This document shows, piece after piece, positions 1-64,000 of a stretch of DNA of 64,000 nt. The stretch lies in the NCBI GenBank assembly GCA_030527205.1, contig JAUNBG010000013.1:1-64000 (forward strand). Direction: 5' to 3'. Source of the stretch: Planctomycetia bacterium (GTDB taxonomy: Bacteria > Planctomycetota > Planctomycetia > Pirellulales > Thermoguttaceae). Below the pieces are notes generated by a model. The model was not told where the DNA came from, made no database searches, and saw nothing but the letters and a program-made list of their open reading frames with translations. The first letter of the stretch is position 1; each line of letters starts with the position of its first letter. The position numbers and the translations under genes were made by a program.

Positions 1-104
1 TTGCATCGCGGCAACGCAAGGGCGTTGCATCCCGATTGGAGCTGCCGCTCCGTTGACAGGGCGCCGCTCCCGTTGGTCGCTGGGGTTGATCGAACGAGTT
101 GACA
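1..104 (+). repeat. Family C GC-rich repeat, truncated by window edge
   Basis: This is the right-hand part of a GC-rich dispersed element. It has the phrases GGCAACGCAAGGGCGTTGC and GGAGCTGCCGCTCC, and ends near CGCTGGGGTTGATCGAACGAG. The same block recurs at about 3452-3577, 6740-6859, 7048-7167 and 7356-7471. It stands out from the AT-rich surroundings and contains several short inverted repeats. No gene is seen in it. It lies just past the stop codon of the minus-strand gene at 120. Confidence 0.8.
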
Positions 105-119
105 ATCTTTCCGTTTTCT

Positions 120-2279
120 TTATCGGCTATTTTTGCGAAAACGTTCAATTTGACGAATCGCCCAATTGGATTGATTGGTCTTTTGAATTAAACTTCCATA
201 AGCATTAATGTGTTTGGAAAAATCGTTCAATTCAGAGTCTGGAATTGTTTTTGGCCGTCCGAAAATGGGAAAAAGAGCAAAACTTATGAGTAAAATCAAC
301 AAAATCATATGCCAGGCAAGAATCGAAAAAGGGGAATATTTCCAAATACTGTAATAAGGCTCGGAGCTTTGGATATTCTCTGATTGAGGAAATCCGCCGT
401 TCGCTCTGACGAGCAAGATTTTTTGGGGACTTTTGAGCTGATTAATCAATCGTTCGAGAAGAAGTTGATGATCGCGTTTTAACAGATAATAGTTCAAAAA
501 AAGTTGCGGAGAGGAAAAAAGTAATATTTGACTTTCGCCGACCCTTTTTCGGCAAAGAAACGGAATTTCTTCGATGGATAAAACGACTTCCATATCCTTG
601 CCCGGGAGAATTTTATAAATAAAAGAACTCGAATAATCGGAAGAAATGAATTTCGTCCAAGACGGATCGCCGTTTAATCCAGAGGGCTCATGAATTTTTT
701 CCAAAAGTTCCAATTGAAACCAATTCGAGGAAGGCGAGTTGACAATATTATTTTTCTTTTCTTTTTTCTCAAATATTTCAAAAGATTTTTGTTTCTTTTC
801 AAAATACGAGATCGTTGGAAGTTTGCTTTTGACCCAATTTTCATGTTCGCTGGGAGCAATTTGAAGCATTTCATTCCAGAAATCGCGATCGCATGGAGAA
901 TTTATATCGACCAGAATTAAAGTTCGACCGGCTTTTGCTTTGAGCCAGTTCTCATAATATTCGATATAGGACGTTTCTCTCTGTTGACTCGATTTGTTAT
1001 TTGAGGAACGGGAAACGCTGGAATTTTGAGGGGTTGTTAAGGACGAGGTTGTCGAAGCGAACAATCTTGAATTGGAATCAAGGGGGGCTTGAAAAATTGA
1101 GAATTCCGCATACCAGACAACGGAATCATAATCATTCAGGGTTTCGGGAACTCGTTTCATGAATTCTGTTTGCATTCCTCGGCTGTGACAAACGGAACGA
1201 AAAAGAGTATCGCCATTAATGCTCTGTTCATAAAAAATTCGCGGCAAAACTTCTTCATATTCTTCTTTCCAATTTTTTTGGCAGCCGGTTGACATCAGAA
1301 GGATTATAGAAAGAAAAATTCCTAAATGTTTGAACAGTTCTGACGACTTTTTCTCTTGAACGTCATGATTGTTTAAAATAGAAGAATCCTCATTTTTCGT
1401 TTCGACCTGATTAATCAATGATTTCGGGGGTTGTTCATGAACGATTTCTGCATTAACGATTATTTCTGCGTTGGCGATTTCTGGCTCTTGCCTATTCGAT
1501 TCTGCTGACTTGTCGGGTTGATTGTCGAGCGTTGCGGGTTGAGAAACAATTTGTTCTGACAATAATAATTCTTGAAATAAATCGCGAAGTTGCCAAATTT
1601 GTTTGAAATCAGATTGACTTATCGAAAAAGCTCCGTAATACGTTTTATCAAATAAATCGGAAACCTGACAATAAATATCGGCCAAGCCCGTTTGAGCTGA
1701 AATCTCCAAGGCGTAATCGAAATTTGTCTTGCCGCGATGAAGACGAATATAATGATATTCATCCAACTTGACAAGCAAATAGCTGAAATAAAAAATAATC
1801 GCCTTTTTAAAGTCGTTGCGATCAATGGCGTCCATTGCTTCTTTCAGTAAATCATGTATATGATCCTGGACTTCCGGAACCAATGCGTCTAAACGTCGTT
1901 GTTCATTGGCTGCGTCTTTGTCTGGCAAAACTTTCAAACGGTTTTCCAATATAATTTTGAATATTGCCCAAAATACAAGAAGAGAAAAAACGAGAATGAT
2001 AAGAGTCATTGCTCCCCAATACAACCAAAGCAATGGGCTGTTTGTTTTGGGGGAGTTGTTTTTCGTTTCTTTTGCGGGGGCTTCTTCTGCCGGAGGAAGA
2101 AAAATGATTGATTTATCTTTGGGCGAATACCAAGGGAAACGCCCTTGATATAAGCTGTTTTCTATGATTTTTTGCGTTTCGGTTTCTTCGGCAATCGAAA
2201 ATGATCCATTCAACAAGCAAAACAGGAATCCGCAAAAGCAACAAAAACATAATCGCCAAAAGATATTTTGAGCTTTCAT
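120..2279 (-). CDS. DUF4129-DUF4350 fused membrane protein
   Basis: A 719-residue membrane protein of unproven function. Residues 1-30 look like a signal or membrane segment, and a strong transmembrane segment follows at about 83-111. Residues 125-240 resemble DUF4129, a domain that in planctomycetes sits in clusters with MoxR-type ATPases and transglutaminase-like proteins. After an acidic Gln/Asn-rich linker, a second hydrophobic segment ends in STGC at 330-333, which looks like a lipoprotein signal. The remainder (about 340-719) resembles DUF4350 and closes with a transmembrane segment near 655-680. The two halves are, as far as I know, usually separate genes, so this reads as a fusion. 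The ATG overlaps the stop of the upstream gene by four bases, so the two are co-translated. Domain names come from pattern recognition and were not searched. Confidence 0.7.
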   Translation of the reverse strand: MKAQNIFWRLCFCCFCGFLFCLLNGSFSIAEETETQKIIENSLYQGRFPWYSPKDKSIIFLPPAEEAPAKETKNNSPKTNSPLLWLYWGAMTLIILVFSLLVFWAIFKIILENRLKVLPDKDAANEQRRLDALVPEVQDHIHDLLKEAMDAIDRNDFKKAIIFYFSYLLVKLDEYHYIRLHRGKTNFDYALEISAQTGLADIYCQVSDLFDKTYYGAFSISQSDFKQIWQLRDLFQELLLSEQIVSQPATLDNQPDKSAESNRQEPEIANAEIIVNAEIVHEQPPKSLINQVETKNEDSSILNNHDVQEKKSSELFKHLGIFLSIILLMSTGCQKNWKEEYEEVLPRIFYEQSINGDTLFRSVCHSRGMQTEFMKRVPETLNDYDSVVWYAEFSIFQAPLDSNSRLFASTTSSLTTPQNSSVSRSSNNKSSQQRETSYIEYYENWLKAKAGRTLILVDINSPCDRDFWNEMLQIAPSEHENWVKSKLPTISYFEKKQKSFEIFEKKEKKNNIVNSPSSNWFQLELLEKIHEPSGLNGDPSWTKFISSDYSSSFIYKILPGKDMEVVLSIEEIPFLCRKRVGESQILLFSSPQLFLNYYLLKRDHQLLLERLINQLKSPQKILLVRANGGFPQSENIQSSEPYYSIWKYSPFSILAWHMILLILLISFALFPIFGRPKTIPDSELNDFSKHINAYGSLIQKTNQSNWAIRQIERFRKNSR

Positions 2280-3346
2280 TGGTTGACCTCATTTTGAGCT
2301 TCTTTATTCTCAATTATTTCGTTTTCTGTGCGAAGAATAAGGGACGATTCAATTGTTGGTTCGACTTTAGGGGTTAAAACAATTTGCTTTTGTTTGTTTC
2401 TGTCGAGAACAAGCGCTCGAATTGCAATATCGTCCGCTGACGAATAATGATCGAACTGGTTTTCCGGCGAAACAGGGGCGTTCTCATTGAGAGGAACCTG
2501 TTCTTTTGCGCGATATAAAAAGAGATCATTTTGATGATCCAATCGGAAACATTCGTTTTTGAAAAGAATATCCAAATCCCAGCCTTCTTGAGTTATGCGT
2601 AAATTGATATAATTCAAAAAATTATTGATTGTTAAAAATAATGTATATCCCCAACAATGTAAAGGGAGAACAACGAATATATATATTGTTTTCCAAAGAT
2701 CGGCATTAGCAAAAATACTCATTCCCCAATAATAACAAAAAAGTAAACTAATAAAAAAGGTTGGAACCAAAGAAATCCCTCCAAAAAGATTTTGTTGAAA
2801 TATGTCGCTAGATAAACCTTTATGAAAATATTTTGCTCGCTTTGAAGTTGTCAGATTGTTATTGCTGTTTCGAAAAAATTTTGTTTTTTCAAGAAGAATG
2901 ATTTCCGTAAGATATTCGTATCGATAATAAAAAATCGAAAATAAAAGAGTATAAAACGATAGTTGCGGAATCGCCCGGAACCATTCCAGATAAATATTTC
3001 GATACGAAAAAGTCTTTCCTTCAAAAAACCAATGGCCCAAATAAGTGATGAGCAAACTTCCAACAAAATGAAATTCGACTATAAAAACGAGAAAAAGCAT
3101 TAATAATAAAAAGAACATATTTTCGATGTTCCATTTGAAAAACGATTCAAATAATGACGTTTGATAATTGAGTAACGGCCAGCTAAAAATAAAATTGAGA
3201 ATATTAAAAGGAATCATTAATGGAAGATAAAAGAAAAGAATGGGTTTCCATTGGTCACGCAAAATACGAAGAGACAGATCAGCAATTTCAAAGCCGTTTC
3301 TTTTTCGAATAACGATTGAATAGTTCGATTTCTTTGTTGCTTTCAT
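2276..3346 (-). CDS. Multi-pass membrane protein of a DUF4129-type operon
   Basis: A 356-residue integral membrane protein with about five or six hydrophobic segments (roughly residues 35-60, 80-115, 130-150, 195-225 and 230-260) and a charged, disordered C-terminus. The phrase INLRITQEGWDLDILF near the end of the membrane part is like the one that closes membrane proteins next to DUF4129 genes. I do not recognise a biochemical function. The ATG at 3346 (MKATKK) was chosen; an in-frame TTG at 3394 would add 16 residues. The stop overlaps the ATG of the DUF4129-DUF4350 gene, so the pair forms a translationally coupled operon. Confidence 0.65.
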   Translation of the reverse strand: MKATKKSNYSIVIRKRNGFEIADLSLRILRDQWKPILFFYLPLMIPFNILNFIFSWPLLNYQTSLFESFFKWNIENMFFLLLMLFLVFIVEFHFVGSLLITYLGHWFFEGKTFSYRNIYLEWFRAIPQLSFYTLLFSIFYYRYEYLTEIILLEKTKFFRNSNNNLTTSKRAKYFHKGLSSDIFQQNLFGGISLVPTFFISLLFCYYWGMSIFANADLWKTIYIFVVLPLHCWGYTLFLTINNFLNYINLRITQEGWDLDILFKNECFRLDHQNDLFLYRAKEQVPLNENAPVSPENQFDHYSSADDIAIRALVLDRNKQKQIVLTPKVEPTIESSLILRTENEIIENKEAQNEVNQ

Positions 3347-3451
3347 TGGATTATCTATCGATTTTGGTTGGATTCGATTTGTTAAACTTGACAACGAATC
3401 TATAAAGGTTAATGCAACGATCCGCTATCAACAAAAAACGATTTTGTTTCC

Positions 3452-3577
3452 GACGGGCAACTTGCGCGGTTGCTTCGCGGCAACGCAAGGCGTTGCGTCC
3501 CGATTGGAGCGGCCGCTCCGTTGACAGGACGCTCCGTTGACAGGACGCCGCTCCCGTTGGTCGCTGGGGCAATCGAA
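3452..3577 (+). repeat. Family C GC-rich repeat with internal duplication
   Basis: A second copy of the family C block, running from CCGACGGGCAACTTGCGCGG to CGCTGGGGCAATCGAACGA. It contains a short internal tandem duplication of GCTCCGTTGACAGGAC at about 3522-3553 that the other copies lack. It fills the gap between the membrane-protein operon and gltS. Confidence 0.8.
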
Positions 3578-3607
3578 CGATTCGGAACCAACGTTTTTCT
3601 CTGTTAA

Positions 3608-4957
3608 CTATTTTAAAAAGATCAACCAAAAGAGCAGCCAAAACAAAATCGCTCCAAGGGAAATAAAACAAACAGTCCAACCTCCTAATGTAAAAACAAG
3701 CGGAAGAGCCAAAGAGGTCCAAATGCCGCCGCCCATAAACGGTTCATGAAATATCTGTTTATAACCAAAAGAAGAAGCGGCGCAGGTTTTATTGTCTGGA
3801 TCGGCGGTTCGTAATAAAAGAAGGCCGGTTGCTGTGACGCCCATTGACTGTCCGAAATCGGAAATAGCGCGTTCAAACCAAGCTTCTTTAAATAATCTGG
3901 GCGCAATAACAAGAACACAAAAAACATTCCAGGCCGTTCCGACAAGAATTAAAATGAGAAGCGGCATCCAATGCGTCAAAACAAAATCCAAACGAATCGA
4001 CGCAATGGCTGAAACGACCAGAAAATCAAGCGAAGCGCCAGAAATTCGCTGCATTTGCCCATGATCGACAAACTGGTTTAACCGTTTTAACTTGCTCATA
4101 ATGACTTGCAAAAGAATTCCTCCAATCATACAGAGCGGAAAAAGAGGAAAACTTTGCAGAATATGAAGCTTTTGAAGGGAGCTCGGAGCAATGGAATCAC
4201 AAAAGGCCAATCCTTGTTTGATCAGAACGCCTCCCAAAACCGCGAAACCAACAAGGGCTAAATGAAACGCAAGAGAATCAATCGAATCAGCAAAAACGGT
4301 CTGTTTGCCTGCATCGGGGCGTTCTTCGCTGGGATAAAAACCGAGTTGCTTGAGTCGATCTGATTGATCTGATTTGCGAATATATTCGATATGTCCGCGT
4401 CGCGCCGCCCAATTGATCAAGGCGGTTCCGACTAGAATTCCCAAAACCATTCCAGCGGTTGCAATGGTCAATCCAATATCTTTTCCTTCTGCCCAATTGA
4501 ATTTTTCAAAAAGTTCAGAAAGTCCGCCAACTGTTCCGTGTCCCCCTTCGAAACCGATTTCAATCAAATTTCCGAACATCATCGGAACCTGAAACATTGG
4601 GGCGAGCAATAGAACCGTTATTAAAAGACCGACGGCATATTGACCCCAGGCAACAATTTGACCAAAACAAACTTGAGGAGCGGCCCGATTCCAAATGTCT
4701 TTTATCTTTGGAAGATTTTCTCCAAGAAAAAGAGTTGCAAAAACAATATTGATAAGAAAACCTGGCATTTCTTTCCAACCGACCGTCCAACCGTCTGGAA
4801 TATAATCGCCAAAAAGAGTCAAAATTAATAATCCGAGTCCGCCGCCTATAACCGAGGACGGAAGATAAAGCGTTCTGAAAAATGGAATAAAAATTCGAAG
4901 AGATTTTCCTATCAAAAGTAAAAGAGACAATCCGCAAAAAGAAATGACCGCATTCAT
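3608..4957 (-). CDS. gltS: Sodium/glutamate symporter GltS
   Basis: A 449-residue sodium-coupled glutamate carrier of the inner membrane. The protein is hydrophobic throughout, with about ten to twelve membrane segments, and carries the family signature GGHGTVGGLSELF near residues 134-148, plus the N-terminal LPSSVIGGGLGL. Length fits the family (about 400-450). The ATG at 4957 begins MNAVISFCGL and runs directly into the first membrane helix. It is a single gene: a family C repeat lies downstream, and a reversed family B element lies upstream in the same orientation as the gene. Confidence 0.9.
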   Translation of the reverse strand: MNAVISFCGLSLLLLIGKSLRIFIPFFRTLYLPSSVIGGGLGLLILTLFGDYIPDGWTVGWKEMPGFLINIVFATLFLGENLPKIKDIWNRAAPQVCFGQIVAWGQYAVGLLITVLLLAPMFQVPMMFGNLIEIGFEGGHGTVGGLSELFEKFNWAEGKDIGLTIATAGMVLGILVGTALINWAARRGHIEYIRKSDQSDRLKQLGFYPSEERPDAGKQTVFADSIDSLAFHLALVGFAVLGGVLIKQGLAFCDSIAPSSLQKLHILQSFPLFPLCMIGGILLQVIMSKLKRLNQFVDHGQMQRISGASLDFLVVSAIASIRLDFVLTHWMPLLILILVGTAWNVFCVLVIAPRLFKEAWFERAISDFGQSMGVTATGLLLLRTADPDNKTCAASSFGYKQIFHEPFMGGGIWTSLALPLVFTLGGWTVCFISLGAILFWLLFWLIFLK

Positions 4958-4989
4958 AAGATATATTTAATATTGATGTTTATTAAGCT

Positions 4990-5078
4990 GATTGATATTC
5001 AAGTCTGAGAACTTATTATTTTCGTTTTCGCAAGCTCGACAACGTTGAGCGGAGCGGCTTTCTGAAGCCAAGTTGTTC
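4990..5078 (-). repeat. Family B upstream element, oriented toward gltS
   Basis: Read on the minus strand it has GTTGTCGAGCTTGCGAAAAC followed by CAGACTTGAATATCAA, matching the core and tail of family B. It starts about 35 bases upstream of the gltS ATG and points toward it. The rest of the 331-base gap (4958-5288) shows only the hairpin at 5247-5269. Confidence 0.45.
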
Positions 5079-5246
5079 GCTATTGACTTATTTTTCATTA
5101 TATTTTATTTGAAAATGAAAACAACCCGGTTAAATTTTCATTTCATGCCAATCTTCGTTGAGAATTTATCAAATCGAAATGGGGCAACTGGCTTAATTTA
5201 TAATCAGTTGAAATCGGCAACAAGAACAGGGATCATGAAGCAGAAG

Positions 5247-5269
5247 GCCGCAATCCCAATCATTGCGGC
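5247..5269. other. Perfect 8-bp hairpin downstream of ruvB
   Basis: GCCGCAAT and ATTGCGGC flank a seven-base loop, about 20 bases beyond the ruvB stop codon. No T-run follows the hairpin on the minus strand, so it is not a classical intrinsic terminator. It may still stop or protect the ruvB transcript. Confidence 0.4.
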
Positions 5270-5288
5270 GTCAAAAAACAAAAGCGTT

Positions 5289-6467
5289 TTAAAACAATCT
5301 GGCTGGCCCGTCAGAATAAGGGTCTTTATTATAAGGGCTGGAACAATCATATTTGGAAGGATCTGCGCCCATATGAACAAGTCCTTTGGTTGTTATTCGG
5401 CGACCTCGCGGCGTTCGAATAACCAGTTCGCTGCGAAGCAGAAACGGTTCAACTTCATCGACGAGCGTATCCGGAGCAATGTTGATTGTATGAGCAACGG
5501 CTTCAACGCCGACTGGGCCGCCATTAAAGACTCGCAAAATTGTATCGAGATATTTGCGATCTTGAGGATCAAGTCCAAGCGTATCGATTCCTTGCATTTC
5601 CAAGGCGTCTTGAGCAACGAGCAGAGTTATCTGACCGTTGGCCTTTGCGTCTGCGAAATCGCGAACCCAACGAAGTCGATTATTAGCCAAACGGGGCGTT
5701 CCCCGGCTTCGCGATGCTATTTCAAAAGCGGCTTGTTCATTGATTTGAACGCGAAGTTTATGAGCGTTGCGTCGAATGATTTCCGAAAGTTCTTCGATTG
5801 TATAGAAATCGAGATGTTCTCGCATTTGAAAGCGATCTCTCAGCGGCGCTGAAATCAGACCGGTTCGCGTTGTTGCTCCGATAAGCGTAAACGGTTTTAG
5901 TTGAATGTTAAGAGTTCGCGCATTGACTCCTTCGCCCAAGGTTAAGTCTATTCGAAAATCTTCCATTGCCGGATAAAGAAATTCTTCAACCGTCTTTTGC
6001 ATTCGATGGATTTCGTCAATAAAAAGAATGGATCCTTCTTCCGCGTTTGTTAGATAGGGAACAATGTCTTTGGGAGCGCGAAGCGTCGCGCCATTTCCTA
6101 TTTGATAGCTGACTCCTAATTCTTTGGGAATGCAAGTTGCAAACGTTGTTTTTCCAAGACCAGGCGGACCGTCAAATAATATGTGACCAAGCGGTTCGCC
6201 GCGTTTTTTCGCAGCATGAACTGCTATTTCTATTCGCGCATAGACTTCTTGTTGTCCGACCATATCAACCATTCGAGTTGGTCGAAGCAGTAAATCTTCT
6301 TCCGAACCTTTTTTTTCCAATGGGGTCGAAAAAGGCTCGGACGCTGTTGTTGGAGCCAAGGATTCCGGGGCTGTTGTCGAATCTTTTTTTGAAGGGTTGA
6401 TGTTATTGGAATTGTGTTCGTCATCTTGATATTCGTCAGATTGACTGATTATCGGAACTCGATTCAT
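5289..6467 (-). CDS. ruvB: Holliday junction branch-migration ATPase RuvB
   Basis: A 392-residue motor ATPase that drives RuvA-bound Holliday junctions during recombinational repair. From this start, Walker A GPPGLGKT is at about residues 100-107. It is followed by Walker B LFIDEIHR, the sensor region FTLIGATTRTGLISAPLRDRF, the RGTPR motif and the C-terminal winged helix with RTPRGRRITTKG. The ATG at 6467 (MNRVPIISQ) was chosen because planctomycete RuvB proteins have a short N-terminus and the preceding 61 codons are not RuvB-like. A TTG at 6650 keeps the frame open and would add 61 residues, the first 33 of which lie in a triplicated DNA unit. Residues 10-55 are a Ser/Asn/Thr-rich linker. 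No ruvA or ruvC is nearby. Confidence 0.93.
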   Translation of the reverse strand: MNRVPIISQSDEYQDDEHNSNNINPSKKDSTTAPESLAPTTASEPFSTPLEKKGSEEDLLLRPTRMVDMVGQQEVYARIEIAVHAAKKRGEPLGHILFDGPPGLGKTTFATCIPKELGVSYQIGNGATLRAPKDIVPYLTNAEEGSILFIDEIHRMQKTVEEFLYPAMEDFRIDLTLGEGVNARTLNIQLKPFTLIGATTRTGLISAPLRDRFQMREHLDFYTIEELSEIIRRNAHKLRVQINEQAAFEIASRSRGTPRLANNRLRWVRDFADAKANGQITLLVAQDALEMQGIDTLGLDPQDRKYLDTILRVFNGGPVGVEAVAHTINIAPDTLVDEVEPFLLRSELVIRTPRGRRITTKGLVHMGADPSKYDCSSPYNKDPYSDGPARLF

Positions 6468-6739
6468 TTTGTTATCCGTAACTGGATTGAAAGGGATGAA
6501 ACGCAAACTTTTAAAAAAGGCTAATGCTTTCGCCTGGGTTAATTGAATGAGTTTCTCGAAAAAAATTGACTTGCGTCTCTTTTTTCGAGCTGATTTTCGT
6601 CCCGGGGGGCGAATGGGAGTTGGACGGTTGATCGTCGTTTCGACTTGCAAGGGAGTTCAACTTTGATTTTATGTGGGACGAAAATCAAAATGCTTCGCTG
6701 TTTCTGAACAAGGACGTTCGAGAAAATCGAACGATTTTG

Positions 6740-6859
6740 TCTCCGACGGGCAACCTGCGCGGTTGCATCGCGGCAACGCTAGGGCGTTGCATTCCGGGCG
6801 GAGCTGCCGCTCCGTTGGCAGGGCGCCGCTCCCGTTGGTCGCTGGGGTTCATCGAACGA
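6740..6859 (+). repeat. Family C copy in tandem unit 1
   Basis: A GC-rich block from TCCGACGGGCAACCTGCGCG to CGCTGGGGTTCATCGAACGA. It is the most diverged of the three tandem copies. Confidence 0.8.
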
Positions 6860-7047
6860 GTTTCTCGAAAAAAATTGACTTGCGTCTCTTTTTTCGAGCT
6901 GATTTTCGTCCCGGGGGGCGAATGGGAGTTGGACGGTTGATCGTCGTTTCGACTTGCAAGGGAGTTCAACTTTGATTTTATGTGGGACGAAAATCAAAAT
7001 GCTTCGCTGTTTCTGAACAAGGACGTTCGAGAAAATCGAACGATTTT

Positions 7048-7167
7048 GTCTCCGACGGGCAACCTGCGCGGTTGCATCGCGGCAACGCAAGGGCGTTGCA
7101 TCCCGATTGGAGCTGCCGCTCCGTTGGCAGGGCGCCGCTCCCGTTGGTCGCTGGGTTGATTGAACGA
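7048..7167 (+). repeat. Family C copy in tandem unit 2
   Basis: A GC-rich block almost the same as the window-edge copy. It ends CGCTGGGTTGATTGAACGA, which joins directly to the third tandem unit. Confidence 0.8.
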
Positions 7168-7355
7168 GTTTCTCGAAAAAAATTGACTTGCGTCTCTTTT
7201 TTCGAGCTGATTTTCGTCCCGGGGGGCGAATGGGAGTTGGACGGTTGATCGTCGTTTCGACTTGCAAGGGAGTTCAACTTTGATTTTATGTGGGACGAAA
7301 ATCAAAATGCTTCGCTGTTTCTGAACAAGGACGTTCGAGAAAATCGAACGATTTT

Positions 7356-7471
7356 GTCTCCGACGGGCAACCTGCGCGGTTGCATCGCGGCAACGCAAGG
7401 GCGTTGCATCCCGATTGGAGCTGCCGCTCCGTTGGCAGGGCGCCGCTCCCGTTGGTCGCTGGGTTGATCAG
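7356..7471 (+). repeat. Family C copy in tandem unit 3
   Basis: A GC-rich block that ends the tandem array. After CGCTGGGTTGATCAGACGA the sequence becomes unique. Confidence 0.8.
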
Positions 7472-7544
7472 ACGATCTGGCAAGAATCAAAAAAGATTCG
7501 CTTAAACGTCATTCTCATTGTTTTTGACGATTCAATGAAAAAAT

Positions 7545-9188
7545 TTAAAGTCGGCTTTGAGCCGCTTTTTGTATTCGAACCTTAATATTGCCCTTGTTTT
7601 GCGATAAAACGGATACGGGAACATTAATCTTAAAAAATAACGTTCCGGAAATATTGGGATTAAGGATTTTCGTCGTTGAATCAAAGGCAACGATTTCGTT
7701 CCAAGGAAAAAGCAAATCAGACTTCGTCTTTTTTTCTTTGTTAAAATTTTGATCTTTTGCGGATGTATTCGATTGAGATGTTTTTCGACCGTTCATTCGT
7801 TGAAAAGGAGAGTTCAATGGTTGTTTTTGATAAAACTCATCAAAAGTCATTCCTGTTTCTAAATCCGGAACGACAACCGCTAACAGTTGCCCCCAAGGCC
7901 GTCCAGAATAATATTCGAATGTTATTCCGTTTGGTTCGCATGAAATTTTTTTTCGCGGATGAGCGATTTGATATCGGCCGATAGCGTCTATTCGATAATT
8001 TTGACCAAATTCAACTCGAACGCCGCTGTTCTGCCAATTTTCGGCCGCAGAAACTTTGAAAATCAATTGAGATTGATCAAAAGAGTCAAGCGGTTTACCT
8101 AATGAAGAATCTCTTTGAACAAAGCGGAAATCGTAACTGTAATCAAATGAAAGAAGAAAAGCTTTCCAATCATTTTCAAGTTTGTCCCAACGATTTTCGA
8201 ATAGCGCAACAAAACGTTTGTTGGCGTCAGGAAATATCATATAATAATTCATTTTTTGAAGGTTCTCATGATAATCCGGATGACGATCCAAAAAAAGAAC
8301 AAAAGCCCAACTCCAAGCATAAGTTTCGACTTCTCGAAAGTCAGCTGGAACAAAATTCAAAATATTTTTTAATGAAGGGACGTCATTTTTTTGAACTTTT
8401 TCGCGAATTAATCGCAAACGTCCAAAACCTTCAATCTGATCTTCCTGTTCAGGAATAATCCCCAACGTTAATTTCTGATCATTCCAAAGATGAAGTCCAA
8501 GATATTCTGCCATTCCTTCCGAAAACCAGCGAGGATTCAGACTGCCAAAGATTCGATACATAAACGCGTGAACAAGTTCATGAAGCAAAAGAAAATGATT
8601 GTAATAATCAATATGATGGTCCATTGCGAAAATACGGAATCCAGTCGAATATCCGTGCGGAAAATTGGGAACTCGTTCTAAAACGCCAAGTTTTTGAAAC
8701 GGTTCTTTGGTCTTCATTAAAAAAGCTTCAACGCGCCAATCAGTCAAATCGTTTTGATCGATTTGAAAATATTGACACAGAAAAGAAACCGCCGAATCGG
8801 CTATAACAGGAATTTCTTGTATGGAATCATTCAACGGCATATCAGTATAAAATTCGATATATTTGCCTGTCAAATGATTGATTTTAAGGGGAGCAAGAAG
8901 GTTTTCGCGGATTTTGGGCGGTTTGGGCCAGTTTAAATATTCGCGATAAGCCATTTCCAAAATCTGCCGACGGAAAGAATCGTCAGGGGCGTTCCAGTCA
9001 AAAGAAGTTTCGTTTTCTTTAATCTTGTTCTCTAAAATTGAGTCAAACGTTTCCGGTAAAACTTCCGGAATATTTTCCGTCTGCTGATTCAATGAAACCG
9101 CTTGCTTTGCTTCATTTTGAGCGGTTCCATAAGAACTTATAGAGAAATAAGAAAGAAACGATAGAATAATAAGGAAACAAAACTTCAT
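7545..9188 (-). CDS. Secreted HExxH zinc metallopeptidase-like protein
   Basis: A 547-residue exported protein that starts with a signal peptide (about residues 1-23). Residues 203-207 are HELVH, the zinc-binding HExxH of gluzincin-type peptidases, and WFSEGMAEYLG at 221-231 supplies the downstream glutamate. This layout is that of the peptidase-MA-like / DUF1570 proteins common in planctomycetes. The C-terminal part (about 360-547) is beta-rich and not recognised. It probably acts in the periplasm or at the cell surface; the substrate is unknown. The ATG at 9188 begins MKFCFLIIL. The TPR-protein gene lies upstream on the same strand, separated by a 14-bp inverted repeat. Confidence 0.78.
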   Translation of the reverse strand: MKFCFLIILSFLSYFSISSYGTAQNEAKQAVSLNQQTENIPEVLPETFDSILENKIKENETSFDWNAPDDSFRRQILEMAYREYLNWPKPPKIRENLLAPLKINHLTGKYIEFYTDMPLNDSIQEIPVIADSAVSFLCQYFQIDQNDLTDWRVEAFLMKTKEPFQKLGVLERVPNFPHGYSTGFRIFAMDHHIDYYNHFLLLHELVHAFMYRIFGSLNPRWFSEGMAEYLGLHLWNDQKLTLGIIPEQEDQIEGFGRLRLIREKVQKNDVPSLKNILNFVPADFREVETYAWSWAFVLFLDRHPDYHENLQKMNYYMIFPDANKRFVALFENRWDKLENDWKAFLLSFDYSYDFRFVQRDSSLGKPLDSFDQSQLIFKVSAAENWQNSGVRVEFGQNYRIDAIGRYQIAHPRKKISCEPNGITFEYYSGRPWGQLLAVVVPDLETGMTFDEFYQKQPLNSPFQRMNGRKTSQSNTSAKDQNFNKEKKTKSDLLFPWNEIVAFDSTTKILNPNISGTLFFKINVPVSVLSQNKGNIKVRIQKAAQSRL

Positions 9189-9224
9189 TATTTTTTATTG
9201 CTTTTATTGAATTTTAAGGCAGAT

Positions 9225-9265
9225 TTGATATTGAAGCCATTATTGGGGACAGGCTTCAATATCAA
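9225..9265. promoter_or_regulatory. 14-bp perfect inverted repeat upstream of peptidase gene
   Basis: TTGATATTGAAGCC and GGCTTCAATATCAA flank a 13-base spacer. The site lies between the end of the TPR gene and the start of the peptidase gene, 37 bases before the latter's ATG. No T-run follows on either strand, so an operator or RNA hairpin is more likely than an intrinsic terminator. The half-sites resemble the tail of family B (CAGGCTTGAATATAAA). Confidence 0.5.
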
Positions 9266-9271
9266 TTCCTG

Positions 9272-11590
9272 TTATTCGACCCAAATTTTATCCAAATTGT
9301 CTTCAAGGTTTTCCAAATCGGAGTCATTGGATTGATTGTTATTATTTGATTCGTTGCTCTGAGATTCATTATTATCTGAAGCGTTTTCGTTCGAGGGATT
9401 ATCATTTTGATCTTCAGAACTTTTTTCTTCCGGATTTTGTTCGGAGGGAACAACGGTTTCCTGAGCTTGATCCTTTGTTTCTAACTCGGAAGTTTCTTTT
9501 AAAGATTTTTCCGGAGTTTCGCGCCAGGGTTCATTTTTTTGATATGAATCCAGTTCTTTTTTTAAATCGTCAAGACGAAAATCGAGATCTTTTTCAGCGA
9601 GTTCGACCGCTTTGGCGGACCATTCGCGAGCTTTGTCAAATTGACCGCATTCAGCAAAAGCGGCGGCCAGAGTACTCAAAATATGAGAGAGTCGAAAATA
9701 AGTTAATTCGGCCGCTTTTTGTCCCAATTCCAACGCTTTTTCGCCATTGCGAACAGAATCTTCGGGCGAGGTTGCCAACAACCAGGAATAATTGTTTAAG
9801 ACGCCTGAATCGTTCGGCTTAATTTTCAAAATGTCTTCATAAATCGCAATTGTTTCGTTCCAAAGTCCATACATTAAATAAATGTCGCCTTTATTTCGAA
9901 GAAGTTCGATGTTTTCCGGGTCATTTTCGAGCGTTTTATCAAGAATTTCAATTGCTTTTTCAAGGTTTCCTTGTTTGGCAAAAGCATAAGCCAACATTGT
10001 TTTGGCGGAAATATCGTCAGGATTTCGTCTTTCGAGAGCTTGAAAGAGTTTAATGGCGTCGTCAAACTTTTCCTGTTGCAAATAAACCGAAGCTTTTAAT
10101 TGAACAACTTCATCCAATGAACTGTCAAAGCGCAATGCTTGATTAATGTCTCGAATTGCCTTTTTGTATTCCTTTTGTTGATAATAAACCGTTGCTCGAA
10201 AGAAATAAAAGAAGGGAAAATTTGGTAATTCGTCAATCATTTTCGAGCAATAATCGATTGCTTCGTTAAATCGACTGCTGCTAATCAGCAATTGGCCTTT
10301 TTCAATTTTGAGCATTAAATCATCAGGATTTTTTGCCAAAAGATTTTCAATGATATTATCGGCTTCTTCTATTCGATCAAGAGCAACTAAAATCGACGCT
10401 TTTTTCTTGAGAATGTCATCGTTCTTTTCATCGAGAGCGATCGCTTTTTCGATCAGTTCCAGCGCCGTATCATAATCATATTTTTTAAGAGCATTTTCAG
10501 CCAAAAGACTGAGGATAACAGGATTGTCTGGCGATAAATCAGCTGCTTTTTGAAGAAATTCGCCGATTTTCTCTTGATCATTTTCAAGTTCGGAACGATA
10601 TTTTAAGGCTTCGCTTAATAAAACAGGTTCTTCAGCGGCGCATTCAATCGCCTTATCGAGAGCAATTTTGGCTTTTTCCTCATTGCCATCGGGCAAAAGA
10701 TAAAGTCGACCGATTGCCAATTGGGCGGGCGAAGAGTCAGGATTTTCCGCAACAGCAGCTTCCAAATCTTCTAACGCCATTGTTCGATAAATATCCCAAT
10801 GCTGAGGCAATTCCTGAAGGGAAATATTATCGTCCATAAAAATACTGGCAATGGCAAGACCTCTTTGAAATTGGGACGAAAGTCGAAGTTGTTTGCTGAA
10901 CTCCAAACTTTCTTCGGAAAGACCTTTTTTTTCGGCCTGTTTGCAATATTCAATAACTTTTGTCAAATCAAGAACAGAGGAAGCCGATAATTTTGCTTCT
11001 GTTGCCAAATTCAAAAGATCATCGGCGCTGTTTTCCTTAACATCTTCGGCAATTTCTCCAGCAACGGCTTTTTCCAATTCTTTTGCTTCTTCAACGAATT
11101 GAGCCGAATCCTGGGGCGTTTCGATTTCCGAAGAAGGTTCTTGACTTGTCTCGAAATCGGATGATTTGTTTACGGATTTGTCTGATTCCAGCGTTTTGTC
11201 TGATTCCGGCGTTTTGTCCGCATTAAGATCGTTTTCTTGATCGGAAGTTTCGGCGTTTTGTTGTTCAGCGACGGATTGTTGTTCTGGGGCGTTTGGGTTG
11301 TTTTCCTGAGTCATTCCAACAGCCCGATTTGTGCTTTGCAGAAACAAAAGAAGAAAGCAACTGAATAATAAACAGAAAAATTTCGACAAAAGATTATTGA
11401 AAATGGATTTTGCGTTCGAGAATCTGTCAAAATTGGGCGGATTATTGAAGACAAAGTTTGTTGCCCATACCGACTTCGATATAGAACCAAATCGGGGCTT
11501 TTTTATGGTTTCATTTTCCGTCTGGTTGTCGGGATTCCCAAAGCGGAAACAGGAAACGGGATTTTCAACCGTCTTAAATATATTTGTCAT
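9272..11590 (-). CDS. Exported TPR-repeat protein
   Basis: A 772-residue protein. A hydrophobic stretch at about residues 66-87 looks like a signal anchor, preceded by an unusually long polar N-terminus. An acidic Glu/Ser/Asp-rich segment with ESDKTLESDK repeats follows. Residues of about 215-700 are tetratricopeptide repeats, with the usual spacing of A..LYL.G and YY..A...K patterns, so it is likely a protein-interaction scaffold in the cell envelope. The C-terminal 70 residues are Asn/Ser/Glu-rich and disordered. The ATG at 11590 has a good ribosome-binding site (AAGGAAAAAAC), but the first 25 or so codons overlap a sequence that looks like a family B repeat. No enzymatic role is seen. Confidence 0.75.
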   Translation of the reverse strand: MTNIFKTVENPVSCFRFGNPDNQTENETIKKPRFGSISKSVWATNFVFNNPPNFDRFSNAKSIFNNLLSKFFCLLFSCFLLLFLQSTNRAVGMTQENNPNAPEQQSVAEQQNAETSDQENDLNADKTPESDKTLESDKSVNKSSDFETSQEPSSEIETPQDSAQFVEEAKELEKAVAGEIAEDVKENSADDLLNLATEAKLSASSVLDLTKVIEYCKQAEKKGLSEESLEFSKQLRLSSQFQRGLAIASIFMDDNISLQELPQHWDIYRTMALEDLEAAVAENPDSSPAQLAIGRLYLLPDGNEEKAKIALDKAIECAAEEPVLLSEALKYRSELENDQEKIGEFLQKAADLSPDNPVILSLLAENALKKYDYDTALELIEKAIALDEKNDDILKKKASILVALDRIEEADNIIENLLAKNPDDLMLKIEKGQLLISSSRFNEAIDYCSKMIDELPNFPFFYFFRATVYYQQKEYKKAIRDINQALRFDSSLDEVVQLKASVYLQQEKFDDAIKLFQALERRNPDDISAKTMLAYAFAKQGNLEKAIEILDKTLENDPENIELLRNKGDIYLMYGLWNETIAIYEDILKIKPNDSGVLNNYSWLLATSPEDSVRNGEKALELGQKAAELTYFRLSHILSTLAAAFAECGQFDKAREWSAKAVELAEKDLDFRLDDLKKELDSYQKNEPWRETPEKSLKETSELETKDQAQETVVPSEQNPEEKSSEDQNDNPSNENASDNNESQSNESNNNNQSNDSDLENLEDNLDKIWVE

Positions 11591-11667
11591 GTTTTTTCCT
11601 TATTCAATCTATTTGAACGATTCTTTTTCTTTGAAACGCGAAACGATTATACCGAGAGTCGGAAGGA

Positions 11668-11756
11668 GCGACAAGTTTCGCTTTTGCGTAATCCGCCTGT
11701 CATTTTTGGGCTTACGAACACAAAATCCAAGGGTTGAACAGACTTTAATATAAATA
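11668..11756 (+). repeat. Family B element
   Basis: GCGACAAGTTTCGCTTTTGC, TGTCATTTTTGGGCTTACGA and the tail ACAGACTTTAATATAAA match family B. It is one of the few copies not directly upstream of a gene on its own strand. Confidence 0.45.
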
Positions 11757-11815
11757 TAGCATAGAACAAATAAAAAGTAAAGAGCGATTCTGCTGAATTT
11801 ACCGACTAAGAATAT

Positions 11816-11934
11816 TGGAATGAAGTTCTTAAAACCGAGATTTTTCAACAGACGCATTTCGGATAAAGTCGTTAAAACCAGTTTTTGCGGACGAGACGTT
11901 CGCGCTCCTAAAGGGTTTATAAAACTTTCTTGAA
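11816..11934 (+). repeat. Family A MITE-like repeat, copy 1
   Basis: A full-length but slightly decayed copy. It has GAAGTTCTTAAAACC at the left, the body TTCGGATAAAGTCGTTAAAA, the internal hairpin region GCGGACGAGACGTTCGC, and AAGGGTTTATAAAACTTTC at the right. It lies between the TPR gene and the 12087 gene. The remainder of the 496-base gap holds the family B copy at 11668 and a reversed, partial family B sequence near 12012-12075. Confidence 0.8.
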
Positions 11935-12086
11935 GCATAAATAAACGAAAAAGTTGCCGTTTGAATTTTATGTATTCAATCTTGGAAGCTCGAATTATTG
12001 GATTTTTAAGCCTGACAACGGCAGACAAATTCGAACGGGGAAGCCGGTTGTTCCGCTTATTTCGAGTTCGAGAGCAAGGCATATCA

Positions 12087-13298
12087 TTAAAATTCGATTT
12101 GAGGAATCAACTGTTGCAAATATTGTTCATTAATTCGTTCATGAGTAATATAAGGGGGCCGATAAATAAAATCGTCTTCTCGAACAAATGAAGAGTTGAT
12201 TTTAATTTTTGTATATTCGAGAAGGAATAATTGTTTTTGAACCATTCTTTTTTCATCCATTTGAGAAAAATAAGCCAATCGATAAGGAAAGGGCGTTTCG
12301 CAACCGATATAGATTTCGATATGAGTTGGAATATTGTCGGTCAAACCAAGAGAAATTGGATCGTTTTCAGACAAACCTTCTAAAATAGTTTTGCGATATA
12401 AATTCAAGAAGTTGCTTTTTAACTCCCCTGAAATTTTCCAAACAGGAATTTTTCCGTTTGCGATCGACGTTTTGACAGGGGAAGCGTTAAAATTATAATA
12501 ATAAATGAGTTGTTTAAGCATTCCGGAAATGCCGCCCAAACCAGGAAGACCGCTCATAAGACAAGGGAGTTGAACCTGTTTATTTTGAAGCTCTTTTCTC
12601 TCGGATTCATTTAAACGGCTCAATGCGTCAGCAAGATCTTCCAAATTGATCTGGGTCAGATTTTTCGTTCCTTCAATTGATGAATAAGTCCAAAGCGTTC
12701 GATGATCTTTATCGCAAACAATTTCTAAAATGTTGTCGCTGCTGTTTTCCTGAGAAGCTTTGCTTTTTTGGCGATACATTTTGATATGCAGCCGAAACAA
12801 AGAATTTTGTAATGGGAATGGAGTTGACGTTCGATAAAGTTGTGACGACGAAGTTAAAGAATCGTTTTCGTCTCTATTTTCATTCGAAGATTGAGGCAAA
12901 AACGGAACGGGTTGATGATCAAGCAATTCTTTATATTCGCCATCGCCAACGAATTCATGATCAAATAAGGAAACATGCAATTCAATTCCGGCTAAAATCG
13001 AGTCAACCTGTTCAAGGTATTGGATTGATTGAGAAAGAGTTTGAAGGGACTCAATATTATTGGGAATAGTATTGGGAGAATTTGTTTGTGAAGAAGACAG
13101 AATTTGATTTTTTTCTGTCGCCCAAGAATGATTTGAAATTGACGATTTTATCATTAATTTGTCGAATGCCTCCAATTCGCAAAATAACGATAACAGGGAT
13201 TGTTTGCAGAAGCAAAAGATTACAGCGAGAACAGTAATCGCTATAAATGTTACAACCCGCTTTTTGGGCATCTTTGTGTGATACTTTTTTATATTCAT
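12087..13298 (-). CDS. Membrane-anchored hypothetical protein, possibly LolA-like
   Basis: A 403-residue protein with one N-terminal membrane segment (about residues 15-38) and a soluble remainder outside the membrane. The core has alternating beta-strand patterns, including FRLHIKMYRQK, ILEIVCDKDHRTLWTY, THIEIYIGCETPFPYRLAYF and KINSSFVREDDFIYRPP. This looks like the LolA / DUF1571 type of lipoprotein-carrier fold, but I cannot confirm it. The ATG at 13298 (MNIKKYHTK) was chosen over an in-frame TTG two codons earlier. The next gene is divergent, and the 499 bases between them hold a partial family B sequence near 13584 and otherwise nothing I recognise. Confidence 0.55.
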   Translation of the reverse strand: MNIKKYHTKMPKKRVVTFIAITVLAVIFCFCKQSLLSLFCELEAFDKLMIKSSISNHSWATEKNQILSSSQTNSPNTIPNNIESLQTLSQSIQYLEQVDSILAGIELHVSLFDHEFVGDGEYKELLDHQPVPFLPQSSNENRDENDSLTSSSQLYRTSTPFPLQNSLFRLHIKMYRQKSKASQENSSDNILEIVCDKDHRTLWTYSSIEGTKNLTQINLEDLADALSRLNESERKELQNKQVQLPCLMSGLPGLGGISGMLKQLIYYYNFNASPVKTSIANGKIPVWKISGELKSNFLNLYRKTILEGLSENDPISLGLTDNIPTHIEIYIGCETPFPYRLAYFSQMDEKRMVQKQLFLLEYTKIKINSSFVREDDFIYRPPYITHERINEQYLQQLIPQIEF

Positions 13299-13797
13299 GG
13301 TCAAGATTTTAATGAAAATTCAAAAGATTGTCTTTATAAAATGCCGAAAAAGAATTTCAGCGATCTCAATGCGCTTGGGCTCAACAGGTTTTTGGGTCAG
13401 GAAGAAATTTCAACCAAAAACATATTAGTTATTATTGACATTTTAACAATAATGATTGATCATTACCAGAGGAAGTTTTTCTCAAATGAAACAATCATTT
13501 TTTGTTATTGTCATTCAAATCCTCAACAGATTTCCTCGATAATGGGATTTGAGCCTGTTGTAGATCGCAGAATTTTGTATTCATAAGCCGGAATGACGGG
13601 CGAAAGACTCAAGGAAAATGAGTCAATTCGACAGCGATATAAAAGCGCGACATCAAAGTTATAACCAAAATATTCAGTTTGGGATAAATAGGTAAAAAGT
13701 AAGAATAAACAATTAAACGTAATTTCTGTCCAGTGATATTGTCGTTGATTCTTGGTCTCGAAAAAGATAAAAGAAACCGACTAGTAAGGAGAACCTG

Positions 13798-14691
13798 ATG
13801 CGTTATAAAATTTTTCTATTAGCAGTGATCGTTGGAGTCGCTTGCGGAGCGGGACCATTTCGAGGAGGGCGAGTCGCGCCATCGTTATTTCCAAGCGTGA
13901 ACGGCCCCGGTCCTGGCGTCATTGCAAACAATAATAATCCCTTTAATCCCTTTGCGTCAAATATGCAGGGAGACGCCCAAATATTATTTCAAGGGGCAGA
14001 CGGTCTCGAAATTAATTGGGATACGGCAGTTTTGGGCGGGTTTGATTCAGAACCATTCTTTGTTCCAGGCGTTCAAAATTTTCAAATGGGCAAAATATAT
14101 CGTCTTCGTTTGACCAATCTTCCAAATCGTCCCGGCGTTGTTCTTTATCCAACTCTTGAAGTTGCTCCAGTGACGCCGCGAACGAGCGCTTATTTGGATC
14201 ATAATGCCATTCCGGTTGCCTTCACAGATAACGATTTTGATCAAGTTGTTGACGGTCAAAATTTTGTAACCAAAGTTATTTTCCTGCCGTCTCCGGAATT
14301 TCAAAATCTTGCCATAGCAGGCGGAGTTGATACAATTGTCAATACACAACTTCCAGCGGGGGCCGATCCGATCGTCGAAGCTCAGAATCGCGGGGCCATT
14401 TTAGCGATTGTTCGCATTGGCAACAAAGATCTGTCGCTTCCTCCGACCAATCCATCGGCAGCTTTTGGAGCAGAAATGTCCGGTTCAGTTCCGCAACTTC
14501 CCATTTCGGGCGTTAATGTTCCGGCTTATGGGACGCCTAATTCGATAACGCCTTATGGCGTTCCAGGCCCGGCGGTTCTTCCGGCAGGAAATAACGCGGG
14601 GGTTCGTCAACGCGTTTTCTCGCCTGTTAATCCAATGCCCGCAACGGAAGTTCCAGCTGTCCGAGAAAGTTGGAGCGGAAGTCAATTTTAA
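13798..14691 (+). CDS. Secreted planctomycete-type protein, paralogue 1
   Basis: A 297-residue exported protein with a short signal peptide (about 1-16), possibly lipid-attached at the cysteine of VGVACGAG. The core at about 60-215 contains QMGKIYRLRLTNLPNRPG, VLYPTLEVAP and FVTKVIFLPSPEFQN, and is shared with the gene at 15140. I know this pattern from conserved secreted planctomycete proteins without an assigned function. The N- and C-terminal thirds are Pro/Gly/Asn-rich and disordered. The ribosome-binding site is strong (AAGGAG, six bases before the ATG), which settles the start. Confidence 0.7.
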   Translation: MRYKIFLLAVIVGVACGAGPFRGGRVAPSLFPSVNGPGPGVIANNNNPFNPFASNMQGDAQILFQGADGLEINWDTAVLGGFDSEPFFVPGVQNFQMGKIYRLRLTNLPNRPGVVLYPTLEVAPVTPRTSAYLDHNAIPVAFTDNDFDQVVDGQNFVTKVIFLPSPEFQNLAIAGGVDTIVNTQLPAGADPIVEAQNRGAILAIVRIGNKDLSLPPTNPSAAFGAEMSGSVPQLPISGVNVPAYGTPNSITPYGVPGPAVLPAGNNAGVRQRVFSPVNPMPATEVPAVRESWSGSQF

Positions 14692-14704
14692 CGTTTTTGT
14701 ATTG

Positions 14705-14806
14705 AAGCTGAGGACGGATGACAGTTTTTGTCGTTGCGTGAGCCTGTCGTCTTTGTTGGGGATTCGACCCTAACGATTCCGGATTTTTGACAGGTTTGAA
14801 TATAAA
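14705..14806 (+). repeat. Family B element
   Basis: It begins GAAGCTGAGGACGGATGACA and ends GACAGGTTTGAATATAAAC. It lies in the 448-base gap between the two paralogous secreted-protein genes, on the same strand. The remaining 330 bases are AT-rich with nothing recognisable. Confidence 0.55.
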
Positions 14807-15139
14807 CGTTAAATATTGTTGAAACAACCCTTCATGTTAAAGCCTTTTCAGACAACGAAAATCGATTTGATTTGAGGGGAACCCAAAGACTTTTCTGTTT
14901 CGAGAAACATGAACCCCTTTTATTGATTTAACGAGAATACTCTTTTCGGATATTGTATCAAAAAATATTCCTTTTATGAAAAAACAAAATTTCATTGAAT
15001 TGTGTCTCTTTTTATTCAATGAAATATATTTTGGAAAATGTTGTTTATATCAAACGAGAACTCATAAAAGTTTTGTTTATTGATTATTCAAAGGAAATTG
15101 TGCCGTTAATTAATTTTTCAAACAAGACGGAATTCAATC

Positions 15140-15871
15140 ATGGACGGATTTTCAAAAGCTCCGCTTGATTCAGCGAAACGAGATTGCTTATTTCGTTTAT
15201 GTCAAATGAAATGGACTCTTTTTGGGAGTTTCATTCTGATGTTATTAACGCAGCCGGTTTTTGCTCAACCTTCAGGGACTCATTATCTTCCGGTCGAAAC
15301 TGTTCCGGTAACAGGCGAATTTGCGCTTGCCAAAGCGCTGGGCCAAATGGATCAAAGTTATTTTCAGCCTGTTCGATTTAATCTTCCCGAAGGGGTTGAA
15401 ATCGCTATTGCTCAAACGGACGGTTTTATTAATGCCGAGTCCAACTTATTTGGGCTTCAATTAGGGAAAGTTTATCGGCTTCGTTTATCGAATATCCCAT
15501 TTTATGAAGGGCGTGAACTTTATCCGACTTTGGAAATGCTGAATCGTATGAAAACGCCCGAAGGACGCGAACTCGAATTTCCTGTTCAGGTCGAAATAAC
15601 TCAGGAAGATCTGGAATTGGCGCTGAAAAGTTGTTTGGTAACACGGGTTGTCTTTCTCGAAAATTCCTATAATCCGATTCCTATTGATTCAACATTGCCA
15701 GTAACGCGACTCTCTTTTGATGTTAATGGCTCAATCAATCCTGTTTCCGCAGCCGAACAATACGGAAAAGTTATGGCCATTTTTCGAATGGGGAGTCGAA
15801 TTCCTCTCGAAATTCCTGCGGCCAATTCGCCTTTTTATTTTGGGCTTCCTTCCTATATGATTTTCAAATAG
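15140..15871 (+). CDS. Secreted planctomycete-type protein, paralogue 2
   Basis: A 243-residue exported protein. A signal peptide lies at about residues 23-43 (MKWTLFGSFILMLLTQPVFAQ), so the ATG at 15206 is a credible alternative to the one at 15140. The core has QLGKVYRLRLSNIPFYEG, ELYPTLEML and CLVTRVVFLENSYNPIP, matching the gene at 13798 block for block. Residues 95-210 are the shared domain. Function is unknown; the pair probably arose by duplication. A strong intrinsic terminator follows at 16013. Confidence 0.68.
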   Translation: MDGFSKAPLDSAKRDCLFRLCQMKWTLFGSFILMLLTQPVFAQPSGTHYLPVETVPVTGEFALAKALGQMDQSYFQPVRFNLPEGVEIAIAQTDGFINAESNLFGLQLGKVYRLRLSNIPFYEGRELYPTLEMLNRMKTPEGRELEFPVQVEITQEDLELALKSCLVTRVVFLENSYNPIPIDSTLPVTRLSFDVNGSINPVSAAEQYGKVMAIFRMGSRIPLEIPAANSPFYFGLPSYMIFK

Positions 15872-16012
15872 GGCGCAATTCCGTTTTTTTATTGAACTGA
15901 TTGGGGCGATCGATTTTGCCGTTCGTCATTTGTCCGTTTGTTTTGGGGCTTATGAATCCGGATTTCGGAGAATATTCGGATTGCGTATAAATAATCGAAA
16001 AACGAAGCGTTT

Positions 16013-16038
16013 AAAAGGGGGTTGCCCCCTTTTTTTTT
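16013..16038 (+). terminator. Intrinsic terminator between convergent genes
   Basis: AAAAGGGGG, a three-base loop and CCCCCTTTT form a nine-pair stem, followed by more T residues on the plus strand. It ends the transcript of the secreted-protein gene at 15140. On the minus strand it could also stop the convergent gene at 16118, although the T-run there is only four long. Confidence 0.85.
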
Positions 16039-16117
16039 CGACTGTTTTTTTGTTTTTTCCTGATTCGCGAATTAATTTGAGTCGTTTTCAATCGTTGATT
16101 TGTTGAAATGTTGTCCG

Positions 16118-18547
16118 TTATTGATGTTTGACTTTTTCTGTTTGAGATTTCTTTTTCAAGTTAAAAACGATAAATTGCGTATTTTGGTAAACTTTATAAT
16201 CCAAAAAAGATTGATAACGTTTCATCGCTTTTTCATGCGAAGCCAAGTTATAAGGCGGCGTTTCGGCGATAATATAACCAATTTGATATTTTTCGCATTC
16301 TTTTTGAACTTCTGGAAGTCCTTTCGATATCAAAACAACAATCAAAGGTTGATTCCAGCGAGTTTCTTTCGGAGCGCCAGGAACTGTATAAAAAAGCGTC
16401 ATTTGTTGAAACCATTGAACAATAGATGAAGCGTCTTGAGGAATTTCTTTCCAATTTCCGATTTCCGCTCGATTGGCATTCCATTTAAACGATTCGCAGC
16501 TTCGAGGGACAAGAAAAACAGCGTTCGGATCAGTTTTTTGATGAACCCAGCGACAAACGTCCATCCAACCTTCTGAAATCGATTCTTTGGGCGGATTACT
16601 TCGCGGAATAACGGTTGATGTTCGCGTTTGTAACATTCCAATCGAATAATAAAGCGGCGCAAAAACAACCAAAATGGTTAAGAGAAGAACCATTCCAATT
16701 TGTCCTTCTCTAATGACATAACTGGAAATTGTTGATTGAGTTGATTCTGGGAACAGGGGCAAAACAAAATCAGAAGAAACGGAATCCTTATTGGTTTTTG
16801 TTGATTCAACGTTGGAATAAAGATTTTCGTTTGTTAATAATATTGATTTTTGATTGTTGATGTTTATATCTAAGGCTGACTTTGTCGCTTTTTTTGAAAA
16901 GGATTGGAATGGCCAACGTTTGAGTTGGAAAAAAGAGCAGAAGGCAAAAATCCCATAAACAATCAGGATAACCCCAAGAACGAATAGAATCGTTGATAAA
17001 AAAGCAATTCCGTCAACTGGTTTGGGAAGAAATGACCAACTTAAACCTTGAGAAATGGAAGCCGCCTGTTCTTGAGAATAAGTCAAATAATAATATTTGA
17101 AAGACATAAATATTGCGGTCAAACTCATTAGCCAAATCAGCGCTGAATTGATAAATTCATTAAGTTTGAAACATCTTTGATTCTTTTCGTTTTTTTTCAA
17201 AATATTTGATAAACCTGGGTTTAATTCTAAATAATTCGAAGAAAAGTTATTTGAGTCGAGTTCATTGGAAATATTGTTTTTCGATGAAAATTCTTTTTTT
17301 TCTGTTGTTTTCAAGCCTGGCTCATTTAAATTCGTTTCGTTTGACTTGAATAATATTGTTCTCGTTAAAGAAGGGGCGTTTGAGAAGTTTTCTTCAACAA
17401 AGGGTCGACAATAAACAATCAGATTAAATGTTCGATTCAACAAGGAAAAACAGCCAAAAACAATTCCAAATGGAACAACCCAATCAGAGAGCCGAAACCA
17501 ATAAAAACGCAAAAGTTCGGCGGAAACAGTTCGGTCTGCGATTCCAAAATCGATACTCAAGCCAAGAGCGGCAATAAAAATGGCAACAAAAATAAAAGCG
17601 TAAAAACGAAAACCAGGAGTCTGGCTTTTTCCTTGATTTGTTGTTCCTAAACATTGAAAAAGCTTTTGGTTTGAAAAAATATGAACCTTTTGGATATAAG
17701 AAGAAAGCAGTTGAAAAAAGAAAATGACTACAAAAATAGATACAAGCAGCGCAAATCTTGTTAAAAACGTCCAGGGAAGCGAAGAAGGGACTAAATGATG
17801 CGATAATCGTTCGAAAACATAAATCAGATGAGCGGCTCGAATCGTTTCCGAAGACGATCCGAGGTCTAAAAGCAAAGCAGGAATTAATCCGAGAAGCGAA
17901 ATTCCTCCGCCAATCAACAAAGCAGGCATAATTGCTAAAGAATGTCGATAAAGCAATTTTGGATATTTAAGTTCTTGAATGAACCAAACAGCCAAAGCAA
18001 CTAAAACGGTCCAACCGCCGACTAAAACATGAAACGCGGAGGCGATTCCCCAATAAATCCAGCAAATTTTGGATTTATTCTTAAAAAAAGATTCCAAACC
18101 TAAAAAAACAAAAGGAAACGCGAACCCTTTTCCTTCAACGCCGCCAATAATCCATTCTCCGGCCAAATGAAATGAGTCGAGTAAAAAAAGGAGAGCAGAA
18201 GCGGTTAAAATCGAGAATCCCGGTTTGGGAATCAGAGCAAAACTAAGTCGTCTCCAGCTCCAGGCGGTTAAAATCCAGATTATCCAGCGTCCGAACCAAG
18301 TCAGAGTAATCGGCGAGAAAAACAAGGAAAAAAAGCCGAACGTTCCATAAAAAAACCAATGAGAGTCTGGCGTATCAAGAAACCAGTCATTCGGCAACCA
18401 ATCTCGATTCCAAAAATGAATTGCTTTTCCAATATAATATTGCTCATTGACGTCAGGAACAGGCCAACCGCCAAAAAGATAAAAGAGTCCGGTTAAACAA
18501 ATGATCTCAAGCCAAATCGTCTTTTGGGATATTGAAATGAACGACAT
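16118..18547 (-). CDS. Large polytopic membrane protein, probably DUF6798
   Basis: An 809-residue inner-membrane protein with about twelve to fourteen hydrophobic helices. The N-terminal pattern GGWPVPDVNEQYYIGKA, then FWNRDWLPNDWFLDTPD and EGKGFAFPFVFLGL, fits the DUF6798 family as I remember it. The layout, with an acidic loop after the first helix and a soluble C-terminal domain, recalls GT-C glycosyltransferases, but I cannot show this. Two hydrophilic Asn/Ser/Lys-rich insertions (about 390-450 and 545-605) interrupt the membrane part. The ATG at 18547 (MSFISIS) was chosen; one at 18580 would add 11 residues. The soluble end (660-800) carries VFLVPRSCESFKW. Confidence 0.62.
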   Translation of the reverse strand: MSFISISQKTIWLEIICLTGLFYLFGGWPVPDVNEQYYIGKAIHFWNRDWLPNDWFLDTPDSHWFFYGTFGFFSLFFSPITLTWFGRWIIWILTAWSWRRLSFALIPKPGFSILTASALLFLLDSFHLAGEWIIGGVEGKGFAFPFVFLGLESFFKNKSKICWIYWGIASAFHVLVGGWTVLVALAVWFIQELKYPKLLYRHSLAIMPALLIGGGISLLGLIPALLLDLGSSSETIRAAHLIYVFERLSHHLVPSSLPWTFLTRFALLVSIFVVIFFFQLLSSYIQKVHIFSNQKLFQCLGTTNQGKSQTPGFRFYAFIFVAIFIAALGLSIDFGIADRTVSAELLRFYWFRLSDWVVPFGIVFGCFSLLNRTFNLIVYCRPFVEENFSNAPSLTRTILFKSNETNLNEPGLKTTEKKEFSSKNNISNELDSNNFSSNYLELNPGLSNILKKNEKNQRCFKLNEFINSALIWLMSLTAIFMSFKYYYLTYSQEQAASISQGLSWSFLPKPVDGIAFLSTILFVLGVILIVYGIFAFCSFFQLKRWPFQSFSKKATKSALDININNQKSILLTNENLYSNVESTKTNKDSVSSDFVLPLFPESTQSTISSYVIREGQIGMVLLLTILVVFAPLYYSIGMLQTRTSTVIPRSNPPKESISEGWMDVCRWVHQKTDPNAVFLVPRSCESFKWNANRAEIGNWKEIPQDASSIVQWFQQMTLFYTVPGAPKETRWNQPLIVVLISKGLPEVQKECEKYQIGYIIAETPPYNLASHEKAMKRYQSFLDYKVYQNTQFIVFNLKKKSQTEKVKHQ

Positions 18548-18584
18548 TTTAAACTCAAGTCTATTGAAAATATGCAACATTTAA

Positions 18585-18810
18585 GCGAAATGAGCGAAAA
18601 ATCAGGAAAAGTGAAGGTTATTTAAATTTGAGAGTTGAAAGTTGATAATTGAGAGGTTTTATTTGTTTTTCGCTGAAATTGCCTCTGCGAGATCAAAAAT
18701 CGATGACAGGAACGTTTACTCTTGAGTCATTAAGGCCAGGAAAAAACAATTGAACGGTTGAAATTGTCTTCCTGGTCAAAAAAAGAATCATTTTGCAAAA
18801 TATTACGAAC
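18585..18810 (+). repeat. Family D dispersed repeat, copy 1
   Basis: It shares blocks in order with 30694-30925: GCGAAATGAGCGAAAAATCA, GGAACGTTTACTCTTGAGTC, AATTGAACGGTTGAAATTG and GCAAAATATTACGAA. It fills the 366-base gap between the DUF6798-like gene and the corrinoid protein gene. Confidence 0.7.
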
Positions 18811-18913
18811 AATTCAATCATTTCAAAACGGCTTTCCAGAAGAAAAAAAACTCCAAAAGTCGTTTTGAGAAAGAACGTTCCCGGGAAATGTCCAGAAACG
18901 AGATCAAATGATT

Positions 18914-19567
18914 TTAATTTTGAAGCGACAACGAAAGCGCTCGAGCCAATTGAACCGCAGCATTAGCGTTTTCGCTATAACCGTCAGCTCCAATTTCGTT
19001 GGCAAACCTTTTCGAGACAGGCGCTCCGCCGATCATAATTCGAACGCGATTCCGTAATCCTTCCGTTTCCAAACGATCCAAAACGGTTTTCATATAAGGC
19101 ATTGTTGTTGTCAAAAGAGCGGACATTGCCAAAATGATCGGACCTTCGTTTTCAAGAATGGTTTTTAAAAACTGATCGACTGTTGTATTGACGCCCAGGT
19201 CAATAACCTCAAAACCGCCTCCTTCAAGCATTGAAGCAACAAGATTTTTGCCAATGTCATGCATATCGCCTTGAACGGTTCCAATAACGACCTTTCCTAT
19301 TTTTTCGACTCCGGAACTCTTTAGAAGCGGATTCAATATTTTCATTGATTCTTGCATAACTTTGGAAGAAATGATTAAATCGGGAACAAAATATTCTCCT
19401 TCATCGAATAATCGACCGACTTCATTCATTGCTGGAATCAAATGATTTTCCAATATATATTGAGCTGTTTTGTTTTGATCCAAAAGAGCGTTAACCTGAA
19501 CAATGGCTGTTCCAATATCGCCCTCAACAACAGCTATAAAAAGTTCCGAAACGTTTTCCGATGTCAT
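18914..19567 (-). CDS. Corrinoid (B12)-binding methyltransferase partner protein
   Basis: A 217-residue cytoplasmic protein that should carry a cobamide methyl group for a partner methyltransferase. The N-terminal four-helix cap (about 5-85) is followed by a B12-binding Rossmann domain. That domain has GDMHDIGKNL at about 100-109, where the histidine would ligate cobalt, then SALLTTTMPYM and IGGAPVS. The ATG at 19567 (MTSENVSEL) was chosen because AAAAGGAAATTA directly precedes it; an ATG at 19582 would add five residues. No MtaB/MtbB-like methyltransferase or reactivase is encoded nearby, so its partner must lie elsewhere. Confidence 0.85.
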   Translation of the reverse strand: MTSENVSELFIAVVEGDIGTAIVQVNALLDQNKTAQYILENHLIPAMNEVGRLFDEGEYFVPDLIISSKVMQESMKILNPLLKSSGVEKIGKVVIGTVQGDMHDIGKNLVASMLEGGGFEVIDLGVNTTVDQFLKTILENEGPIILAMSALLTTTMPYMKTVLDRLETEGLRNRVRIMIGGAPVSKRFANEIGADGYSENANAAVQLARALSLSLQN

Positions 19568-19595
19568 TAATTTCCTTTTCATTCAAAATAATGAA

Positions 19596-19625
19596 GAAAG
19601 CCCTCGCAATGAGCATTGGGCTTTC
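19596..19625 (-). terminator. Stem-loop between cytochrome b gene and corrinoid gene
   Basis: GAAAGCCC and GGGCTTTC pair as an eight-base stem around a 14-base loop, 45 bases past the stop of the cytochrome b-c gene. The T-run on the minus strand is interrupted, so termination strength is uncertain. Confidence 0.5.
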
Positions 19626-19669
19626 TTTAAATTAAATTTCCTAAAAGCAATTCTGTTGCCAAAATAATA

Positions 19670-22600
19670 TTAGAGTTCCGCCATTTGTTCATTTTGCGGC
19701 AAATTTTCCGCATTTGAATCCGTATTATTCTCGACGGTTTGTGACATTTCTTTTTCTTGAACGGCTTTTTCCAATTCCGCAGTCAGATCGGCAATTCGTT
19801 TGTCTGTTTCTGCCTTAAGGTCGGCAATGGTTTTTTCGGCTTGCGATTTTGTTTCTGCGGCAAGTTGTTCCGCCGCTTCTTTGGCCGCTTTTTCCGCAGC
19901 GATTGCTTCCGCATTTTCTTTCGTCAACTGATCAATCGTCTGAATTTTTTCATTATTGATTTGGTCAACTTTTTTCTGATTTTCGTTCATTAACTTTTCG
20001 ACGGAATCTTTATTCTCCTGCGTCAATTTCTCAATTGTCGTCAAGGCTTCTTTTAATGCCGCCTGAGATTCATCCAAAGCAGCTTGAATTTCTTCTTTGG
20101 CCGTTTTTTCAGCGGCGAGTTTATCAGCGGCCGCTTGAGCGTCTTTTGCAATTTTCTCTTGAGCTGCTTTTTCTTTTGCTGCAAGATCAGCGGCTTCTTT
20201 TTCCGCTCGTTCTTTTGCTTCTTGTTGAATCTTTTCATTCAACGCTGCTTTTTCGATTGCCTTTTGAGCTTCTTCCGTTGCTTTTAACTCAGCGGCTGCT
20301 TTCGAGGCGTTGACTGCCGCATTGGGTTCGCCCAAAAGTTTCTTATTGTTGACTTCTGGAGCGCGATACCAATTTCCGTGCAGCCAATCGGCAAGGAGTT
20401 CAATGTCTTCCTGACTCATCAACTTATCGCCCGTTGCTGGATGATAAGCAGGCATTCGATCATTATTGGCCCCATAATATTTGAGCGACGTCGGATCGGA
20501 AATAATGCCAATGAGCCAGTCTCGCGACATATAACCTCGAAGATCGCAGGCATGATCGTTTTCTTTGCCATAAAATGCGTGACATTCTGTACAAGTCAGG
20601 AATTCAAAATCGGAAATGGCATTGTCGCGAAGCCCGAGATATTTTCCTTCAACGAACGGACGAATTTCATCCAATTTCGATTCTTCATAAAGAATTTCGC
20701 CCATTTCGTGACAGGATTCGAAAAGTCCTTGTCGAATTTGTTTAATGTATTTTTGGTCTTCCGGAGCAATCGGTTCATCGTTTCCGCAAAGCGTCAACAA
20801 ATATGAATCTTCAAGGAACGAATCAATATCATCGTCGAGAATCATTGCGATATTGTCTTCGTCTTTCAGAAGTTCGATATAAGTTTTGTCCGCAAACATA
20901 TCCAAAAGGACAGATTTGAGCGCAGCAAGAACCGGAGCGGGCAACTTGGGTTGAAGATCGGCGAGAAATGCCGCATCGTCAAACTTAGCCGCGACGATTT
21001 CCTTTAACTTCTCAATATATTCGCCATTTTGAATTATTTCCGCATTTTCTTCAACTTCAACAAGTTCCTCAAAAGACGCTTGAAGAATATCGAATGCCGG
21101 ACTGGCGTCATAACCAATGACCGAATAAATCAATCCGCTGTTATTGAGAACAAACGAACCGTCATCCGTATCAAGACCGCCATAAATACGTCCTTTCAGA
21201 AAAACGACCATTGACCCTTTTTCGGCAAAATTCGTCGTTTTTCCAAAATAATCGTCGCTGACAATTTTCTCCAAATTCTGATAACCATGCATCCATTCCT
21301 CGGAAAGGCAATTATAAAGATTCGGAGCGGTTGGTTCGGCGCTAATGATCGGTTGATAATCGGAATTTTCCGGAATGTCGCCAAACTGTTGAAAATTATG
21401 ACAACTTGAACATTGTTGTTCAAAAATTTTCGGTCCTTGAATGAACGGGTCTTTTTGAAGAAGTCCAAGCGCGCCGGATTTCGGAATTCCCGCCGGGGCA
21501 AAACAGAGTTCAACCGCTCGTTTTTTCAAAACATTCGCCTGAGCCTGACCCGCTAAAAACGTTGGCGCATGCTCTGGATTTTTATAATCGTCCCAATAAG
21601 ACGCATAAGTAAACCAACAAAAAACGACAAAGAGTCCAAAGGTTATCAAAACGATACAATAATGAAAGAGCGAAAAACGTCCCAAAATTGGAATCGCAAA
21701 GAAATATAATCCAAGCAGAGTCGGAATGACAAAAATCGCATAAATCATTCCAATTTCAGAGAAAATCGGCAATTTCGACATATAATAAAGAGCGCGGAAA
21801 GACCATTCCGGGCGAGCGGCGTCATAAGAACCGCCAGGATCGGCAGGAGAAGTCAATTCTGCGCCCAAATAGGCTTCGGCAGGAAGCGTTGCCGCGCGTT
21901 CGGAAATCTGCTTTTCATTATAGGAATGTTGCATAACAAGGGCTAAAACAGCCGCCAGAAAAACGACGCAAGTCAACGCGCACATAACGGCTTCGCAGCC
22001 CCAAAACGTTCGACGTTTCGCAACAGCGCAAGCCAAGGCGCAAGAATGTTTTTTACAAAATCGCGGCTCTTGAATCAGTTTTCGCGAACGAAAATCAGCC
22101 CATTTCCAAAAAATCATAACGCCGAGGAAACCGCCGCCAAAGACCGCAATATGCAAAACAAGGAAACGGGTCAGCGTTAAAGTTCCGAATTGAGGGTCGG
22201 GGCTGCCGACAACCAATTTATAGAGCGGAACGCCGATTTCGGGAAGAATTTGCAGAAAGGCAACTCGCGCCATTGTTGCAAAATAACCTGAAAGCGACCA
22301 CATAAGCAAATCGCCGGTTAAACAACTTGCCAAGGAGAAAAGAAAAAGGACAACTGCCGACCAATAAACAAACTCTCTTGGACGTCGATAAGAACCATGC
22401 AAAATCATCATTAATACATACATAAATAATGAAGCAACGAGAAGCTGCGCGGAATAATGATGAATTCCCCGAACAAGCCATCCATAAGGAACGACATATT
22501 GAATATAAAAGACGCTTTCCCAAGCGGTCTGAGCGGACGCGGAATAAAACGCCCAAAGAAAAAGCCCCGTTATTCCTTGCAAAATAAAGGCAAAAACAAT

Positions 22601-22714
22601 CGCAACCGGCAGAAACCGACAAAGACATAAGCTCGCCGGAACCGTCCAATGCGTAACATTGCGAAAACCGGTCCAAAGACCAGTTCGTTCATCAAGCCAT
22701 TTAAATGGTCCCAT
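19670..22714 (-). CDS. Cytochrome b fused to dihaem cytochrome c and coiled coil
   Basis: A 1014-residue membrane protein, the core of a Rieske/cytochrome b quinol oxidoreductase. Residues 1-210 are the four-helix cytochrome b part, and 300-375 resemble subunit IV, with PEWS at 302-305 where PEWY is usual. A c-type cytochrome follows, with CSSCH at 435-439, CTECH at 708-712 and a likely Met ligand at M754 (DRMPAYH). A roughly 200-residue Ala/Glu/Lys coiled coil ends it. Aligned to mitochondrial cytochrome b, H85 and H188 match the bL ligands. The two bH positions are Y99 and F202, so haem bH appears to be lost. AGGAAAA precedes the ATG. The Rieske gene lies 125 bases upstream, and the pair is probably one operon. 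Confidence 0.88.
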   Translation of the reverse strand: MGPFKWLDERTGLWTGFRNVTHWTVPASLCLCRFLPVAIVFAFILQGITGLFLWAFYSASAQTAWESVFYIQYVVPYGWLVRGIHHYSAQLLVASLFMYVLMMILHGSYRRPREFVYWSAVVLFLFSLASCLTGDLLMWSLSGYFATMARVAFLQILPEIGVPLYKLVVGSPDPQFGTLTLTRFLVLHIAVFGGGFLGVMIFWKWADFRSRKLIQEPRFCKKHSCALACAVAKRRTFWGCEAVMCALTCVVFLAAVLALVMQHSYNEKQISERAATLPAEAYLGAELTSPADPGGSYDAARPEWSFRALYYMSKLPIFSEIGMIYAIFVIPTLLGLYFFAIPILGRFSLFHYCIVLITFGLFVVFCWFTYASYWDDYKNPEHAPTFLAGQAQANVLKKRAVELCFAPAGIPKSGALGLLQKDPFIQGPKIFEQQCSSCHNFQQFGDIPENSDYQPIISAEPTAPNLYNCLSEEWMHGYQNLEKIVSDDYFGKTTNFAEKGSMVVFLKGRIYGGLDTDDGSFVLNNSGLIYSVIGYDASPAFDILQASFEELVEVEENAEIIQNGEYIEKLKEIVAAKFDDAAFLADLQPKLPAPVLAALKSVLLDMFADKTYIELLKDEDNIAMILDDDIDSFLEDSYLLTLCGNDEPIAPEDQKYIKQIRQGLFESCHEMGEILYEESKLDEIRPFVEGKYLGLRDNAISDFEFLTCTECHAFYGKENDHACDLRGYMSRDWLIGIISDPTSLKYYGANNDRMPAYHPATGDKLMSQEDIELLADWLHGNWYRAPEVNNKKLLGEPNAAVNASKAAAELKATEEAQKAIEKAALNEKIQQEAKERAEKEAADLAAKEKAAQEKIAKDAQAAADKLAAEKTAKEEIQAALDESQAALKEALTTIEKLTQENKDSVEKLMNENQKKVDQINNEKIQTIDQLTKENAEAIAAEKAAKEAAEQLAAETKSQAEKTIADLKAETDKRIADLTAELEKAVQEKEMSQTVENNTDSNAENLPQNEQMAEL

Positions 22715-22839
22715 TTTAGTTTTCCTGATTATTATTTTTTGAATATTTGATATTAATTTTTATCGACAAACGTTATTCAATGAATGTTCTTCAAAAACAA
22801 TGATTTTCTAACGAAGAATCAATCATTTTACGGAAAGGA

Positions 22840-23439
22840 TCAAACAGGCGATTTTTCGGCGTCGCCGAGTCGGAAATTCTGAAATTTAACGAAAACTTTG
22901 CCGTCTTCAATACGGGTTTCCAGCGAATCCATTGATCGGGCTGATTTTGCTGTTGACGGATCAACGCGTTCGCCATTAAGATAAAAAACGTCGCCATGAC
23001 AAGGGCAAAAGAAAAGCATTTCGTTTTCGCCCGTTTTGGGATTCTTTTGCATATCGACTTTAATTCGGCAACCCGCATGCGGACAAACCGATTGAAATGC
23101 TTCAACGACAACTTGTCCATCTTTTTCGATTTTGCGAAGAAAAATGTTGCCGATTGTTTGATTTGGCGCGGAAACCCAGGCGTCGGTAATATCATCGACG
23201 ATTGAATAGAGACGCGGCGTTTCATCCAGATTGTCAAGGGTTGTCAGCGCATATTCTTTTCCGGAAAGACTTGTTTGCTGCAATGGATAAAGAGCCATTC
23301 GAGCTCCGCCATAAATTGGAACAGCGACGGTTGCCGCGCCCATTCCAAGAGCCAATGCGGATTTACAAAAGCTGCGACGCGTTCCTGAACAATTGTCGGC
23401 AATTATTTGTAAATCATCTTTATTGTTGTTTTGAGACAT
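22840..23439 (-). CDS. Rieske 2Fe-2S protein
   Basis: A 199-residue iron-sulphur subunit that takes electrons from quinol at the outer side of the membrane. The N-terminal RRSFCKSALALGMGAATVA is a twin-arginine-type signal and membrane anchor. The cluster is bound by C119-P-H121-A-G-C124 and C145-P-C147-H148, so both boxes are complete, including the disulphide cysteines. Length is typical. The ATG at 23439 has AGGAG eight bases upstream. It is the first gene of the unit with the cytochrome b-c fusion. A reversed family B element lies about 210 bases upstream in the same orientation, with a family A copy in between. Confidence 0.93.
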   Translation of the reverse strand: MSQNNNKDDLQIIADNCSGTRRSFCKSALALGMGAATVAVPIYGGARMALYPLQQTSLSGKEYALTTLDNLDETPRLYSIVDDITDAWVSAPNQTIGNIFLRKIEKDGQVVVEAFQSVCPHAGCRIKVDMQKNPKTGENEMLFFCPCHGDVFYLNGERVDPSTAKSARSMDSLETRIEDGKVFVKFQNFRLGDAEKSPV

Positions 23440-23486
23440 TTATTATTCTCCTGACTTAATCGATCAATAACATTCAATATTATATT

Positions 23487-23594
23487 AGGAAGTTCTAAAA
23501 AACCAGATTTTTCAACAAACGCATTTCGGATAAAGTCGTTAAACTAATTCTTGGACGAAACGTCCGCGCTCCTGAGGGGTTTTTAGAACTTCCT
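23487..23594 (+). repeat. Family A MITE-like repeat, copy 2
   Basis: A clear copy with terminal AGGAAGTTCTAAAAAACC and GGGTTTTTAGAACTTCCT, and internal GGACGAAACGTCC. It lies upstream of the Rieske gene, within the 958-base gap before the FAD oxidoreductase. Confidence 0.9.
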
Positions 23595-23649
23595 TATTAA
23601 TTTACTGATTATATAAATTTTGGGAATTACTGATTACAATTGAATTATT

Positions 23650-23760
23650 TTATTCAAGCCTGTCAAAAAAGCTGATTTTCTGTTAACAAGCCCGGCAACG
23701 ACGGGCGAATTATTCAAAGGCAACGACCGACGTTCAGAACGGCTTTCTGTATAACTTCGT
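23650..23760 (-). repeat. Family B element, oriented toward Rieske gene
   Basis: On the minus strand it reads CCGTCGTTGCCGGGCTTG and ends GACAGGCTTGAATAAAA, the typical family B core and tail. The following 350 bases (23760-24110) are AT-rich with nothing recognisable. Confidence 0.55.
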
Positions 23761-24114
23761 TTTGCCTTTGTCCTTCGAAGTTCAAGGCGATTTGATTTGG
23801 GAAATTATTCCAACGAAAAACGATATTAAAGCTCAATTAGTTTAAGTATAGATATTATAACGAATATTTAAAATAAACAAACAGGTCAATAATAAGATAA
23901 TTAAGATAAAATCGGAAATCAAGACAGCTTTCTTAAAATAGAATGAATTAATAAAATTTGTGGATTTTTTTGTTGTTGTATTCGTTTTAATTCCTATAAA
24001 ATGATTTATTGGAATTAGATTTGTGTTTTTTATCGAAATTGCGTTGGCAATTATTCAATGAATGAAATTGGTAAACGAAACAATCAATTGAAACGATTTT
24101 GTTGATCTTTCTTC

Positions 24115-24134
24115 AATGACGTTGAGACGTCATT
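24115..24134. other. Perfect 8-bp hairpin
   Basis: AATGACGT and ACGTCATT flank TGAG. It stands alone in a non-coding stretch, 260 bases before the FAD oxidoreductase start. It could be an operator or a small RNA hairpin. No T-run follows. Confidence 0.35.
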
Positions 24135-24245
24135 CTTGATTTCTGCCCCCTTGTTGTAAAATGAGGAGATAATAAAATAAAATGGGTTATTTTGGCGGAA
24201 GGACGGTCTTCTTTCTTTTGATTGGCATTTTATTCTGCTGTAATT

Positions 24246-24336
24246 GATCAAGGACGACTTTTGCCTGAATGTCCGTCCGAAATTGCCGGGCTTGCGAATG
24301 ACTGGATCCGTCTTTTTCAACTGTTTTGAAAGAAAG
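24246..24336 (+). repeat. Family B element
   Basis: AAGGACGACTTTTGCCTGAA, AATTGCCGGGCTTGCGAA and TTTTTCAACTGTTTTGAAA match family B. It ends about 60 bases before the FAD oxidoreductase ATG and has the same orientation. Confidence 0.5.
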
Positions 24337-24397
24337 CCAGGTTCTGCAATTCATTATTGAGACGATCGTTTTTTTTTAAGGAAAAAAAGGTTCTAAA

Positions 24398-25771
24398 ATG
24401 TATGATGTTGTTATTATCGGAGCTGGAATGTCCGGTTTAGCGGCCGGAGTTCGATTGGCTCAATATGATCAACGCGTTTGCATTTTGGAGAAACATAAAA
24501 TAATAGGGGGGTTGAATTCGTTTTATCGACAAAAAGGCCGCAATTTTGATGTCGGTCTTCATGCAATGACCAATTTTGCGGTTAAAGGGACGAAATCAGG
24601 GCCGCTTTCGCGGCTTCTTCGTCATTTGCGTTTTTCCTGGGACGATCTTTCGCTGTCGCCTCAGTTGGGCTCAGCGATTGCTTTTCCGGATGTTTTATTG
24701 AATTTTTCCAATAAATTTGAGTTGTTTGAATCGGAAATAGCGTCCAAATTCCCAGACCAAATCGACGGTTTTCGAAAAATGGTTGCCGGACTTTCCGGTT
24801 ATGATCAGTTGGGGCTTGGAGCGTCTGGCGGTTCTGCCAGAGAATATGTTTCGCAGTTTATAACCGATCCGCTCTTGATTGATATGATTTTCTGCCCTCT
24901 TCTTTATTATGGCGGCGCTCGGGAAAAAGATATGGAATTCGGACAGTTTTGTATTATGTTTCGGTCGATTTTTTTAGAAGGATTTGCGCGTCCCTATTCT
25001 GGAGTTCGACATATTCTTCTTCAACTTCAAAAGAAATTTCAATCGCTTGGCGGCGAACTTCGTTTGAATAAAGGGGTCGAACAAATCATATCCAAAGGAG
25101 ATCAAGTCGAAAAGGTTGTTTTAACCGACGGCACAGAAATTTACGGAAAACATTATCTCTCATCGGCGGGCTGGCCGGAAACGATGAAACTTTGTAATCT
25201 TCCTGACGCAGTTCCCCAACTTCCAGCGGGAAAACTTGGGTTTATTGAAACAATCAGCGTTCTCGACTGTGATCCGCAAAAGCTCGGCCATTCCCGAACG
25301 ATTCTTTTCTTCAACGATTCGTCCTTTTTTTCCTATGAAAAACCTGATTCTCTTGTCGATATTCGAAGCGGCGTTATTTGTTCGCCTAATAATTTTGAAT
25401 ATAACGAACCGCTTGGCGAAGGAATCATTCGAATAACAGCTTTGGCAAATTTTGAAAAATGGGATGAACTCAGCGAGGAAGATTATCGCGTCGAAAAACT
25501 AAAATGGTATGATCGAACCCTGGCGTCAGCGGTTCGTTTTATGCCGGAGTTTCGAGATCATATAATCGAAAATGATATGTTTACGCCCATTACGGTCAAA
25601 CGATTTACCGGTCGCGAAAATGGCGCCATTTATGGAACGAGCGATAAAAAATATGACGGCTTAACTCCATTTTCCAATCTTTTCCTTTGCGGAACCGATC
25701 AGGGAATGGTTGGCATTGTCGGCGCGATTGTCAGCGGAATAACGATCGCCAATAAATATATATTGTCATAA
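24398..25771 (+). CDS. CrtI/phytoene-desaturase-like FAD oxidoreductase
   Basis: A 457-residue flavoprotein. The N-terminus has the dinucleotide-binding fold VVIIGAGMSGLAAGVRLA followed by the acidic residue of LEKH, and then GGLNSFYRQKGRNFDVGLHAM, the pattern of the phytoene desaturase / amine-oxidase superfamily. The C-terminus has LFLCGTDQGMVGIVGAIVSG, the second FAD contact. Substrate cannot be deduced; in planctomycetes such enzymes act on carotenoid or squalene-type lipids. An A/G-rich stretch (AAGGAAAAAAAGG) precedes the ATG. It stands alone on the strand, 142 bases before the RNase D gene. Confidence 0.78.
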   Translation: MYDVVIIGAGMSGLAAGVRLAQYDQRVCILEKHKIIGGLNSFYRQKGRNFDVGLHAMTNFAVKGTKSGPLSRLLRHLRFSWDDLSLSPQLGSAIAFPDVLLNFSNKFELFESEIASKFPDQIDGFRKMVAGLSGYDQLGLGASGGSAREYVSQFITDPLLIDMIFCPLLYYGGAREKDMEFGQFCIMFRSIFLEGFARPYSGVRHILLQLQKKFQSLGGELRLNKGVEQIISKGDQVEKVVLTDGTEIYGKHYLSSAGWPETMKLCNLPDAVPQLPAGKLGFIETISVLDCDPQKLGHSRTILFFNDSSFFSYEKPDSLVDIRSGVICSPNNFEYNEPLGEGIIRITALANFEKWDELSEEDYRVEKLKWYDRTLASAVRFMPEFRDHIIENDMFTPITVKRFTGRENGAIYGTSDKKYDGLTPFSNLFLCGTDQGMVGIVGAIVSGITIANKYILS

Positions 25772-25913
25772 TAATCATTAAATATATTGTTGCAACAAAC
25801 AATTGTAACGTTTTCCTGATTGACAGTTTCTCAAGCGTTTTAGAAAAGAACCGATTTCATTATTTGAAAGACGGAAATGTCAGCAGGTCAAAAAATGTCA
25901 TTGAGATTGATTC

Positions 25914-27116
25914 ATGTCTTATCAATTTATTCAAACTTCATTAGAACTTAAATTATATATTGAAAGCATTCGTTCAGCAAAATGGATTGCTTTGGATACA
26001 GAGTTTGTAACAGAAGGAAATAAATCGCGTCTTTGTCTCGTTCAAATCGCATCTTCATCGGGATTAGCTCTGATTGACGCAACGCTTGTTACAGATTTAT
26101 CTCCTTTTTGGGAAAGAGTTTGCGACAAAAAAACAACCCTGATTGTTCATGCCGCTCGAGGCGATATGGAGTTCTGTTTTCGCTCAATAGGACGATTTCC
26201 CCAGAAACTTTTTGACATTCAATTGGCTTCCGGATTTGTCAGCACAGAATTTCCTTCCAGTTATAAAAATATTGTCAAAAAATATCTCAATGTAAATCTT
26301 TCGAAAAATGAAACGCGAACAAATTGGAAACGTCGTCCTTTAAGTCAACTTCAAATCGAATATGCATTGGATGACGTTCGTTATTTGGAACCATTGGCGT
26401 CTCTTCTGAAGAAGAAAATGAAGGAATTAAATCGTTATTCCTGGTTTAAAGAGGAAACCAAACGATCTCTTCAACTTTTGGAAGACGCTTGTTTGGAAGA
26501 TCATTGGAGACAAATTAAAGGCGTTCGGAACTGTTCGCGTCGAGAGTTGGCTATTGTTCGCGGCGTTTGGAACTGGCGACAACGAATTGCTGCTTTTTGG
26601 AAGAAGACCCCTTCCAAAATCCTTCGAAATGATCTCATTTTAGAAATAGCGAAACGGAAATCAGCGGATATAGAACGAGTCATTTCGATTCAGGGGATTC
26701 GAGAATATTTGAAAAATGATGCCCTTGTTATGCTCTGCGAAGTTATCAGGGACGCTCTGCTTTTGGAAGAAAACGATCTTCCAGAATTAAAAGATGTCCA
26801 ACAAACTTCGTCCGCAACTTGCAATATCCTGACGCATTTTATTATGACGGCGCTTAATCAAATTGCGAATCAGGAAAATATTGCCATAACAATTCTGGCA
26901 ACTCATCAAGATATTCGAGCGGCGGTTTTAACGCGAATCAATCATCTTTCTCCAGACGATCTGTTGAGCAAACTGGATCATGGTTGGCGAGTCAAATTTT
27001 TCGGCCCGTTGATTGATGAACTGATCGCGGGAAAAATCGCCTTGCGTATTGCAGAAGAAGGTTCCAAACAGCCGCTTCAATGGCTCAAGATCAAAAAAGA
27101 AGAACTTGAAAATTGA
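25914..27116 (+). CDS. rnd: Ribonuclease D
   Basis: A 400-residue 3'-5' exoribonuclease for tRNA and small-RNA trimming. The DEDDy exonuclease domain is complete: D28 and E30 (ALDTEF), D84 after H79 (HAARGD), and Y150/D154 (YALDD). The helical HRDC-like domain follows at about 215-290, with RELAIVRGVWNWRQRIA. Length is close to that of other RNase D proteins (about 375-400). The ATG begins MSYQFIQTS; an AGATTGA-rich stretch lies upstream but there is no clear ribosome-binding site. Confidence 0.9.
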   Translation: MSYQFIQTSLELKLYIESIRSAKWIALDTEFVTEGNKSRLCLVQIASSSGLALIDATLVTDLSPFWERVCDKKTTLIVHAARGDMEFCFRSIGRFPQKLFDIQLASGFVSTEFPSSYKNIVKKYLNVNLSKNETRTNWKRRPLSQLQIEYALDDVRYLEPLASLLKKKMKELNRYSWFKEETKRSLQLLEDACLEDHWRQIKGVRNCSRRELAIVRGVWNWRQRIAAFWKKTPSKILRNDLILEIAKRKSADIERVISIQGIREYLKNDALVMLCEVIRDALLLEENDLPELKDVQQTSSATCNILTHFIMTALNQIANQENIAITILATHQDIRAAVLTRINHLSPDDLLSKLDHGWRVKFFGPLIDELIAGKIALRIAEEGSKQPLQWLKIKKEELEN

Positions 27117-27159
27117 ATTTGAGCGTTATCTATTGAATATTGATCGTTATCTATTGAAT

Positions 27160-27266
27160 ATATTGAAGCCGGAAGTCGGAATGGACAACAGGCTTCGTCT
27201 TTTTGTTTCCGTCGGTTCTTTGCGGGGTTGCGCCCCAACGATTCCTGCTTTCTCAAGGTTGGGAGT
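27160..27266 (+). repeat. Family B element
   Basis: GAAGCCGGAAGTCGGAATGG, GGCTTCGTCTTTTTG and GCGGGGTTGCGCCCCAACGA match the family B body. It lies between RNase D and the SGNH esterase gene, oriented toward the latter. The rest of the 324-base gap shows nothing else. Confidence 0.55.
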
Positions 27267-27440
27267 ATCGAACAATTCTCTCAAATTAATAGAACAAAGT
27301 TCTTGCCTGAAAATCCTTGGGAAAATAATAATTTTTTTCGAATAATATTATCGCAATGTTCATCATAATCTGTTAAAATGACTATTATGAAAAATGAATG
27401 GTCTAACCAATTTTATTGACTTTTTTTCAGGAGATTTTTT

Positions 27441-28814
27441 ATGAAGAAGTTCTTGTTTCGAACTCAGTTGACTTTGTTGGTTGTCTTGAGCGTTTTAACA
27501 AACTATTCCAGCTTGATTCGAGCTCAGGAAAATATGGCTTTAACGCTTGAAAATCGCGATATCGAACGATTTCATCAACAGTCAGAGCGAATGGCTCAAG
27601 GCAATGTCGATCTTCTTATGATCGGCGATTCGATTACGCATGGCTGGGAAGGGGCCGGCAAAGATGTCTGGAATAAATATTATGGCAATCGAAACGCGAT
27701 GAATTTTGGCATCAGCGGCGATCGAACCGGTCATGTTCTTTGGCGTTTGGCCAATTCTCCTCTCGACAAGATATCGCCGAAAATGGCTGTTGTTATGATC
27801 GGAACCAATAATATAGGTCACGGATCCAGTAACGCGTCTCAAACGGTTCAGGGAATTCAAAAAATTATCGATGTTCTGAAAGAAAAATATCCAGCGATGA
27901 AAATTCTGCTTTTGGAAGTTTTTCCGCGAGATAACAAACCGGAAGGCAAATTTCGTCAACAAGTCAACGAAATCAATGCTGGTCTCGGCAAAATTTATGC
28001 CAATAAAGCCGTTGAAAATGTCCAACTCTATAGCTTGGCCGATCTCTTTCTTACAGAAGACGGGACGCTTCCTCCGGAACTTATGCCCGACTTTCTTCAT
28101 CCCAATGCGGCAGGTTACGAAATTTGGGCAAAAGCTGTTGAGCCAATGATCGCAGAAGGATTAGGCGAAGAACCCAATGAATGCAAAGCGATTCCTCGAA
28201 ACGACGATTGGTGGCAAAACCGATTCAAGGAAAAGAACGAAATTCTTAAAAATGGAAATATCGATCTGCTCATGATTGGCGATTCCATTACGCATGGTTG
28301 GGAAGGCGCAGGAAAAGACGTTTGGAATAAATATTATGGCGATAAAAAGGCTGTCAATCTCGGCATTGGCGGCGATCAGACGCATCATGTCATTTGGCGA
28401 CTTGAGAATTATGATTTTAGCAATGTTAATCCTAAACTGGCGGTTCTTTTGATTGGGGTTAATAATGTTGCCAGCGGTTCGACCGGGAATAATACAGCGT
28501 ATGGGAATCGAAAGATTGTTGAAATTCTGCATGAAAAGTTTCCGGAATTGAAGATTATTGTTTTGAATGTTTTTCCTTGGGGAAATAAAGATGAACTTGC
28601 CAAACATGAAAAGGTTGCCGGAGTTAATGAACTTTTGCCTTATTATGTTCGAGACCTTGATTATGTAACGCTTGTTAATATTAATGACATATTTCTAAAT
28701 GAAAATGGCGAACTTCCAGCAGACATTATGCCCGATTTTCTTCATCCCAACGCAGTTGGTTATGAAAAATGGGGAGCCGCTTTGGATCAGATGATAACCG
28801 AAAAGCTTCAATAG
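27441..28814 (+). CDS. Secreted esterase with two tandem SGNH/GDSL domains
   Basis: A 457-residue exported protein (signal peptide about 1-29). Two copies of a PAF-acetylhydrolase-like SGNH domain follow. Domain 1 has GDSITHGW with the catalytic serine at 64, then GISGD, GTNN and DFLHPNAAGY. Domain 2 has GDSITHGW with the serine at 282, then GIGGD, GVNN and DFLHPNAVGY. All four SGNH blocks are intact in both copies, so both should be active. Likely substrates are acetyl groups on polysaccharides, by analogy with related enzymes next to glycoside hydrolases. CAGGAGA lies eight bases before the ATG. A family A repeat begins 14 bases after the stop. Confidence 0.88.
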   Translation: MKKFLFRTQLTLLVVLSVLTNYSSLIRAQENMALTLENRDIERFHQQSERMAQGNVDLLMIGDSITHGWEGAGKDVWNKYYGNRNAMNFGISGDRTGHVLWRLANSPLDKISPKMAVVMIGTNNIGHGSSNASQTVQGIQKIIDVLKEKYPAMKILLLEVFPRDNKPEGKFRQQVNEINAGLGKIYANKAVENVQLYSLADLFLTEDGTLPPELMPDFLHPNAAGYEIWAKAVEPMIAEGLGEEPNECKAIPRNDDWWQNRFKEKNEILKNGNIDLLMIGDSITHGWEGAGKDVWNKYYGDKKAVNLGIGGDQTHHVIWRLENYDFSNVNPKLAVLLIGVNNVASGSTGNNTAYGNRKIVEILHEKFPELKIIVLNVFPWGNKDELAKHEKVAGVNELLPYYVRDLDYVTLVNINDIFLNENGELPADIMPDFLHPNAVGYEKWGAALDQMITEKLQ

Positions 28815-28827
28815 TTTTTATTTTGTC

Positions 28828-28935
28828 AGGAAGTTCTAAAAACCAGCTTTTTCAACAAACGCGGTTTCGTATCAAGTCGTTAAAACTATTTTTTGCTGAC
28901 GAGATGTCCCCGCTCCAAGGGGTTTTTAGAACTTT
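28828..28935 (+). repeat. Family A MITE-like repeat, copy 3
   Basis: AGGAAGTTCTAAAAACC and GGGGTTTTTAGAACTT form the ends. The body has diverged (CGGTTTCGTATCAAGTCG). It follows the SGNH esterase gene directly and could act as a transcript end or stabiliser. Confidence 0.85.
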
Positions 28936-28963
28936 GTTGTCGTTTTTTCCCGAAGCGTTTTTG

Positions 28964-29068
28964 TATTGAATCCGGAATGGGCGACGGGTTTCGTTTTTCG
29001 TTTGTCGTTGCCGGGTTGAGGAAGTCAAGGTTTGGGATTTTTAACTGTCTTGAAAAGATTTGAATTTT
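28964..29068 (+). repeat. Family B element
   Basis: TGAATCCGGAATGGGCGACG, TTTGTCGTTGCCGGGTTG and AACTGTCTTGAAAAGATTTG are recognisable. It lies about 140 bases before the MgtC-DUF4010 start, on the same strand. Confidence 0.55.
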
Positions 29069-29210
29069 GTTGTTGCAACATTTATCTTGCATAACGATTT
29101 TTGATTTAAGGCGATTCCAAAATTTGTTGACGTTCATCGAAAAATGAGAAATCGTAATTTTAAAGGAACGAGATTTAAAGTTTGACGTTTCGGGAAATTT
29201 GAGGGGAAAA

Positions 29211-30629
29211 ATGAACGAATCGCTTCAATTAATGGACGCGAAAGAACTTTTGTTTCAGTTGGGGCTTTCGCTGATTTTGGGGCTTCTTGTCGGATTGCAG
29301 CGGGAACGTTCGAAAGAATATTTTGGTATTCGAACGTTTTCCTTAATTACAATTTTTGGAACGCTTAGCGCGTTTCTGGCAACTCAGTTTGGATTTTGGG
29401 TTTTGCCTGCCGGTTATCTTTGTTTGACTTTAACCGGCATTTCTGCCTTTGTTTTTCCTGTAATCATCAATAAAATAAAGGGAACCAATAAGGAAAATCA
29501 ATCCAATGATGTTTCGTATGGTTCTGATCTTATTCAAAATCGCAAATCGGATGCGGATAATTCTTCTCAACGAATTAATGAGTCAAACGGTCAACGGCAA
29601 GCCCAACCGTTTTTGAATCAGCAAAATAATTATGATTTTGGGACAACAACATTAATAACGTCGCTTGTTATGTATAGCGTCGGGGCAATGCTGGCCAATC
29701 CGGATTGGACGCTCCTGGCGCTGGAAGTTGGCGGCATAACAGCCATTTTGTTGCAATTTAAGCTCCAGCTTCATCAAATCGCGGAACGGTTGGGCGAAAA
29801 TGATATGAAAGCAATAATGCAATTTGTTATGCTTTCTTTTATTATTTTGCCTATTTTGCCTAACAAAGATTATGGACCGTTTCATTCCTTTAATCCATTC
29901 GAAACCTGGCTAATGGTTGTTTTGATCGTTGGAATGAGTTTGGGCGGTTATATTGTCTATAAATTTTTTGGAGAAAATGCAGGGATTCTTTTGGGAGGTT
30001 TTCTTGGCGGCGCCATTTCGAGTACAGCAACAACCATTTGTTATTCTAAAATGGCTCGCGACAAAACAACAACCGATCGAATAGCAGCAGTCGTTATTCT
30101 CATTTCGTCCGCGGTTCAACCTCTGCGTATTTTGATAATAGTTTCCGTTATATCGTCGGCTTTTTTAGCGACCTGTTTTCTTCCTCTTTTTTTATTTATG
30201 ATTGTCTCGTTTTTTCCGGTTTTGATTTTATGGTCAACTGTCCCGAAAAATCAATTTGTCATGCCGGAACAATCGAATCCGACTCAATGGAAATCCGCTC
30301 TGACATTTGGACTTTTGTATGCGATTGTTCTTTTTTTGATGAATGCCGCTAAAGCAGAAGCGCATAATACAGGTCTTTATTGCGTTTCCGGTATTTCCGG
30401 ATTGGTTGATATGAATGCCGTTGCGCTTTCAACTGCGCGACTTTCTCTCGATAATCTGGATATTTTGAAAAATGGCTGGCGATATCTTATTATCGGCGCA
30501 ATGGCCAACCTTTTTTTTAAATGGATTATTGTTCTGTTTATTGCAGGACGTTCTTTGGCCTTGACTCTTTTTTCTTTGTTGATTATACCAATGACGTTTG
30601 GAGGTTTTTTGTTGTTTTGGTTTAGTTAA
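29211..30629 (+). CDS. MgtC/SapB-DUF4010 membrane protein
   Basis: A 472-residue inner-membrane protein. The N-terminal third is the MgtC/SapB domain, with LSLILGLLVGLQRERSKEYF and RTFSLITIFGTL. A hydrophilic insert (about 105-145, Asn/Ser/Gln-rich) follows, and then the DUF4010 part with about eight helices, including GGFLGGAISSTATTICYSKMA. MgtC-type proteins are linked to magnesium homeostasis and acid tolerance; whether this one transports anything is unknown. The ATG at 29211 sits directly after TTGAGGGGAAAA. A TTG four codons earlier falls in the ribosome-binding site and was rejected. Confidence 0.82.
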   Translation: MNESLQLMDAKELLFQLGLSLILGLLVGLQRERSKEYFGIRTFSLITIFGTLSAFLATQFGFWVLPAGYLCLTLTGISAFVFPVIINKIKGTNKENQSNDVSYGSDLIQNRKSDADNSSQRINESNGQRQAQPFLNQQNNYDFGTTTLITSLVMYSVGAMLANPDWTLLALEVGGITAILLQFKLQLHQIAERLGENDMKAIMQFVMLSFIILPILPNKDYGPFHSFNPFETWLMVVLIVGMSLGGYIVYKFFGENAGILLGGFLGGAISSTATTICYSKMARDKTTTDRIAAVVILISSAVQPLRILIIVSVISSAFLATCFLPLFLFMIVSFFPVLILWSTVPKNQFVMPEQSNPTQWKSALTFGLLYAIVLFLMNAAKAEAHNTGLYCVSGISGLVDMNAVALSTARLSLDNLDILKNGWRYLIIGAMANLFFKWIIVLFIAGRSLALTLFSLLIIPMTFGGFLLFWFS

Positions 30630-30693
30630 ATATTGGGTTTGCTTTGAAATTCTGAAGAAGCGGCATTTTCGGAGAGAAAATGAGTAACATTTT

Positions 30694-30925
30694 GCGAGAT
30701 GAGCGAAAAAATCAGGAAAATCATTCTTTTTAATAACTGAAAAAAGTTTTTGACTCAAACTGTCTTTGACGATTTAATTTGTTTCTGGCAAAGACGAGAG
30801 AAAAAGACGCAAAAAAAGAATTGGGAACGTTTACATTTTGAGTCGTTAATATCAGGAAATACGAATTGATAGTTGAAATTGGCTTCTTTGCCCAAACAAT
30901 ACTCATTTCGCTAAAATATTATGAA
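30694..30925 (+). repeat. Family D dispersed repeat, copy 2
   Basis: It shares ordered blocks with 18585-18810: GCGAGATGAGCGAAAAAATC, GGAACGTTTACATTTTGAGT, GATAGTTGAAATTGGCTTC and GCTAAAATATTATGAA. It lies in the 476-base gap before the DUF2868-like gene. Confidence 0.7.
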
Positions 30926-30974
30926 AATATGTAAAGAACTTGAAAACAGCAACGAATTTGGCATTGTCATAATG

Positions 30975-31078
30975 ATATTGGAATTGATCGGGACGACCTT
31001 TTCGATTTCAATGATTTATCCGTCATTGTCGGGCTTGCGAAGATAAAGTTAAGACTTTTCAAAAGGTTTGAATATAAT
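30975..31078 (+). repeat. Family B element ending in TATAAT
   Basis: GATCGGGACGACCTTTTCGA, CGTCATTGTCGGGCTTGCGA and AAAGGTTTGAATATAAT are present. The TATAAT lies 28 bases before the ATG of the DUF2868-like gene, the spacing expected of a promoter with a short leader. Confidence 0.6.
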
Positions 31079-31105
31079 TGCTCAACTCATTAACGGGAGT
31101 TCAAA

Positions 31106-34100
31106 ATGAGAAAAAAAACAGCGTTCGCTGAAAACAATGTTTTTGATTGGCTGCCGATTCAGCTTTTGCGTTTGAATGAGCAAAACAGGGATATCAACGA
31201 TTTTGAAGCGCCTTTTATCGAAGCGGAAAAAGATGAATTGGGACATCTTATTCGCCCGGTTGATTATCTTTCGACTCGAGCGGAAATTCTTTTGCCAAAA
31301 TATCTTGGCATTTCGAAAAAAACGATTCGTAAAATTATGCTTTTAATGTTTTGCGGAAGTTGTTTTTTGACCATAATTCTTGGAATTGTCATTTATCCTT
31401 TAATGTGGGCGAATTCCATTTTAGAAAGTCGATTTGTTAATCTTGCGGGTCCTTTTGTCTATTTTTTAATTGGTCAACTCTTTTTTCTTGCTTTGTCGTT
31501 TCTATTTATTCTTTTGACCTTTATTTTTTCGTTTCTGGCTTGGTTAACGCCCGGACGGAGTTCGAGAAGAATATCCCGATTGGCCGATTTTTTTGTTTGG
31601 CTTTCTGGAATAACCGGTTCTTTTATGATTTCTGTAATGCGTTGGATTTCCATGAAATTTTCAAGACTTTGGAAACAGAAAGAAGTTGATCTTTTAAATG
31701 AAAAACGAGTCAATATTATTTCGGAGTTTTTTAATTATCTTTTTTTAAATCGACAATCGCTGTTGTTTTGGGGAAGTATGCTTTCTCATTTATTTTGGTT
31801 GACGATGTCGCTCTGCGTTTTGATTATTTTGATTATTAAAATGCAAGGAAATCTTTATGATTATTGTTGGAAAACCTCGCTTGGCAATAAGGATCAGATT
31901 CAATATTATACAAAAATACTCGGAACGCCTTTTGATTTTTTGGATGTTGTTCCTGACTCGGATGACGTCCTTTGGTTGATTAGCAACTCCGAAGTTTCCT
32001 TTACGAATAGGCCTCAAAAAACGATTGATCAATCGGATCAAGCGGCGAGAACAACTTGGTCTTATTTCCTTTTATTCATTGTTCTGAGTTATTGTATTAT
32101 TCCGCGTTTTGTTCTGACTTATTGTTATTGGATTTTGTTTCTGATATCATTAAGAAATTTTCGTCCCAATTTGAAAAGCGACTATTTTGTCAAACTGCTT
32201 GCGTTGGAAGAAGATTATTTGACGCAAACAGAATCTCAACAGATTTTTGATGACGAACAGATTGTTTCCAACGAAACGGTCAATTCAAATGTTAACGATT
32301 CGCTTTCCCAAACGACGTTTTATTCTGAAAAAGAGCTTGATAAAAATGCTTCAATAGAAAATAACAATATTGAAAATCAAAAGGGATTAGTTGAATCGGG
32401 AAAGATTTTTCCAGCAACAAGGCAATCGACTCCGATTTTCGTTGTTGAGGGGGCCTGGGGATTAATTGAAAATCAAACTTTGGATGAAAATAGAGTTTTT
32501 TTAGCTGGCGATCAAAAAGAAGCGATTTCCAATAGTTCATATAAAATCGATGAATTCAAGAATAATGATCTTTGTTCAATCAACTCGACAAACTTAGAAG
32601 AAACTGTTTCGTCTGGTTTTGGGGGACAAACAGCCGAAAATCGTTTTTATTCGTTGTCTCAAGATCAATCGGAATTCAAACAGAACGAAAATATATTGAT
32701 TTCTCATTCGGATACAGCGACTTTATCGAATAAAAATCAACAGCATTATATTCTCGTTTTGGGTTATGACGCAGAAATGCCAAACGATTTTTGGAACGAA
32801 TTATTGGGCGATTCCTCGAATTTGATCTGTTTTGGCAATATTGTCAAAAATGAATTTTCCAAGCGTTCTTTTTTCAAATGGTTTAATGAACATTCGTCGG
32901 AAGTTGAAAAATGTATTGTTTTAACAGATTACAGTTTGCCGCCGGCAAAACAGTTTATTCTATTTTTGCAAGACGATTTGTTAAAACATATGAAGCCGAT
33001 ATCCTTTTTTTTAATTTTATCTTGCGGAGAAAAACTTCGAAAAAAATTTCATAATGATATTTCCAGCATATCCGAGCGAACAAATGATTGGAAAAATATT
33101 GTTTTCGATCTGAACAAGAAGAATCAATCCCCCATACAAAGCGTCTATTTTGATCATGAACTGAATCTTTTAACGGCCAGAAATCATTTAAAACAGATAT
33201 TGGAGTCGAATAATTTTGAAAATGGATCTTTTCAGGAATTGATTCATCCGGATTATTCTTTTCTGAAAATGAATCAATCTTTTTCTCTCATTCTCGAAGA
33301 ATCGTCAGCCGTTTTTAAAAGCAGTCAACCGTTCAGCGAAGAAAACGAATGCGAGCGTCTCAAGATTTTTTACGAAAAACTCATTCGGATTTATCGAGAC
33401 GAAAACGAGTATTTGACCGCCAAAAGTCAACTTTTTTTTCAAGAAAAGTCCAAAGCGGAAGAGTCGTTTGTAACGAATGCTCAAAAGATATTGTCGAATT
33501 TGAGTTCGAATGTCGATCTTCAATATATAAAAGAAACGGTTCTTCCCGCCGCATCCGTTTTTGAAAAAACCAAAGCTCTTTGTTCGCATTTGAGTCCCAA
33601 ATGCGCTTTGGCAATGGCATCGGTTGGCGCTTCGATTCCCGTTGCAATAACGTTAGCGCCATTTGTTGCAGGAACAACGTCTCTTGTTGCGTTGACTGGG
33701 GCATTGAGTTCCCTTTTGCCATCGGTTGCTTTCTCAGGAGCAGCTGGAGCAGCGATTGGCGCAACGCTTCCTCAATCGTTTCATTTGTTTAAAAAGAAAT
33801 TAACAGAAAAAGTTAAACGCTTGAATCCATTTTCTTCAAAAGACTCTTCGACAGTCGAGCTTCCCAATCAGTCGATCGATACGAAGGCGGCAAAAACTCA
33901 AGAGGCTGATTCCGAAGGCAATTCTGTTTCGGACGAAATCTTGCAGGAAAATATTTTGAAGATCAATTCCTTTGTTTGTGCCGCAACAACCTGGGTTGTT
34001 GTTTTGGAACTTCAAGCGTATTCAGAAGACGTTATTGCAGAAAAGATTTCCGTTATTTTGCAACCGTTGGAATCGTCTTCTTTAGAATCGCTTTATGAAA

Positions 34101-34162
34101 TCGAAACCGTTCTTGACAATGTTAAAACCAACCTTATTGAAATCGGAAGGGAAAAGCAATGA
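31106..34162 (+). CDS. DUF2868-like membrane protein paired with GTPase
   Basis: A 1018-residue membrane protein. N-terminal helices lie at about 77-105, 115-150, 205-245 and 315-350. A long acidic Asn/Ser-rich stretch (about 370-540) and a soluble domain (about 545-800) follow. The C-terminus contains a Gly/Ala-rich hydrophobic stretch (about 835-895). The gene order, a large membrane protein overlapping a DUF3482-type GTPase, is that of DUF2868/DUF3482 pairs known from proteobacteria, although this protein is about twice as long. GGGAG lies seven bases before the ATG. Its stop overlaps the GTPase ATG by four bases, so the two are translationally coupled. Function is unknown. Confidence 0.7.
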   Translation: MRKKTAFAENNVFDWLPIQLLRLNEQNRDINDFEAPFIEAEKDELGHLIRPVDYLSTRAEILLPKYLGISKKTIRKIMLLMFCGSCFLTIILGIVIYPLMWANSILESRFVNLAGPFVYFLIGQLFFLALSFLFILLTFIFSFLAWLTPGRSSRRISRLADFFVWLSGITGSFMISVMRWISMKFSRLWKQKEVDLLNEKRVNIISEFFNYLFLNRQSLLFWGSMLSHLFWLTMSLCVLIILIIKMQGNLYDYCWKTSLGNKDQIQYYTKILGTPFDFLDVVPDSDDVLWLISNSEVSFTNRPQKTIDQSDQAARTTWSYFLLFIVLSYCIIPRFVLTYCYWILFLISLRNFRPNLKSDYFVKLLALEEDYLTQTESQQIFDDEQIVSNETVNSNVNDSLSQTTFYSEKELDKNASIENNNIENQKGLVESGKIFPATRQSTPIFVVEGAWGLIENQTLDENRVFLAGDQKEAISNSSYKIDEFKNNDLCSINSTNLEETVSSGFGGQTAENRFYSLSQDQSEFKQNENILISHSDTATLSNKNQQHYILVLGYDAEMPNDFWNELLGDSSNLICFGNIVKNEFSKRSFFKWFNEHSSEVEKCIVLTDYSLPPAKQFILFLQDDLLKHMKPISFFLILSCGEKLRKKFHNDISSISERTNDWKNIVFDLNKKNQSPIQSVYFDHELNLLTARNHLKQILESNNFENGSFQELIHPDYSFLKMNQSFSLILEESSAVFKSSQPFSEENECERLKIFYEKLIRIYRDENEYLTAKSQLFFQEKSKAEESFVTNAQKILSNLSSNVDLQYIKETVLPAASVFEKTKALCSHLSPKCALAMASVGASIPVAITLAPFVAGTTSLVALTGALSSLLPSVAFSGAAGAAIGATLPQSFHLFKKKLTEKVKRLNPFSSKDSSTVELPNQSIDTKAAKTQEADSEGNSVSDEILQENILKINSFVCAATTWVVVLELQAYSEDVIAEKISVILQPLESSSLESLYEIETVLDNVKTNLIEIGREKQ

Positions 34163-35676
34163 AAATAACAAGCGATGAATTGCGAAATCTCAAGCCGATC
34201 ATTATTTCCGTAATAGGCCCAACTAATGAGGGAAAAACGTCCGTATTGCGAACATTAACCGGCGATCCCAATTTTGGCGAAATTAACGCTTATACAGGAA
34301 CGACGATTCGCGCCGAAATTCAAAAGGTTTTTTATAAAAGAATAGTTGAACTGCTTCAATTAATTGATACGCCCGGTTTTCAAATGTCTGGAAAGATTTT
34401 GGAACGAATTTGGGCACACAAAAAAACGAACGAAGAAAGTCTCCATTTTAATCTCAATGACATTTTAGAGGCGATTCCTTTTAAAGAAGAAGATTTTCTT
34501 CATGATTATCGCGCATGGAAAGAGATTGCCCGATCCGATTTGATCATTTTTGTTGTCAATGTTGCCGAGTCGCCGGATCAGTCGTTGATTCGAGATTCCT
34601 TAATTCTTTTAAAACATTCAGCAAAGCCTGTCATTGCTGTTTTTAATAATGTTCATAAACAGAATGTCATTGCATTAGATCAAAAGGAAATAGATAATAA
34701 TCTTTTGTTATGGCGAAAACGGCTTCAAAATGACGGCTTTCATTTGTCACAGATTTATGATGCTCATCAACGGGATTTTCAGAACGAGTTTGAACTGTTT
34801 GAGAAAATTGCCGTTTATTTGAATGATCCGTTGCAAATCAAAGTTTTGAAACTCGAAATGCAAGAACGAAAAAATCGGGAATTTCGACGTCTTGATCTTT
34901 CGCGCAAAGCCATTGCGGAACTTTTGGTTGATGTCGCTTGTTATCAGGAATGCGAAGTCAATATTGATAAAGATCGGCTTCGCGTTTCCATGGAAGAATT
35001 AGAGGAAAAACTCAAAAAGAATATTTTAATTCGAGAGCATAAATCTCATCAATCTCTTTTAGATATTTGGGATTTTCGGCTTGGAATCCTTAATCGTCAA
35101 ATGTTAACCTTAAAAGATGAGCAAGCGGAGTTGAATCATCTTTTTGGCGAAAAAGTTCGCGATCATTTCAAGTTGGGAAGCAGTATCGGGGCGGGAATTG
35201 GCGCAACAATCGGATTGACTCTTGATATAGCATTAGCCGGACTTTCCTTGGGAACCGGAACGCTTATTGGCGGGGCATTAGGCGGAATGTTGGGAGGAAG
35301 CGTCGCCGGGTTTTATAATATAAAATATGACAAAAAAGATAAAAAAATCTTTATTCAACCGGAAAAAGAATTAATAACCATTCTTCTTTCCCGTTCGGTC
35401 GATCTTGTTCAAAAACTGCAATCGCGCGGAAAAGCTTTGGAAGACGGCGTTCAGATTTTGGTTTCGGCGGATCCTGAAATTATTTCGGCTCCTGATCTTT
35501 ATGATTATATTAAGAAGAACAGTTCGTTTCATTCTCTGAGTCATATTGAGACGGTTTATTCGTCAAAAAAATTGCTTGATTTTACAAAAGAGAACGTTAA
35601 TCGAGAAGAAGTCATTGAAACAATCGTTGAACATTTGCGGTCAATTCTTCCCAATCCAGAAATCATTTTTGAGTAA
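34159..35676 (+). CDS. DUF3482-like membrane-associated GTPase
   Basis: A 505-residue P-loop GTPase. G1 is GPTNEGKT at 20-27, a possible G2 threonine is in TGTT at 46-49, and G3 is DTPGF at 70-74. At the G4 position NNVH stands where NKxD is expected, so guanine specificity may be relaxed. Residues 285-320 form a coiled coil. GSSIGAGIGATIGLTLD through GGALGGMLGGSVAG (about 345-395) is a Gly-rich hydrophobic hairpin that probably enters the membrane. The layout matches the DUF3482 / YfjP-like group. It overlaps the DUF2868-like gene by ATGA, so the products probably form a complex. Confidence 0.75.
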   Translation: MKITSDELRNLKPIIISVIGPTNEGKTSVLRTLTGDPNFGEINAYTGTTIRAEIQKVFYKRIVELLQLIDTPGFQMSGKILERIWAHKKTNEESLHFNLNDILEAIPFKEEDFLHDYRAWKEIARSDLIIFVVNVAESPDQSLIRDSLILLKHSAKPVIAVFNNVHKQNVIALDQKEIDNNLLLWRKRLQNDGFHLSQIYDAHQRDFQNEFELFEKIAVYLNDPLQIKVLKLEMQERKNREFRRLDLSRKAIAELLVDVACYQECEVNIDKDRLRVSMEELEEKLKKNILIREHKSHQSLLDIWDFRLGILNRQMLTLKDEQAELNHLFGEKVRDHFKLGSSIGAGIGATIGLTLDIALAGLSLGTGTLIGGALGGMLGGSVAGFYNIKYDKKDKKIFIQPEKELITILLSRSVDLVQKLQSRGKALEDGVQILVSADPEIISAPDLYDYIKKNSSFHSLSHIETVYSSKKLLDFTKENVNREEVIETIVEHLRSILPNPEIIFE

Positions 35677-35734
35677 AATTCTCCTGTTATCTTCTTTGTT
35701 TTTCAAAAGAAGCTATTTATTTAACTCAGACAGC

Positions 35735-35825
35735 ATTCCGGCGCCGGAATGAGCAACAGGGCTCGCCGTTTTGTAATGCGAAATCAATTCGGGTTTTTTA
35801 ATCGTTTTGAGTTTGCCGTTTGAAT
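35735..35825 (+). repeat. Family B element
   Basis: GCCGGAATGAGCAACAGGGC, CGCCGTTTTGTAATGCGAAA and TTTTTTAATCGTTTTGAG match the family. It is oriented toward enolase. Confidence 0.5.
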
Positions 35826-35830
35826 TATTT

Positions 35831-35945
35831 AAAGGAAGTTCTAAAAGTCCATTCGGAGCGCGGACGTCTTGTCCGCAAGAACTGGTTTTAATTGCTTTAT
35901 CCGAAATGCGTTTATTGAAAAATCTGGGATTTTAGAACTTCCTTT
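35831..35945 (-). repeat. Family A MITE-like repeat, copy 4 (reversed)
   Basis: It begins AAAGGAAGTTCTAAAAG, has CGGACGTCTTGTCCG inside, and ends GGGATTTTAGAACTTCCTTT. The body is the reverse complement of the other A1 copies. The terminal repeats extend to TTTAAAGG / CCTTTAA here. It lies 73 bases before the enolase ATG. Confidence 0.88.
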
Positions 35946-36017
35946 AAGAGCGTTTTTCTTTCTTAACGGAATGAGCTTATATTTGAAACTTTGAAATTAG
36001 CTAAAATCAGGCAAAAA

Positions 36018-37319
36018 ATGGAAAATAAAATAAAAGATTTACAGGCTCGAGAAATCCTGGACAGTCGCGGCAATCCAACGATTGAGGTTGAAGTTCAATT
36101 GGATAATGGAATCCGAGCGACCGCGTCTGTCCCAAGCGGAGCGAGTACAGGAAAATATGAAGCTTGCGAACTTCGAGATGTCGATTCCAAAAAATTCGGC
36201 GGCAAAGGAGTTTCGCAGGCCGTTGCCAATGTCAACGATCTTTTGGCGGACGAACTTTATGATTGGAATGTTTTCGATCAAATGGGACTGGATCGTTTAA
36301 TGATCGAATTGGACGGAACGGAAGAAAAAGAACGATTGGGAGCCAATGCAATTTTGGCAACTTCAATTGCTATATCCAAAGCGGCGGCTCAAGCAAGCGG
36401 ATTTCCTTTATATCGATATTGGGGCGGCGTCTGCGCTCGAATTTTGCCTGTTCCGATGATGAACGTTCTTAATGGCGGCGCTCATGCCGATAACGATCTT
36501 GACGTTCAAGAGTTCATGATTATGCCGATTGGTTTCAATCATTTTTCCGACGCTCTTCGCGCGGGAAGCGAGATTTTTTATTCCTTAAAAAAACTGTTAA
36601 AAAAACGGGGTTATTCAATAAATGTCGGCGACGAAGGCGGTTTTGCTCCAACGTTGAAAAATAATGAAGAAGCCCTTGTTTTATTGTCGGAAGCTGTTGA
36701 TCAAACGAGTTATGCTTTAGGAAAAGATATTTTCTTTGCTTTGGATGTTGCCAGTTCGGAATTGTTTCAGAACGGCGTTTATCTTTTCGAAAATCAGACA
36801 TTAACGGCGCAACAAATGGTTGAAACGTTAGCTCAATGGGTTCAAAAATATCCGATTATTTCCATTGAAGACGGTTGCGCTGAGGATGATTGGGAAGGCT
36901 GGAAACTTTTAACAGAAACGCTTGGAAATCGAATTCAACTGGTTGGCGATGATCTTTTCGTTACGAATGTCGATCGGATTCAACAAGGAATTGATCAAGG
37001 AATAGCCAATGGCGTTTTGATTAAAGTTAATCAAATTGGGACTGTAACGGAAACCATAGAAGCGATAACATTAGCGCAACGAAATGGTTATTCGACCATT
37101 GTCAGTCATCGAAGCGGCGAAACGGAAGACGTTTATATTGCTGATTTGGCTGTCGGTTTGAATACAGGACAAATTAAAACCGGTTCGTTGAGTCGAAGCG
37201 AACGAACGGCGAAATATAATCAATTGTTGCGAATCGAAGAGCAATTGGGCGAAAATGCTGTTTATGGCGGTTCAATTTTTGATTGGAACGATAACGAAAC
37301 AAGTCAGGCAGGGCAATAG
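36018..37319 (+). CDS. eno: Enolase
   Basis: A 433-residue glycolytic enzyme that converts 2-phosphoglycerate to phosphoenolpyruvate. Family blocks are complete: [17 protein letters not shown] near the start, [19 protein letters not shown] with the catalytic glutamate, the metal ligands in [13 protein letters not shown] and VGDDLFVTN, the catalytic lysine in IKVNQIGT, and SHRSGETED. Length equals that of E. coli enolase plus one. The ATG at 36018 (MENKIKDLQ) was chosen over an in-frame TTG at 35991 because the family begins here. It is a single gene. Confidence 0.96.
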
Positions 37320-37462
37320 GTTTTTGCGTTTATGAATCCGCGCGACCTAATTGAGTTTGCGAACCTTCTGATCCAGAATTTTCGACAGATTTGCGTCAAA
37401 ACGAATTGATCAGTTATTTAGAGGTTTTTCTTGAGTTTTTCCGAAATGCGGCGATTTATGTA

Positions 37463-37487
37463 GACGCAGAACCTAAGGTTATGCGTC
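37463..37487. other. Hairpin downstream of enolase
   Basis: GACGCA-AACC and GGTT-TGCGTC pair with one mismatch around TAA, 144 bases past the enolase stop. A GC-rich stretch follows, but there is no T-run. It may be a relic of a repeat. The rest of the 507-base gap (37320-37826) holds a family B copy and no gene. Confidence 0.35.
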
Positions 37488-37683
37488 GGCGAAGCGTCTC
37501 CCCCCAAGCGTTGGCTGTATAATGCGTTGCTGCCTGTCGAAAACAAATGTTCATTCGAATTCGAGGATTCCCGTTTAATGAAATACAGAATCTTGCTTCA
37601 AATAACAATGTTGCTTCTTTTATAAACAAGGAATAATTGCCCGATTTCTAACCGAAAAATCCAATCAAAAGAATTGGATTTGA

Positions 37684-37790
37684 CTAAGTCGGAATGGGCA
37701 ACAAGGTTCATTTTTTCCGAACTCATTTGTTGTCAGGTTTGCAACCCCTGAATCTCATTTTCAATCGGTTTGAAAAATGCTCAACGATTT
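37684..37790 (+). repeat. Family B element
   Basis: AAGTCGGAATGGGCAACAAG, CATTTGTTGTCAGGTTTG and CAATCGGTTTGAAAAATG are recognisable. It is an exception to the orientation rule: it faces the 3' end of a minus-strand gene. Confidence 0.5.
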
Positions 37791-37826
37791 GGATAAGGGG
37801 GTTGCAGCAGGGGTTAACAATAGAGA

Positions 37827-39974
37827 TTAACGACAGGAATTAATAAAAAGAAGAGTTGAATAAGGTTCCAAACGAACGGCGAGGGCAACCGTTTTTGATT
37901 GCGATTCTTTTTCGGGAGACGCCAGGGACAGATTGGAAATATTGCCATTTTGCGGATTCAAAACAGTCCATTGCGTTGAATTGTTTAACGAATTTTCTGA
38001 AAGTGATTTGCGATCAAACTTCTTTAAACATTCAAAATTTCCTGCGGGACTGGCGGTTCCTTCGTAAAGCGAGTCGGTCGGATTCGAGAGAAGATAAATA
38101 AGATGACCGTCTCGTTCAAAAGTTCCAGCAATTAAATGATCGTTGGGCGGATTCAACTTCAAATGCGGGCCAGCAAAAGAATCAACAGCGTCCCGAATTT
38201 CGGCGGGCGTTGAAATGGGCTGATCTGAATCGACCCAAACTTCTTGAAAAGAACGATTTTTCCAGTCAAACGGTTTATGCAAAGAATGCCGCGGGAAAAT
38301 AATGCCATTGAATTGCGATAAATCAAGTTGCTTGTTTGATTCATTGAACTCCAAATCTGCGTTTCCTTGAAGCAATGGAGTTAATGATTCTTGATCGATA
38401 ATCGTAAAGGGAATTTGACATTGACCCAGCGACGTTCCAATTCGATGAAACGAATCAGCGATTTCCTGAAGTTTTTGCGATTGCGTTCGTTGAGAAATTT
38501 TTTCGGCAACAGGTCGATATTCTTCCTGTAACTCTTCGATCGGATAATAAAGCAAAACGGGTCGAATCGGCGTTGCGTTTCGAAGAATCGCGTTGATTCG
38601 ACCGACAAAATCGCAATATTTTTTATGCGATTCCTCATTTCGCCAAGGCGCCGCTTCGCCATATTTAATTCCGTAATAAAGCGTGAATTCGGTAACGCCC
38701 CAAGCGCAATGCCAAGCGGCGGTTGCTTCCATTTTTTCTAAAGAAACCGGTTTCTTGTCGCCGCTGTTCAATTGAGAGAAATCGCTGACTTCAGACATTG
38801 TTCGACGTTCCCCGATCAATGTTGCCGCAGAACAAGGAAAAGCGGCCGCAACCCAGGCTCCGTAATGAAAGGCCATCGGGTCGGAATTCAACATATCAAG
38901 GCCGGGAAGATCGAAAGTCTTTAACGCTTCCAATTTATTGCCGTCAAGCGGAATATGAATGAGAACGTCTTCTTCGTAAAGCGTATGGCCAGAGGCGACG
39001 GGGCCTTTTGGATCGGAATGACAAAAAGCTTGAATCGGTTGATAAAATCGCTGACGATTCAATTCGCCGATCAGAGTCCAAAATTGACGGCGAATCCGTC
39101 GATCTGTTTCCGAATCGCCTTGAAACAGGGAAATAAAATGAGGACGCAATTCTTCCTGATATTTTTCGAAATAACGTTCTTCCAAATCATCGACCCAAGG
39201 AACCCGCGGCAGATTCTTTTTATTCGGATCCAATGGATCGCGAGTTGGAACTTGTTTTCGAATATCTTCCTGAATTTGTCCCAAATCGACCGCCATCAGA
39301 GACGGTTCGTCTGTAAAAAAGGCTTCCGCTTGACGATAAAGATCGTCGCCCAACTCTTTTTTGTAACGTTTATGCGTCAATTCCATAAACCGCTGAACGG
39401 CTCGAATGTCGAGCGGATTTGGATAACGCCGAGCCGCGCAGACATTGTTGCTGGCATGCGTAAATTCATAACAATCTCGAACATAAAACGGCGATTCCGC
39501 TTCGGAATCATAAACCAACTCCAGCGAATCAAGTTCCGGATGCCCTTCCAAAACAGCGCCGCCCGCGCTGAGACTCGGATAACCTTCTTCGTCATAAATC
39601 CAAACGCGTAACCCGGCATTGCGAATCGTTTTAAAAGTTTCGACAAAGCGTTTCCAATTATCGTCATTTCGAATATAACCGGAACCGCCGACATTAATAA
39701 CCAAACCGCCCAAACCGCATTGATCGCGATAATAAGCTGCGTCGGATTCCGTAACGTTCCGTCCATGAATAATTTGGAGCGGACGCATTTCATTGGACGG
39801 ATTTTGCCATTCCGCGTTCCAACTTTCGGGAATCGCTGGTTCCTGGGATATTTGATTGTCCTGATTATCTTGCGCAAATAGCCCAATGTAATTTAACGCA
39901 AATATGAATATGAAAATAGCGACGAAAAAATTTCCTAAAAAAAGACTTTTCGAGATTTTGGGGAAAATGTTCAT
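37827..39974 (-). CDS. Secreted TIM-barrel glycosyl-hydrolase-like protein
   Basis: A 715-residue exported protein (signal peptide about 1-35, ending IGLFAQ). The region at about 60-560 has the pattern of a TIM-barrel glycoside hydrolase of the broad GH106-like group: LRVWIYDEEGYPS, QAEAFFTDEPSLM, VASGHTLYEEDV, LDMLNSDPMAFHYG and TEFTLYYGIKYG. The acidic pairs in DEEGYP and FFTDEP are candidate catalytic residues. The C-terminal part is beta-rich. A rhamnoside or uronide substrate is possible but unproven. The ATG at 39974 was chosen because a signal peptide starts there; the open frame extends 52 codons further upstream without one. Confidence 0.65.
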   Translation of the reverse strand: MNIFPKISKSLFLGNFFVAIFIFIFALNYIGLFAQDNQDNQISQEPAIPESWNAEWQNPSNEMRPLQIIHGRNVTESDAAYYRDQCGLGGLVINVGGSGYIRNDDNWKRFVETFKTIRNAGLRVWIYDEEGYPSLSAGGAVLEGHPELDSLELVYDSEAESPFYVRDCYEFTHASNNVCAARRYPNPLDIRAVQRFMELTHKRYKKELGDDLYRQAEAFFTDEPSLMAVDLGQIQEDIRKQVPTRDPLDPNKKNLPRVPWVDDLEERYFEKYQEELRPHFISLFQGDSETDRRIRRQFWTLIGELNRQRFYQPIQAFCHSDPKGPVASGHTLYEEDVLIHIPLDGNKLEALKTFDLPGLDMLNSDPMAFHYGAWVAAAFPCSAATLIGERRTMSEVSDFSQLNSGDKKPVSLEKMEATAAWHCAWGVTEFTLYYGIKYGEAAPWRNEESHKKYCDFVGRINAILRNATPIRPVLLYYPIEELQEEYRPVAEKISQRTQSQKLQEIADSFHRIGTSLGQCQIPFTIIDQESLTPLLQGNADLEFNESNKQLDLSQFNGIIFPRHSLHKPFDWKNRSFQEVWVDSDQPISTPAEIRDAVDSFAGPHLKLNPPNDHLIAGTFERDGHLIYLLSNPTDSLYEGTASPAGNFECLKKFDRKSLSENSLNNSTQWTVLNPQNGNISNLSLASPEKESQSKTVALAVRLEPYSTLLFINSCR

Positions 39975-40140
39975 TGATAAAGTTTCCGAAATAGTTTTGA
40001 TGGTTGAATCATTGTTATTAAAAAGACTGTATTTTCCCCGATTTTTCTTTTCGCGACCAGAATAGAACCTTATCCGTCGGAAAAAAGGATTTTCGTGCAG
40101 CGACGCGGCGAACAGGATAAAAACTCCCAAAACGAGCGAC

Positions 40141-40220
40141 GAAAACGAATATCTTTCAACGGAAGCGAATCTTTTTCAACGGAAGCGAATCTTTTTCAAC
40201 GGAAACGAATCTTTTTCAAA
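40141..40220. repeat. Four tandem 20-bp repeats
   Basis: GGAAGCGAATCTTTTTCAAC occurs twice exactly (40161, 40181). It is flanked by one diverged unit on each side (GAAAACGAATATCTTTCAAC and GGAAACGAATCTTTTTCAAA). It lies in the 563-base gap upstream of the glycosyl-hydrolase-like gene. Confidence 0.9.
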
Positions 40221-40365
40221 TGGAACAGCCGTTTTTAAAAACGATTTAAACAACGACGAAATCGGAGGTTCCAAAAAGAGAGCGTCTTGCGTTTCCGCTG
40301 CGCCGCCGCGTCGCTGCGCGAAAATTTCCAATTTCATTACAAAAATCGGGGAAAGAACAGTTATA

Positions 40366-40483
40366 AAAGGAAGTTCTAAAAACCTGTTTTTTGCAATAAA
40401 CTCCATTCAGAAAACGTTGCGAAAACCAGTTCCTGCCGACGAGACGTTTGCGTTCCAAACGGGTTTTTAGAAACTTCCTTTAA
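40366..40483 (+). repeat. Family A MITE-like repeat, copy 5 (subtype A2)
   Basis: The ends are AAGGAAGTTCTAAAAACC and GGGTTTTTAGAAACTTCCTT. The body TGCAATAAACTCCATTC differs from the A1 body and is shared with the copies at 44518 and 63157. Confidence 0.88.
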
Positions 40484-40537
40484 ATAAAATCGAAGCCGAT
40501 ACAGTCAAGCCTTTTCGGCTTCAAAACCAATTTTCGT

Positions 40538-42568
40538 TTAATGAATAACGGGCAGATCGTCACAAAAAACCTGAACGCTGGCAATCGTCTGGAAATTCTT
40601 ATGATCTTCAAACGTCCAAACGACTTTCTTGTCTGGCGTAATTTCCATTAAATGGGGAGCCGTTCCCAGTTGCCCATGACCGATCCAATTGCTAACCAAA
40701 TAATTGCCGTTCGGGAGTTTTTGAAAACCGGTCAAAAAACGAAACGGTTTTCCTTCCAAATCGTCGTTGGAAACTTGCCAGACAACCGTTTTATCGGGGG
40801 CAACTTCCATTAAACAAGGAATTCCGTTATCGCCGCAGGCAACCAGCGTATTGCCATTTTCCAAACGAACGACGCTATGAGCGCCGCCTGGAGTCGCAAA
40901 AGACCAAACTTCATTTCCGTCCGCATCGACTTCAAAAACTCTTTTCGACTCATAACCGCCTACTAAATAATGACCGTTAGGAAGAACTCGAGCATTGCGA
41001 ATGAAAGCATGCCCCCCGTTGCGGTCAGGAAGCAGACTGACGCGTTTGACAACAGAGCCGTCGGGCGCCGCTTCAATCAAATCGCCCGTCGAACATTCCC
41101 CGATAAATGTATTGCCATTTGCAAGTCGTTGAACCGCATAAACTTCAGCTTCCGTATTATATTCAAAACAAACGTTTCCTTCCGAATCGACTTCTTTTAC
41201 GCCATTTCCAGTCGAAAAGAGCAAATGATTTTCCGGCAGAATCCAAACGTCATTGGAACAGGGAGCCGCTTCCGTTTGGCTGATTGAGCCGTCGGATTCG
41301 ACAACGCAAACTCTTCCGGCAGAATAATCCGCCGCGACAAAACGTTTCCCCTTCATAAAAGAGTCCTGATAAGACAGGCAATTCGGAATCGCTCGAATAC
41401 TTTTTTCAAGAACGTCAGTCATTCGATACATTCCGAGGTCGTTCGGATGCGACGAATCAACCGTTGCGTCATAATCAAGGTCTTCGCGAAGTTGATTTTC
41501 CGCTTTTAAATAATAAAGGTTTTTGACCCCTTCCTTAAGCAATTGATCATAGGCGTTTTGCAGAGCGGTTTCATTAGCCGAATGAGCGGCCATTCTGGAC
41601 GGAATCAGATAAGCGTTGGAAAATCGGCGTCCTTCGAGAATAAGAATCGGCGTTTCAGGACGTTTTTCCCGAATTGTTTTGAAAAACGTAACGGCTCGTT
41701 CCGCAATCAATTCGGCATGCATATTCGGAACGGCATCGATTACATAAAGCGCCGCGTCCTGTTCCGCAAGCAGATCAGCAACCTCTTTTTCCATTCTTGC
41801 AGAACCGGAAAAACCGAGATTAATGATCGGATAATCCAAACGTCGCCCCAAAATGCCTGTATATGCCATTCCGGGTCGAGATGCGCAACCGCCATGCGCA
41901 ATGGACGTCCCATAATAAACAATCGGTTTTTCCGGTCGCGGCTGCATTGCCGAAAATTCTTTTCCTTCCGGAACGCCAATCGAAAGAGCGTCAACGCCGT
42001 TATAAAGCGGCAAATAAAGCATAAACTCTTTCATGCCGGGCGCTAATCCGGAAACTAAAACGACCGAATCTTCTTGTTTTCCCGGCATTGTGCAGGCAAC
42101 CCAAGTCCATTTTCCTTCGTATTTTGTATAAAGATCCAAACCGCTGACGCCCGTTGCCGGCATATGAGCCATTGCCAAATTGCTGGAATAGAGTTTGTAT
42201 TTGACGCGGATCTCTTCGGAATCGGTTCGAAAACGAACGACCATTCCGGCGGAATGTTGCGACAGATTCCAAACAGAATCCGGGATGACGCCGTTTGCTT
42301 TGGAAGGAAATCGGGCGAAATAACGATCAACGTCTTTCCAGCCTTTGCCCTCTGTGTCCCATTTTGTCGCGTCGAACCAGGCGATTCCTTCTTCCAGAAC
42401 CGGATCAACAGCAAAATCAGCCGTTGAGAAAGAAACTGACGTTGACGAATCGGAAGCAACTTGAGTTTCTTGCGCTAACAAAGAAGAACAAAGAAACGGC
42501 AAAAGCAAGAAAAAAATATTCCATTTTTTAAAACAGAAATTTATTTTTTTTGATTTGGAGAAATTCAT
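40538..42568 (-). CDS. Secreted SGNH hydrolase fused to beta-propeller
   Basis: A 676-residue exported protein (signal peptide about 1-32, ending SSLLAQ). Residues 60-200 are a beta-sandwich. They are followed by an SGNH hydrolase with YYGTSIAHGG (catalytic serine 222), NLGFSGSARME and VDSSHPNDLGM, the latter supplying the Asp/His pair. From about 410 on, repeated units such as LANGNTFIGE, LPNGHYLVGG, LENGNTLVAC and LPNGNYLVSN form a propeller of the PQQ/NHL kind. The enzyme probably removes acyl groups from polysaccharides, and the propeller may bind ligand or partner. AAAGGG precedes the ATG. It is not operonic with its neighbours (gaps over 370 bases). Confidence 0.8.
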   Translation of the reverse strand: MNFSKSKKINFCFKKWNIFFLLLPFLCSSLLAQETQVASDSSTSVSFSTADFAVDPVLEEGIAWFDATKWDTEGKGWKDVDRYFARFPSKANGVIPDSVWNLSQHSAGMVVRFRTDSEEIRVKYKLYSSNLAMAHMPATGVSGLDLYTKYEGKWTWVACTMPGKQEDSVVLVSGLAPGMKEFMLYLPLYNGVDALSIGVPEGKEFSAMQPRPEKPIVYYGTSIAHGGCASRPGMAYTGILGRRLDYPIINLGFSGSARMEKEVADLLAEQDAALYVIDAVPNMHAELIAERAVTFFKTIREKRPETPILILEGRRFSNAYLIPSRMAAHSANETALQNAYDQLLKEGVKNLYYLKAENQLREDLDYDATVDSSHPNDLGMYRMTDVLEKSIRAIPNCLSYQDSFMKGKRFVAADYSAGRVCVVESDGSISQTEAAPCSNDVWILPENHLLFSTGNGVKEVDSEGNVCFEYNTEAEVYAVQRLANGNTFIGECSTGDLIEAAPDGSVVKRVSLLPDRNGGHAFIRNARVLPNGHYLVGGYESKRVFEVDADGNEVWSFATPGGAHSVVRLENGNTLVACGDNGIPCLMEVAPDKTVVWQVSNDDLEGKPFRFLTGFQKLPNGNYLVSNWIGHGQLGTAPHLMEITPDKKVVWTFEDHKNFQTIASVQVFCDDLPVIH

Positions 42569-42629
42569 AAATAAAAACCCTTTCTTCGATTTATTTTGTT
42601 AAAAATGCAATTCTTGCCGCTTTTTATAT

Positions 42630-42760
42630 TGTTGTTGCCAGGGACGACCGTCTTTGTAATCAGCTTCGGTTTCAAAGAATTGGTTCAGTTTAAATCATTT
42701 GCCCTTTCGCTGTTGGGCTTGAGAACCAAACAATCCAAGATTAACAATCGGTTTGAATAT
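42630..42760 (+). repeat. Family B element
   Basis: GCCAGGGACGACCGTCTTTG, TGTTGGGCTTGAGAACC and ATCGGTTTGAATATAAAAAG match the family. It faces away from the minus-strand gene whose start lies just to its left, an exception to the orientation trend. Confidence 0.5.
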
Positions 42761-42860
42761 AAAAAGGGATACAACGTTGCGCGAACCAATCGCGCTTGCT
42801 GTCGAAAGCATTGTTCATTCGAATCGGCTCAACAAAGATTAGCCGATCAAAGATCATTAT

Positions 42861-42898
42861 AAAAAAAGCTCCGCAACGGAACAAGTCCCTTTGCGGAG
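42861..42898 (-). terminator. Intrinsic terminator of the aminotransferase gene
   Basis: On the minus strand CTCCGCAA and TTGCGGAG pair and are followed by C and seven T residues. It lies about 45 bases after the aminotransferase stop codon. Confidence 0.85.
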
Positions 42899-42942
42899 AA
42901 AGAAAGGAAAATTCATAGAATAGAAAAAAGATCGGTCGAAGT

Positions 42943-44136
42943 TCAATTTTGAACGAATTCAGCAATTCGATCAAACGCAGCTTCAAGATTTTGCATACTG
43001 GTCGCAAAAGAAGCGCGGGCATAACCTTCAGTTCCGAAAGCGCTTCCCATAACCGTCGCAACTTTTTTCTGAGCGAGAAGGGTCAGGCAAAATTGTTCGC
43101 TGTTATCGACTTGAACGCCATTATATTTGCGTCCGAGATGTTCCTTGACATTGAAAAAGGCATAAAAAGCGCCGCCCATTTCGGGACAACTCAAGCCAGG
43201 AATATCAGCGATTCGTTGAGCGACATAATCGCGGCGCTTTGCAAATTCCGCCAACATTTTTTGAACGCAACTTTGATCGCCCGAAATCGCGGCAAGAGCG
43301 GCATATTGACTTATGCTGCAAGGATTGGACGTTTCCTGACTCTGAAGACTTGCCATTTTTTTGGCGACATGATCCGGAGCCAAAGTCCAACCGATTCGCC
43401 AACCCGTCATCGCATAGGTTTTGCTGACGCCATTGACAAGAATCGTTCGGTCTTGAAGACCGTCGCGAAGCGTCGGAAAACTGACGAATTTATGATTTCC
43501 GTAAACGAGTCGATCATAAATCTCGTCGGCAAGAACCATCAAATTCTTTTCGAGAACGATATCCGCCAAAGCGTCAAGCTCTTCGCCAGAATACATGCTG
43601 CCGGTTGGATTCGATGGACTGCATAAAAGAAGCATTTTCGTTTTCGGCGTTATCGCAGCGCGAAATTTTTCCGGCGTTAATTTGAAATTATCGCTTTCTT
43701 GCGTCTGAACAATAACCGGAATCGCGCTGGAAAGTTTAACGAGTTCGGCATAACTGACCCAATAAGGCGCCGGAATAATAACTTCGTCGCCCGGATTGAG
43801 TGTGCAGAAAAAAGCGTTATGAAGAGCATGCTTCGCGCCATTTGAAACAACGCATTGCGTTGGTTTATATTCCAAACCGCAGCGATTTTTATATTCTTCG
43901 ACAACCGCCTTTTTCAGTTCCGGAATACCGCTGGCAACTGTATAATGCGTTTTGCCTGCTTTAATCGCCTCAAAGGCCGCTTGACAAATATGATCCGGCG
44001 TTGTAAAGTCCGGTTCGCCCAAACTCAAATCGTAAACGGTTTCTCCCTGGGCTTTGAGTTCTTTTGCCTTTGCCGACATAGCCAATGTTGCCGACGGTTG
44101 CATTGCCTGAACGATATTCGAAAGTTTGATCGTCAT
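42943..44136 (-). CDS. Class I aspartate-type aminotransferase
   Basis: A 397-residue PLP-dependent aminotransferase of the bacterial aspartate/prephenate aminotransferase group (AspB-like). Blocks include YDLSLGEPDFTTPDHI, HYTVASGIPELKKAV, SNGAKHALHNAF, SPSNPTGSMYS, LADEIYDRLVY, the PLP lysine in VNGVSKTYAMTGWRIGW, and ARASFATSMQN at the end. Length is typical. GAGGAAC lies directly before the ATG. It is a single gene with its own terminator. The exact substrate pair cannot be fixed from sequence. Confidence 0.9.
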   Translation of the reverse strand: MTIKLSNIVQAMQPSATLAMSAKAKELKAQGETVYDLSLGEPDFTTPDHICQAAFEAIKAGKTHYTVASGIPELKKAVVEEYKNRCGLEYKPTQCVVSNGAKHALHNAFFCTLNPGDEVIIPAPYWVSYAELVKLSSAIPVIVQTQESDNFKLTPEKFRAAITPKTKMLLLCSPSNPTGSMYSGEELDALADIVLEKNLMVLADEIYDRLVYGNHKFVSFPTLRDGLQDRTILVNGVSKTYAMTGWRIGWTLAPDHVAKKMASLQSQETSNPCSISQYAALAAISGDQSCVQKMLAEFAKRRDYVAQRIADIPGLSCPEMGGAFYAFFNVKEHLGRKYNGVQVDNSEQFCLTLLAQKKVATVMGSAFGTEGYARASFATSMQNLEAAFDRIAEFVQN

Positions 44137-44517
44137 TTTGTTCCTCTTGCGTTAATAAAAGCGTTGTTGGGTCTTAACTGGTCGTTGATTTGAATCTGTT
44201 TCGAAAACTTATATATTATAATCGCAATTTCAGTAATTAGAAGGGGCAGCTCGATTCATGTTGGATCGTTTGAAAGAGTAATTTGAGTTCAACGTTAATA
44301 ATTCTGCTCAAGCGTCATTTTGAAAGACGATTTGAATAAACAAACTCAAGAGACCAAATAATCTTTCAAAAGGGCCGAAAATAAAATTTTCAACCGAATT
44401 GGAGCGATTCATTTCAAACGGAGAAACAGAACTTCAAATAGGCATTTCCTCATTAATTTAAATTTTAAAAGCGTCTAAACTTTACAAGTGGTCGTTCCTT
44501 ATATATAATAAAGAAAA

Positions 44518-44628
44518 GCAAGTTCTAAAAACCTGTTTTATGCAATAAACTCCATTCGGAAACCGTCGCGAAAACCTGTTCCTGCGGACGAAACGTCCGC
44601 GCTCCCAACGGTTTTTTAGAACTTCCTG
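44518..44628 (+). repeat. Family A MITE-like repeat, copy 6 (subtype A2)
   Basis: GCAAGTTCTAAAAACC, body TGCAATAAACTCCATTC, hairpin GCGGACGAAACGTCCGC and end TTTTTTAGAACTTCCT. It ends 26 bases before the ExbB-like gene. The other 390 bases of the gap (44137-44517) are AT-rich and show nothing I recognise. Confidence 0.88.
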
Positions 44629-44653
44629 GAAAATATAAAAAGAAAACTGTTTA

Positions 44654-45592
44654 ATGAGGAACAAGTTTATAATGATATTAGATTCAGGAAATATGATATT
44701 GAGCCAAAATACAAATATTAAAGGATTAAAATGTTTGGGCATTTTACTTTTGGGTCTTTGTTTGATATTTGTTTTGCCGACTATCTCAATGGCTCAGGAC
44801 GACGAAGACCTTTTTGGCAATTCAGAGACGTCAGCGCCAGCGGAAACGTTGGATTCGTTGACCCCTTCTTCGTCGACATCAGAAACGCCGTCTGACGTTC
44901 CTGACGCAGCAGCGAAATCAAATGACGAATCCCAAAATAACGGCGATAATTATCTCGTTTGGATGATGAAGTCGCTCGGTTGGTTTTTTACGCCGGTTTT
45001 CATTCTCCTTTCCATAACAATGGTCGCGTTAATCGTTATGAATATTCTTTCAATACGAAAATCGTCGCTTGTTCCTGACGAGTTGATTGTCAAATTCGGA
45101 GAACTGCTTGACGATAAAAAATATCAAGAGGCTTATCAATTAGCCAAAGATGACGATTCGCTTTTGGGAAAAGTTTTGGCAACCGGTCTTTCTCGCATTC
45201 CGAATGGTTATGAAAAGGCGGTTCAATCAATGCAGGACATTGGTCAGGAAGAAACAATGCGATTGGAAAATCAACTCGGCTATTTGTCCTTGATCGGTAA
45301 CTTGGCGCCAATGATCGGACTGTTTGGAACGGTTGTTGGAATGATCGCCGCTTTTCAGGTTATCGCCGCAGGCGGAGCCGCCCCCTCTCCGCAGAAACTT
45401 GCAGAAGGAATCGCAACCGCTTTGTTTACAACAGAAGTCGGATTGGCCATTGCCTTGCCTTCGCTGGCTGTTTATGATATTTTTCGAAACAGATTGCGTC
45501 GTTTTATTTTGGAAATCGGAATTGTGAGCGACAATTTTATGGGACGCTTTTCCTCTGTTGTCGAATCAAAAAAAAATAACAGCAGTTATTGA
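44654..45592 (+). CDS. MotA/TolQ/ExbB proton channel protein
   Basis: A 312-residue inner-membrane protein that uses the proton gradient to power an envelope machine. A signal-like segment at about 25-47 ends in SMAQDD, and a Ser/Thr-rich linker follows. Three membrane helices come next, with the family block GYLSLIGNLAPMIGLFGTVVGMIAAF and GIATALFTTEVGLAIALP near the end. Starts at 44672 and 44693 are possible; 44693 gives the cleanest signal peptide. The ExbD-like gene starts 12 bases after the stop, so the two form a unit. A family A repeat lies just upstream. Confidence 0.88.
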   Translation: MRNKFIMILDSGNMILSQNTNIKGLKCLGILLLGLCLIFVLPTISMAQDDEDLFGNSETSAPAETLDSLTPSSSTSETPSDVPDAAAKSNDESQNNGDNYLVWMMKSLGWFFTPVFILLSITMVALIVMNILSIRKSSLVPDELIVKFGELLDDKKYQEAYQLAKDDDSLLGKVLATGLSRIPNGYEKAVQSMQDIGQEETMRLENQLGYLSLIGNLAPMIGLFGTVVGMIAAFQVIAAGGAAPSPQKLAEGIATALFTTEVGLAIALPSLAVYDIFRNRLRRFILEIGIVSDNFMGRFSSVVESKKNNSSY

Positions 45593-45603
45593 GGCCAACG
45601 TTC

Positions 45604-46086
45604 ATGAAGGAATCTTCATTTCGAATGAATCATATTATATCGCTTCCGGCCTTGGAGTTAAATATGACTCCAATGATCGACATTGTTTTTTTATTGATTT
45701 CCTTTTTTACGCTTGTTGTCAATTTTACGCAAACGGAACAAAACGAACGCGTTCTCCTTCCCAAAAGCGAATTGGCTCAGCCGCCGGAAAAACCGCTCGT
45801 TGAGCCGATGACGATTCAAATGACCGAAACAGGCGAAATTATTTTGGGTTCGATTTCCTGTTTTCTTGAAAAAGAGGCGTCCGCGAACGAAATTTCTTTT
45901 TCAAAGGTTTTAAAAGAAGAATTGCGAGTTCTCCAGGCGATCAGCAGTGTTTCTCCAAAAGAAGTAACCGTTATTATTCGCGGAGACGAAAATGTTTCGG
46001 CCGGTTTGATTCAACGTTTGATTCTTGACTGTCAGAATCAAGGCATCGAAAAATTTGTTCTTCGCGCGCGTCAGGAAAGATTGTAA
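45604..46086 (+). CDS. ExbD/TolR biopolymer transport protein 1
   Basis: A 160-residue protein with one N-terminal membrane helix that partners with the ExbB-like channel. LNMTPMIDIVFLLISFF carries the membrane aspartate of the family (MIDIVF), and the periplasmic part has the usual VTVIIRGDENVSAGLIQ. The ATG at 45604 (MKESSFRM) was chosen; an in-frame TTG at 45589 overlaps the upstream stop. A family A repeat starts eight bases after its stop and separates it from the second ExbD gene. Confidence 0.88.
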   Translation: MKESSFRMNHIISLPALELNMTPMIDIVFLLISFFTLVVNFTQTEQNERVLLPKSELAQPPEKPLVEPMTIQMTETGEIILGSISCFLEKEASANEISFSKVLKEELRVLQAISSVSPKEVTVIIRGDENVSAGLIQRLILDCQNQGIEKFVLRARQERL

Positions 46087-46093
46087 TGAGAAA

Positions 46094-46207
46094 AAGGAAG
46101 TTCTAAACCCCCTTTAGAAGCGCGGACGTTTCGTTCGCAAGAACTGGTTTTAACGAAATGAGCCGAATGCGTTTGTTGAAAAAACCCGGTTTTTAGAACT
46201 TCCTTAA
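46094..46207 (-). repeat. Family A MITE-like repeat, copy 7 (reversed, inside operon)
   Basis: It begins AAGGAAGTTCTAAA and ends CCGGTTTTTAGAACTTCCTT, with the A1 body reversed (TTGTTGAAAAAACC). It lies between the two exbD-like genes. Confidence 0.88.
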
Positions 46208-46359
46208 AGATTGAATTCCGACGCTCGTTTTGATCGAATTCTGTATGAATGATTGTTTTCGGAAAAATTTGATTTCGTTGTCCAGTTTGTCAACGCAACG
46301 ATCAACGTTTTTCAACAGATTTGATTTTTTAATGAGATTTATAAAACCGTCAACAAAAA

Positions 46360-46899
46360 TTGATTATAGAAAATTTAGTGAGTATCCGCAACATAAATTT
46401 GGAACAACAGAGCATCAAGTTGAATATGACGTCAATGATTGACGTTGTTTTTCTTCTTTTAGCCTTTTTTGTCATAACATATAAGACGCCGGAAGTTGAA
46501 GGCGACTTTGAAATTCGAATGCCGGCGCAGGTTCAATCGAATCAGTTGCCCGACTTGGATGAACTTTCGCCTGTTTCAATTCGTTTGACCGCCGATGCGT
46601 CTGGAAATCTGAATGGAATCTGGTTTGGATCCAATTCGCTCGGCGTTGATATGCAGAAGCTGCGGCAAACTGTCTTCGATTATATTAAAAATGAAGACAT
46701 TAATTTTCAAACAGCAATAAACGGAACTCAAACGCCGTCTTTTAATCAAGATTTGGAAATCGAACTCGATTGGGAAGAAAATCTTCGTTATCGTTTTGTT
46801 ATGGAAGCAATAACAGCGGTTACCGGTTATTTGAATAATGAAAATCAAGTTATCAAACTCGTTGAAAAAATCAAATTTGCGCCTCCGAAATCCGAATAA
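46360..46899 (+). CDS. ExbD/TolR biopolymer transport protein 2
   Basis: A 179-residue ExbD-family protein with one membrane helix. LNMTSMIDVVFLLLAFFVI carries the conserved aspartate. The periplasmic part is longer and more acidic than in the first ExbD, which suggests a heterodimeric ExbD1/ExbD2 pair. The start is unsure: TTG at 46360, or GTG at 46378 after TTTA; no ATG precedes the helix except the one within NMTSM. The kinase gene follows after 120 bases. Confidence 0.82.
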   Translation: MIIENLVSIRNINLEQQSIKLNMTSMIDVVFLLLAFFVITYKTPEVEGDFEIRMPAQVQSNQLPDLDELSPVSIRLTADASGNLNGIWFGSNSLGVDMQKLRQTVFDYIKNEDINFQTAINGTQTPSFNQDLEIELDWEENLRYRFVMEAITAVTGYLNNENQVIKLVEKIKFAPPKSE

Positions 46900-47019
46900 A
46901 CAGCTCAATTTTGATTCAATTATCGTTTTTGTGAAGACTGTTACAAATGGTCTTTCCCCCATTGTTTTTGAGTTTCTCGAACTTTTTCAATCCATAATTT
47001 CTTCATTGGAGAGAGAACA

Positions 47020-50000
47020 ATGCTTCATCCGAAGCAATTAGGACCTTTTCGAATCATTCGCGTTATTGGTCGCGGCGGAATGGGCGCAGTTTATGAAGCG
47101 GTTCATGAAGAAACAAATGAAACCGTTGCCGTTAAAATGCTTCTCAATCCTCCAGATGACGAAAATAACGATCAAAAAAATCGTTTTGAAGCGGAAATTG
47201 AAACGCTCAAAAGGTTGCGACATCCCAATATTGTTCGGTTGCATGGTTTTGGCCAGGAAGAAGGACTTCTTTATTACGCAATGGAATATGTCAACGGGCC
47301 AAGTTTGCAGACATTTTTGAAAAAGAAACGGTTGTTTACTTGGGAAGAAGTCGTTTTTATTGGCATTGAAATCTGTAAAGCGCTCAAGCATGCGCATGAT
47401 CGCGGGATTATTCATCGCGACATTAAACCGGCCAATATTTTGTTGGTTGATAACGGTCAAATTAAAGTCTCTGATTATGGAATCGCTCATTTTTTTGGAA
47501 ATTCCCGAATGACCGATTGCAATATGGTCATCGGAACGATTGAGTATATGTCGCCCGAACAGGCGCAAGCCGGTCCTTTAACGCCTCGATCAGATATTTA
47601 TTCCCTTGGAGCCCTTTTATATACATTAATAACGAACAATCCCCCTTATTGCGCTAAAAATCTTCCAGAAATCTTGAAAAAATATAAAGAGGGTCCGCCG
47701 GAGTCCGTTCGTTTTACTCGACCGGAAGTTCCGCCTCTTTTAGATCAGCTTATTTTGGAACTGCTCAAAACTCGTCCCGACAAACGACCGCTTGACGCTC
47801 GATTGATTGGGCGACGTTTGGAAGCTATTCGTTTGGCTTATTCCAAAAATCCTGACCAAAACCCTTTTCTATTAAAATCGTTTGCTTTGCAAGAACAGTA
47901 TTATCAAGACAAGAACGAAGATTCCGAGGAGTTGTTGTCGAATCCGCCCGAGTCTGAATATCATTCTTGCGACAGTTCTTTCTTTTCGATCAACGATGAA
48001 AAATCGGAAGAAAATTTGATATTGTCTCAAAATGATTCCGATCTTTCTTCATCAAAAGAAAATATAAACAAGGCTGTTAAATCCAAAACCGGCCATTATC
48101 AACCAATTTATTCTGATAATGAAGACGCAACCGATTCTCGAATTCATTTGGAAAATACTTCGACTCATTCCCATTTGAATGAGGAAACTTGTTTTATCGG
48201 TTCTTTGCATGCGACTTTTTCTAAAAACAATGGACCGTCAATGGAATTTCCCTTGTCTTCGTCGGGCGAAGCAACCGCCAGTCATTTCATTTCGGTTTTG
48301 CAAAAAGAAAATTCAGCTTACTCAAAATCGGAAAATACAGACTTTGTTCTTTATGATCATAATCCTTCGCAGGACACTATTTCTGGATTAGAGAATGATT
48401 CGGTCGACGTTAAATTAACGGTTGATTCGCAAACAATTTTGCCCGTTGTTACAAAAGAATTCAGTACGCAAGAGGCGTTAGAATCTTGTTCAAGCGATTT
48501 CGAAGAACAACAGAATCTCCCGTTATCAACCAAAGCAAATAAAATTTTGAGTTTTTACGAAAATCAATTCAGAAATCAACAAAACTTGCATTCTCAAGTT
48601 TCGTCTGCGCCTCCTGTTTTATCGCTTTTTTCTAATCAGTCAAAGTTTGACTTAATCAATTCCAATGATTTTGCGGATTTAAATGATTTGACTTTTTTGT
48701 CCAAAACGCCAGTTTTATTTGATTTAAGCAAACAACCTGAAACTGATGATTGTTTAGAACGATCCCATTTGTCTTGTTTGTCCGAGTTATCAAGTTCATC
48801 CGCATTATCTGCAGATATTTCAACAACGGAAACGAACGATATTTTAACTCCGAAGACAAAACCGATTTTGGATGAATCAGAAGACGTTTTAAGTTCCAAT
48901 GAGGGGGCTTCAATGTCTTCTTTTTCAGGGAATCATCAATCGTTGTCTGCTTTGCAAAACAAAGAAACAGGATCGACGACAGGCTTGGATTTGGAAAATT
49001 TCAGACGAGAAGAATCGACTCAAGTTCAATCCCAGAATGAGGAGGCGCGTCTGGCGAAAGAAACGGTTTCAATGACGCAAGACCATTCGTCTTCCCATTT
49101 CGATTCGTTTTTGGAACATCCAAACGAAACAACAGTTTTTATTCAAAACAGATCAAATCCGCTGAATTATATGAATTCTGTTGCTGGTTATTCAAAAAAA
49201 GAACAAGAGTCAACATCGGTTGTTGCGACACAAAAGCGGCAAGATCAATCTCATCAAATTTCCGAATCAAATTCGTTCCATTTTCAAAAAGAGCATTCTG
49301 TTTCGATCTCTTCGGTTCATTCATCGAAAGAAGGGGTTAATTTGGAGCCCCAATCAGACCATTCCGATGCATATAGTTCAGTGATTCCGATTATTGACGA
49401 TTCAGAATCTTCGGAAATAACATTAAAAGCTTCGAAATCGGGTTCATTTTCCTTGAATTCCTCCCAAATTCTTTTTGCCGATCAAAATAAGCCGTCAAAC
49501 GATCAAATAACGCTTTTTTCAACCAATGCTTTTGTTTTTGATCCGTCAACAGCGCAACCGTTACCGCCGCATGTTTTTGATAAAAAGACGCATTTTACAG
49601 CCGTCGATGAGTCTGAATTGGATAAACTTGAGGTCGAAAATCCGCCCTTGATTTCATTAAAAACCTGGGTTTTTTCGTTTATTCTGATCATTGTCGGTTT
49701 GATTGTCTGGTTTATGCTTCAGCCGCCAACAGCCGATACGCTTTATCAACAAATTGTCGGGAAAATTCAAAAAGGAGAAGACGTTAATTGGATCAATTCT
49801 CTGCGCGCTGTTGAACGCGATCTGATCCGTTTTTCTGAGTATTATCCAAACGATTTCCGAATGAATGAAATCCAATATTATAAAGATGAACTCGCGATTG
49901 AAGAACTTGATCGAAAATTGGATCGGTTCATTGAGCGAAGATATTTGGATCAAAAATCAATAGGGCATCTTTCTTCTGTTGAAACTTCTTATATAATAAT

Positions 50001-50511
50001 GATGCGTCAAGTTAAAGACAATCCAGAGTCCGCGATAAAACGATTGCAGGATTTTATTCATTTTTTTTCGACTAATATTATTTCGTCATCGAAAGGAGAC
50101 AATGTTTTCGAGGAATTATTAAATAATAAGGAAAAGCTTGATGAACCTGTCGCGGATTCCAAGGAAAGTTCGATATCAAATCAATTTTCTTGGTTTTCGA
50201 ACGACGAAGAACGTTTGCGGAGACGGACTTTAATTCAATCCAAACCGGGGCAATGCGTTCTTCTTGCCGAAAGAAAACTGATTCATTTTGAAGAGGAACA
50301 ACATTTGATCCAAAAACAACTTGAAGTTCTTTTGGATGAACAAATTCAATTGGCAAACGAATTAATGAATAATGATCCGGAAGACGCTTTTCGTTTAAAA
50401 AAGAATATTATTTTGTTTTTCAGTGATTATAATTGGGCAAAGCCGAAACTGCAATTGCTGAATGATTCATTGAAAACGAATCCGTCGGGAGAATTGACGT
50501 CTGAGCATTGA
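47020..50511 (+). CDS. Transmembrane Hanks-type Ser/Thr protein kinase
   Basis: A 1163-residue receptor-like kinase. The N-terminal kinase domain (about 8-280) has GRGGMG at 17-22, K39 in VAVKM, HRDIKPAN at 132-139 with catalytic D134, DYG in place of DFG at 152-154, GTIEYMSPEQ at 172-181 and SDIYSLG. All catalytic residues are present. A roughly 590-residue Ser/Asn/Glu/Asp-rich cytoplasmic linker follows. A single membrane helix lies at about 879-901 (WVFSFILIIVGLIVWF), and a helical extracytoplasmic domain of about 255 residues ends the protein. GGAGAGA precedes the ATG. Its place after ExbB/ExbD/ExbD suggests it senses or regulates that machine. Confidence 0.9.
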   Translation: MLHPKQLGPFRIIRVIGRGGMGAVYEAVHEETNETVAVKMLLNPPDDENNDQKNRFEAEIETLKRLRHPNIVRLHGFGQEEGLLYYAMEYVNGPSLQTFLKKKRLFTWEEVVFIGIEICKALKHAHDRGIIHRDIKPANILLVDNGQIKVSDYGIAHFFGNSRMTDCNMVIGTIEYMSPEQAQAGPLTPRSDIYSLGALLYTLITNNPPYCAKNLPEILKKYKEGPPESVRFTRPEVPPLLDQLILELLKTRPDKRPLDARLIGRRLEAIRLAYSKNPDQNPFLLKSFALQEQYYQDKNEDSEELLSNPPESEYHSCDSSFFSINDEKSEENLILSQNDSDLSSSKENINKAVKSKTGHYQPIYSDNEDATDSRIHLENTSTHSHLNEETCFIGSLHATFSKNNGPSMEFPLSSSGEATASHFISVLQKENSAYSKSENTDFVLYDHNPSQDTISGLENDSVDVKLTVDSQTILPVVTKEFSTQEALESCSSDFEEQQNLPLSTKANKILSFYENQFRNQQNLHSQVSSAPPVLSLFSNQSKFDLINSNDFADLNDLTFLSKTPVLFDLSKQPETDDCLERSHLSCLSELSSSSALSADISTTETNDILTPKTKPILDESEDVLSSNEGASMSSFSGNHQSLSALQNKETGSTTGLDLENFRREESTQVQSQNEEARLAKETVSMTQDHSSSHFDSFLEHPNETTVFIQNRSNPLNYMNSVAGYSKKEQESTSVVATQKRQDQSHQISESNSFHFQKEHSVSISSVHSSKEGVNLEPQSDHSDAYSSVIPIIDDSESSEITLKASKSGSFSLNSSQILFADQNKPSNDQITLFSTNAFVFDPSTAQPLPPHVFDKKTHFTAVDESELDKLEVENPPLISLKTWVFSFILIIVGLIVWFMLQPPTADTLYQQIVGKIQKGEDVNWINSLRAVERDLIRFSEYYPNDFRMNEIQYYKDELAIEELDRKLDRFIERRYLDQKSIGHLSSVETSYIIMMRQVKDNPESAIKRLQDFIHFFSTNIISSSKGDNVFEELLNNKEKLDEPVADSKESSISNQFSWFSNDEERLRRRTLIQSKPGQCVLLAERKLIHFEEEQHLIQKQLEVLLDEQIQLANELMNNDPEDAFRLKKNIILFFSDYNWAKPKLQLLNDSLKTNPSGELTSEH

Positions 50512-50536
50512 TAATCGAGAAAGTAACCAAGTTTGA

Positions 50537-50618
50537 ATACCAAAGCCGGAATGAACTCGTTCTTTTGTAATCTGTTCGCTCGTTTGCGAACGAATGTTTC
50601 CGACTTGAATTGGTTTGA
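50537..50618 (+). repeat. Family B element
   Basis: AAAGCCGGAATGAACTCGTT, TTTGTAATCTGTTCGCTCG and AATTGGTTTGAAG are recognisable. It abuts the family A copy at 50619. Confidence 0.5.
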
Positions 50619-50728
50619 AGGAAGTTCTAAAAACCGAGATTTTTCAACAAACGCATTTCGGATAAAGTCGTTAAAACAAGTTCTTGCGGACGAGACGTCC
50701 GCGCTTCGAAGGGGTTTTTAGAACTTTT
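50619..50728 (+). repeat. Family A MITE-like repeat, copy 8
   Basis: AGGAAGTTCTAAAAACC, GCGGACGAGACGTCCGC hairpin and GGGGTTTTTAGAAC, followed by seven T residues. In this copy the right end could act as an intrinsic terminator. Confidence 0.9.
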
Positions 50729-50776
50729 TTTGAGTATACAACTGAGCTTCAAATTTAAGAAAAAAGGAATTCAAAG

Positions 50777-51985
50777 TTGAAAAAATATTTGATCGTTGCT
50801 TTTATGCTTGGTTTTTGGGCTTGTTTCGATAACAGTCTTTTTCGAAATAGCGATCCAATGAATTATCAAATACAGGGAGCGGAACAATCAAATTCAGCAG
50901 ATTGGTTAATGGAAATTTCAATTCAAAGCGACGGCATAACTTTAAGAGATTTTTTGAATCGTTTTTCCAAAACTTTTCATTTTTCCTATTTTCTTGATCG
51001 ACGACTTGATCCGGGAATGATTTTGATTTGTTCAATTGATCGAAAACCTTTTATCATTGCCATTCAAGAATTAACGGAACAGAACAATTTGAGTTTTTGC
51101 GTTTATGACTCCCTTCTTTATATTGGACCGAAAAATGCTGCGGGCGAATTGTTGTTGGCCTTAGGATTGTTTCGGCAAACATTAGAAGAACGCTCAGAAA
51201 CAAAGTCTCAACAATTATTGCGAAAAATATCGTTTAAAACAGACGATTTTTCAGTTCCCAAAGAACTTTTGGAACAATTGCTTCGTCGAACGGATTGGCG
51301 CTGGGAGGCGCTCGATAAAATGCCGTTCGACTGTTGGAATCGCTTGAATTTGCCAAACCTTTCTGTTTGCGATATCATTGGCTTGATTTTAATTGGTTTT
51401 GATGTTAGATTAGAAATGGATCAAAAGAGTCCTTTGACGTTAAGACCAATGTCGCTGAATTCCGAAATATGTCGTTATTATTTGTCAACGGAACTTTCGA
51501 TGAATGACGAAAATCGGTTTCCTGACTGTCGCTTTGATTCGGAATATGATTCGTCCTCAAACCTGTTACGAATTCGAGTCGACGGTTTTTTTCGCGATAT
51601 TGCCGCAATAGAATATTTTGTCGCGGAAAAACGAATGAATGCTGCCCTTGACCATTCATTATCTCAACGAGCTAACTTGTCATCCGGGCCGAACAAAGTT
51701 TCAGAAAAAGGACGAAATTCAAAAACCAAAGCTCCAAAGATCATTCAAACAACAGCGGATATAAAAAATAAATCGCTGGCCGACATTTTTAAAGCATTAG
51801 AAAAAGAACTGGATTTGTCATTTCAATTGGATCCTTCGCTTTCGAAGAAAGGAATTTCTCTCGAAACGCGAATTTCCTGTCATTTCGAAAAAGCAGGTCA
51901 GGAAAAAATCATTCAGATTATAGCGCAAAAAATTGAAGCTCAATATCGAATAGAAGATCAAAAGGTTATTTTTTATCTTCGTTGA
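50777..51985 (+). CDS. Secreted protein with two STN-like domains
   Basis: A 402-residue exported protein (signal segment about 1-16, with a cysteine in FWACF that might be lipidated). Residues 45-118 (IQSDGITLRDFLNRFS to LYIGP) and 330-402 (NKSLADIFKALEKEL to KVIFYLR) have the beta-alpha-beta pattern of the STN domain. That domain is found at the N-terminus of TonB receptors and secretins. The middle part is less clear but similar in style. The start is the TTG at 50777 because AAAAGGAA lies nine bases upstream; an ATG at 50804 would cut into the signal sequence. It follows the kinase and ExbB/ExbD genes on the same strand, so a role in the same envelope system is plausible. Confidence 0.62.
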   Translation: MKKYLIVAFMLGFWACFDNSLFRNSDPMNYQIQGAEQSNSADWLMEISIQSDGITLRDFLNRFSKTFHFSYFLDRRLDPGMILICSIDRKPFIIAIQELTEQNNLSFCVYDSLLYIGPKNAAGELLLALGLFRQTLEERSETKSQQLLRKISFKTDDFSVPKELLEQLLRRTDWRWEALDKMPFDCWNRLNLPNLSVCDIIGLILIGFDVRLEMDQKSPLTLRPMSLNSEICRYYLSTELSMNDENRFPDCRFDSEYDSSSNLLRIRVDGFFRDIAAIEYFVAEKRMNAALDHSLSQRANLSSGPNKVSEKGRNSKTKAPKIIQTTADIKNKSLADIFKALEKELDLSFQLDPSLSKKGISLETRISCHFEKAGQEKIIQIIAQKIEAQYRIEDQKVIFYLR

Positions 51986-52039
51986 TTGATTTGGTCGTTT
52001 CCTTATTCTCGCAATTTTTTGACTGGGAATTTTTCGTTG

Positions 52040-52150
52040 CGATTGATTATGCCGTTGCAAAGGGCGACGACCTGTTTCGCCTGTTCGTAATCCGTTAGTT
52101 TGTTTGCGGGGTTGCGTTCCGTTGATCCGAAATGTTCGCAGGCTTGAGGA
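52040..52150 (+). repeat. Family B element
   Basis: GCCGTTGCAAAGGGCGACGA, GTTTGTTTGCGGGGTTGCG and CGCAGGCTTGAGGA match the family. It lies upstream of the peptide deformylase gene, on the same strand. Confidence 0.5.
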
Positions 52151-52164
52151 CAATCATAAAAATT

Positions 52165-52277
52165 AAAGGAAGTTCTAAAAAACGATGTTTTTCAACAAAC
52201 GCATTTCGAATAAAGTCGTTAAAACAAGTTTTTGCGGACGAGACGGCGCTCCTCAGGGGTTTTTAGACTTTCCTTTA
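52165..52277 (+). repeat. Family A MITE-like repeat, copy 9
   Basis: TTAAAGGAAGTTCTAAAAAA and GGGGTTTTTAGACTTTCCTTT form the ends. The hairpin has lost part of one arm (GCGGACGAGACGGC). It lies 75 bases before peptide deformylase. Confidence 0.88.
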
Positions 52278-52351
52278 AGACTATTGACAGTTTGTGGCGT
52301 CAATAAGAAGAGTTTGTTTGAATAGTTTTACAATCAATAAAGTTAAAAACA

Positions 52352-52933
52352 ATGAAAGTAGTCAAGTATCCGCATCCGATTTTATCTTATTCCTCGAAAC
52401 CGATTCGAAAAATAGATCAAAAACTTCGAGATATCGTTGCAGAAATGTTTGATTTGATGTATGAATCGCAAGGGGTTGGTTTGGCGGCCAATCAGGTTGA
52501 GCTTCCGTATCAACTTTTTGTGATGAATGCAACGGGAAATGCAGAAGAAAAAGAAGCGGAATTCGCTTTTATCAATCCTGTCATTCAACGGCGAAAAGGA
52601 CGCGAAGAAGGCTCGGAAGGTTGTTTGAGTTTTCCTGACTTAAATATTCAAATCAATCGCGCCGAAGAAATTATTTTTCAAGCGATAATGTTGGACGGTC
52701 AACTTAAAAAATTCGTTTGGAAAGGTTTTCCGGCTCGCGTTGTTCAACATGAAACGGATCATTTGCATGGCCATTGTTTTTTCGAACGCGCAGGACTTTC
52801 CGGTCAACTTTTGGCTCAGGAAGTTCTGAATGATTTGAAAATGATTTATGAAACCGATCAAAAAATCGGCGCCGTTCCGACCAGGGAAGAACTCGCTCGC
52901 CGAATTGCTCAATGGGAAGAAGAGCGAACTTGA
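52352..52933 (+). CDS. def: Peptide deformylase
   Basis: A 193-residue metalloenzyme that removes the formyl group from new proteins. The three motifs are complete: GVGLAANQV at 41-49, EGCLSFP at 89-95 with metal ligand C91, and QHETDHLHG at 132-140 with H133, E134 and H137. Length is typical for the bacterial type. The ATG begins MKVVKYPHPI, the usual start for the family. No fmt gene is adjacent. GH127 follows after 168 bases. Confidence 0.95.
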   Translation: MKVVKYPHPILSYSSKPIRKIDQKLRDIVAEMFDLMYESQGVGLAANQVELPYQLFVMNATGNAEEKEAEFAFINPVIQRRKGREEGSEGCLSFPDLNIQINRAEEIIFQAIMLDGQLKKFVWKGFPARVVQHETDHLHGHCFFERAGLSGQLLAQEVLNDLKMIYETDQKIGAVPTREELARRIAQWEEERT

Positions 52934-52944
52934 GCCTCGAACTG

Positions 52945-53045
52945 GAACGGAATGGACAACCGCAGACGCCTTTCGGCCTTTCATATCGGTTTGACGCTGT
53001 TTGAATGCGCCCTCGGGAACGGGGATTATCAATCGGTTTCGTTTT
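52945..53045 (+). repeat. Family B element, diverged
   Basis: CGGAATGGACAACCGCAGAC and a double tail, ATCGGTTTGACGCTGTTTGA and CAATCGGTTTCGTTTTAAT, resemble the family. It sits directly upstream of the GH127 gene. Confidence 0.4.
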
Positions 53046-53101
53046 AATTTGTTCTATTTATTAATGAGTCTTTGTTGATTCTTAAATCAGAAAGTAAACT
53101 T

Positions 53102-55672
53102 ATGAAACAAAAATTGTCTTTTATTTCAATCCTGTCGTTTGATTGGTTGGCAACAATGTTATTAACGACGATATTGACGATAATATTGTCGATTGGAACT
53201 CAATCATCAATTAATGCGGAAGAATTGAAAAGAACGTTTAACGCCGTTCCTTTTACAGAAGTTCATTTAAATGATTCGTTTTGGGCTCCTCGAATTGAAG
53301 CCAATCGCGTTGTTTCTGTTCCGCATAACATTGATTGGTGTGAAAATCAAACGGGTCGAATCAATAACTTCCGAATTGCGGCGGGCGAAAAAGAAGGGGA
53401 GTTTTCCGGGATTTATTTTGATGATTCCGACGTCTATAAAATTTTGGAAGGTTTTGCCTATTCGTTGGCCGCTCATCCGGACGCCGATCTGAAAAAAGTT
53501 GCGGACAGTTGGATTGATCTTTTTGAAAAAAGTCAAGAAGACGACGGTTATTTGATGACCTATTTCAAACTGGTTAAACCGGAAGAAAAATGGACAAATC
53601 TGGCGAGCATGCATGAACTTTATTGCGCCGGTCATATGGCCGAGGCGGCAGTCGCTTATAAAAGAGCAACGGGCGACGATAAGTTTCTTAATGTTAATCG
53701 ACGTTTGATCGATTTAATTTGCAAACGATACGGAAACGGCGAAGATCAGCTAAAAAACGTTGCCGGTCATGAAGAGATTGAATTGGCGCTCGTCAAATTA
53801 TATGAATTGACCGGCGAGAGAAAATATCTCGAACAGGCGAAATTTTTTGTCGATTGTCGCGGCGTTGCCGAAGGTCGGGAAAAAGGATTGTTCGGCGATT
53901 ATTGTCAGGATCATATGCCGGTTCGGGAGCAATCGGAGATTGTCGGGCATGCCGTTCGCGCAATGTATCTTTATTCAGGAGCGACAGACGTTGCGGGATA
54001 TTATCAGGACGAAGCGTTGATGAACGCGATGAAACGACTTTGGAACAACGTTGTTTATCGAAAAATGTATTTGACCGGCGGAATCGGTTCTCATGCTTCC
54101 AATGAAGGTTTTGGCGAAGCGTTTTTTCTGCCGAATCAGACCGCTTATGCGGAAACTTGTGCAGCGATCGGTTTGATTCTTTGGGCTCATCGAATGAATT
54201 TGGCGACCGGGGAGGCGAAATACGCCGACGTTATGGAACAGGCAATGTATAACGGAATGCTTTCCGGTTACGGAATGAACGGCGATTCCTATTTTTATGT
54301 GAATCCGCTTGCTTCCAAAGGGAATCATCATCGACAGCCGTTTTTCGGTTGCGCCTGTTGTCCGTCGAATGTTATTCGAGTTATAGCGTCATTGCCGGGT
54401 TATGTTTATGCGACAGAACAATCGGAAGAACGTCAAAAAGCCGGTCTTGAAGGGGATGACGTCATCGTTGTCAATATGTTCGTTCAGGGAAAAGCAACGA
54501 TTGAATTGGCGGACAAAATCGTCGAAATCGAGCAGAAAACGAATTATCCGTTTGACGGCAAAGTTAAAATTATTGTCAAGGGAAAATTCAAGGAAGGAAT
54601 AGATTCTGATAAGGCTTCTGAAGATATTAATGTCAAAATTCGCATTCCCGGTTGGGTTTCTAAAATGAGTTATCCCGACGAAAAAAAACCGGAAGGAATC
54701 TTTTTCCCGATTTCTTCAACGGATAAGGAATTGCAAAAGGGTTACGCAAATTCTCAAAATTTTGTCAATGCGACTAACGTTGAATGTCGGGCGTTTGAAA
54801 TGCCGGTTGTTCGAATGATCGCCAATCCGAATGTTAAAGATGATAACGGTCGAGTCGCATTGAAACGCGGTCCGTTGGTTTATTGCTTCGAACAATGCGA
54901 TAATGATGTTCCGGTTGATCGAATTATTTTGCCGAAAGATCCGGAATTCAAGGTTGAAATGCGCGACAATTTCATTAGCAGCGAAAATGATAATGACGCG
55001 ACGAAAAACAGTCCGATGCGAACCGTTGCCGTTATAACCTGCAAGGATATAAAAGGGCGAACCTTGACGGCTGTTCCTTATTATTCCTGGGATAACCGGG
55101 CGGCAGGAAAAATGGCCGTTTGGGTTCGTCAAGTCGGTTTGAATGCAGAAACGGATTCTAATTGGACCGGTTCGGATGGGGAACCGATTCTTTATAAACC
55201 GCTTGATGAATCTCTTTTAACCGACGAGTTGCCGACAATCGAACAAACGGCGCAATTCGGCGCTTCGCATCAAGCGGACGCTCATTCGTCTTTTGACGGA
55301 ACCGATCCGAATGTTCAGCCGAAAAATTCTTGCGATCATGATATTCCTCGCGCGACATTTTGGGATCATAAAGGAACGGCGGAATGGTTTGAATACGACT
55401 TTTTTGAACCGAAAACAATTTCAAAGACAACCGTTTACTGGTTCGACGATACCGGAATCGGTCAATGCCGCGTTCCGAAATCCTGGTCGATTGTTTATCA
55501 GGAAAAAGAAGGGGGCGAATGGAAAGAAGTTGAAACCGCCGACGCTTATTCTGTCGAGGCCGATAAAGAAATAACCGTTCAATTCAAACCGGTTAAAGCG
55601 ACGAAAATTCGTCTGAATGTTCAACTTCAGGAAAACGTTTCGGGCGGCATTTTGAAATGGAATGTTCAATAA
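53102..55672 (+). CDS. GH127 beta-L-arabinofuranosidase with C-terminal F5/8-like module
   Basis: An 856-residue exported glycoside hydrolase (signal peptide about 1-38). The alpha/alpha-barrel domain of the DUF1680/GH127 family spans about 45-650. The zinc/cysteine site of that family is present: E351-T-C353 and C417-A-C419-C420. By analogy with the studied enzyme HypBA1, one cysteine is the nucleophile. The C-terminal 150 residues (HSSFDGTDPN to LKWNVQ) look like a discoidin/F5-8-type carbohydrate-binding module. It probably removes terminal L-arabinofuranose from plant glycans or glycoproteins. The ATG at 53102 was chosen for its signal peptide over a TTG at 53072. The stop codon lies at the edge of a family A repeat. 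Confidence 0.9.
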   Translation: MKQKLSFISILSFDWLATMLLTTILTIILSIGTQSSINAEELKRTFNAVPFTEVHLNDSFWAPRIEANRVVSVPHNIDWCENQTGRINNFRIAAGEKEGEFSGIYFDDSDVYKILEGFAYSLAAHPDADLKKVADSWIDLFEKSQEDDGYLMTYFKLVKPEEKWTNLASMHELYCAGHMAEAAVAYKRATGDDKFLNVNRRLIDLICKRYGNGEDQLKNVAGHEEIELALVKLYELTGERKYLEQAKFFVDCRGVAEGREKGLFGDYCQDHMPVREQSEIVGHAVRAMYLYSGATDVAGYYQDEALMNAMKRLWNNVVYRKMYLTGGIGSHASNEGFGEAFFLPNQTAYAETCAAIGLILWAHRMNLATGEAKYADVMEQAMYNGMLSGYGMNGDSYFYVNPLASKGNHHRQPFFGCACCPSNVIRVIASLPGYVYATEQSEERQKAGLEGDDVIVVNMFVQGKATIELADKIVEIEQKTNYPFDGKVKIIVKGKFKEGIDSDKASEDINVKIRIPGWVSKMSYPDEKKPEGIFFPISSTDKELQKGYANSQNFVNATNVECRAFEMPVVRMIANPNVKDDNGRVALKRGPLVYCFEQCDNDVPVDRIILPKDPEFKVEMRDNFISSENDNDATKNSPMRTVAVITCKDIKGRTLTAVPYYSWDNRAAGKMAVWVRQVGLNAETDSNWTGSDGEPILYKPLDESLLTDELPTIEQTAQFGASHQADAHSSFDGTDPNVQPKNSCDHDIPRATFWDHKGTAEWFEYDFFEPKTISKTTVYWFDDTGIGQCRVPKSWSIVYQEKEGGEWKEVETADAYSVEADKEITVQFKPVKATKIRLNVQLQENVSGGILKWNVQ

Positions 55673-55783
55673 GGAAGTTCTAAAAAACCAGATTTTTCAA
55701 CAAACGTTTTTCGGATAAAGTCGTTAAAACGAGTTTTTGCGGACGAGACGTCCGCGTTTTTAAGGGGTTTTTAGAACTTCTTA
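55671..55783 (+). repeat. Family A MITE-like repeat, copy 10, overlapping GH127 stop
   Basis: AAGGAAGTTCTAAAAAACC, GCGGACGAGACGTCCGC and GGGGTTTTTAGAACTTCTT. The last two bases of the GH127 stop codon TAA are the first two of the repeat. Confidence 0.92.
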
Positions 55784-55845
55784 ATAAAAATCGCAATGAT
55801 CTCGTTTGAATAGGAATTGCAATTTCAACAGGATTGGATAAAAGA

Positions 55846-55950
55846 GAGTTTCGAAAACAATTATTCCGGTTTTGACTCAATGGGAAACGAGTCGTCTTTT
55901 CCGGAAGGGCGAAACGTTCGCGTTTCCAGAAGGTTTTCGGAACTGTCCTG
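55846..55950 (+). repeat. Decayed family A repeat, copy 12
   Basis: AGTTTCGAAAACAATTATTCC, GGGCGAAACGTTCGCGTTTC and GGTTTTCGGAACTGTCCT keep the layout of family A with many changes. It lies 60 bases after the intact copy. The rest of the gap to the sigma factor shows no gene. Confidence 0.5.
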
Positions 55951-56069
55951 AACAACAATTTGCATTGACGATCTCGAAGCAGAAATGATCAACCATTTGG
56001 GTTTGCGGATCGAAAAATCCGGCTTTCTTCAGGCTTGAGTACAGCAATGATTTTGAAATATGAGAGAAC

Positions 56070-56711
56070 ATGAATAAACTGTCCTTAGACAATTCTGCGG
56101 AATGGGAAAATCAAGATATTCAAAAGCGTTTGGAACAGATGTTCAATGAGCATCGCGAACGTTTGTTGCGAATGATTGAGATTCGGCTCATGCCAGAGCT
56201 GAGAAAACATCTTGATCCTGTCGATGTTTTGCAAGACGCCTTTCTCGAAGCTTGCCGTCAGTTAACAGGAAAGATTTCCGCTCCCAAATCAGAGCCGATC
56301 ATTTGGCTTCGTTTGATCGTTAGTCAGCAGTTAATCGCGTTGCATCGAAAATATTGTCAATCGCAAAAACGAAATATTCATCGGGAAGTTTCGATGAATA
56401 TGTCTTGTCGACCGGAATCCGATTCTCTTTCTTTGTCCGGTTTTTTGGTTGGCAAATTGACGGCGCCTTCTTTTGCAGCGCGACGTCATGAACTGATAAT
56501 CAAGTTGCGAGAAGCCCTCGACGACCTTGGAAATGATGATCGAGAAATTCTTTCGCTTCGTCATTTTGAACAATTGAGCAACTCGGAAACAGCGGAAGAA
56601 CTCAATATTTCTCCCAATACAGCAAGCGTTCGATATATTCGCGCTCTCAAAAAATTTCGCGACGTTTTAAAATCGCGTCAATTGGATGATTTGTTGGAAT
56701 ATTCGAAATAA
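56070..56711 (+). CDS. ECF-type RNA polymerase sigma factor
   Basis: A 213-residue group IV sigma factor. Region 2 has ELRKHLDPVDVLQDAFLEACRQL (about 48-71), the planctomycete-style version of the core-binding and -10 helix. Region 4 has DREILSLRHFEQLSNSETAEELNISPNTASVRYIRALKKF (about 155-195), a helix-turn-helix for the -35 element. It would direct RNA polymerase to a subset of promoters. No anti-sigma gene is adjacent; kinase-linked control is common for planctomycete ECF factors, and a kinase is encoded 5.5 kb upstream. The ATG follows TGAGAGAAC. Confidence 0.9.
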   Translation: MNKLSLDNSAEWENQDIQKRLEQMFNEHRERLLRMIEIRLMPELRKHLDPVDVLQDAFLEACRQLTGKISAPKSEPIIWLRLIVSQQLIALHRKYCQSQKRNIHREVSMNMSCRPESDSLSLSGFLVGKLTAPSFAARRHELIIKLREALDDLGNDDREILSLRHFEQLSNSETAEELNISPNTASVRYIRALKKFRDVLKSRQLDDLLEYSK

Positions 56712-56761
56712 GTTGGTTTTGAATGAATAACGTTCTGGTTTTGTTTGTTGGTTCTTTATTC

Positions 56762-56858
56762 TGAAGCCGCCAGGGACGGCAACCTTTGTCATTATAAAAT
56801 TGCCGACGCTGACGGACTGACGAACTTTCTTTAATAATTTGGTTTCAACAGGCTTGAT
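56762..56858 (+). repeat. Family B element
   Basis: GAAGCCGCCAGGGACGGCAA, AAATTGCCGACGCTGACGG and TCAACAGGCTTGATAATAAA match the family. It is upstream of the ThiD2-ThiE gene. I looked for a TPP riboswitch here and did not find its conserved boxes. Confidence 0.5.
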
Positions 56859-56926
56859 AATAAACGAAGGAATTTTTTTCTCTCTTTAAAAGAAACTATT
56901 GAAATTTGTAAGGAATTCCAAGTCAA

Positions 56927-58501
56927 ATGGATTCAAGTTGCAAAGTATTTCGTATTCTTGATGCGGCGACAAATCGAGGGCGGGAAGCGATTCGAGTGAT
57001 CGAAGATTTGATTCGGTTTATTTGCGATGATTGCTCTTTAATGACATTGCTGAAAAACTTTCGTCATGATTTTGCCATTTTAACGAAAGAAATCCCGCAA
57101 ACAGAACGAATGATTTATCGCGATACCGAATTGGATGTCGGAATAACCGTTCAGGGCAAAGGCGAATATTGCCGTTCGTCGTTGATTGAATTGGCAACGG
57201 CAAATTTTTGTCGACTTCAAGAATCGCTTCGAAGTCTGGAAGAATTCTCGAAAATGATTTTGCCGCAAATCTCAACGGAACTCGAACAATTGCGCTATCG
57301 TTCTTATATTTTAGAGAAGAAAACGTTTTCTCGAATGATCGAATATCGAGAAACAGAAATGGACAATTTATCGATTGAGCGCAAAACAGAAGAACTCAAA
57401 TCAAAATCAATCGATTATGGTTGCAAAAAAGAACGGGGAAATCATTTCTTTCAGGAAAAAAATGAATTTCAATGTTCGCTTTTATTTAATCCAAAGCGAG
57501 CCGAACGCATTCGACGTTTGTTTTTTTCGTCTTTATATGTTCTCATTGACGCCCAATGTTCGGACGAACAATTTCTTGAATTGGTTTCTTCCGGCGTCGA
57601 TTTGGTTCAGTTGCGGGACAAGTCGGCAACGGATCGGGAAATTGTCAAACGAGGTCGAGAATTACGGAATTTGATTTCCTGCTTTTTTGATGATATCAAG
57701 ATAAAAAATCAAAACGAAGAAAAATTGAAGGCGTCATATCAAACAAATCAAAATGAGGAAATGACGTTTCGACAGAATAAAAAGACGAAAATGCAACTTC
57801 CGCCGCTTTTGATAATGAATGATCGTCCCGATTTGGCCGTTTTGGCTCATTTTGACGGCGTTCATTTGGGTCAGGAAGAACTTTCTGTTGACGATGCCCG
57901 GAAAATTATCGGTTCTGATTTGCTTGTTGGCTTGTCAACTCATTCTCTCGATCAGGCAAAAGCGGCGTTTCTTGCCGATGTCGATTATATAGGAGCGGGA
58001 CCAATTTTTCCTTCCAAAACGAAAAATTTTGAAACTTTTCCTGGGTTATCCTTTTTAAAGGATTTGGTTGCTTTGCGTTGGTTTGAATCGAAAATGGACG
58101 GGTTCAACGGAAGCAGGTTGACCGAATATGAATCTGATAAAAAGGAATTGGATGAAACAAAGTCCGAAAAATGCGAATTAAGCCAAAAGCGTTGCGAACA
58201 ATTGACTTCAGTTTCTGCGATTTGTTCGTCGAAGTCAGACTTACCGATTAACAATTCGGGATTTTCAATCGATTCGAATAGGAAAGAAAAAGAAAATTCT
58301 TTAACGGAAGTTCGCTTTCAAACAGCTTTTTCCCGCTTTAAACCTGTTTTTGCCATTGGCGGCATTTCTTTGGATAACCTCGAAAGCGTTTTGAAAAGCG
58401 GAATTTGTCGAGTTGCCGTTTCTTCAGCTATTATAAAATCAAACAACATTAATGAAGCGGTTGCAAAATTCAAAGAAAAACTCGAAACAAAGGTTTCATA
58501 A
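56927..58501 (+). CDS. thiE: ThiD2-ThiE thiamine phosphate synthase
   Basis: A 524-residue enzyme that joins the pyrimidine and thiazole halves of vitamin B1. Residues 5-140 are the ThiD2-like N-terminal domain (RILDAATNRGREAIRVIEDLI), as in cyanobacterial and planctomycete proteins. Residues 190-520 are the ThiE TIM barrel: YVLIDAQ, VDLVQLRDKSATDREI, LLIMNDRPDLAV, DGVHLGQEEL, GLSTHSLDQAKAA, DYIGAGPIFPSKTK, FAIGGISLDNLE and VAVSSAI. Two low-complexity insertions interrupt the barrel at about 250-285 and 380-465; the core motifs on both sides are intact, so the enzyme should work. AAGGAATTCC precedes the ATG. No other thi gene is in the window. Confidence 0.9.
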   Translation: MDSSCKVFRILDAATNRGREAIRVIEDLIRFICDDCSLMTLLKNFRHDFAILTKEIPQTERMIYRDTELDVGITVQGKGEYCRSSLIELATANFCRLQESLRSLEEFSKMILPQISTELEQLRYRSYILEKKTFSRMIEYRETEMDNLSIERKTEELKSKSIDYGCKKERGNHFFQEKNEFQCSLLFNPKRAERIRRLFFSSLYVLIDAQCSDEQFLELVSSGVDLVQLRDKSATDREIVKRGRELRNLISCFFDDIKIKNQNEEKLKASYQTNQNEEMTFRQNKKTKMQLPPLLIMNDRPDLAVLAHFDGVHLGQEELSVDDARKIIGSDLLVGLSTHSLDQAKAAFLADVDYIGAGPIFPSKTKNFETFPGLSFLKDLVALRWFESKMDGFNGSRLTEYESDKKELDETKSEKCELSQKRCEQLTSVSAICSSKSDLPINNSGFSIDSNRKEKENSLTEVRFQTAFSRFKPVFAIGGISLDNLESVLKSGICRVAVSSAIIKSNNINEAVAKFKEKLETKVS

Positions 58502-58571
58502 ATTTGTCTTGACATTCATTTTGTCAAAGAAAAAAACATTTCTGACTTTTATTAATTGGGAAAAAATCCCA

Positions 58572-58672
58572 AACGCCAATATAAGCGACAGGTTTCGCCC
58601 TTTTTAATCCGTTCGTCGTTATCAGGGTTATGACTTCAATATTGGGCGTTTTTATTGGGCTTGAGCATCGAC
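58572..58672 (+). repeat. Family B element
   Basis: AACGCCAATATAAGCGACAG, TCGTCGTTATCAGGGTTATG and TTGGGCTTGAGCATC resemble the family. It ends about 70 bases before the C25 peptidase start and has the same orientation. Confidence 0.45.
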
Positions 58673-58739
58673 GCCGAAGCCGAATTTTGTAGCATTTATA
58701 AAATTATAATAATTGAACCGTTTCAAATCGGAGCATTTT

Positions 58740-60872
58740 ATGAATCCGTTTTCCGTTCATCGTCAGACTTTGGCAAGCTTGCGAAATCAAGTTGCAAAAT
58801 ATTTGTTCGAAATCAATCGAAATAGAACTTTTGGGAGTCTGTTTCTGATTTGGGTTATGTTGACCAATAATTGTCTCAATGGAATGGATTCTGATGCAAA
58901 GACAAAAAAAGTCGTCGAATCGAACGTTGCGATTGTTTGTCCTTTTGAATATCAAGCCGGTTTAAAATATTGGATTCAATATCGAAAAAGTCAAGGTTTT
59001 GTCATTCATTTGATAACAGAACCGGAGCCGGTCTCTTCTTTGGTTGGGAATCATCAAAATGAAATTCAGCTTCAACCGCAAACGTCGCCGCAGAATATTC
59101 GTCTTAAAATTCGAGAACTTAACGATCGAATTCCTCTTTCGGCGATCATTCTTGTCGGCGACGGTTTTCCGACCGAAAAGACCCTTTTTGGCTGGCGCGA
59201 TGTTATTCCCGCCGCTCGCGTTCCGGCCAAAATCATTCAAAAATTTGGCGACGAAAACGATATTGCTTCCGATTCCTGGTTTGCCGATCTTGACGACGAC
59301 GGTTTTCCTGATATTCCAATTGGTCGATTGCCTGTCCAATCGAATCAGGAGTTGATTGAGTTGACTCAACGGATTATTGATTATGAATCCAATGTCCCGT
59401 CAGGAAATTGGCAAAGACGAATTAACCTTATCGCCGGCCTCGGAGGTTTTTCGCCCATTGTTGATCAGGTTATCGAATCAACGGTTCGCGCTTTGTTTAA
59501 CGAGCTTTTATCAAACGATTTCGAATTGACTTTGACTCAGGCAAATTGGAAGGGCGCTTATTGTCCTAATCCGCTCAAATTTCGCCAAACGACAATTAAT
59601 CGAATGAATGAAGGGGCGCTTTTTTGGCTTTATTTGGGGCATGGCTTTCATCAAGGCCTGGATCGTTTTGAAACGCCCCAAGGTTATATGGACATTTTTC
59701 GTTTTCAGGATATCGAATCCGTCCATTGCGATTTTCCGCCCATTCTTCTTTTTTGTGCTTGTTATACCGGAGCGTTCGATGCTTCTGAAGATTCGCTTGC
59801 AGAACGAATTATGATTGGCCCGAAAGCTCCGATTGCGGTTTTGGCGGCGAGCCGAACCTCAATGCCTTACGGAATGTCGATTTTTGGCGCTGAATTGCTT
59901 CAGGAAATTTCACAAAATTCATTTCCTTTTGAAAATAATTCGGTTTTGCTTTCCGATTCAGGCAAAAAATATTTGAGTTCGCAGGAAATTCGATTGGGAC
60001 AACTTGTTTTTAACGCCAAAAAACGAATGATCAAAAAAATAAAAGAAATGTCTGACGATTCAAAGGAACGAGGCAAAGTTCAATCCAAAATGTCAAATGA
60101 AGTTTCAAAACAGTCTTTGGCAGATCATGTTTTAAATAAACAAGAAAAGAGCGATCATTTAAATCATTTAACTGAGATTTCAGAAAAGTTGCAAAAACAA
60201 CAAACCAGTTCAATTCTCGAAAAAATTGATGCTCTTGCAAAAGTTTTTGATCCCAATCCAAAACAACTTGACGATCAATTGGAAGATCATATTCATCTTT
60301 TCAATTTATTTGGCGATCCGCTTTTAAGAATTCGATTTCCGCAGCAAATTCAGATTGACGCTCCGGAAATTGCTTATGCTGCTCATTCGATAACAATATC
60401 GGGCAAGATCGAACCGATCAAGAAGAACAATTTTGATGTTTCTGTTGAACAATATTCTGAAAAAGCAGCAGAAAACAAATCCGAAAATTTGCTGGAAAAA
60501 TCGTTTGAGAAAAATGAAAACGAACAAAATGTTTCGTCAAAAGTTCTCATTGAGCTTGTTTTGCCTCGAACTCGATCTCCGATTCCAAAACCTCGAAGAA
60601 AAACTTTTGAATTGACGGCAGAAGAAATTAATAATTATGAAACGGTTTATGCAGCGGCCAATCAACCCGTTATTAAGTCTTTAACGACGAATTTGAATGA
60701 TTGTTGTTTTTCGACTGAATTTTTGATTCCAGAAGGAATTTCCGGAAGATATTTTCTTCGCGTTTTGATCGAAGGGGTTCCAGATATTTATGTCGGTTCA
60801 AAAGAATTAACCATTCGCCCTTTTGATTCGACGGCAGTTCGTCCCAGCGCTTTTTACGAAGATCAAAAATAA
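58740..60872 (+). CDS. Gingipain-like C25 cysteine peptidase
   Basis: A 710-residue exported protein (hydrophobic segment about 30-48). The region at about 60-400 has the caspase-like fold of peptidase family C25. The beta-strand LSAIILVGDG is followed by SWFADLDDDGFPDIPIGRLP, as in gingipains; the catalytic His is H301 in LGHGFHQG, and the catalytic Cys is C341 in CACYTGAFD. Family members cut after Arg or Lys at the cell surface. A Lys/Glu/Gln-rich linker (about 435-515) follows, and then a beta-rich C-terminal domain with a second charged insert (about 570-600). No C-terminal sorting domain is visible. GGAG lies nine bases before the ATG at 58740, which was chosen over a TTG at 58713. Confidence 0.85.
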   Translation: MNPFSVHRQTLASLRNQVAKYLFEINRNRTFGSLFLIWVMLTNNCLNGMDSDAKTKKVVESNVAIVCPFEYQAGLKYWIQYRKSQGFVIHLITEPEPVSSLVGNHQNEIQLQPQTSPQNIRLKIRELNDRIPLSAIILVGDGFPTEKTLFGWRDVIPAARVPAKIIQKFGDENDIASDSWFADLDDDGFPDIPIGRLPVQSNQELIELTQRIIDYESNVPSGNWQRRINLIAGLGGFSPIVDQVIESTVRALFNELLSNDFELTLTQANWKGAYCPNPLKFRQTTINRMNEGALFWLYLGHGFHQGLDRFETPQGYMDIFRFQDIESVHCDFPPILLFCACYTGAFDASEDSLAERIMIGPKAPIAVLAASRTSMPYGMSIFGAELLQEISQNSFPFENNSVLLSDSGKKYLSSQEIRLGQLVFNAKKRMIKKIKEMSDDSKERGKVQSKMSNEVSKQSLADHVLNKQEKSDHLNHLTEISEKLQKQQTSSILEKIDALAKVFDPNPKQLDDQLEDHIHLFNLFGDPLLRIRFPQQIQIDAPEIAYAAHSITISGKIEPIKKNNFDVSVEQYSEKAAENKSENLLEKSFEKNENEQNVSSKVLIELVLPRTRSPIPKPRRKTFELTAEEINNYETVYAAANQPVIKSLTTNLNDCCFSTEFLIPEGISGRYFLRVLIEGVPDIYVGSKELTIRPFDSTAVRPSAFYEDQK

Positions 60873-60897
60873 TTGAATCAATTCATTATTGATTTTG

Positions 60898-61006
60898 TTT
60901 TCAAACGAAACTGGACAACGGTTTCGAGTTTTCATAATCCGCCTGTTTGTTTGCGGGCTTCGAATAAAAAGAAAAGCGATTATCAACAGGTTTAAAGCAT
61001 AAACGA
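60898..61006 (+). repeat. Family B element
   Basis: ACTGGACAACGGTTTCGAG, CGCCTGTTTGTTTGCGGGCT and CAACAGGTTTAAAGCATAAA match the family. It lies in the 491-base gap before the small conserved gene. Confidence 0.5.
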
Positions 61007-61069
61007 TCTAACATTTTAAAAGCAAGAGCTCTTTTTTCATAAAAAACAAAATATTTTAGCCGGTTTGAA

Positions 61070-61097
61070 CTGGAAATGATATTTTTCCAGCTTTTTT
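61070..61097 (+). terminator. Intrinsic terminator
   Basis: CTGGAAA and TTTCCAG pair around a seven-base loop and are followed by C and seven T residues. It probably ends the C25 peptidase transcript, 200 bases after the stop. Confidence 0.8.
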
Positions 61098-61243
61098 TAA
61101 AAAATTCTCGACAAAATTACTGAAATATGTTTATACTAATGTTAGAAGATAATGTTTTTGATCCTCTTCTTTTCTTTTTTGGATAGGAAGTTGATCCAGA
61201 GAGGAATTTATTTCTCAAAAAAGAGCATACTAGTTGTTTTATT

Positions 61244-61346
61244 ATCGAAGCTGGAATGAACAACAGACTTCGGCTTCAATAACCCAGCCGTTGTTGTCGG
61301 ATCTATAAATCTGCAGATTCGAGACGATCAACAGGCTTGAGTATAA
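61244..61346 (+). repeat. Family B element ending in TATAAA
   Basis: GAAGCTGGAATGAACAACAG, CCGTTGTTGTCGGATC and CAACAGGCTTGAGTATAAA match the family. The TATAAA ends 17 bases before the ATG at 61364. Confidence 0.58.
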
Positions 61347-61363
61347 AAAGGCGAATAAATCAA

Positions 61364-61834
61364 ATGGCAAACGAACCGCAATATTTATTTTCCCAAATTG
61401 ATGTCGCAACAGCAGGAAATGCGCCACAAATAACCGTCAAACAAAATGGCAAGGAAGATATAAGCAGCCTTTTGCGCGAATTGATTATTGCGCAACATCG
61501 TCAAAATGAACTTCTGGAAGAGGTCGTTGAACATATGAGTCAAGCGCAACGACAGCGAATGATTGAGCTGGCTCATTGGAAAAAGGAAAACCCTCAATTA
61601 GCCAAATTCTGCAAAAGCGCTGCCGATAAACTCAATCAGGTTCAAACGGATTATATAACGTCGTTAACGGAAGAAATTGATGAAAATATTGAAAATATTC
61701 AGGAAAGCGAATATTATTTCAATGAATTTATCGATCGATATGGCCCCCGTTTTATGCATTTGTCGAGCATGCTTCAAGTTCTCGCTCAGCTTGGAAACGC
61801 TCCTGATCTCGTTCCGACTCAATCTCGAAAATAA
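61364..61834 (+). CDS. Conserved planctomycete protein of unknown function
   Basis: A 156-residue soluble, mostly helical protein. Residues 30-90 are a helical stretch rich in Gln and Glu (LRELIIAQHRQNELLEEVVE, RQRMIELAHWKKENPQLA), and the end has NEFIDRYGPRFMHLSSMLQVL. I recall very similar proteins in many planctomycetes, without a known function. It has no signal peptide. The ATG at 61364 (MANEPQYLF) was chosen over a TTG at 61337 that lies inside the family B tail. The propeller gene starts 19 bases after the stop, so the two are probably co-transcribed. Confidence 0.75.
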   Translation: MANEPQYLFSQIDVATAGNAPQITVKQNGKEDISSLLRELIIAQHRQNELLEEVVEHMSQAQRQRMIELAHWKKENPQLAKFCKSAADKLNQVQTDYITSLTEEIDENIENIQESEYYFNEFIDRYGPRFMHLSSMLQVLAQLGNAPDLVPTQSRK

Positions 61835-61853
61835 TCGCTGGTTTGGATTGATT

Positions 61854-62981
61854 ATGCGAACAAATTTGATTTTTTTGATCGTTTTTTTAATAAATGCCTC
61901 GTTTTGCTTTTCTCAAGAAACTCAGCTTGATCAAGAAAGTTTGAAAGTTTTTTTTCGTCAAACGTCAACAGGAAGCGGTTTTATTTCCAATGGGTTTCCT
62001 GTTGATTGGGATTTGCTTTGGAATCATCAACCGGAAAACCCAGAATTTTGGATTGAAAATACGCCCATTATTGTTAATTCTGTTGTTTATGTTGGAAATT
62101 CGCACGGAATTGTTTTTGCGTTAAATTTATCTGACGGGACTCCGGTTTGGTCTTATAATACGGATTCAATGTTTCAGGCTTCGCCTTTTTATTTGGATCA
62201 AACCATTTTTATTGGAGACGTTGACGGCGTTTTTTATGCGTTGAATGCGGAAAACGGCGATTTGAAATGGCAGTTTGTTGCAGAAGGATTGATTAAGGGA
62301 AGCGCAAACGGTCTCCGCGAAAAAATTGTTTTTGGTTCCGAGTCGGGAATCCTTTATTGTTTAAATCGACAAACGGGCGAATTGATTTGGAAATATCAAT
62401 GTCAGGATCAAATTCAATCGTCGCCGGTTATTGCTCAAAATAAGATTTTTCTTGCTGGATGCGACGCTCATTTGCATATCGTTGATTTGGAATCAGGGGT
62501 TTTGGAACAAAAAATAGCTTTGGATGCTCCGACAGGTTCAACGCCGGCCATTTGGGGGGATTGGGCTTTTTTGGGAACGGAAGGGAATGAGTTTTTGGCT
62601 CTTGATTGGAAAAAAGGAGAAGTCGTTTGGCGATTTCCGCTTAAACATTCCGTTCGAGCTCCTGCTGCGGTTGACGGTCAACGAGTTTTTTTTGGTTCTC
62701 AAGGACGACAGTTTTTCGCTGTTGATATGAAAACGGGTCAAGAAATATGGCAAAACAAATCGAAATCTCGTTTTGAGGCGGCTGTTCTTTGTTCTGAAAA
62801 TCAGGTTGTTTTGATTTCGCAAAACGGAATTCTCGAAATTTGCGATTCCAAAACAGGAGAATCCCTCGTTCAAATTGAATTGGAAGGACGCGTCAATGGG
62901 GCGCCATTTATTGCTCAACACAAATTGGTCGTTGGAACGGATCTGGGCGTCGTTCATTGTTTTGGATCTTTGAAAAACTGA
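61854..62981 (+). CDS. Secreted PQQ-type beta-propeller protein
   Basis: A 375-residue exported protein (signal peptide about 1-20, ending FCFSQ). At least six units of the PQQ/YWTD-like kind follow, for example VYVGNSHGIVFALNLSDGTPVWSY, FIGDVDGVFYALNAENGDLKWQF and VFFGSQGRQFFAVDMKTGQEIWQN. The overall form is that of BamB-like outer-membrane assembly proteins, although no lipobox is present. It is probably a binding scaffold rather than an enzyme. It lies 19 bases downstream of the conserved small protein gene. An open frame reaches further upstream but overlaps that gene and lacks a signal, so the ATG at 61854 was chosen. Confidence 0.82.
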   Translation: MRTNLIFLIVFLINASFCFSQETQLDQESLKVFFRQTSTGSGFISNGFPVDWDLLWNHQPENPEFWIENTPIIVNSVVYVGNSHGIVFALNLSDGTPVWSYNTDSMFQASPFYLDQTIFIGDVDGVFYALNAENGDLKWQFVAEGLIKGSANGLREKIVFGSESGILYCLNRQTGELIWKYQCQDQIQSSPVIAQNKIFLAGCDAHLHIVDLESGVLEQKIALDAPTGSTPAIWGDWAFLGTEGNEFLALDWKKGEVVWRFPLKHSVRAPAAVDGQRVFFGSQGRQFFAVDMKTGQEIWQNKSKSRFEAAVLCSENQVVLISQNGILEICDSKTGESLVQIELEGRVNGAPFIAQHKLVVGTDLGVVHCFGSLKN

Positions 62982-63156
62982 TTTTATTTCAACGAAGCGA
63001 TTTTTGTTCAAATCTGTTGAACGTTTGATCGTTGTATTTGCAAACGCGTCAAGGCAGATCAAAGTTTAAAGCGGAAAAAGGGTCGGTTATCCAGACGGAT
63101 TCGGCCTAAAACGGTTAAAATTTTGATCTGTTTGAAAACAATAGAATTTTTAAATA

Positions 63157-63270
63157 AGCAAGTTCTAAAAAACCGCCGGGGGCGCGGACATTTCGTCCGC
63201 AGAAACTGGTTTTTGTGGCGTTTTTTCGAATGGAGTTTATTGCAAAAAACAGTTTTTTAAAACTTCCTAA
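63157..63270 (-). repeat. Family A MITE-like repeat, copy 11 (reversed, subtype A2)
   Basis: CAAGTTCTAAAAAACC at the left, GCGGACATTTCGTCCGC inside, body GAATGGAGTTTATTGCA reversed, and TTTTTTAAAACTTCCT at the right. It lies between the propeller gene and the DUF6807 gene; the rest of this 402-base gap shows no gene. Confidence 0.85.
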
Positions 63271-63383
63271 AATATTTTTCTAATAAAACCGTTATCGGTT
63301 TTGAGATCAAGTTTGATATTTTTTAATTTTAATGTTGTTTTATGGACAACATTTTTTATTCATTTGAAATTCGAAGCCTAATA

Positions 63384-64000
63384 ATGAAAATGATTGTTCA
63401 AATATTGATTTTGCTTGTTTTTGTTTCAGGGATGAACAATTTCTTTCTTTTGGCAACTCCAAGTTTGGCGGGAGAGAATGAAATTCCGACTCTGTCCAAT
63501 GATTCAACGATTTTGGAACATCCAAATCGTCCTGTTTCTTCAAACGAGTTTGTCTCTTTTGACAATCAGTTGAGTTCTAAAAATAATTTTGAAATTCAGT
63601 TGAAACAGGACGCGGTTCCTATCGAAAACTCTTTTTATCAATTTGAGTTTCCAAATAATCAAGAAGTTTTGTATCGAAAAGAGTTGGATTCTCATTTGGA
63701 AACCTGCCGCATTTTCCTGGACGGGACTTTTTTTGCGGAATTCCGAACCAATTATCGAGGAACTCCAATTGTCTGGCCGATCTGTTCTGAAAACGGAACG
63801 ATTATGACGCGATCCTATCCAATGATCGAAGATGAAAAAATCGACGAGCTTCCGGAATCCAATGATTACGAAATTCAATATAAAAACGTTATTCAAAATG
63901 CTTTGGTTGCATCTGTTGCTGAGTCAAAGGATCATCCGCATCAACGTTCGCTTTGGTTTACGCATGGAAACGTCAACGACTGCGATTTCTGGGCTTTAAC
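63384..64000 (+). CDS. Secreted DUF6807 (PmoA-like) protein, truncated by window end
   Basis: The first 205 codons of a gene that runs off the window. A signal peptide (about 1-30, ending SLAGENE) is followed by a beta-rich domain. DHPHQRSLWFTHGNVNDCDF near residues 184-203 is the hallmark of the DUF6807 family, annotated in databases as PmoA-related but without a proven role in methane oxidation. Such genes are frequent in planctomycetes next to sugar-oxidation genes. A start at 63342 would add 14 residues before the signal peptide. Confidence 0.8.
   Translation, partial: MKMIVQILILLVFVSGMNNFFLLATPSLAGENEIPTLSNDSTILEHPNRPVSSNEFVSFDNQLSSKNNFEIQLKQDAVPIENSFYQFEFPNNQEVLYRKELDSHLETCRIFLDGTFFAEFRTNYRGTPIVWPICSENGTIMTRSYPMIEDEKIDELPESNDYEIQYKNVIQNALVASVAESKDHPHQRSLWFTHGNVNDCDFWAL

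Follow-up and report, generated by a model that had tools for sequence, protein, structure and literature searches.

A planctomycete Rieske/cytochrome b complex that probably lacks haem bH

Introduction

The described bc-type complexes share a two-haem b chain, which enables the Q-cycle. A gene encoding a fused cytochrome b-c subunit in a planctomycete genome raises the question of whether a Rieske/cytochrome b complex can exist in nature with haem bL alone and, if so, which path the electrons of quinol would take. The window, i.e., the whole stretch of DNA analyzed, comprises 64,000 nt (contig JAUNBG010000013.1 of assembly GCA_030527205.1, positions 1 to 64,000, forward strand). The cytochrome b encoded in it was compared with a family set of 79 sequences, one per genome, and with a sister set of 40 orthologs belonging to other families within the order. 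The genomes compared are mostly MAGs, and the close relatives are designated as Thermoguttaceae, Planctomycetia or uncultured planctomycete, several of them being from the ruminant gut.

The gene pair and its genomic context

The two subunits and the haem c motifs of the larger one are as follows.

19670..22714, (-) strand: fused cytochrome b/dihaem cytochrome c subunit, ORF of 1014 aa (PF00033, PF13631, PF00034)
22840..23439, (-) strand: Rieske iron-sulfur subunit (PF00355), directly upstream of the cytochrome b gene on the same strand
21398..21412, (-) strand: CSSCH, haem c motif 1, residues 435-439 (by motif; PF13442)
20579..20593, (-) strand: CTECH, haem c motif 2, residues 708-712 (by motif; PF00034)

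The ORF is intact over its 1014 aa and matched the Pfam family Cytochrome_B (PF00033) with an E of 5e-20; homologous intact ORFs were found in about 80 family genomes. The window genome is 3.95 Mb in size and 90% complete. Its sole cytochrome b match was the window gene itself, a second, intact cytochrome b being searched for in this genome without success, and the sole Rieske match was the gene at 22840..23439. Thus, no intact copy was found that could take over.

The gene pair is flanked by genes for a corrinoid-binding protein and, on the other strand, an FAD oxidoreductase. The former, a corrinoid-binding (B12) methyltransferase-type protein (18914-19582, (-) strand), directly follows the cytochrome b gene, and no such gene was seen beside the cytochrome b of a relative (L179). 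The last 200 or so residues of the cytochrome b-c protein (19673-20272, (-) strand) form an Ala/Glu/Lys-rich and probably coiled-coil extension; the frame is about 815 aa long in members of the same genus and reaches about 1100 aa in genus g33. Elsewhere in the window, two nearby ORFs (5289-7267, (-) strand) open with a near-identical stretch of ~30 residues (MQVETTINRPTPIRPPGRKSARKKRRKSIFFEKL), a repeat found both beside a RuvB-like gene and within it. On the same contig (C96), about 6 kb beyond the end of the window, we noticed a fused ResB/cytochrome c assembly protein of 1982 aa (L249:5698-11646, (+) strand), an unusually large system-II maturation protein.

Loss of both ligands of haem bH

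The columns of the haem ligands were set by a HMMER alignment to solved cytochrome b6 chains, which matched the window cytochrome b with an E of 7e-22.

22460..22462, (-) strand: H85, axial ligand of haem bL in helix B, aligned with b6 H86 (H in 78/78 readable family members and 40/40 sisters)
22151..22153, (-) strand: H188, axial ligand of haem bL in helix D, aligned with b6 H187 (H in 79/79 family members and 40/40 sisters)
22418..22420, (-) strand: Y99, ligand position of haem bH in helix B, aligned with b6 H100 (family Y70, H2, T2, R1, S1, F1, W1; sisters H 40/40)
22106..22111, (-) strand: F202-W203 in helix D, W203 (+15 from H188) being the true haem bH position (family W38, H32, R6, S1, Q1; sisters H 40/40)

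The preliminary description of this DNA had assigned H85 and H188 to haem bL, and both the b6 alignment and the conservation in the family agree with this assignment. It had placed the lost bH ligands at Y99 and F202, of which Y99 stands and F202 does not. In every intact relative checked, the helix-D histidines are spaced by 15 residues as in b6, not by 14, and the homologous residue in the window protein is therefore W203. Loss of both ligands, as originally claimed, is unaffected by this correction, since neither Y99 nor W203 is a histidine. We likewise agree that no other histidine sits at the right depth: residues 1-400 contain histidines at positions 22, 85, 86, 106, 188, 223, 263, 351 and 382, and no two of these lie 13-16 residues apart, so that no shift of the alignment restores a bH pair. 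H106, the only histidine nearby, was rejected as a substitute ligand; it is not conserved outside the gut clade, and most members of the wider family lack it. A cysteine for a b6f-type haem ci was rejected as well, as the window cysteines are not at the column of b6 C35 and the sisters have no cysteine in that stretch. An AlphaFold2 model built from nine close sequences was too poor to use (mean pLDDT of 44). Altogether, the alignments leave it near certain that the window protein has no bis-His bH site, and any haem at that site is likely absent.

Family-wide loss and its history

In the family, the bL pair was His/His in 78 of the 78 readable members, while a His/His pair at the bH positions was found in none of 77; both pairs were intact in all of the 40 sisters. 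With such a distribution among orthologs, chance or sequencing error was rejected as the cause of the loss. The 77 readable bH pairs comprised Tyr/Trp (36), Tyr/His (29), Tyr/Arg (4) and others (8), and the two family sequences retaining the helix-B histidine were both without the helix-D histidine. The family formed a single clade with an SH-aLRT of 100, adjoining the intact sister orthologs, and the helix-D Trp marks a nested clade that includes the window protein. Basal members keep the helix-D histidine together with the Tyr. Thus, judging from the sequences, the loss of bH is inherited, and in the simplest history the helix-B histidine was lost on the stem of the family and the helix-D histidine later in the gut lineage. 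The preliminary description had asked whether related proteins share Tyr and Phe at these sites: Tyr99 is shared by 70 of the 78 readable members, but the helix-D residue is mostly Trp or His. That Tyr99 is almost invariant suggests that it has a role of its own and does not simply reflect the loss of a ligand.

The dN values for L003, L005 and L012 were about 0.19-0.26, with the synonymous sites saturated, and do not constitute a formal dN/dS test. In one family member (L178 in genome G088, a single contig of 4.81 Mb), the cytochrome c part fused to the bH-less cytochrome b has four CxxCH motifs, compared with two in the window protein.

Accompanying changes around the haems, the Qi and Qo sites and the Rieske cluster

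Changes other than those of the ligands were found in both subunits, together with several conserved positions.

22607..22609, (-) strand: P36, replacing the bH-side glycine of helix A (bovine G34/b6 G37; family P 65/79, sisters G 40/40)
22355..22357, (-) strand: A120, replacing the bH-side glycine of helix C (bovine G116; family A 58/79, G 2/79, sisters G 40/40)
22565..22567, (-) strand: G50, retained glycine on the bL side of helix A (G in 77/79 family members and 40/40 sisters)
22313..22315, (-) strand: G134, retained glycine on the bL side of helix C (G in 79/79 family members and 40/40 sisters)
22310..22312, (-) strand: D135, replacing the Qo-site Tyr of TGYLLPW (position of R. capsulatus Y147 by motif; D in 75/75 family rows, Y in 40/40 sisters)
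21980..21982, (-) strand: C245, at the position of the Qi-site Asp (bovine D228/R. capsulatus D252; 'KD' of a sister protein aligns with bovine 'IKD')
21800..21811, (-) strand: PEWS, altered form of the Qo motif PEWY (family S53, A13, Y4; sisters Y 40/40)
23068..23085, (-) strand: CPHAGC, first cluster-binding motif of the Rieske protein, intact (by motif)
22990..23007, (-) strand: CPCHGD, second Rieske motif, with D replacing the Ser that hydrogen-bonds to the cluster (family A32, D23, Q1, n=56; sisters S 40/40)

Bovine G34 and G116 make room for haem bH, and G48 and G130 are their counterparts on the bL side; the replacements in the window protein fall on the bH side. The Qi-site Asp, conserved in 40/40 sisters, is lost across the family, being mostly Asn in the basal members and Ala, Thr or Cys in the gut clade. 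In R. capsulatus, this residue (D252) is important for proton uptake at Qi (PMC5001787). At the Qo site, PEWS retains Pro, Glu and Trp and has lost Tyr, the Glu of PEW is largely kept across the family, and a further change, L307R, was found in the window protein. Y147 and E295 of R. capsulatus belong to the proton network of Qo (PMC10583091). The Rieske Ser was replaced in 56/56 family members and 0/40 sisters; when this Ser is lost by mutation in yeast, the potential falls by about 130 mV (PMC12954380). Of the features by which Rieske/cytochrome b complexes are recognized, the N-terminal half of cytochrome b, the adjacent Rieske protein with its CxHxGC and CPCH motifs, and the bis-His bL site are present, and the bis-His bH site and the Qi-site Asp are missing.

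We read 40 further loci from the class and analyzed a tree of 84 class-wide sequences, in which at least 6 changes fell on the bH pair and none on the bL pair. Outside the family, the altered bH pairs were Q/Q (L229), V/T (L238), Y/H (L216 and L226) and Q/H (L221 and L228), along with F/Y, Y/F and A/R at the loci L224, L225, L212 and L213. The helix-C glycine was replaced in five of six losses and elsewhere only in L227, the intact neighbor of L221. In an independent-pairs test of bH loss against the loss of G120, all differing pairs agreed, the pairs being too few. Within the order, the loss of the Rieske Ser strictly accompanies that of bH, but this is not so in the rest of the class, where several intact complexes carry a Rieske Ala and two bH-less complexes keep Ser. 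In this wider set, the loss of the Qi Asp is likewise not confined to bH-less complexes. Thus, the retuning seen in the family is no general signature of bH loss.

Respiratory partners in the window genome

A complete-looking Na+-NQR operon was found in the window genome (L248, contig C19), implying a quinone pool. Searches of the same genome found neither a haem-copper oxidase subunit I nor the 49-kDa subunit of complex I. There was no MenD above the cut-off, the match there being an acetolactate synthase-like TPP enzyme, and no member of the futalosine-pathway family was found in this genome, which would thus use quinone without a recognized route to make it. We detected a divergent cytochrome bd subunit I-like protein whose C-terminal part bears a cytochrome c motif, CNDCH (L176:6617-8605, (-) strand, contig C67); bd subunit I matches, most of them similarly weak, occurred in 88 of 119 family genomes. 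As a guess, the protein with CNDCH may be the electron acceptor for the bH-less complex.

A proposed electron path and its alternatives

We propose, with a probability of about 0.62, that the gene pair encodes a working Rieske/cytochrome b complex that has neither haem bH nor a Qi site and would pass both electrons of quinol via the Rieske protein to the fused cytochrome c. The path from quinol to cytochrome c is a hypothesis built on the sequences and would run as follows. Quinol, reduced by Na+-NQR, would be oxidized at Qo on the outer side of the membrane. Since bH would not be there to pull the second electron through the membrane, the two electrons would leave one after the other through the Rieske protein to the fused cytochrome c and then pass to a cytochrome c acceptor; bL would at most hold the second electron briefly until the Rieske protein returns, or may be needed for folding. 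Per quinol, two protons would be released outside, no charge would cross the membrane via the b chain, and no Q-cycle would operate. Energy conservation in the window organism would then rest on Na+-NQR.

The earlier suggestion that a normal Q-cycle is excluded without bH is well supported by the sequences and extends to the whole family. The term 'non-proton-pumping' applied to the enzyme fits insofar as the b chain would carry no charge across the membrane, but two protons would still be set free on the outer side as quinol is oxidized there. The idea of the fused cytochrome c as a special electron exit finds no support. The ORFs of the intact sisters, about 600-720 aa long, combine cytochrome b with a C-terminal part bearing CxxCH in those examined; sisters with both haems thus have the same fused build, and the fused cytochrome c is ancestral and an ordinary, c1-like acceptor after the Rieske protein.

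Experiments on R. capsulatus bear on what a lost bH ligand may entail. The mutant H212N, in which one bH histidine is lost, is a bH knock-out with no connection between Qo and Qi (PMC4330944; PMC4807273), and bL is still reduced in the disconnected complex (PMC4330944). A His-Lys pair (H212K), however, restores function (PMC4807273). By analogy with H212K, a haem of altered potential could in principle still occupy the bH site with an unusual ligation, for example by a single Tyr or, in the basal members, by Tyr/His, and the Q-cycle would then be modified rather than lost. The near-invariant Y99 (70/78), the 32 members that keep the helix-D histidine and the ability of this helix bundle to work with other ligand sets (H212K, PMC4807273) would fit such a haem. 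We nevertheless regard it as unlikely. In the sub-clade of the window protein, the partner of the Tyr is Trp, a residue that does not ligate haem iron; T, R, S, F or W may also stand at the helix-B position; Pro and Ala have taken the place of the two glycines that leave space for the haem; and other losses in the class are Q/Q, V/T, A/R and F/Y.

It is also quite improbable that the complex has ceased to act as a respiratory quinol oxidase, with bL being structural, the complex running in reverse from cytochrome c to quinone, or another substrate being used. The altered Qo site (Y135D, PEWS and L307R), together with the failure to find a haem-copper oxidase or the known markers of quinone synthesis in the window genome, would be in line with such a change, but the complex retains the Rieske ligands, the bL ligands, the Glu of PEW and the haem c motifs, and the Nqr operon implies a quinone pool.

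In the gut sub-clade, two groups of cysteines may constitute a Zn or Fe-S site, which the cytochrome b fold would place on the cytoplasmic side.

22619..22627, (-) strand: C30-x-C32, preceding helix A and contributing to a possible metal site on the cytoplasmic side (speculative)
22028..22048, (-) strand: H223-x-C225-x-L-A-C229, in the loop between helices D and E, possibly the other half of the metal site (speculative)

The electrons of bL might exit on the cytoplasmic side via this new centre (C30/C32/C225/C229) in place of bH. Both the N-terminal Cys pair and the HxCxLAC loop occur in 22 of 22 sequences of the genera g1, g33 and g34, including the window protein, and the N-terminal cysteines are found in none of the 40 sisters. 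We consider this exit very unlikely, as the gap from bL without bH is, by our estimate, probably too long for fast transfer, the co-occurrence of the two Cys groups is suggestive but not significant once kinship is allowed for, and many bH-less relatives are without these cysteines. An extended version, in which bH-less complexes arose repeatedly and the four-Cys centre of the gut clade replaced bH as a new low-potential exit for the second electron of quinol instead of Qi, is a long shot. Other bH-less sub-clades have different four-Cys patterns, such as CGGC or CPCEAC loops. Finally, a decaying gene without function is scarcely credible despite the loss of otherwise near-universal residues, as the frame is open in about 80 family genomes, the gut genera have no further cytochrome b, and neither the bL site nor the Rieske site varies.

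Significance and comparison with known systems

For a proposed complex in which both electrons leave through the Rieske protein, the inherited absence of bH, with no other cytochrome b found, lets the role of bL alone be asked directly. The lineage further opens the questions of whether a Rieske enzyme that does not bifurcate can still function and avoid superoxide, and whether giving up bifurcation goes along with a retuning of the Rieske protein and Qo. The at least six losses of bH in the class, with none of bL, suggest that the half of the enzyme serving the Q-cycle can be discarded while the Qo-bL-Rieske half is retained. In the literature searched, we found no natural Rieske/cytochrome b complex described as being without bH; an earlier mention, for instance in older papers on multiple Rieske/cytochrome b complexes, is possible. 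The genome paper of Thermogutta terrifontis gives the complex III genes as ordinary, without remark.

The closest systems are the Rieske/cytochrome b-c complexes of planctomycetes of the same order, which are orthologs with 36-44% identity and, like the window locus, pair a Rieske protein with a fused cytochrome b. These complexes keep the bH His pair, the bH-side glycines, the Qi Asp, PEWY and the Rieske Ser in 40/40 cases, whereas the window complex has lost all of them. With the bc1 and b6f complexes, the window complex shares the bL site, the Rieske protein, the PEW-type Qo motif and the b6-type spacing in helix D, but it differs from them in having no bH ligands and no Qi Asp; the described bc1/b6f members have the same Q-cycle in general (PMC9162462). 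The anammox (Kuenenia) complexes are likewise planctomycete Rieske/cytochrome b complexes with unusual energetics, but they are described as containing both b haems together with additional NAD(P) oxidoreductase subunits (PMC12954380), and no such subunits are encoded beside the window gene pair. The R. capsulatus mutant H212N resembles the window complex in that bL is kept and bH is lost by ligand removal, but it is an impaired laboratory mutant, whereas the state of the window complex is natural, fixed in the family and accompanied by changes in Qo and the Rieske protein. Alternative complex III passes electrons from quinol to cytochrome c without a b-haem Q-cycle, as proposed here for the window complex, but it is not homologous and has no Rieske/cytochrome b core.
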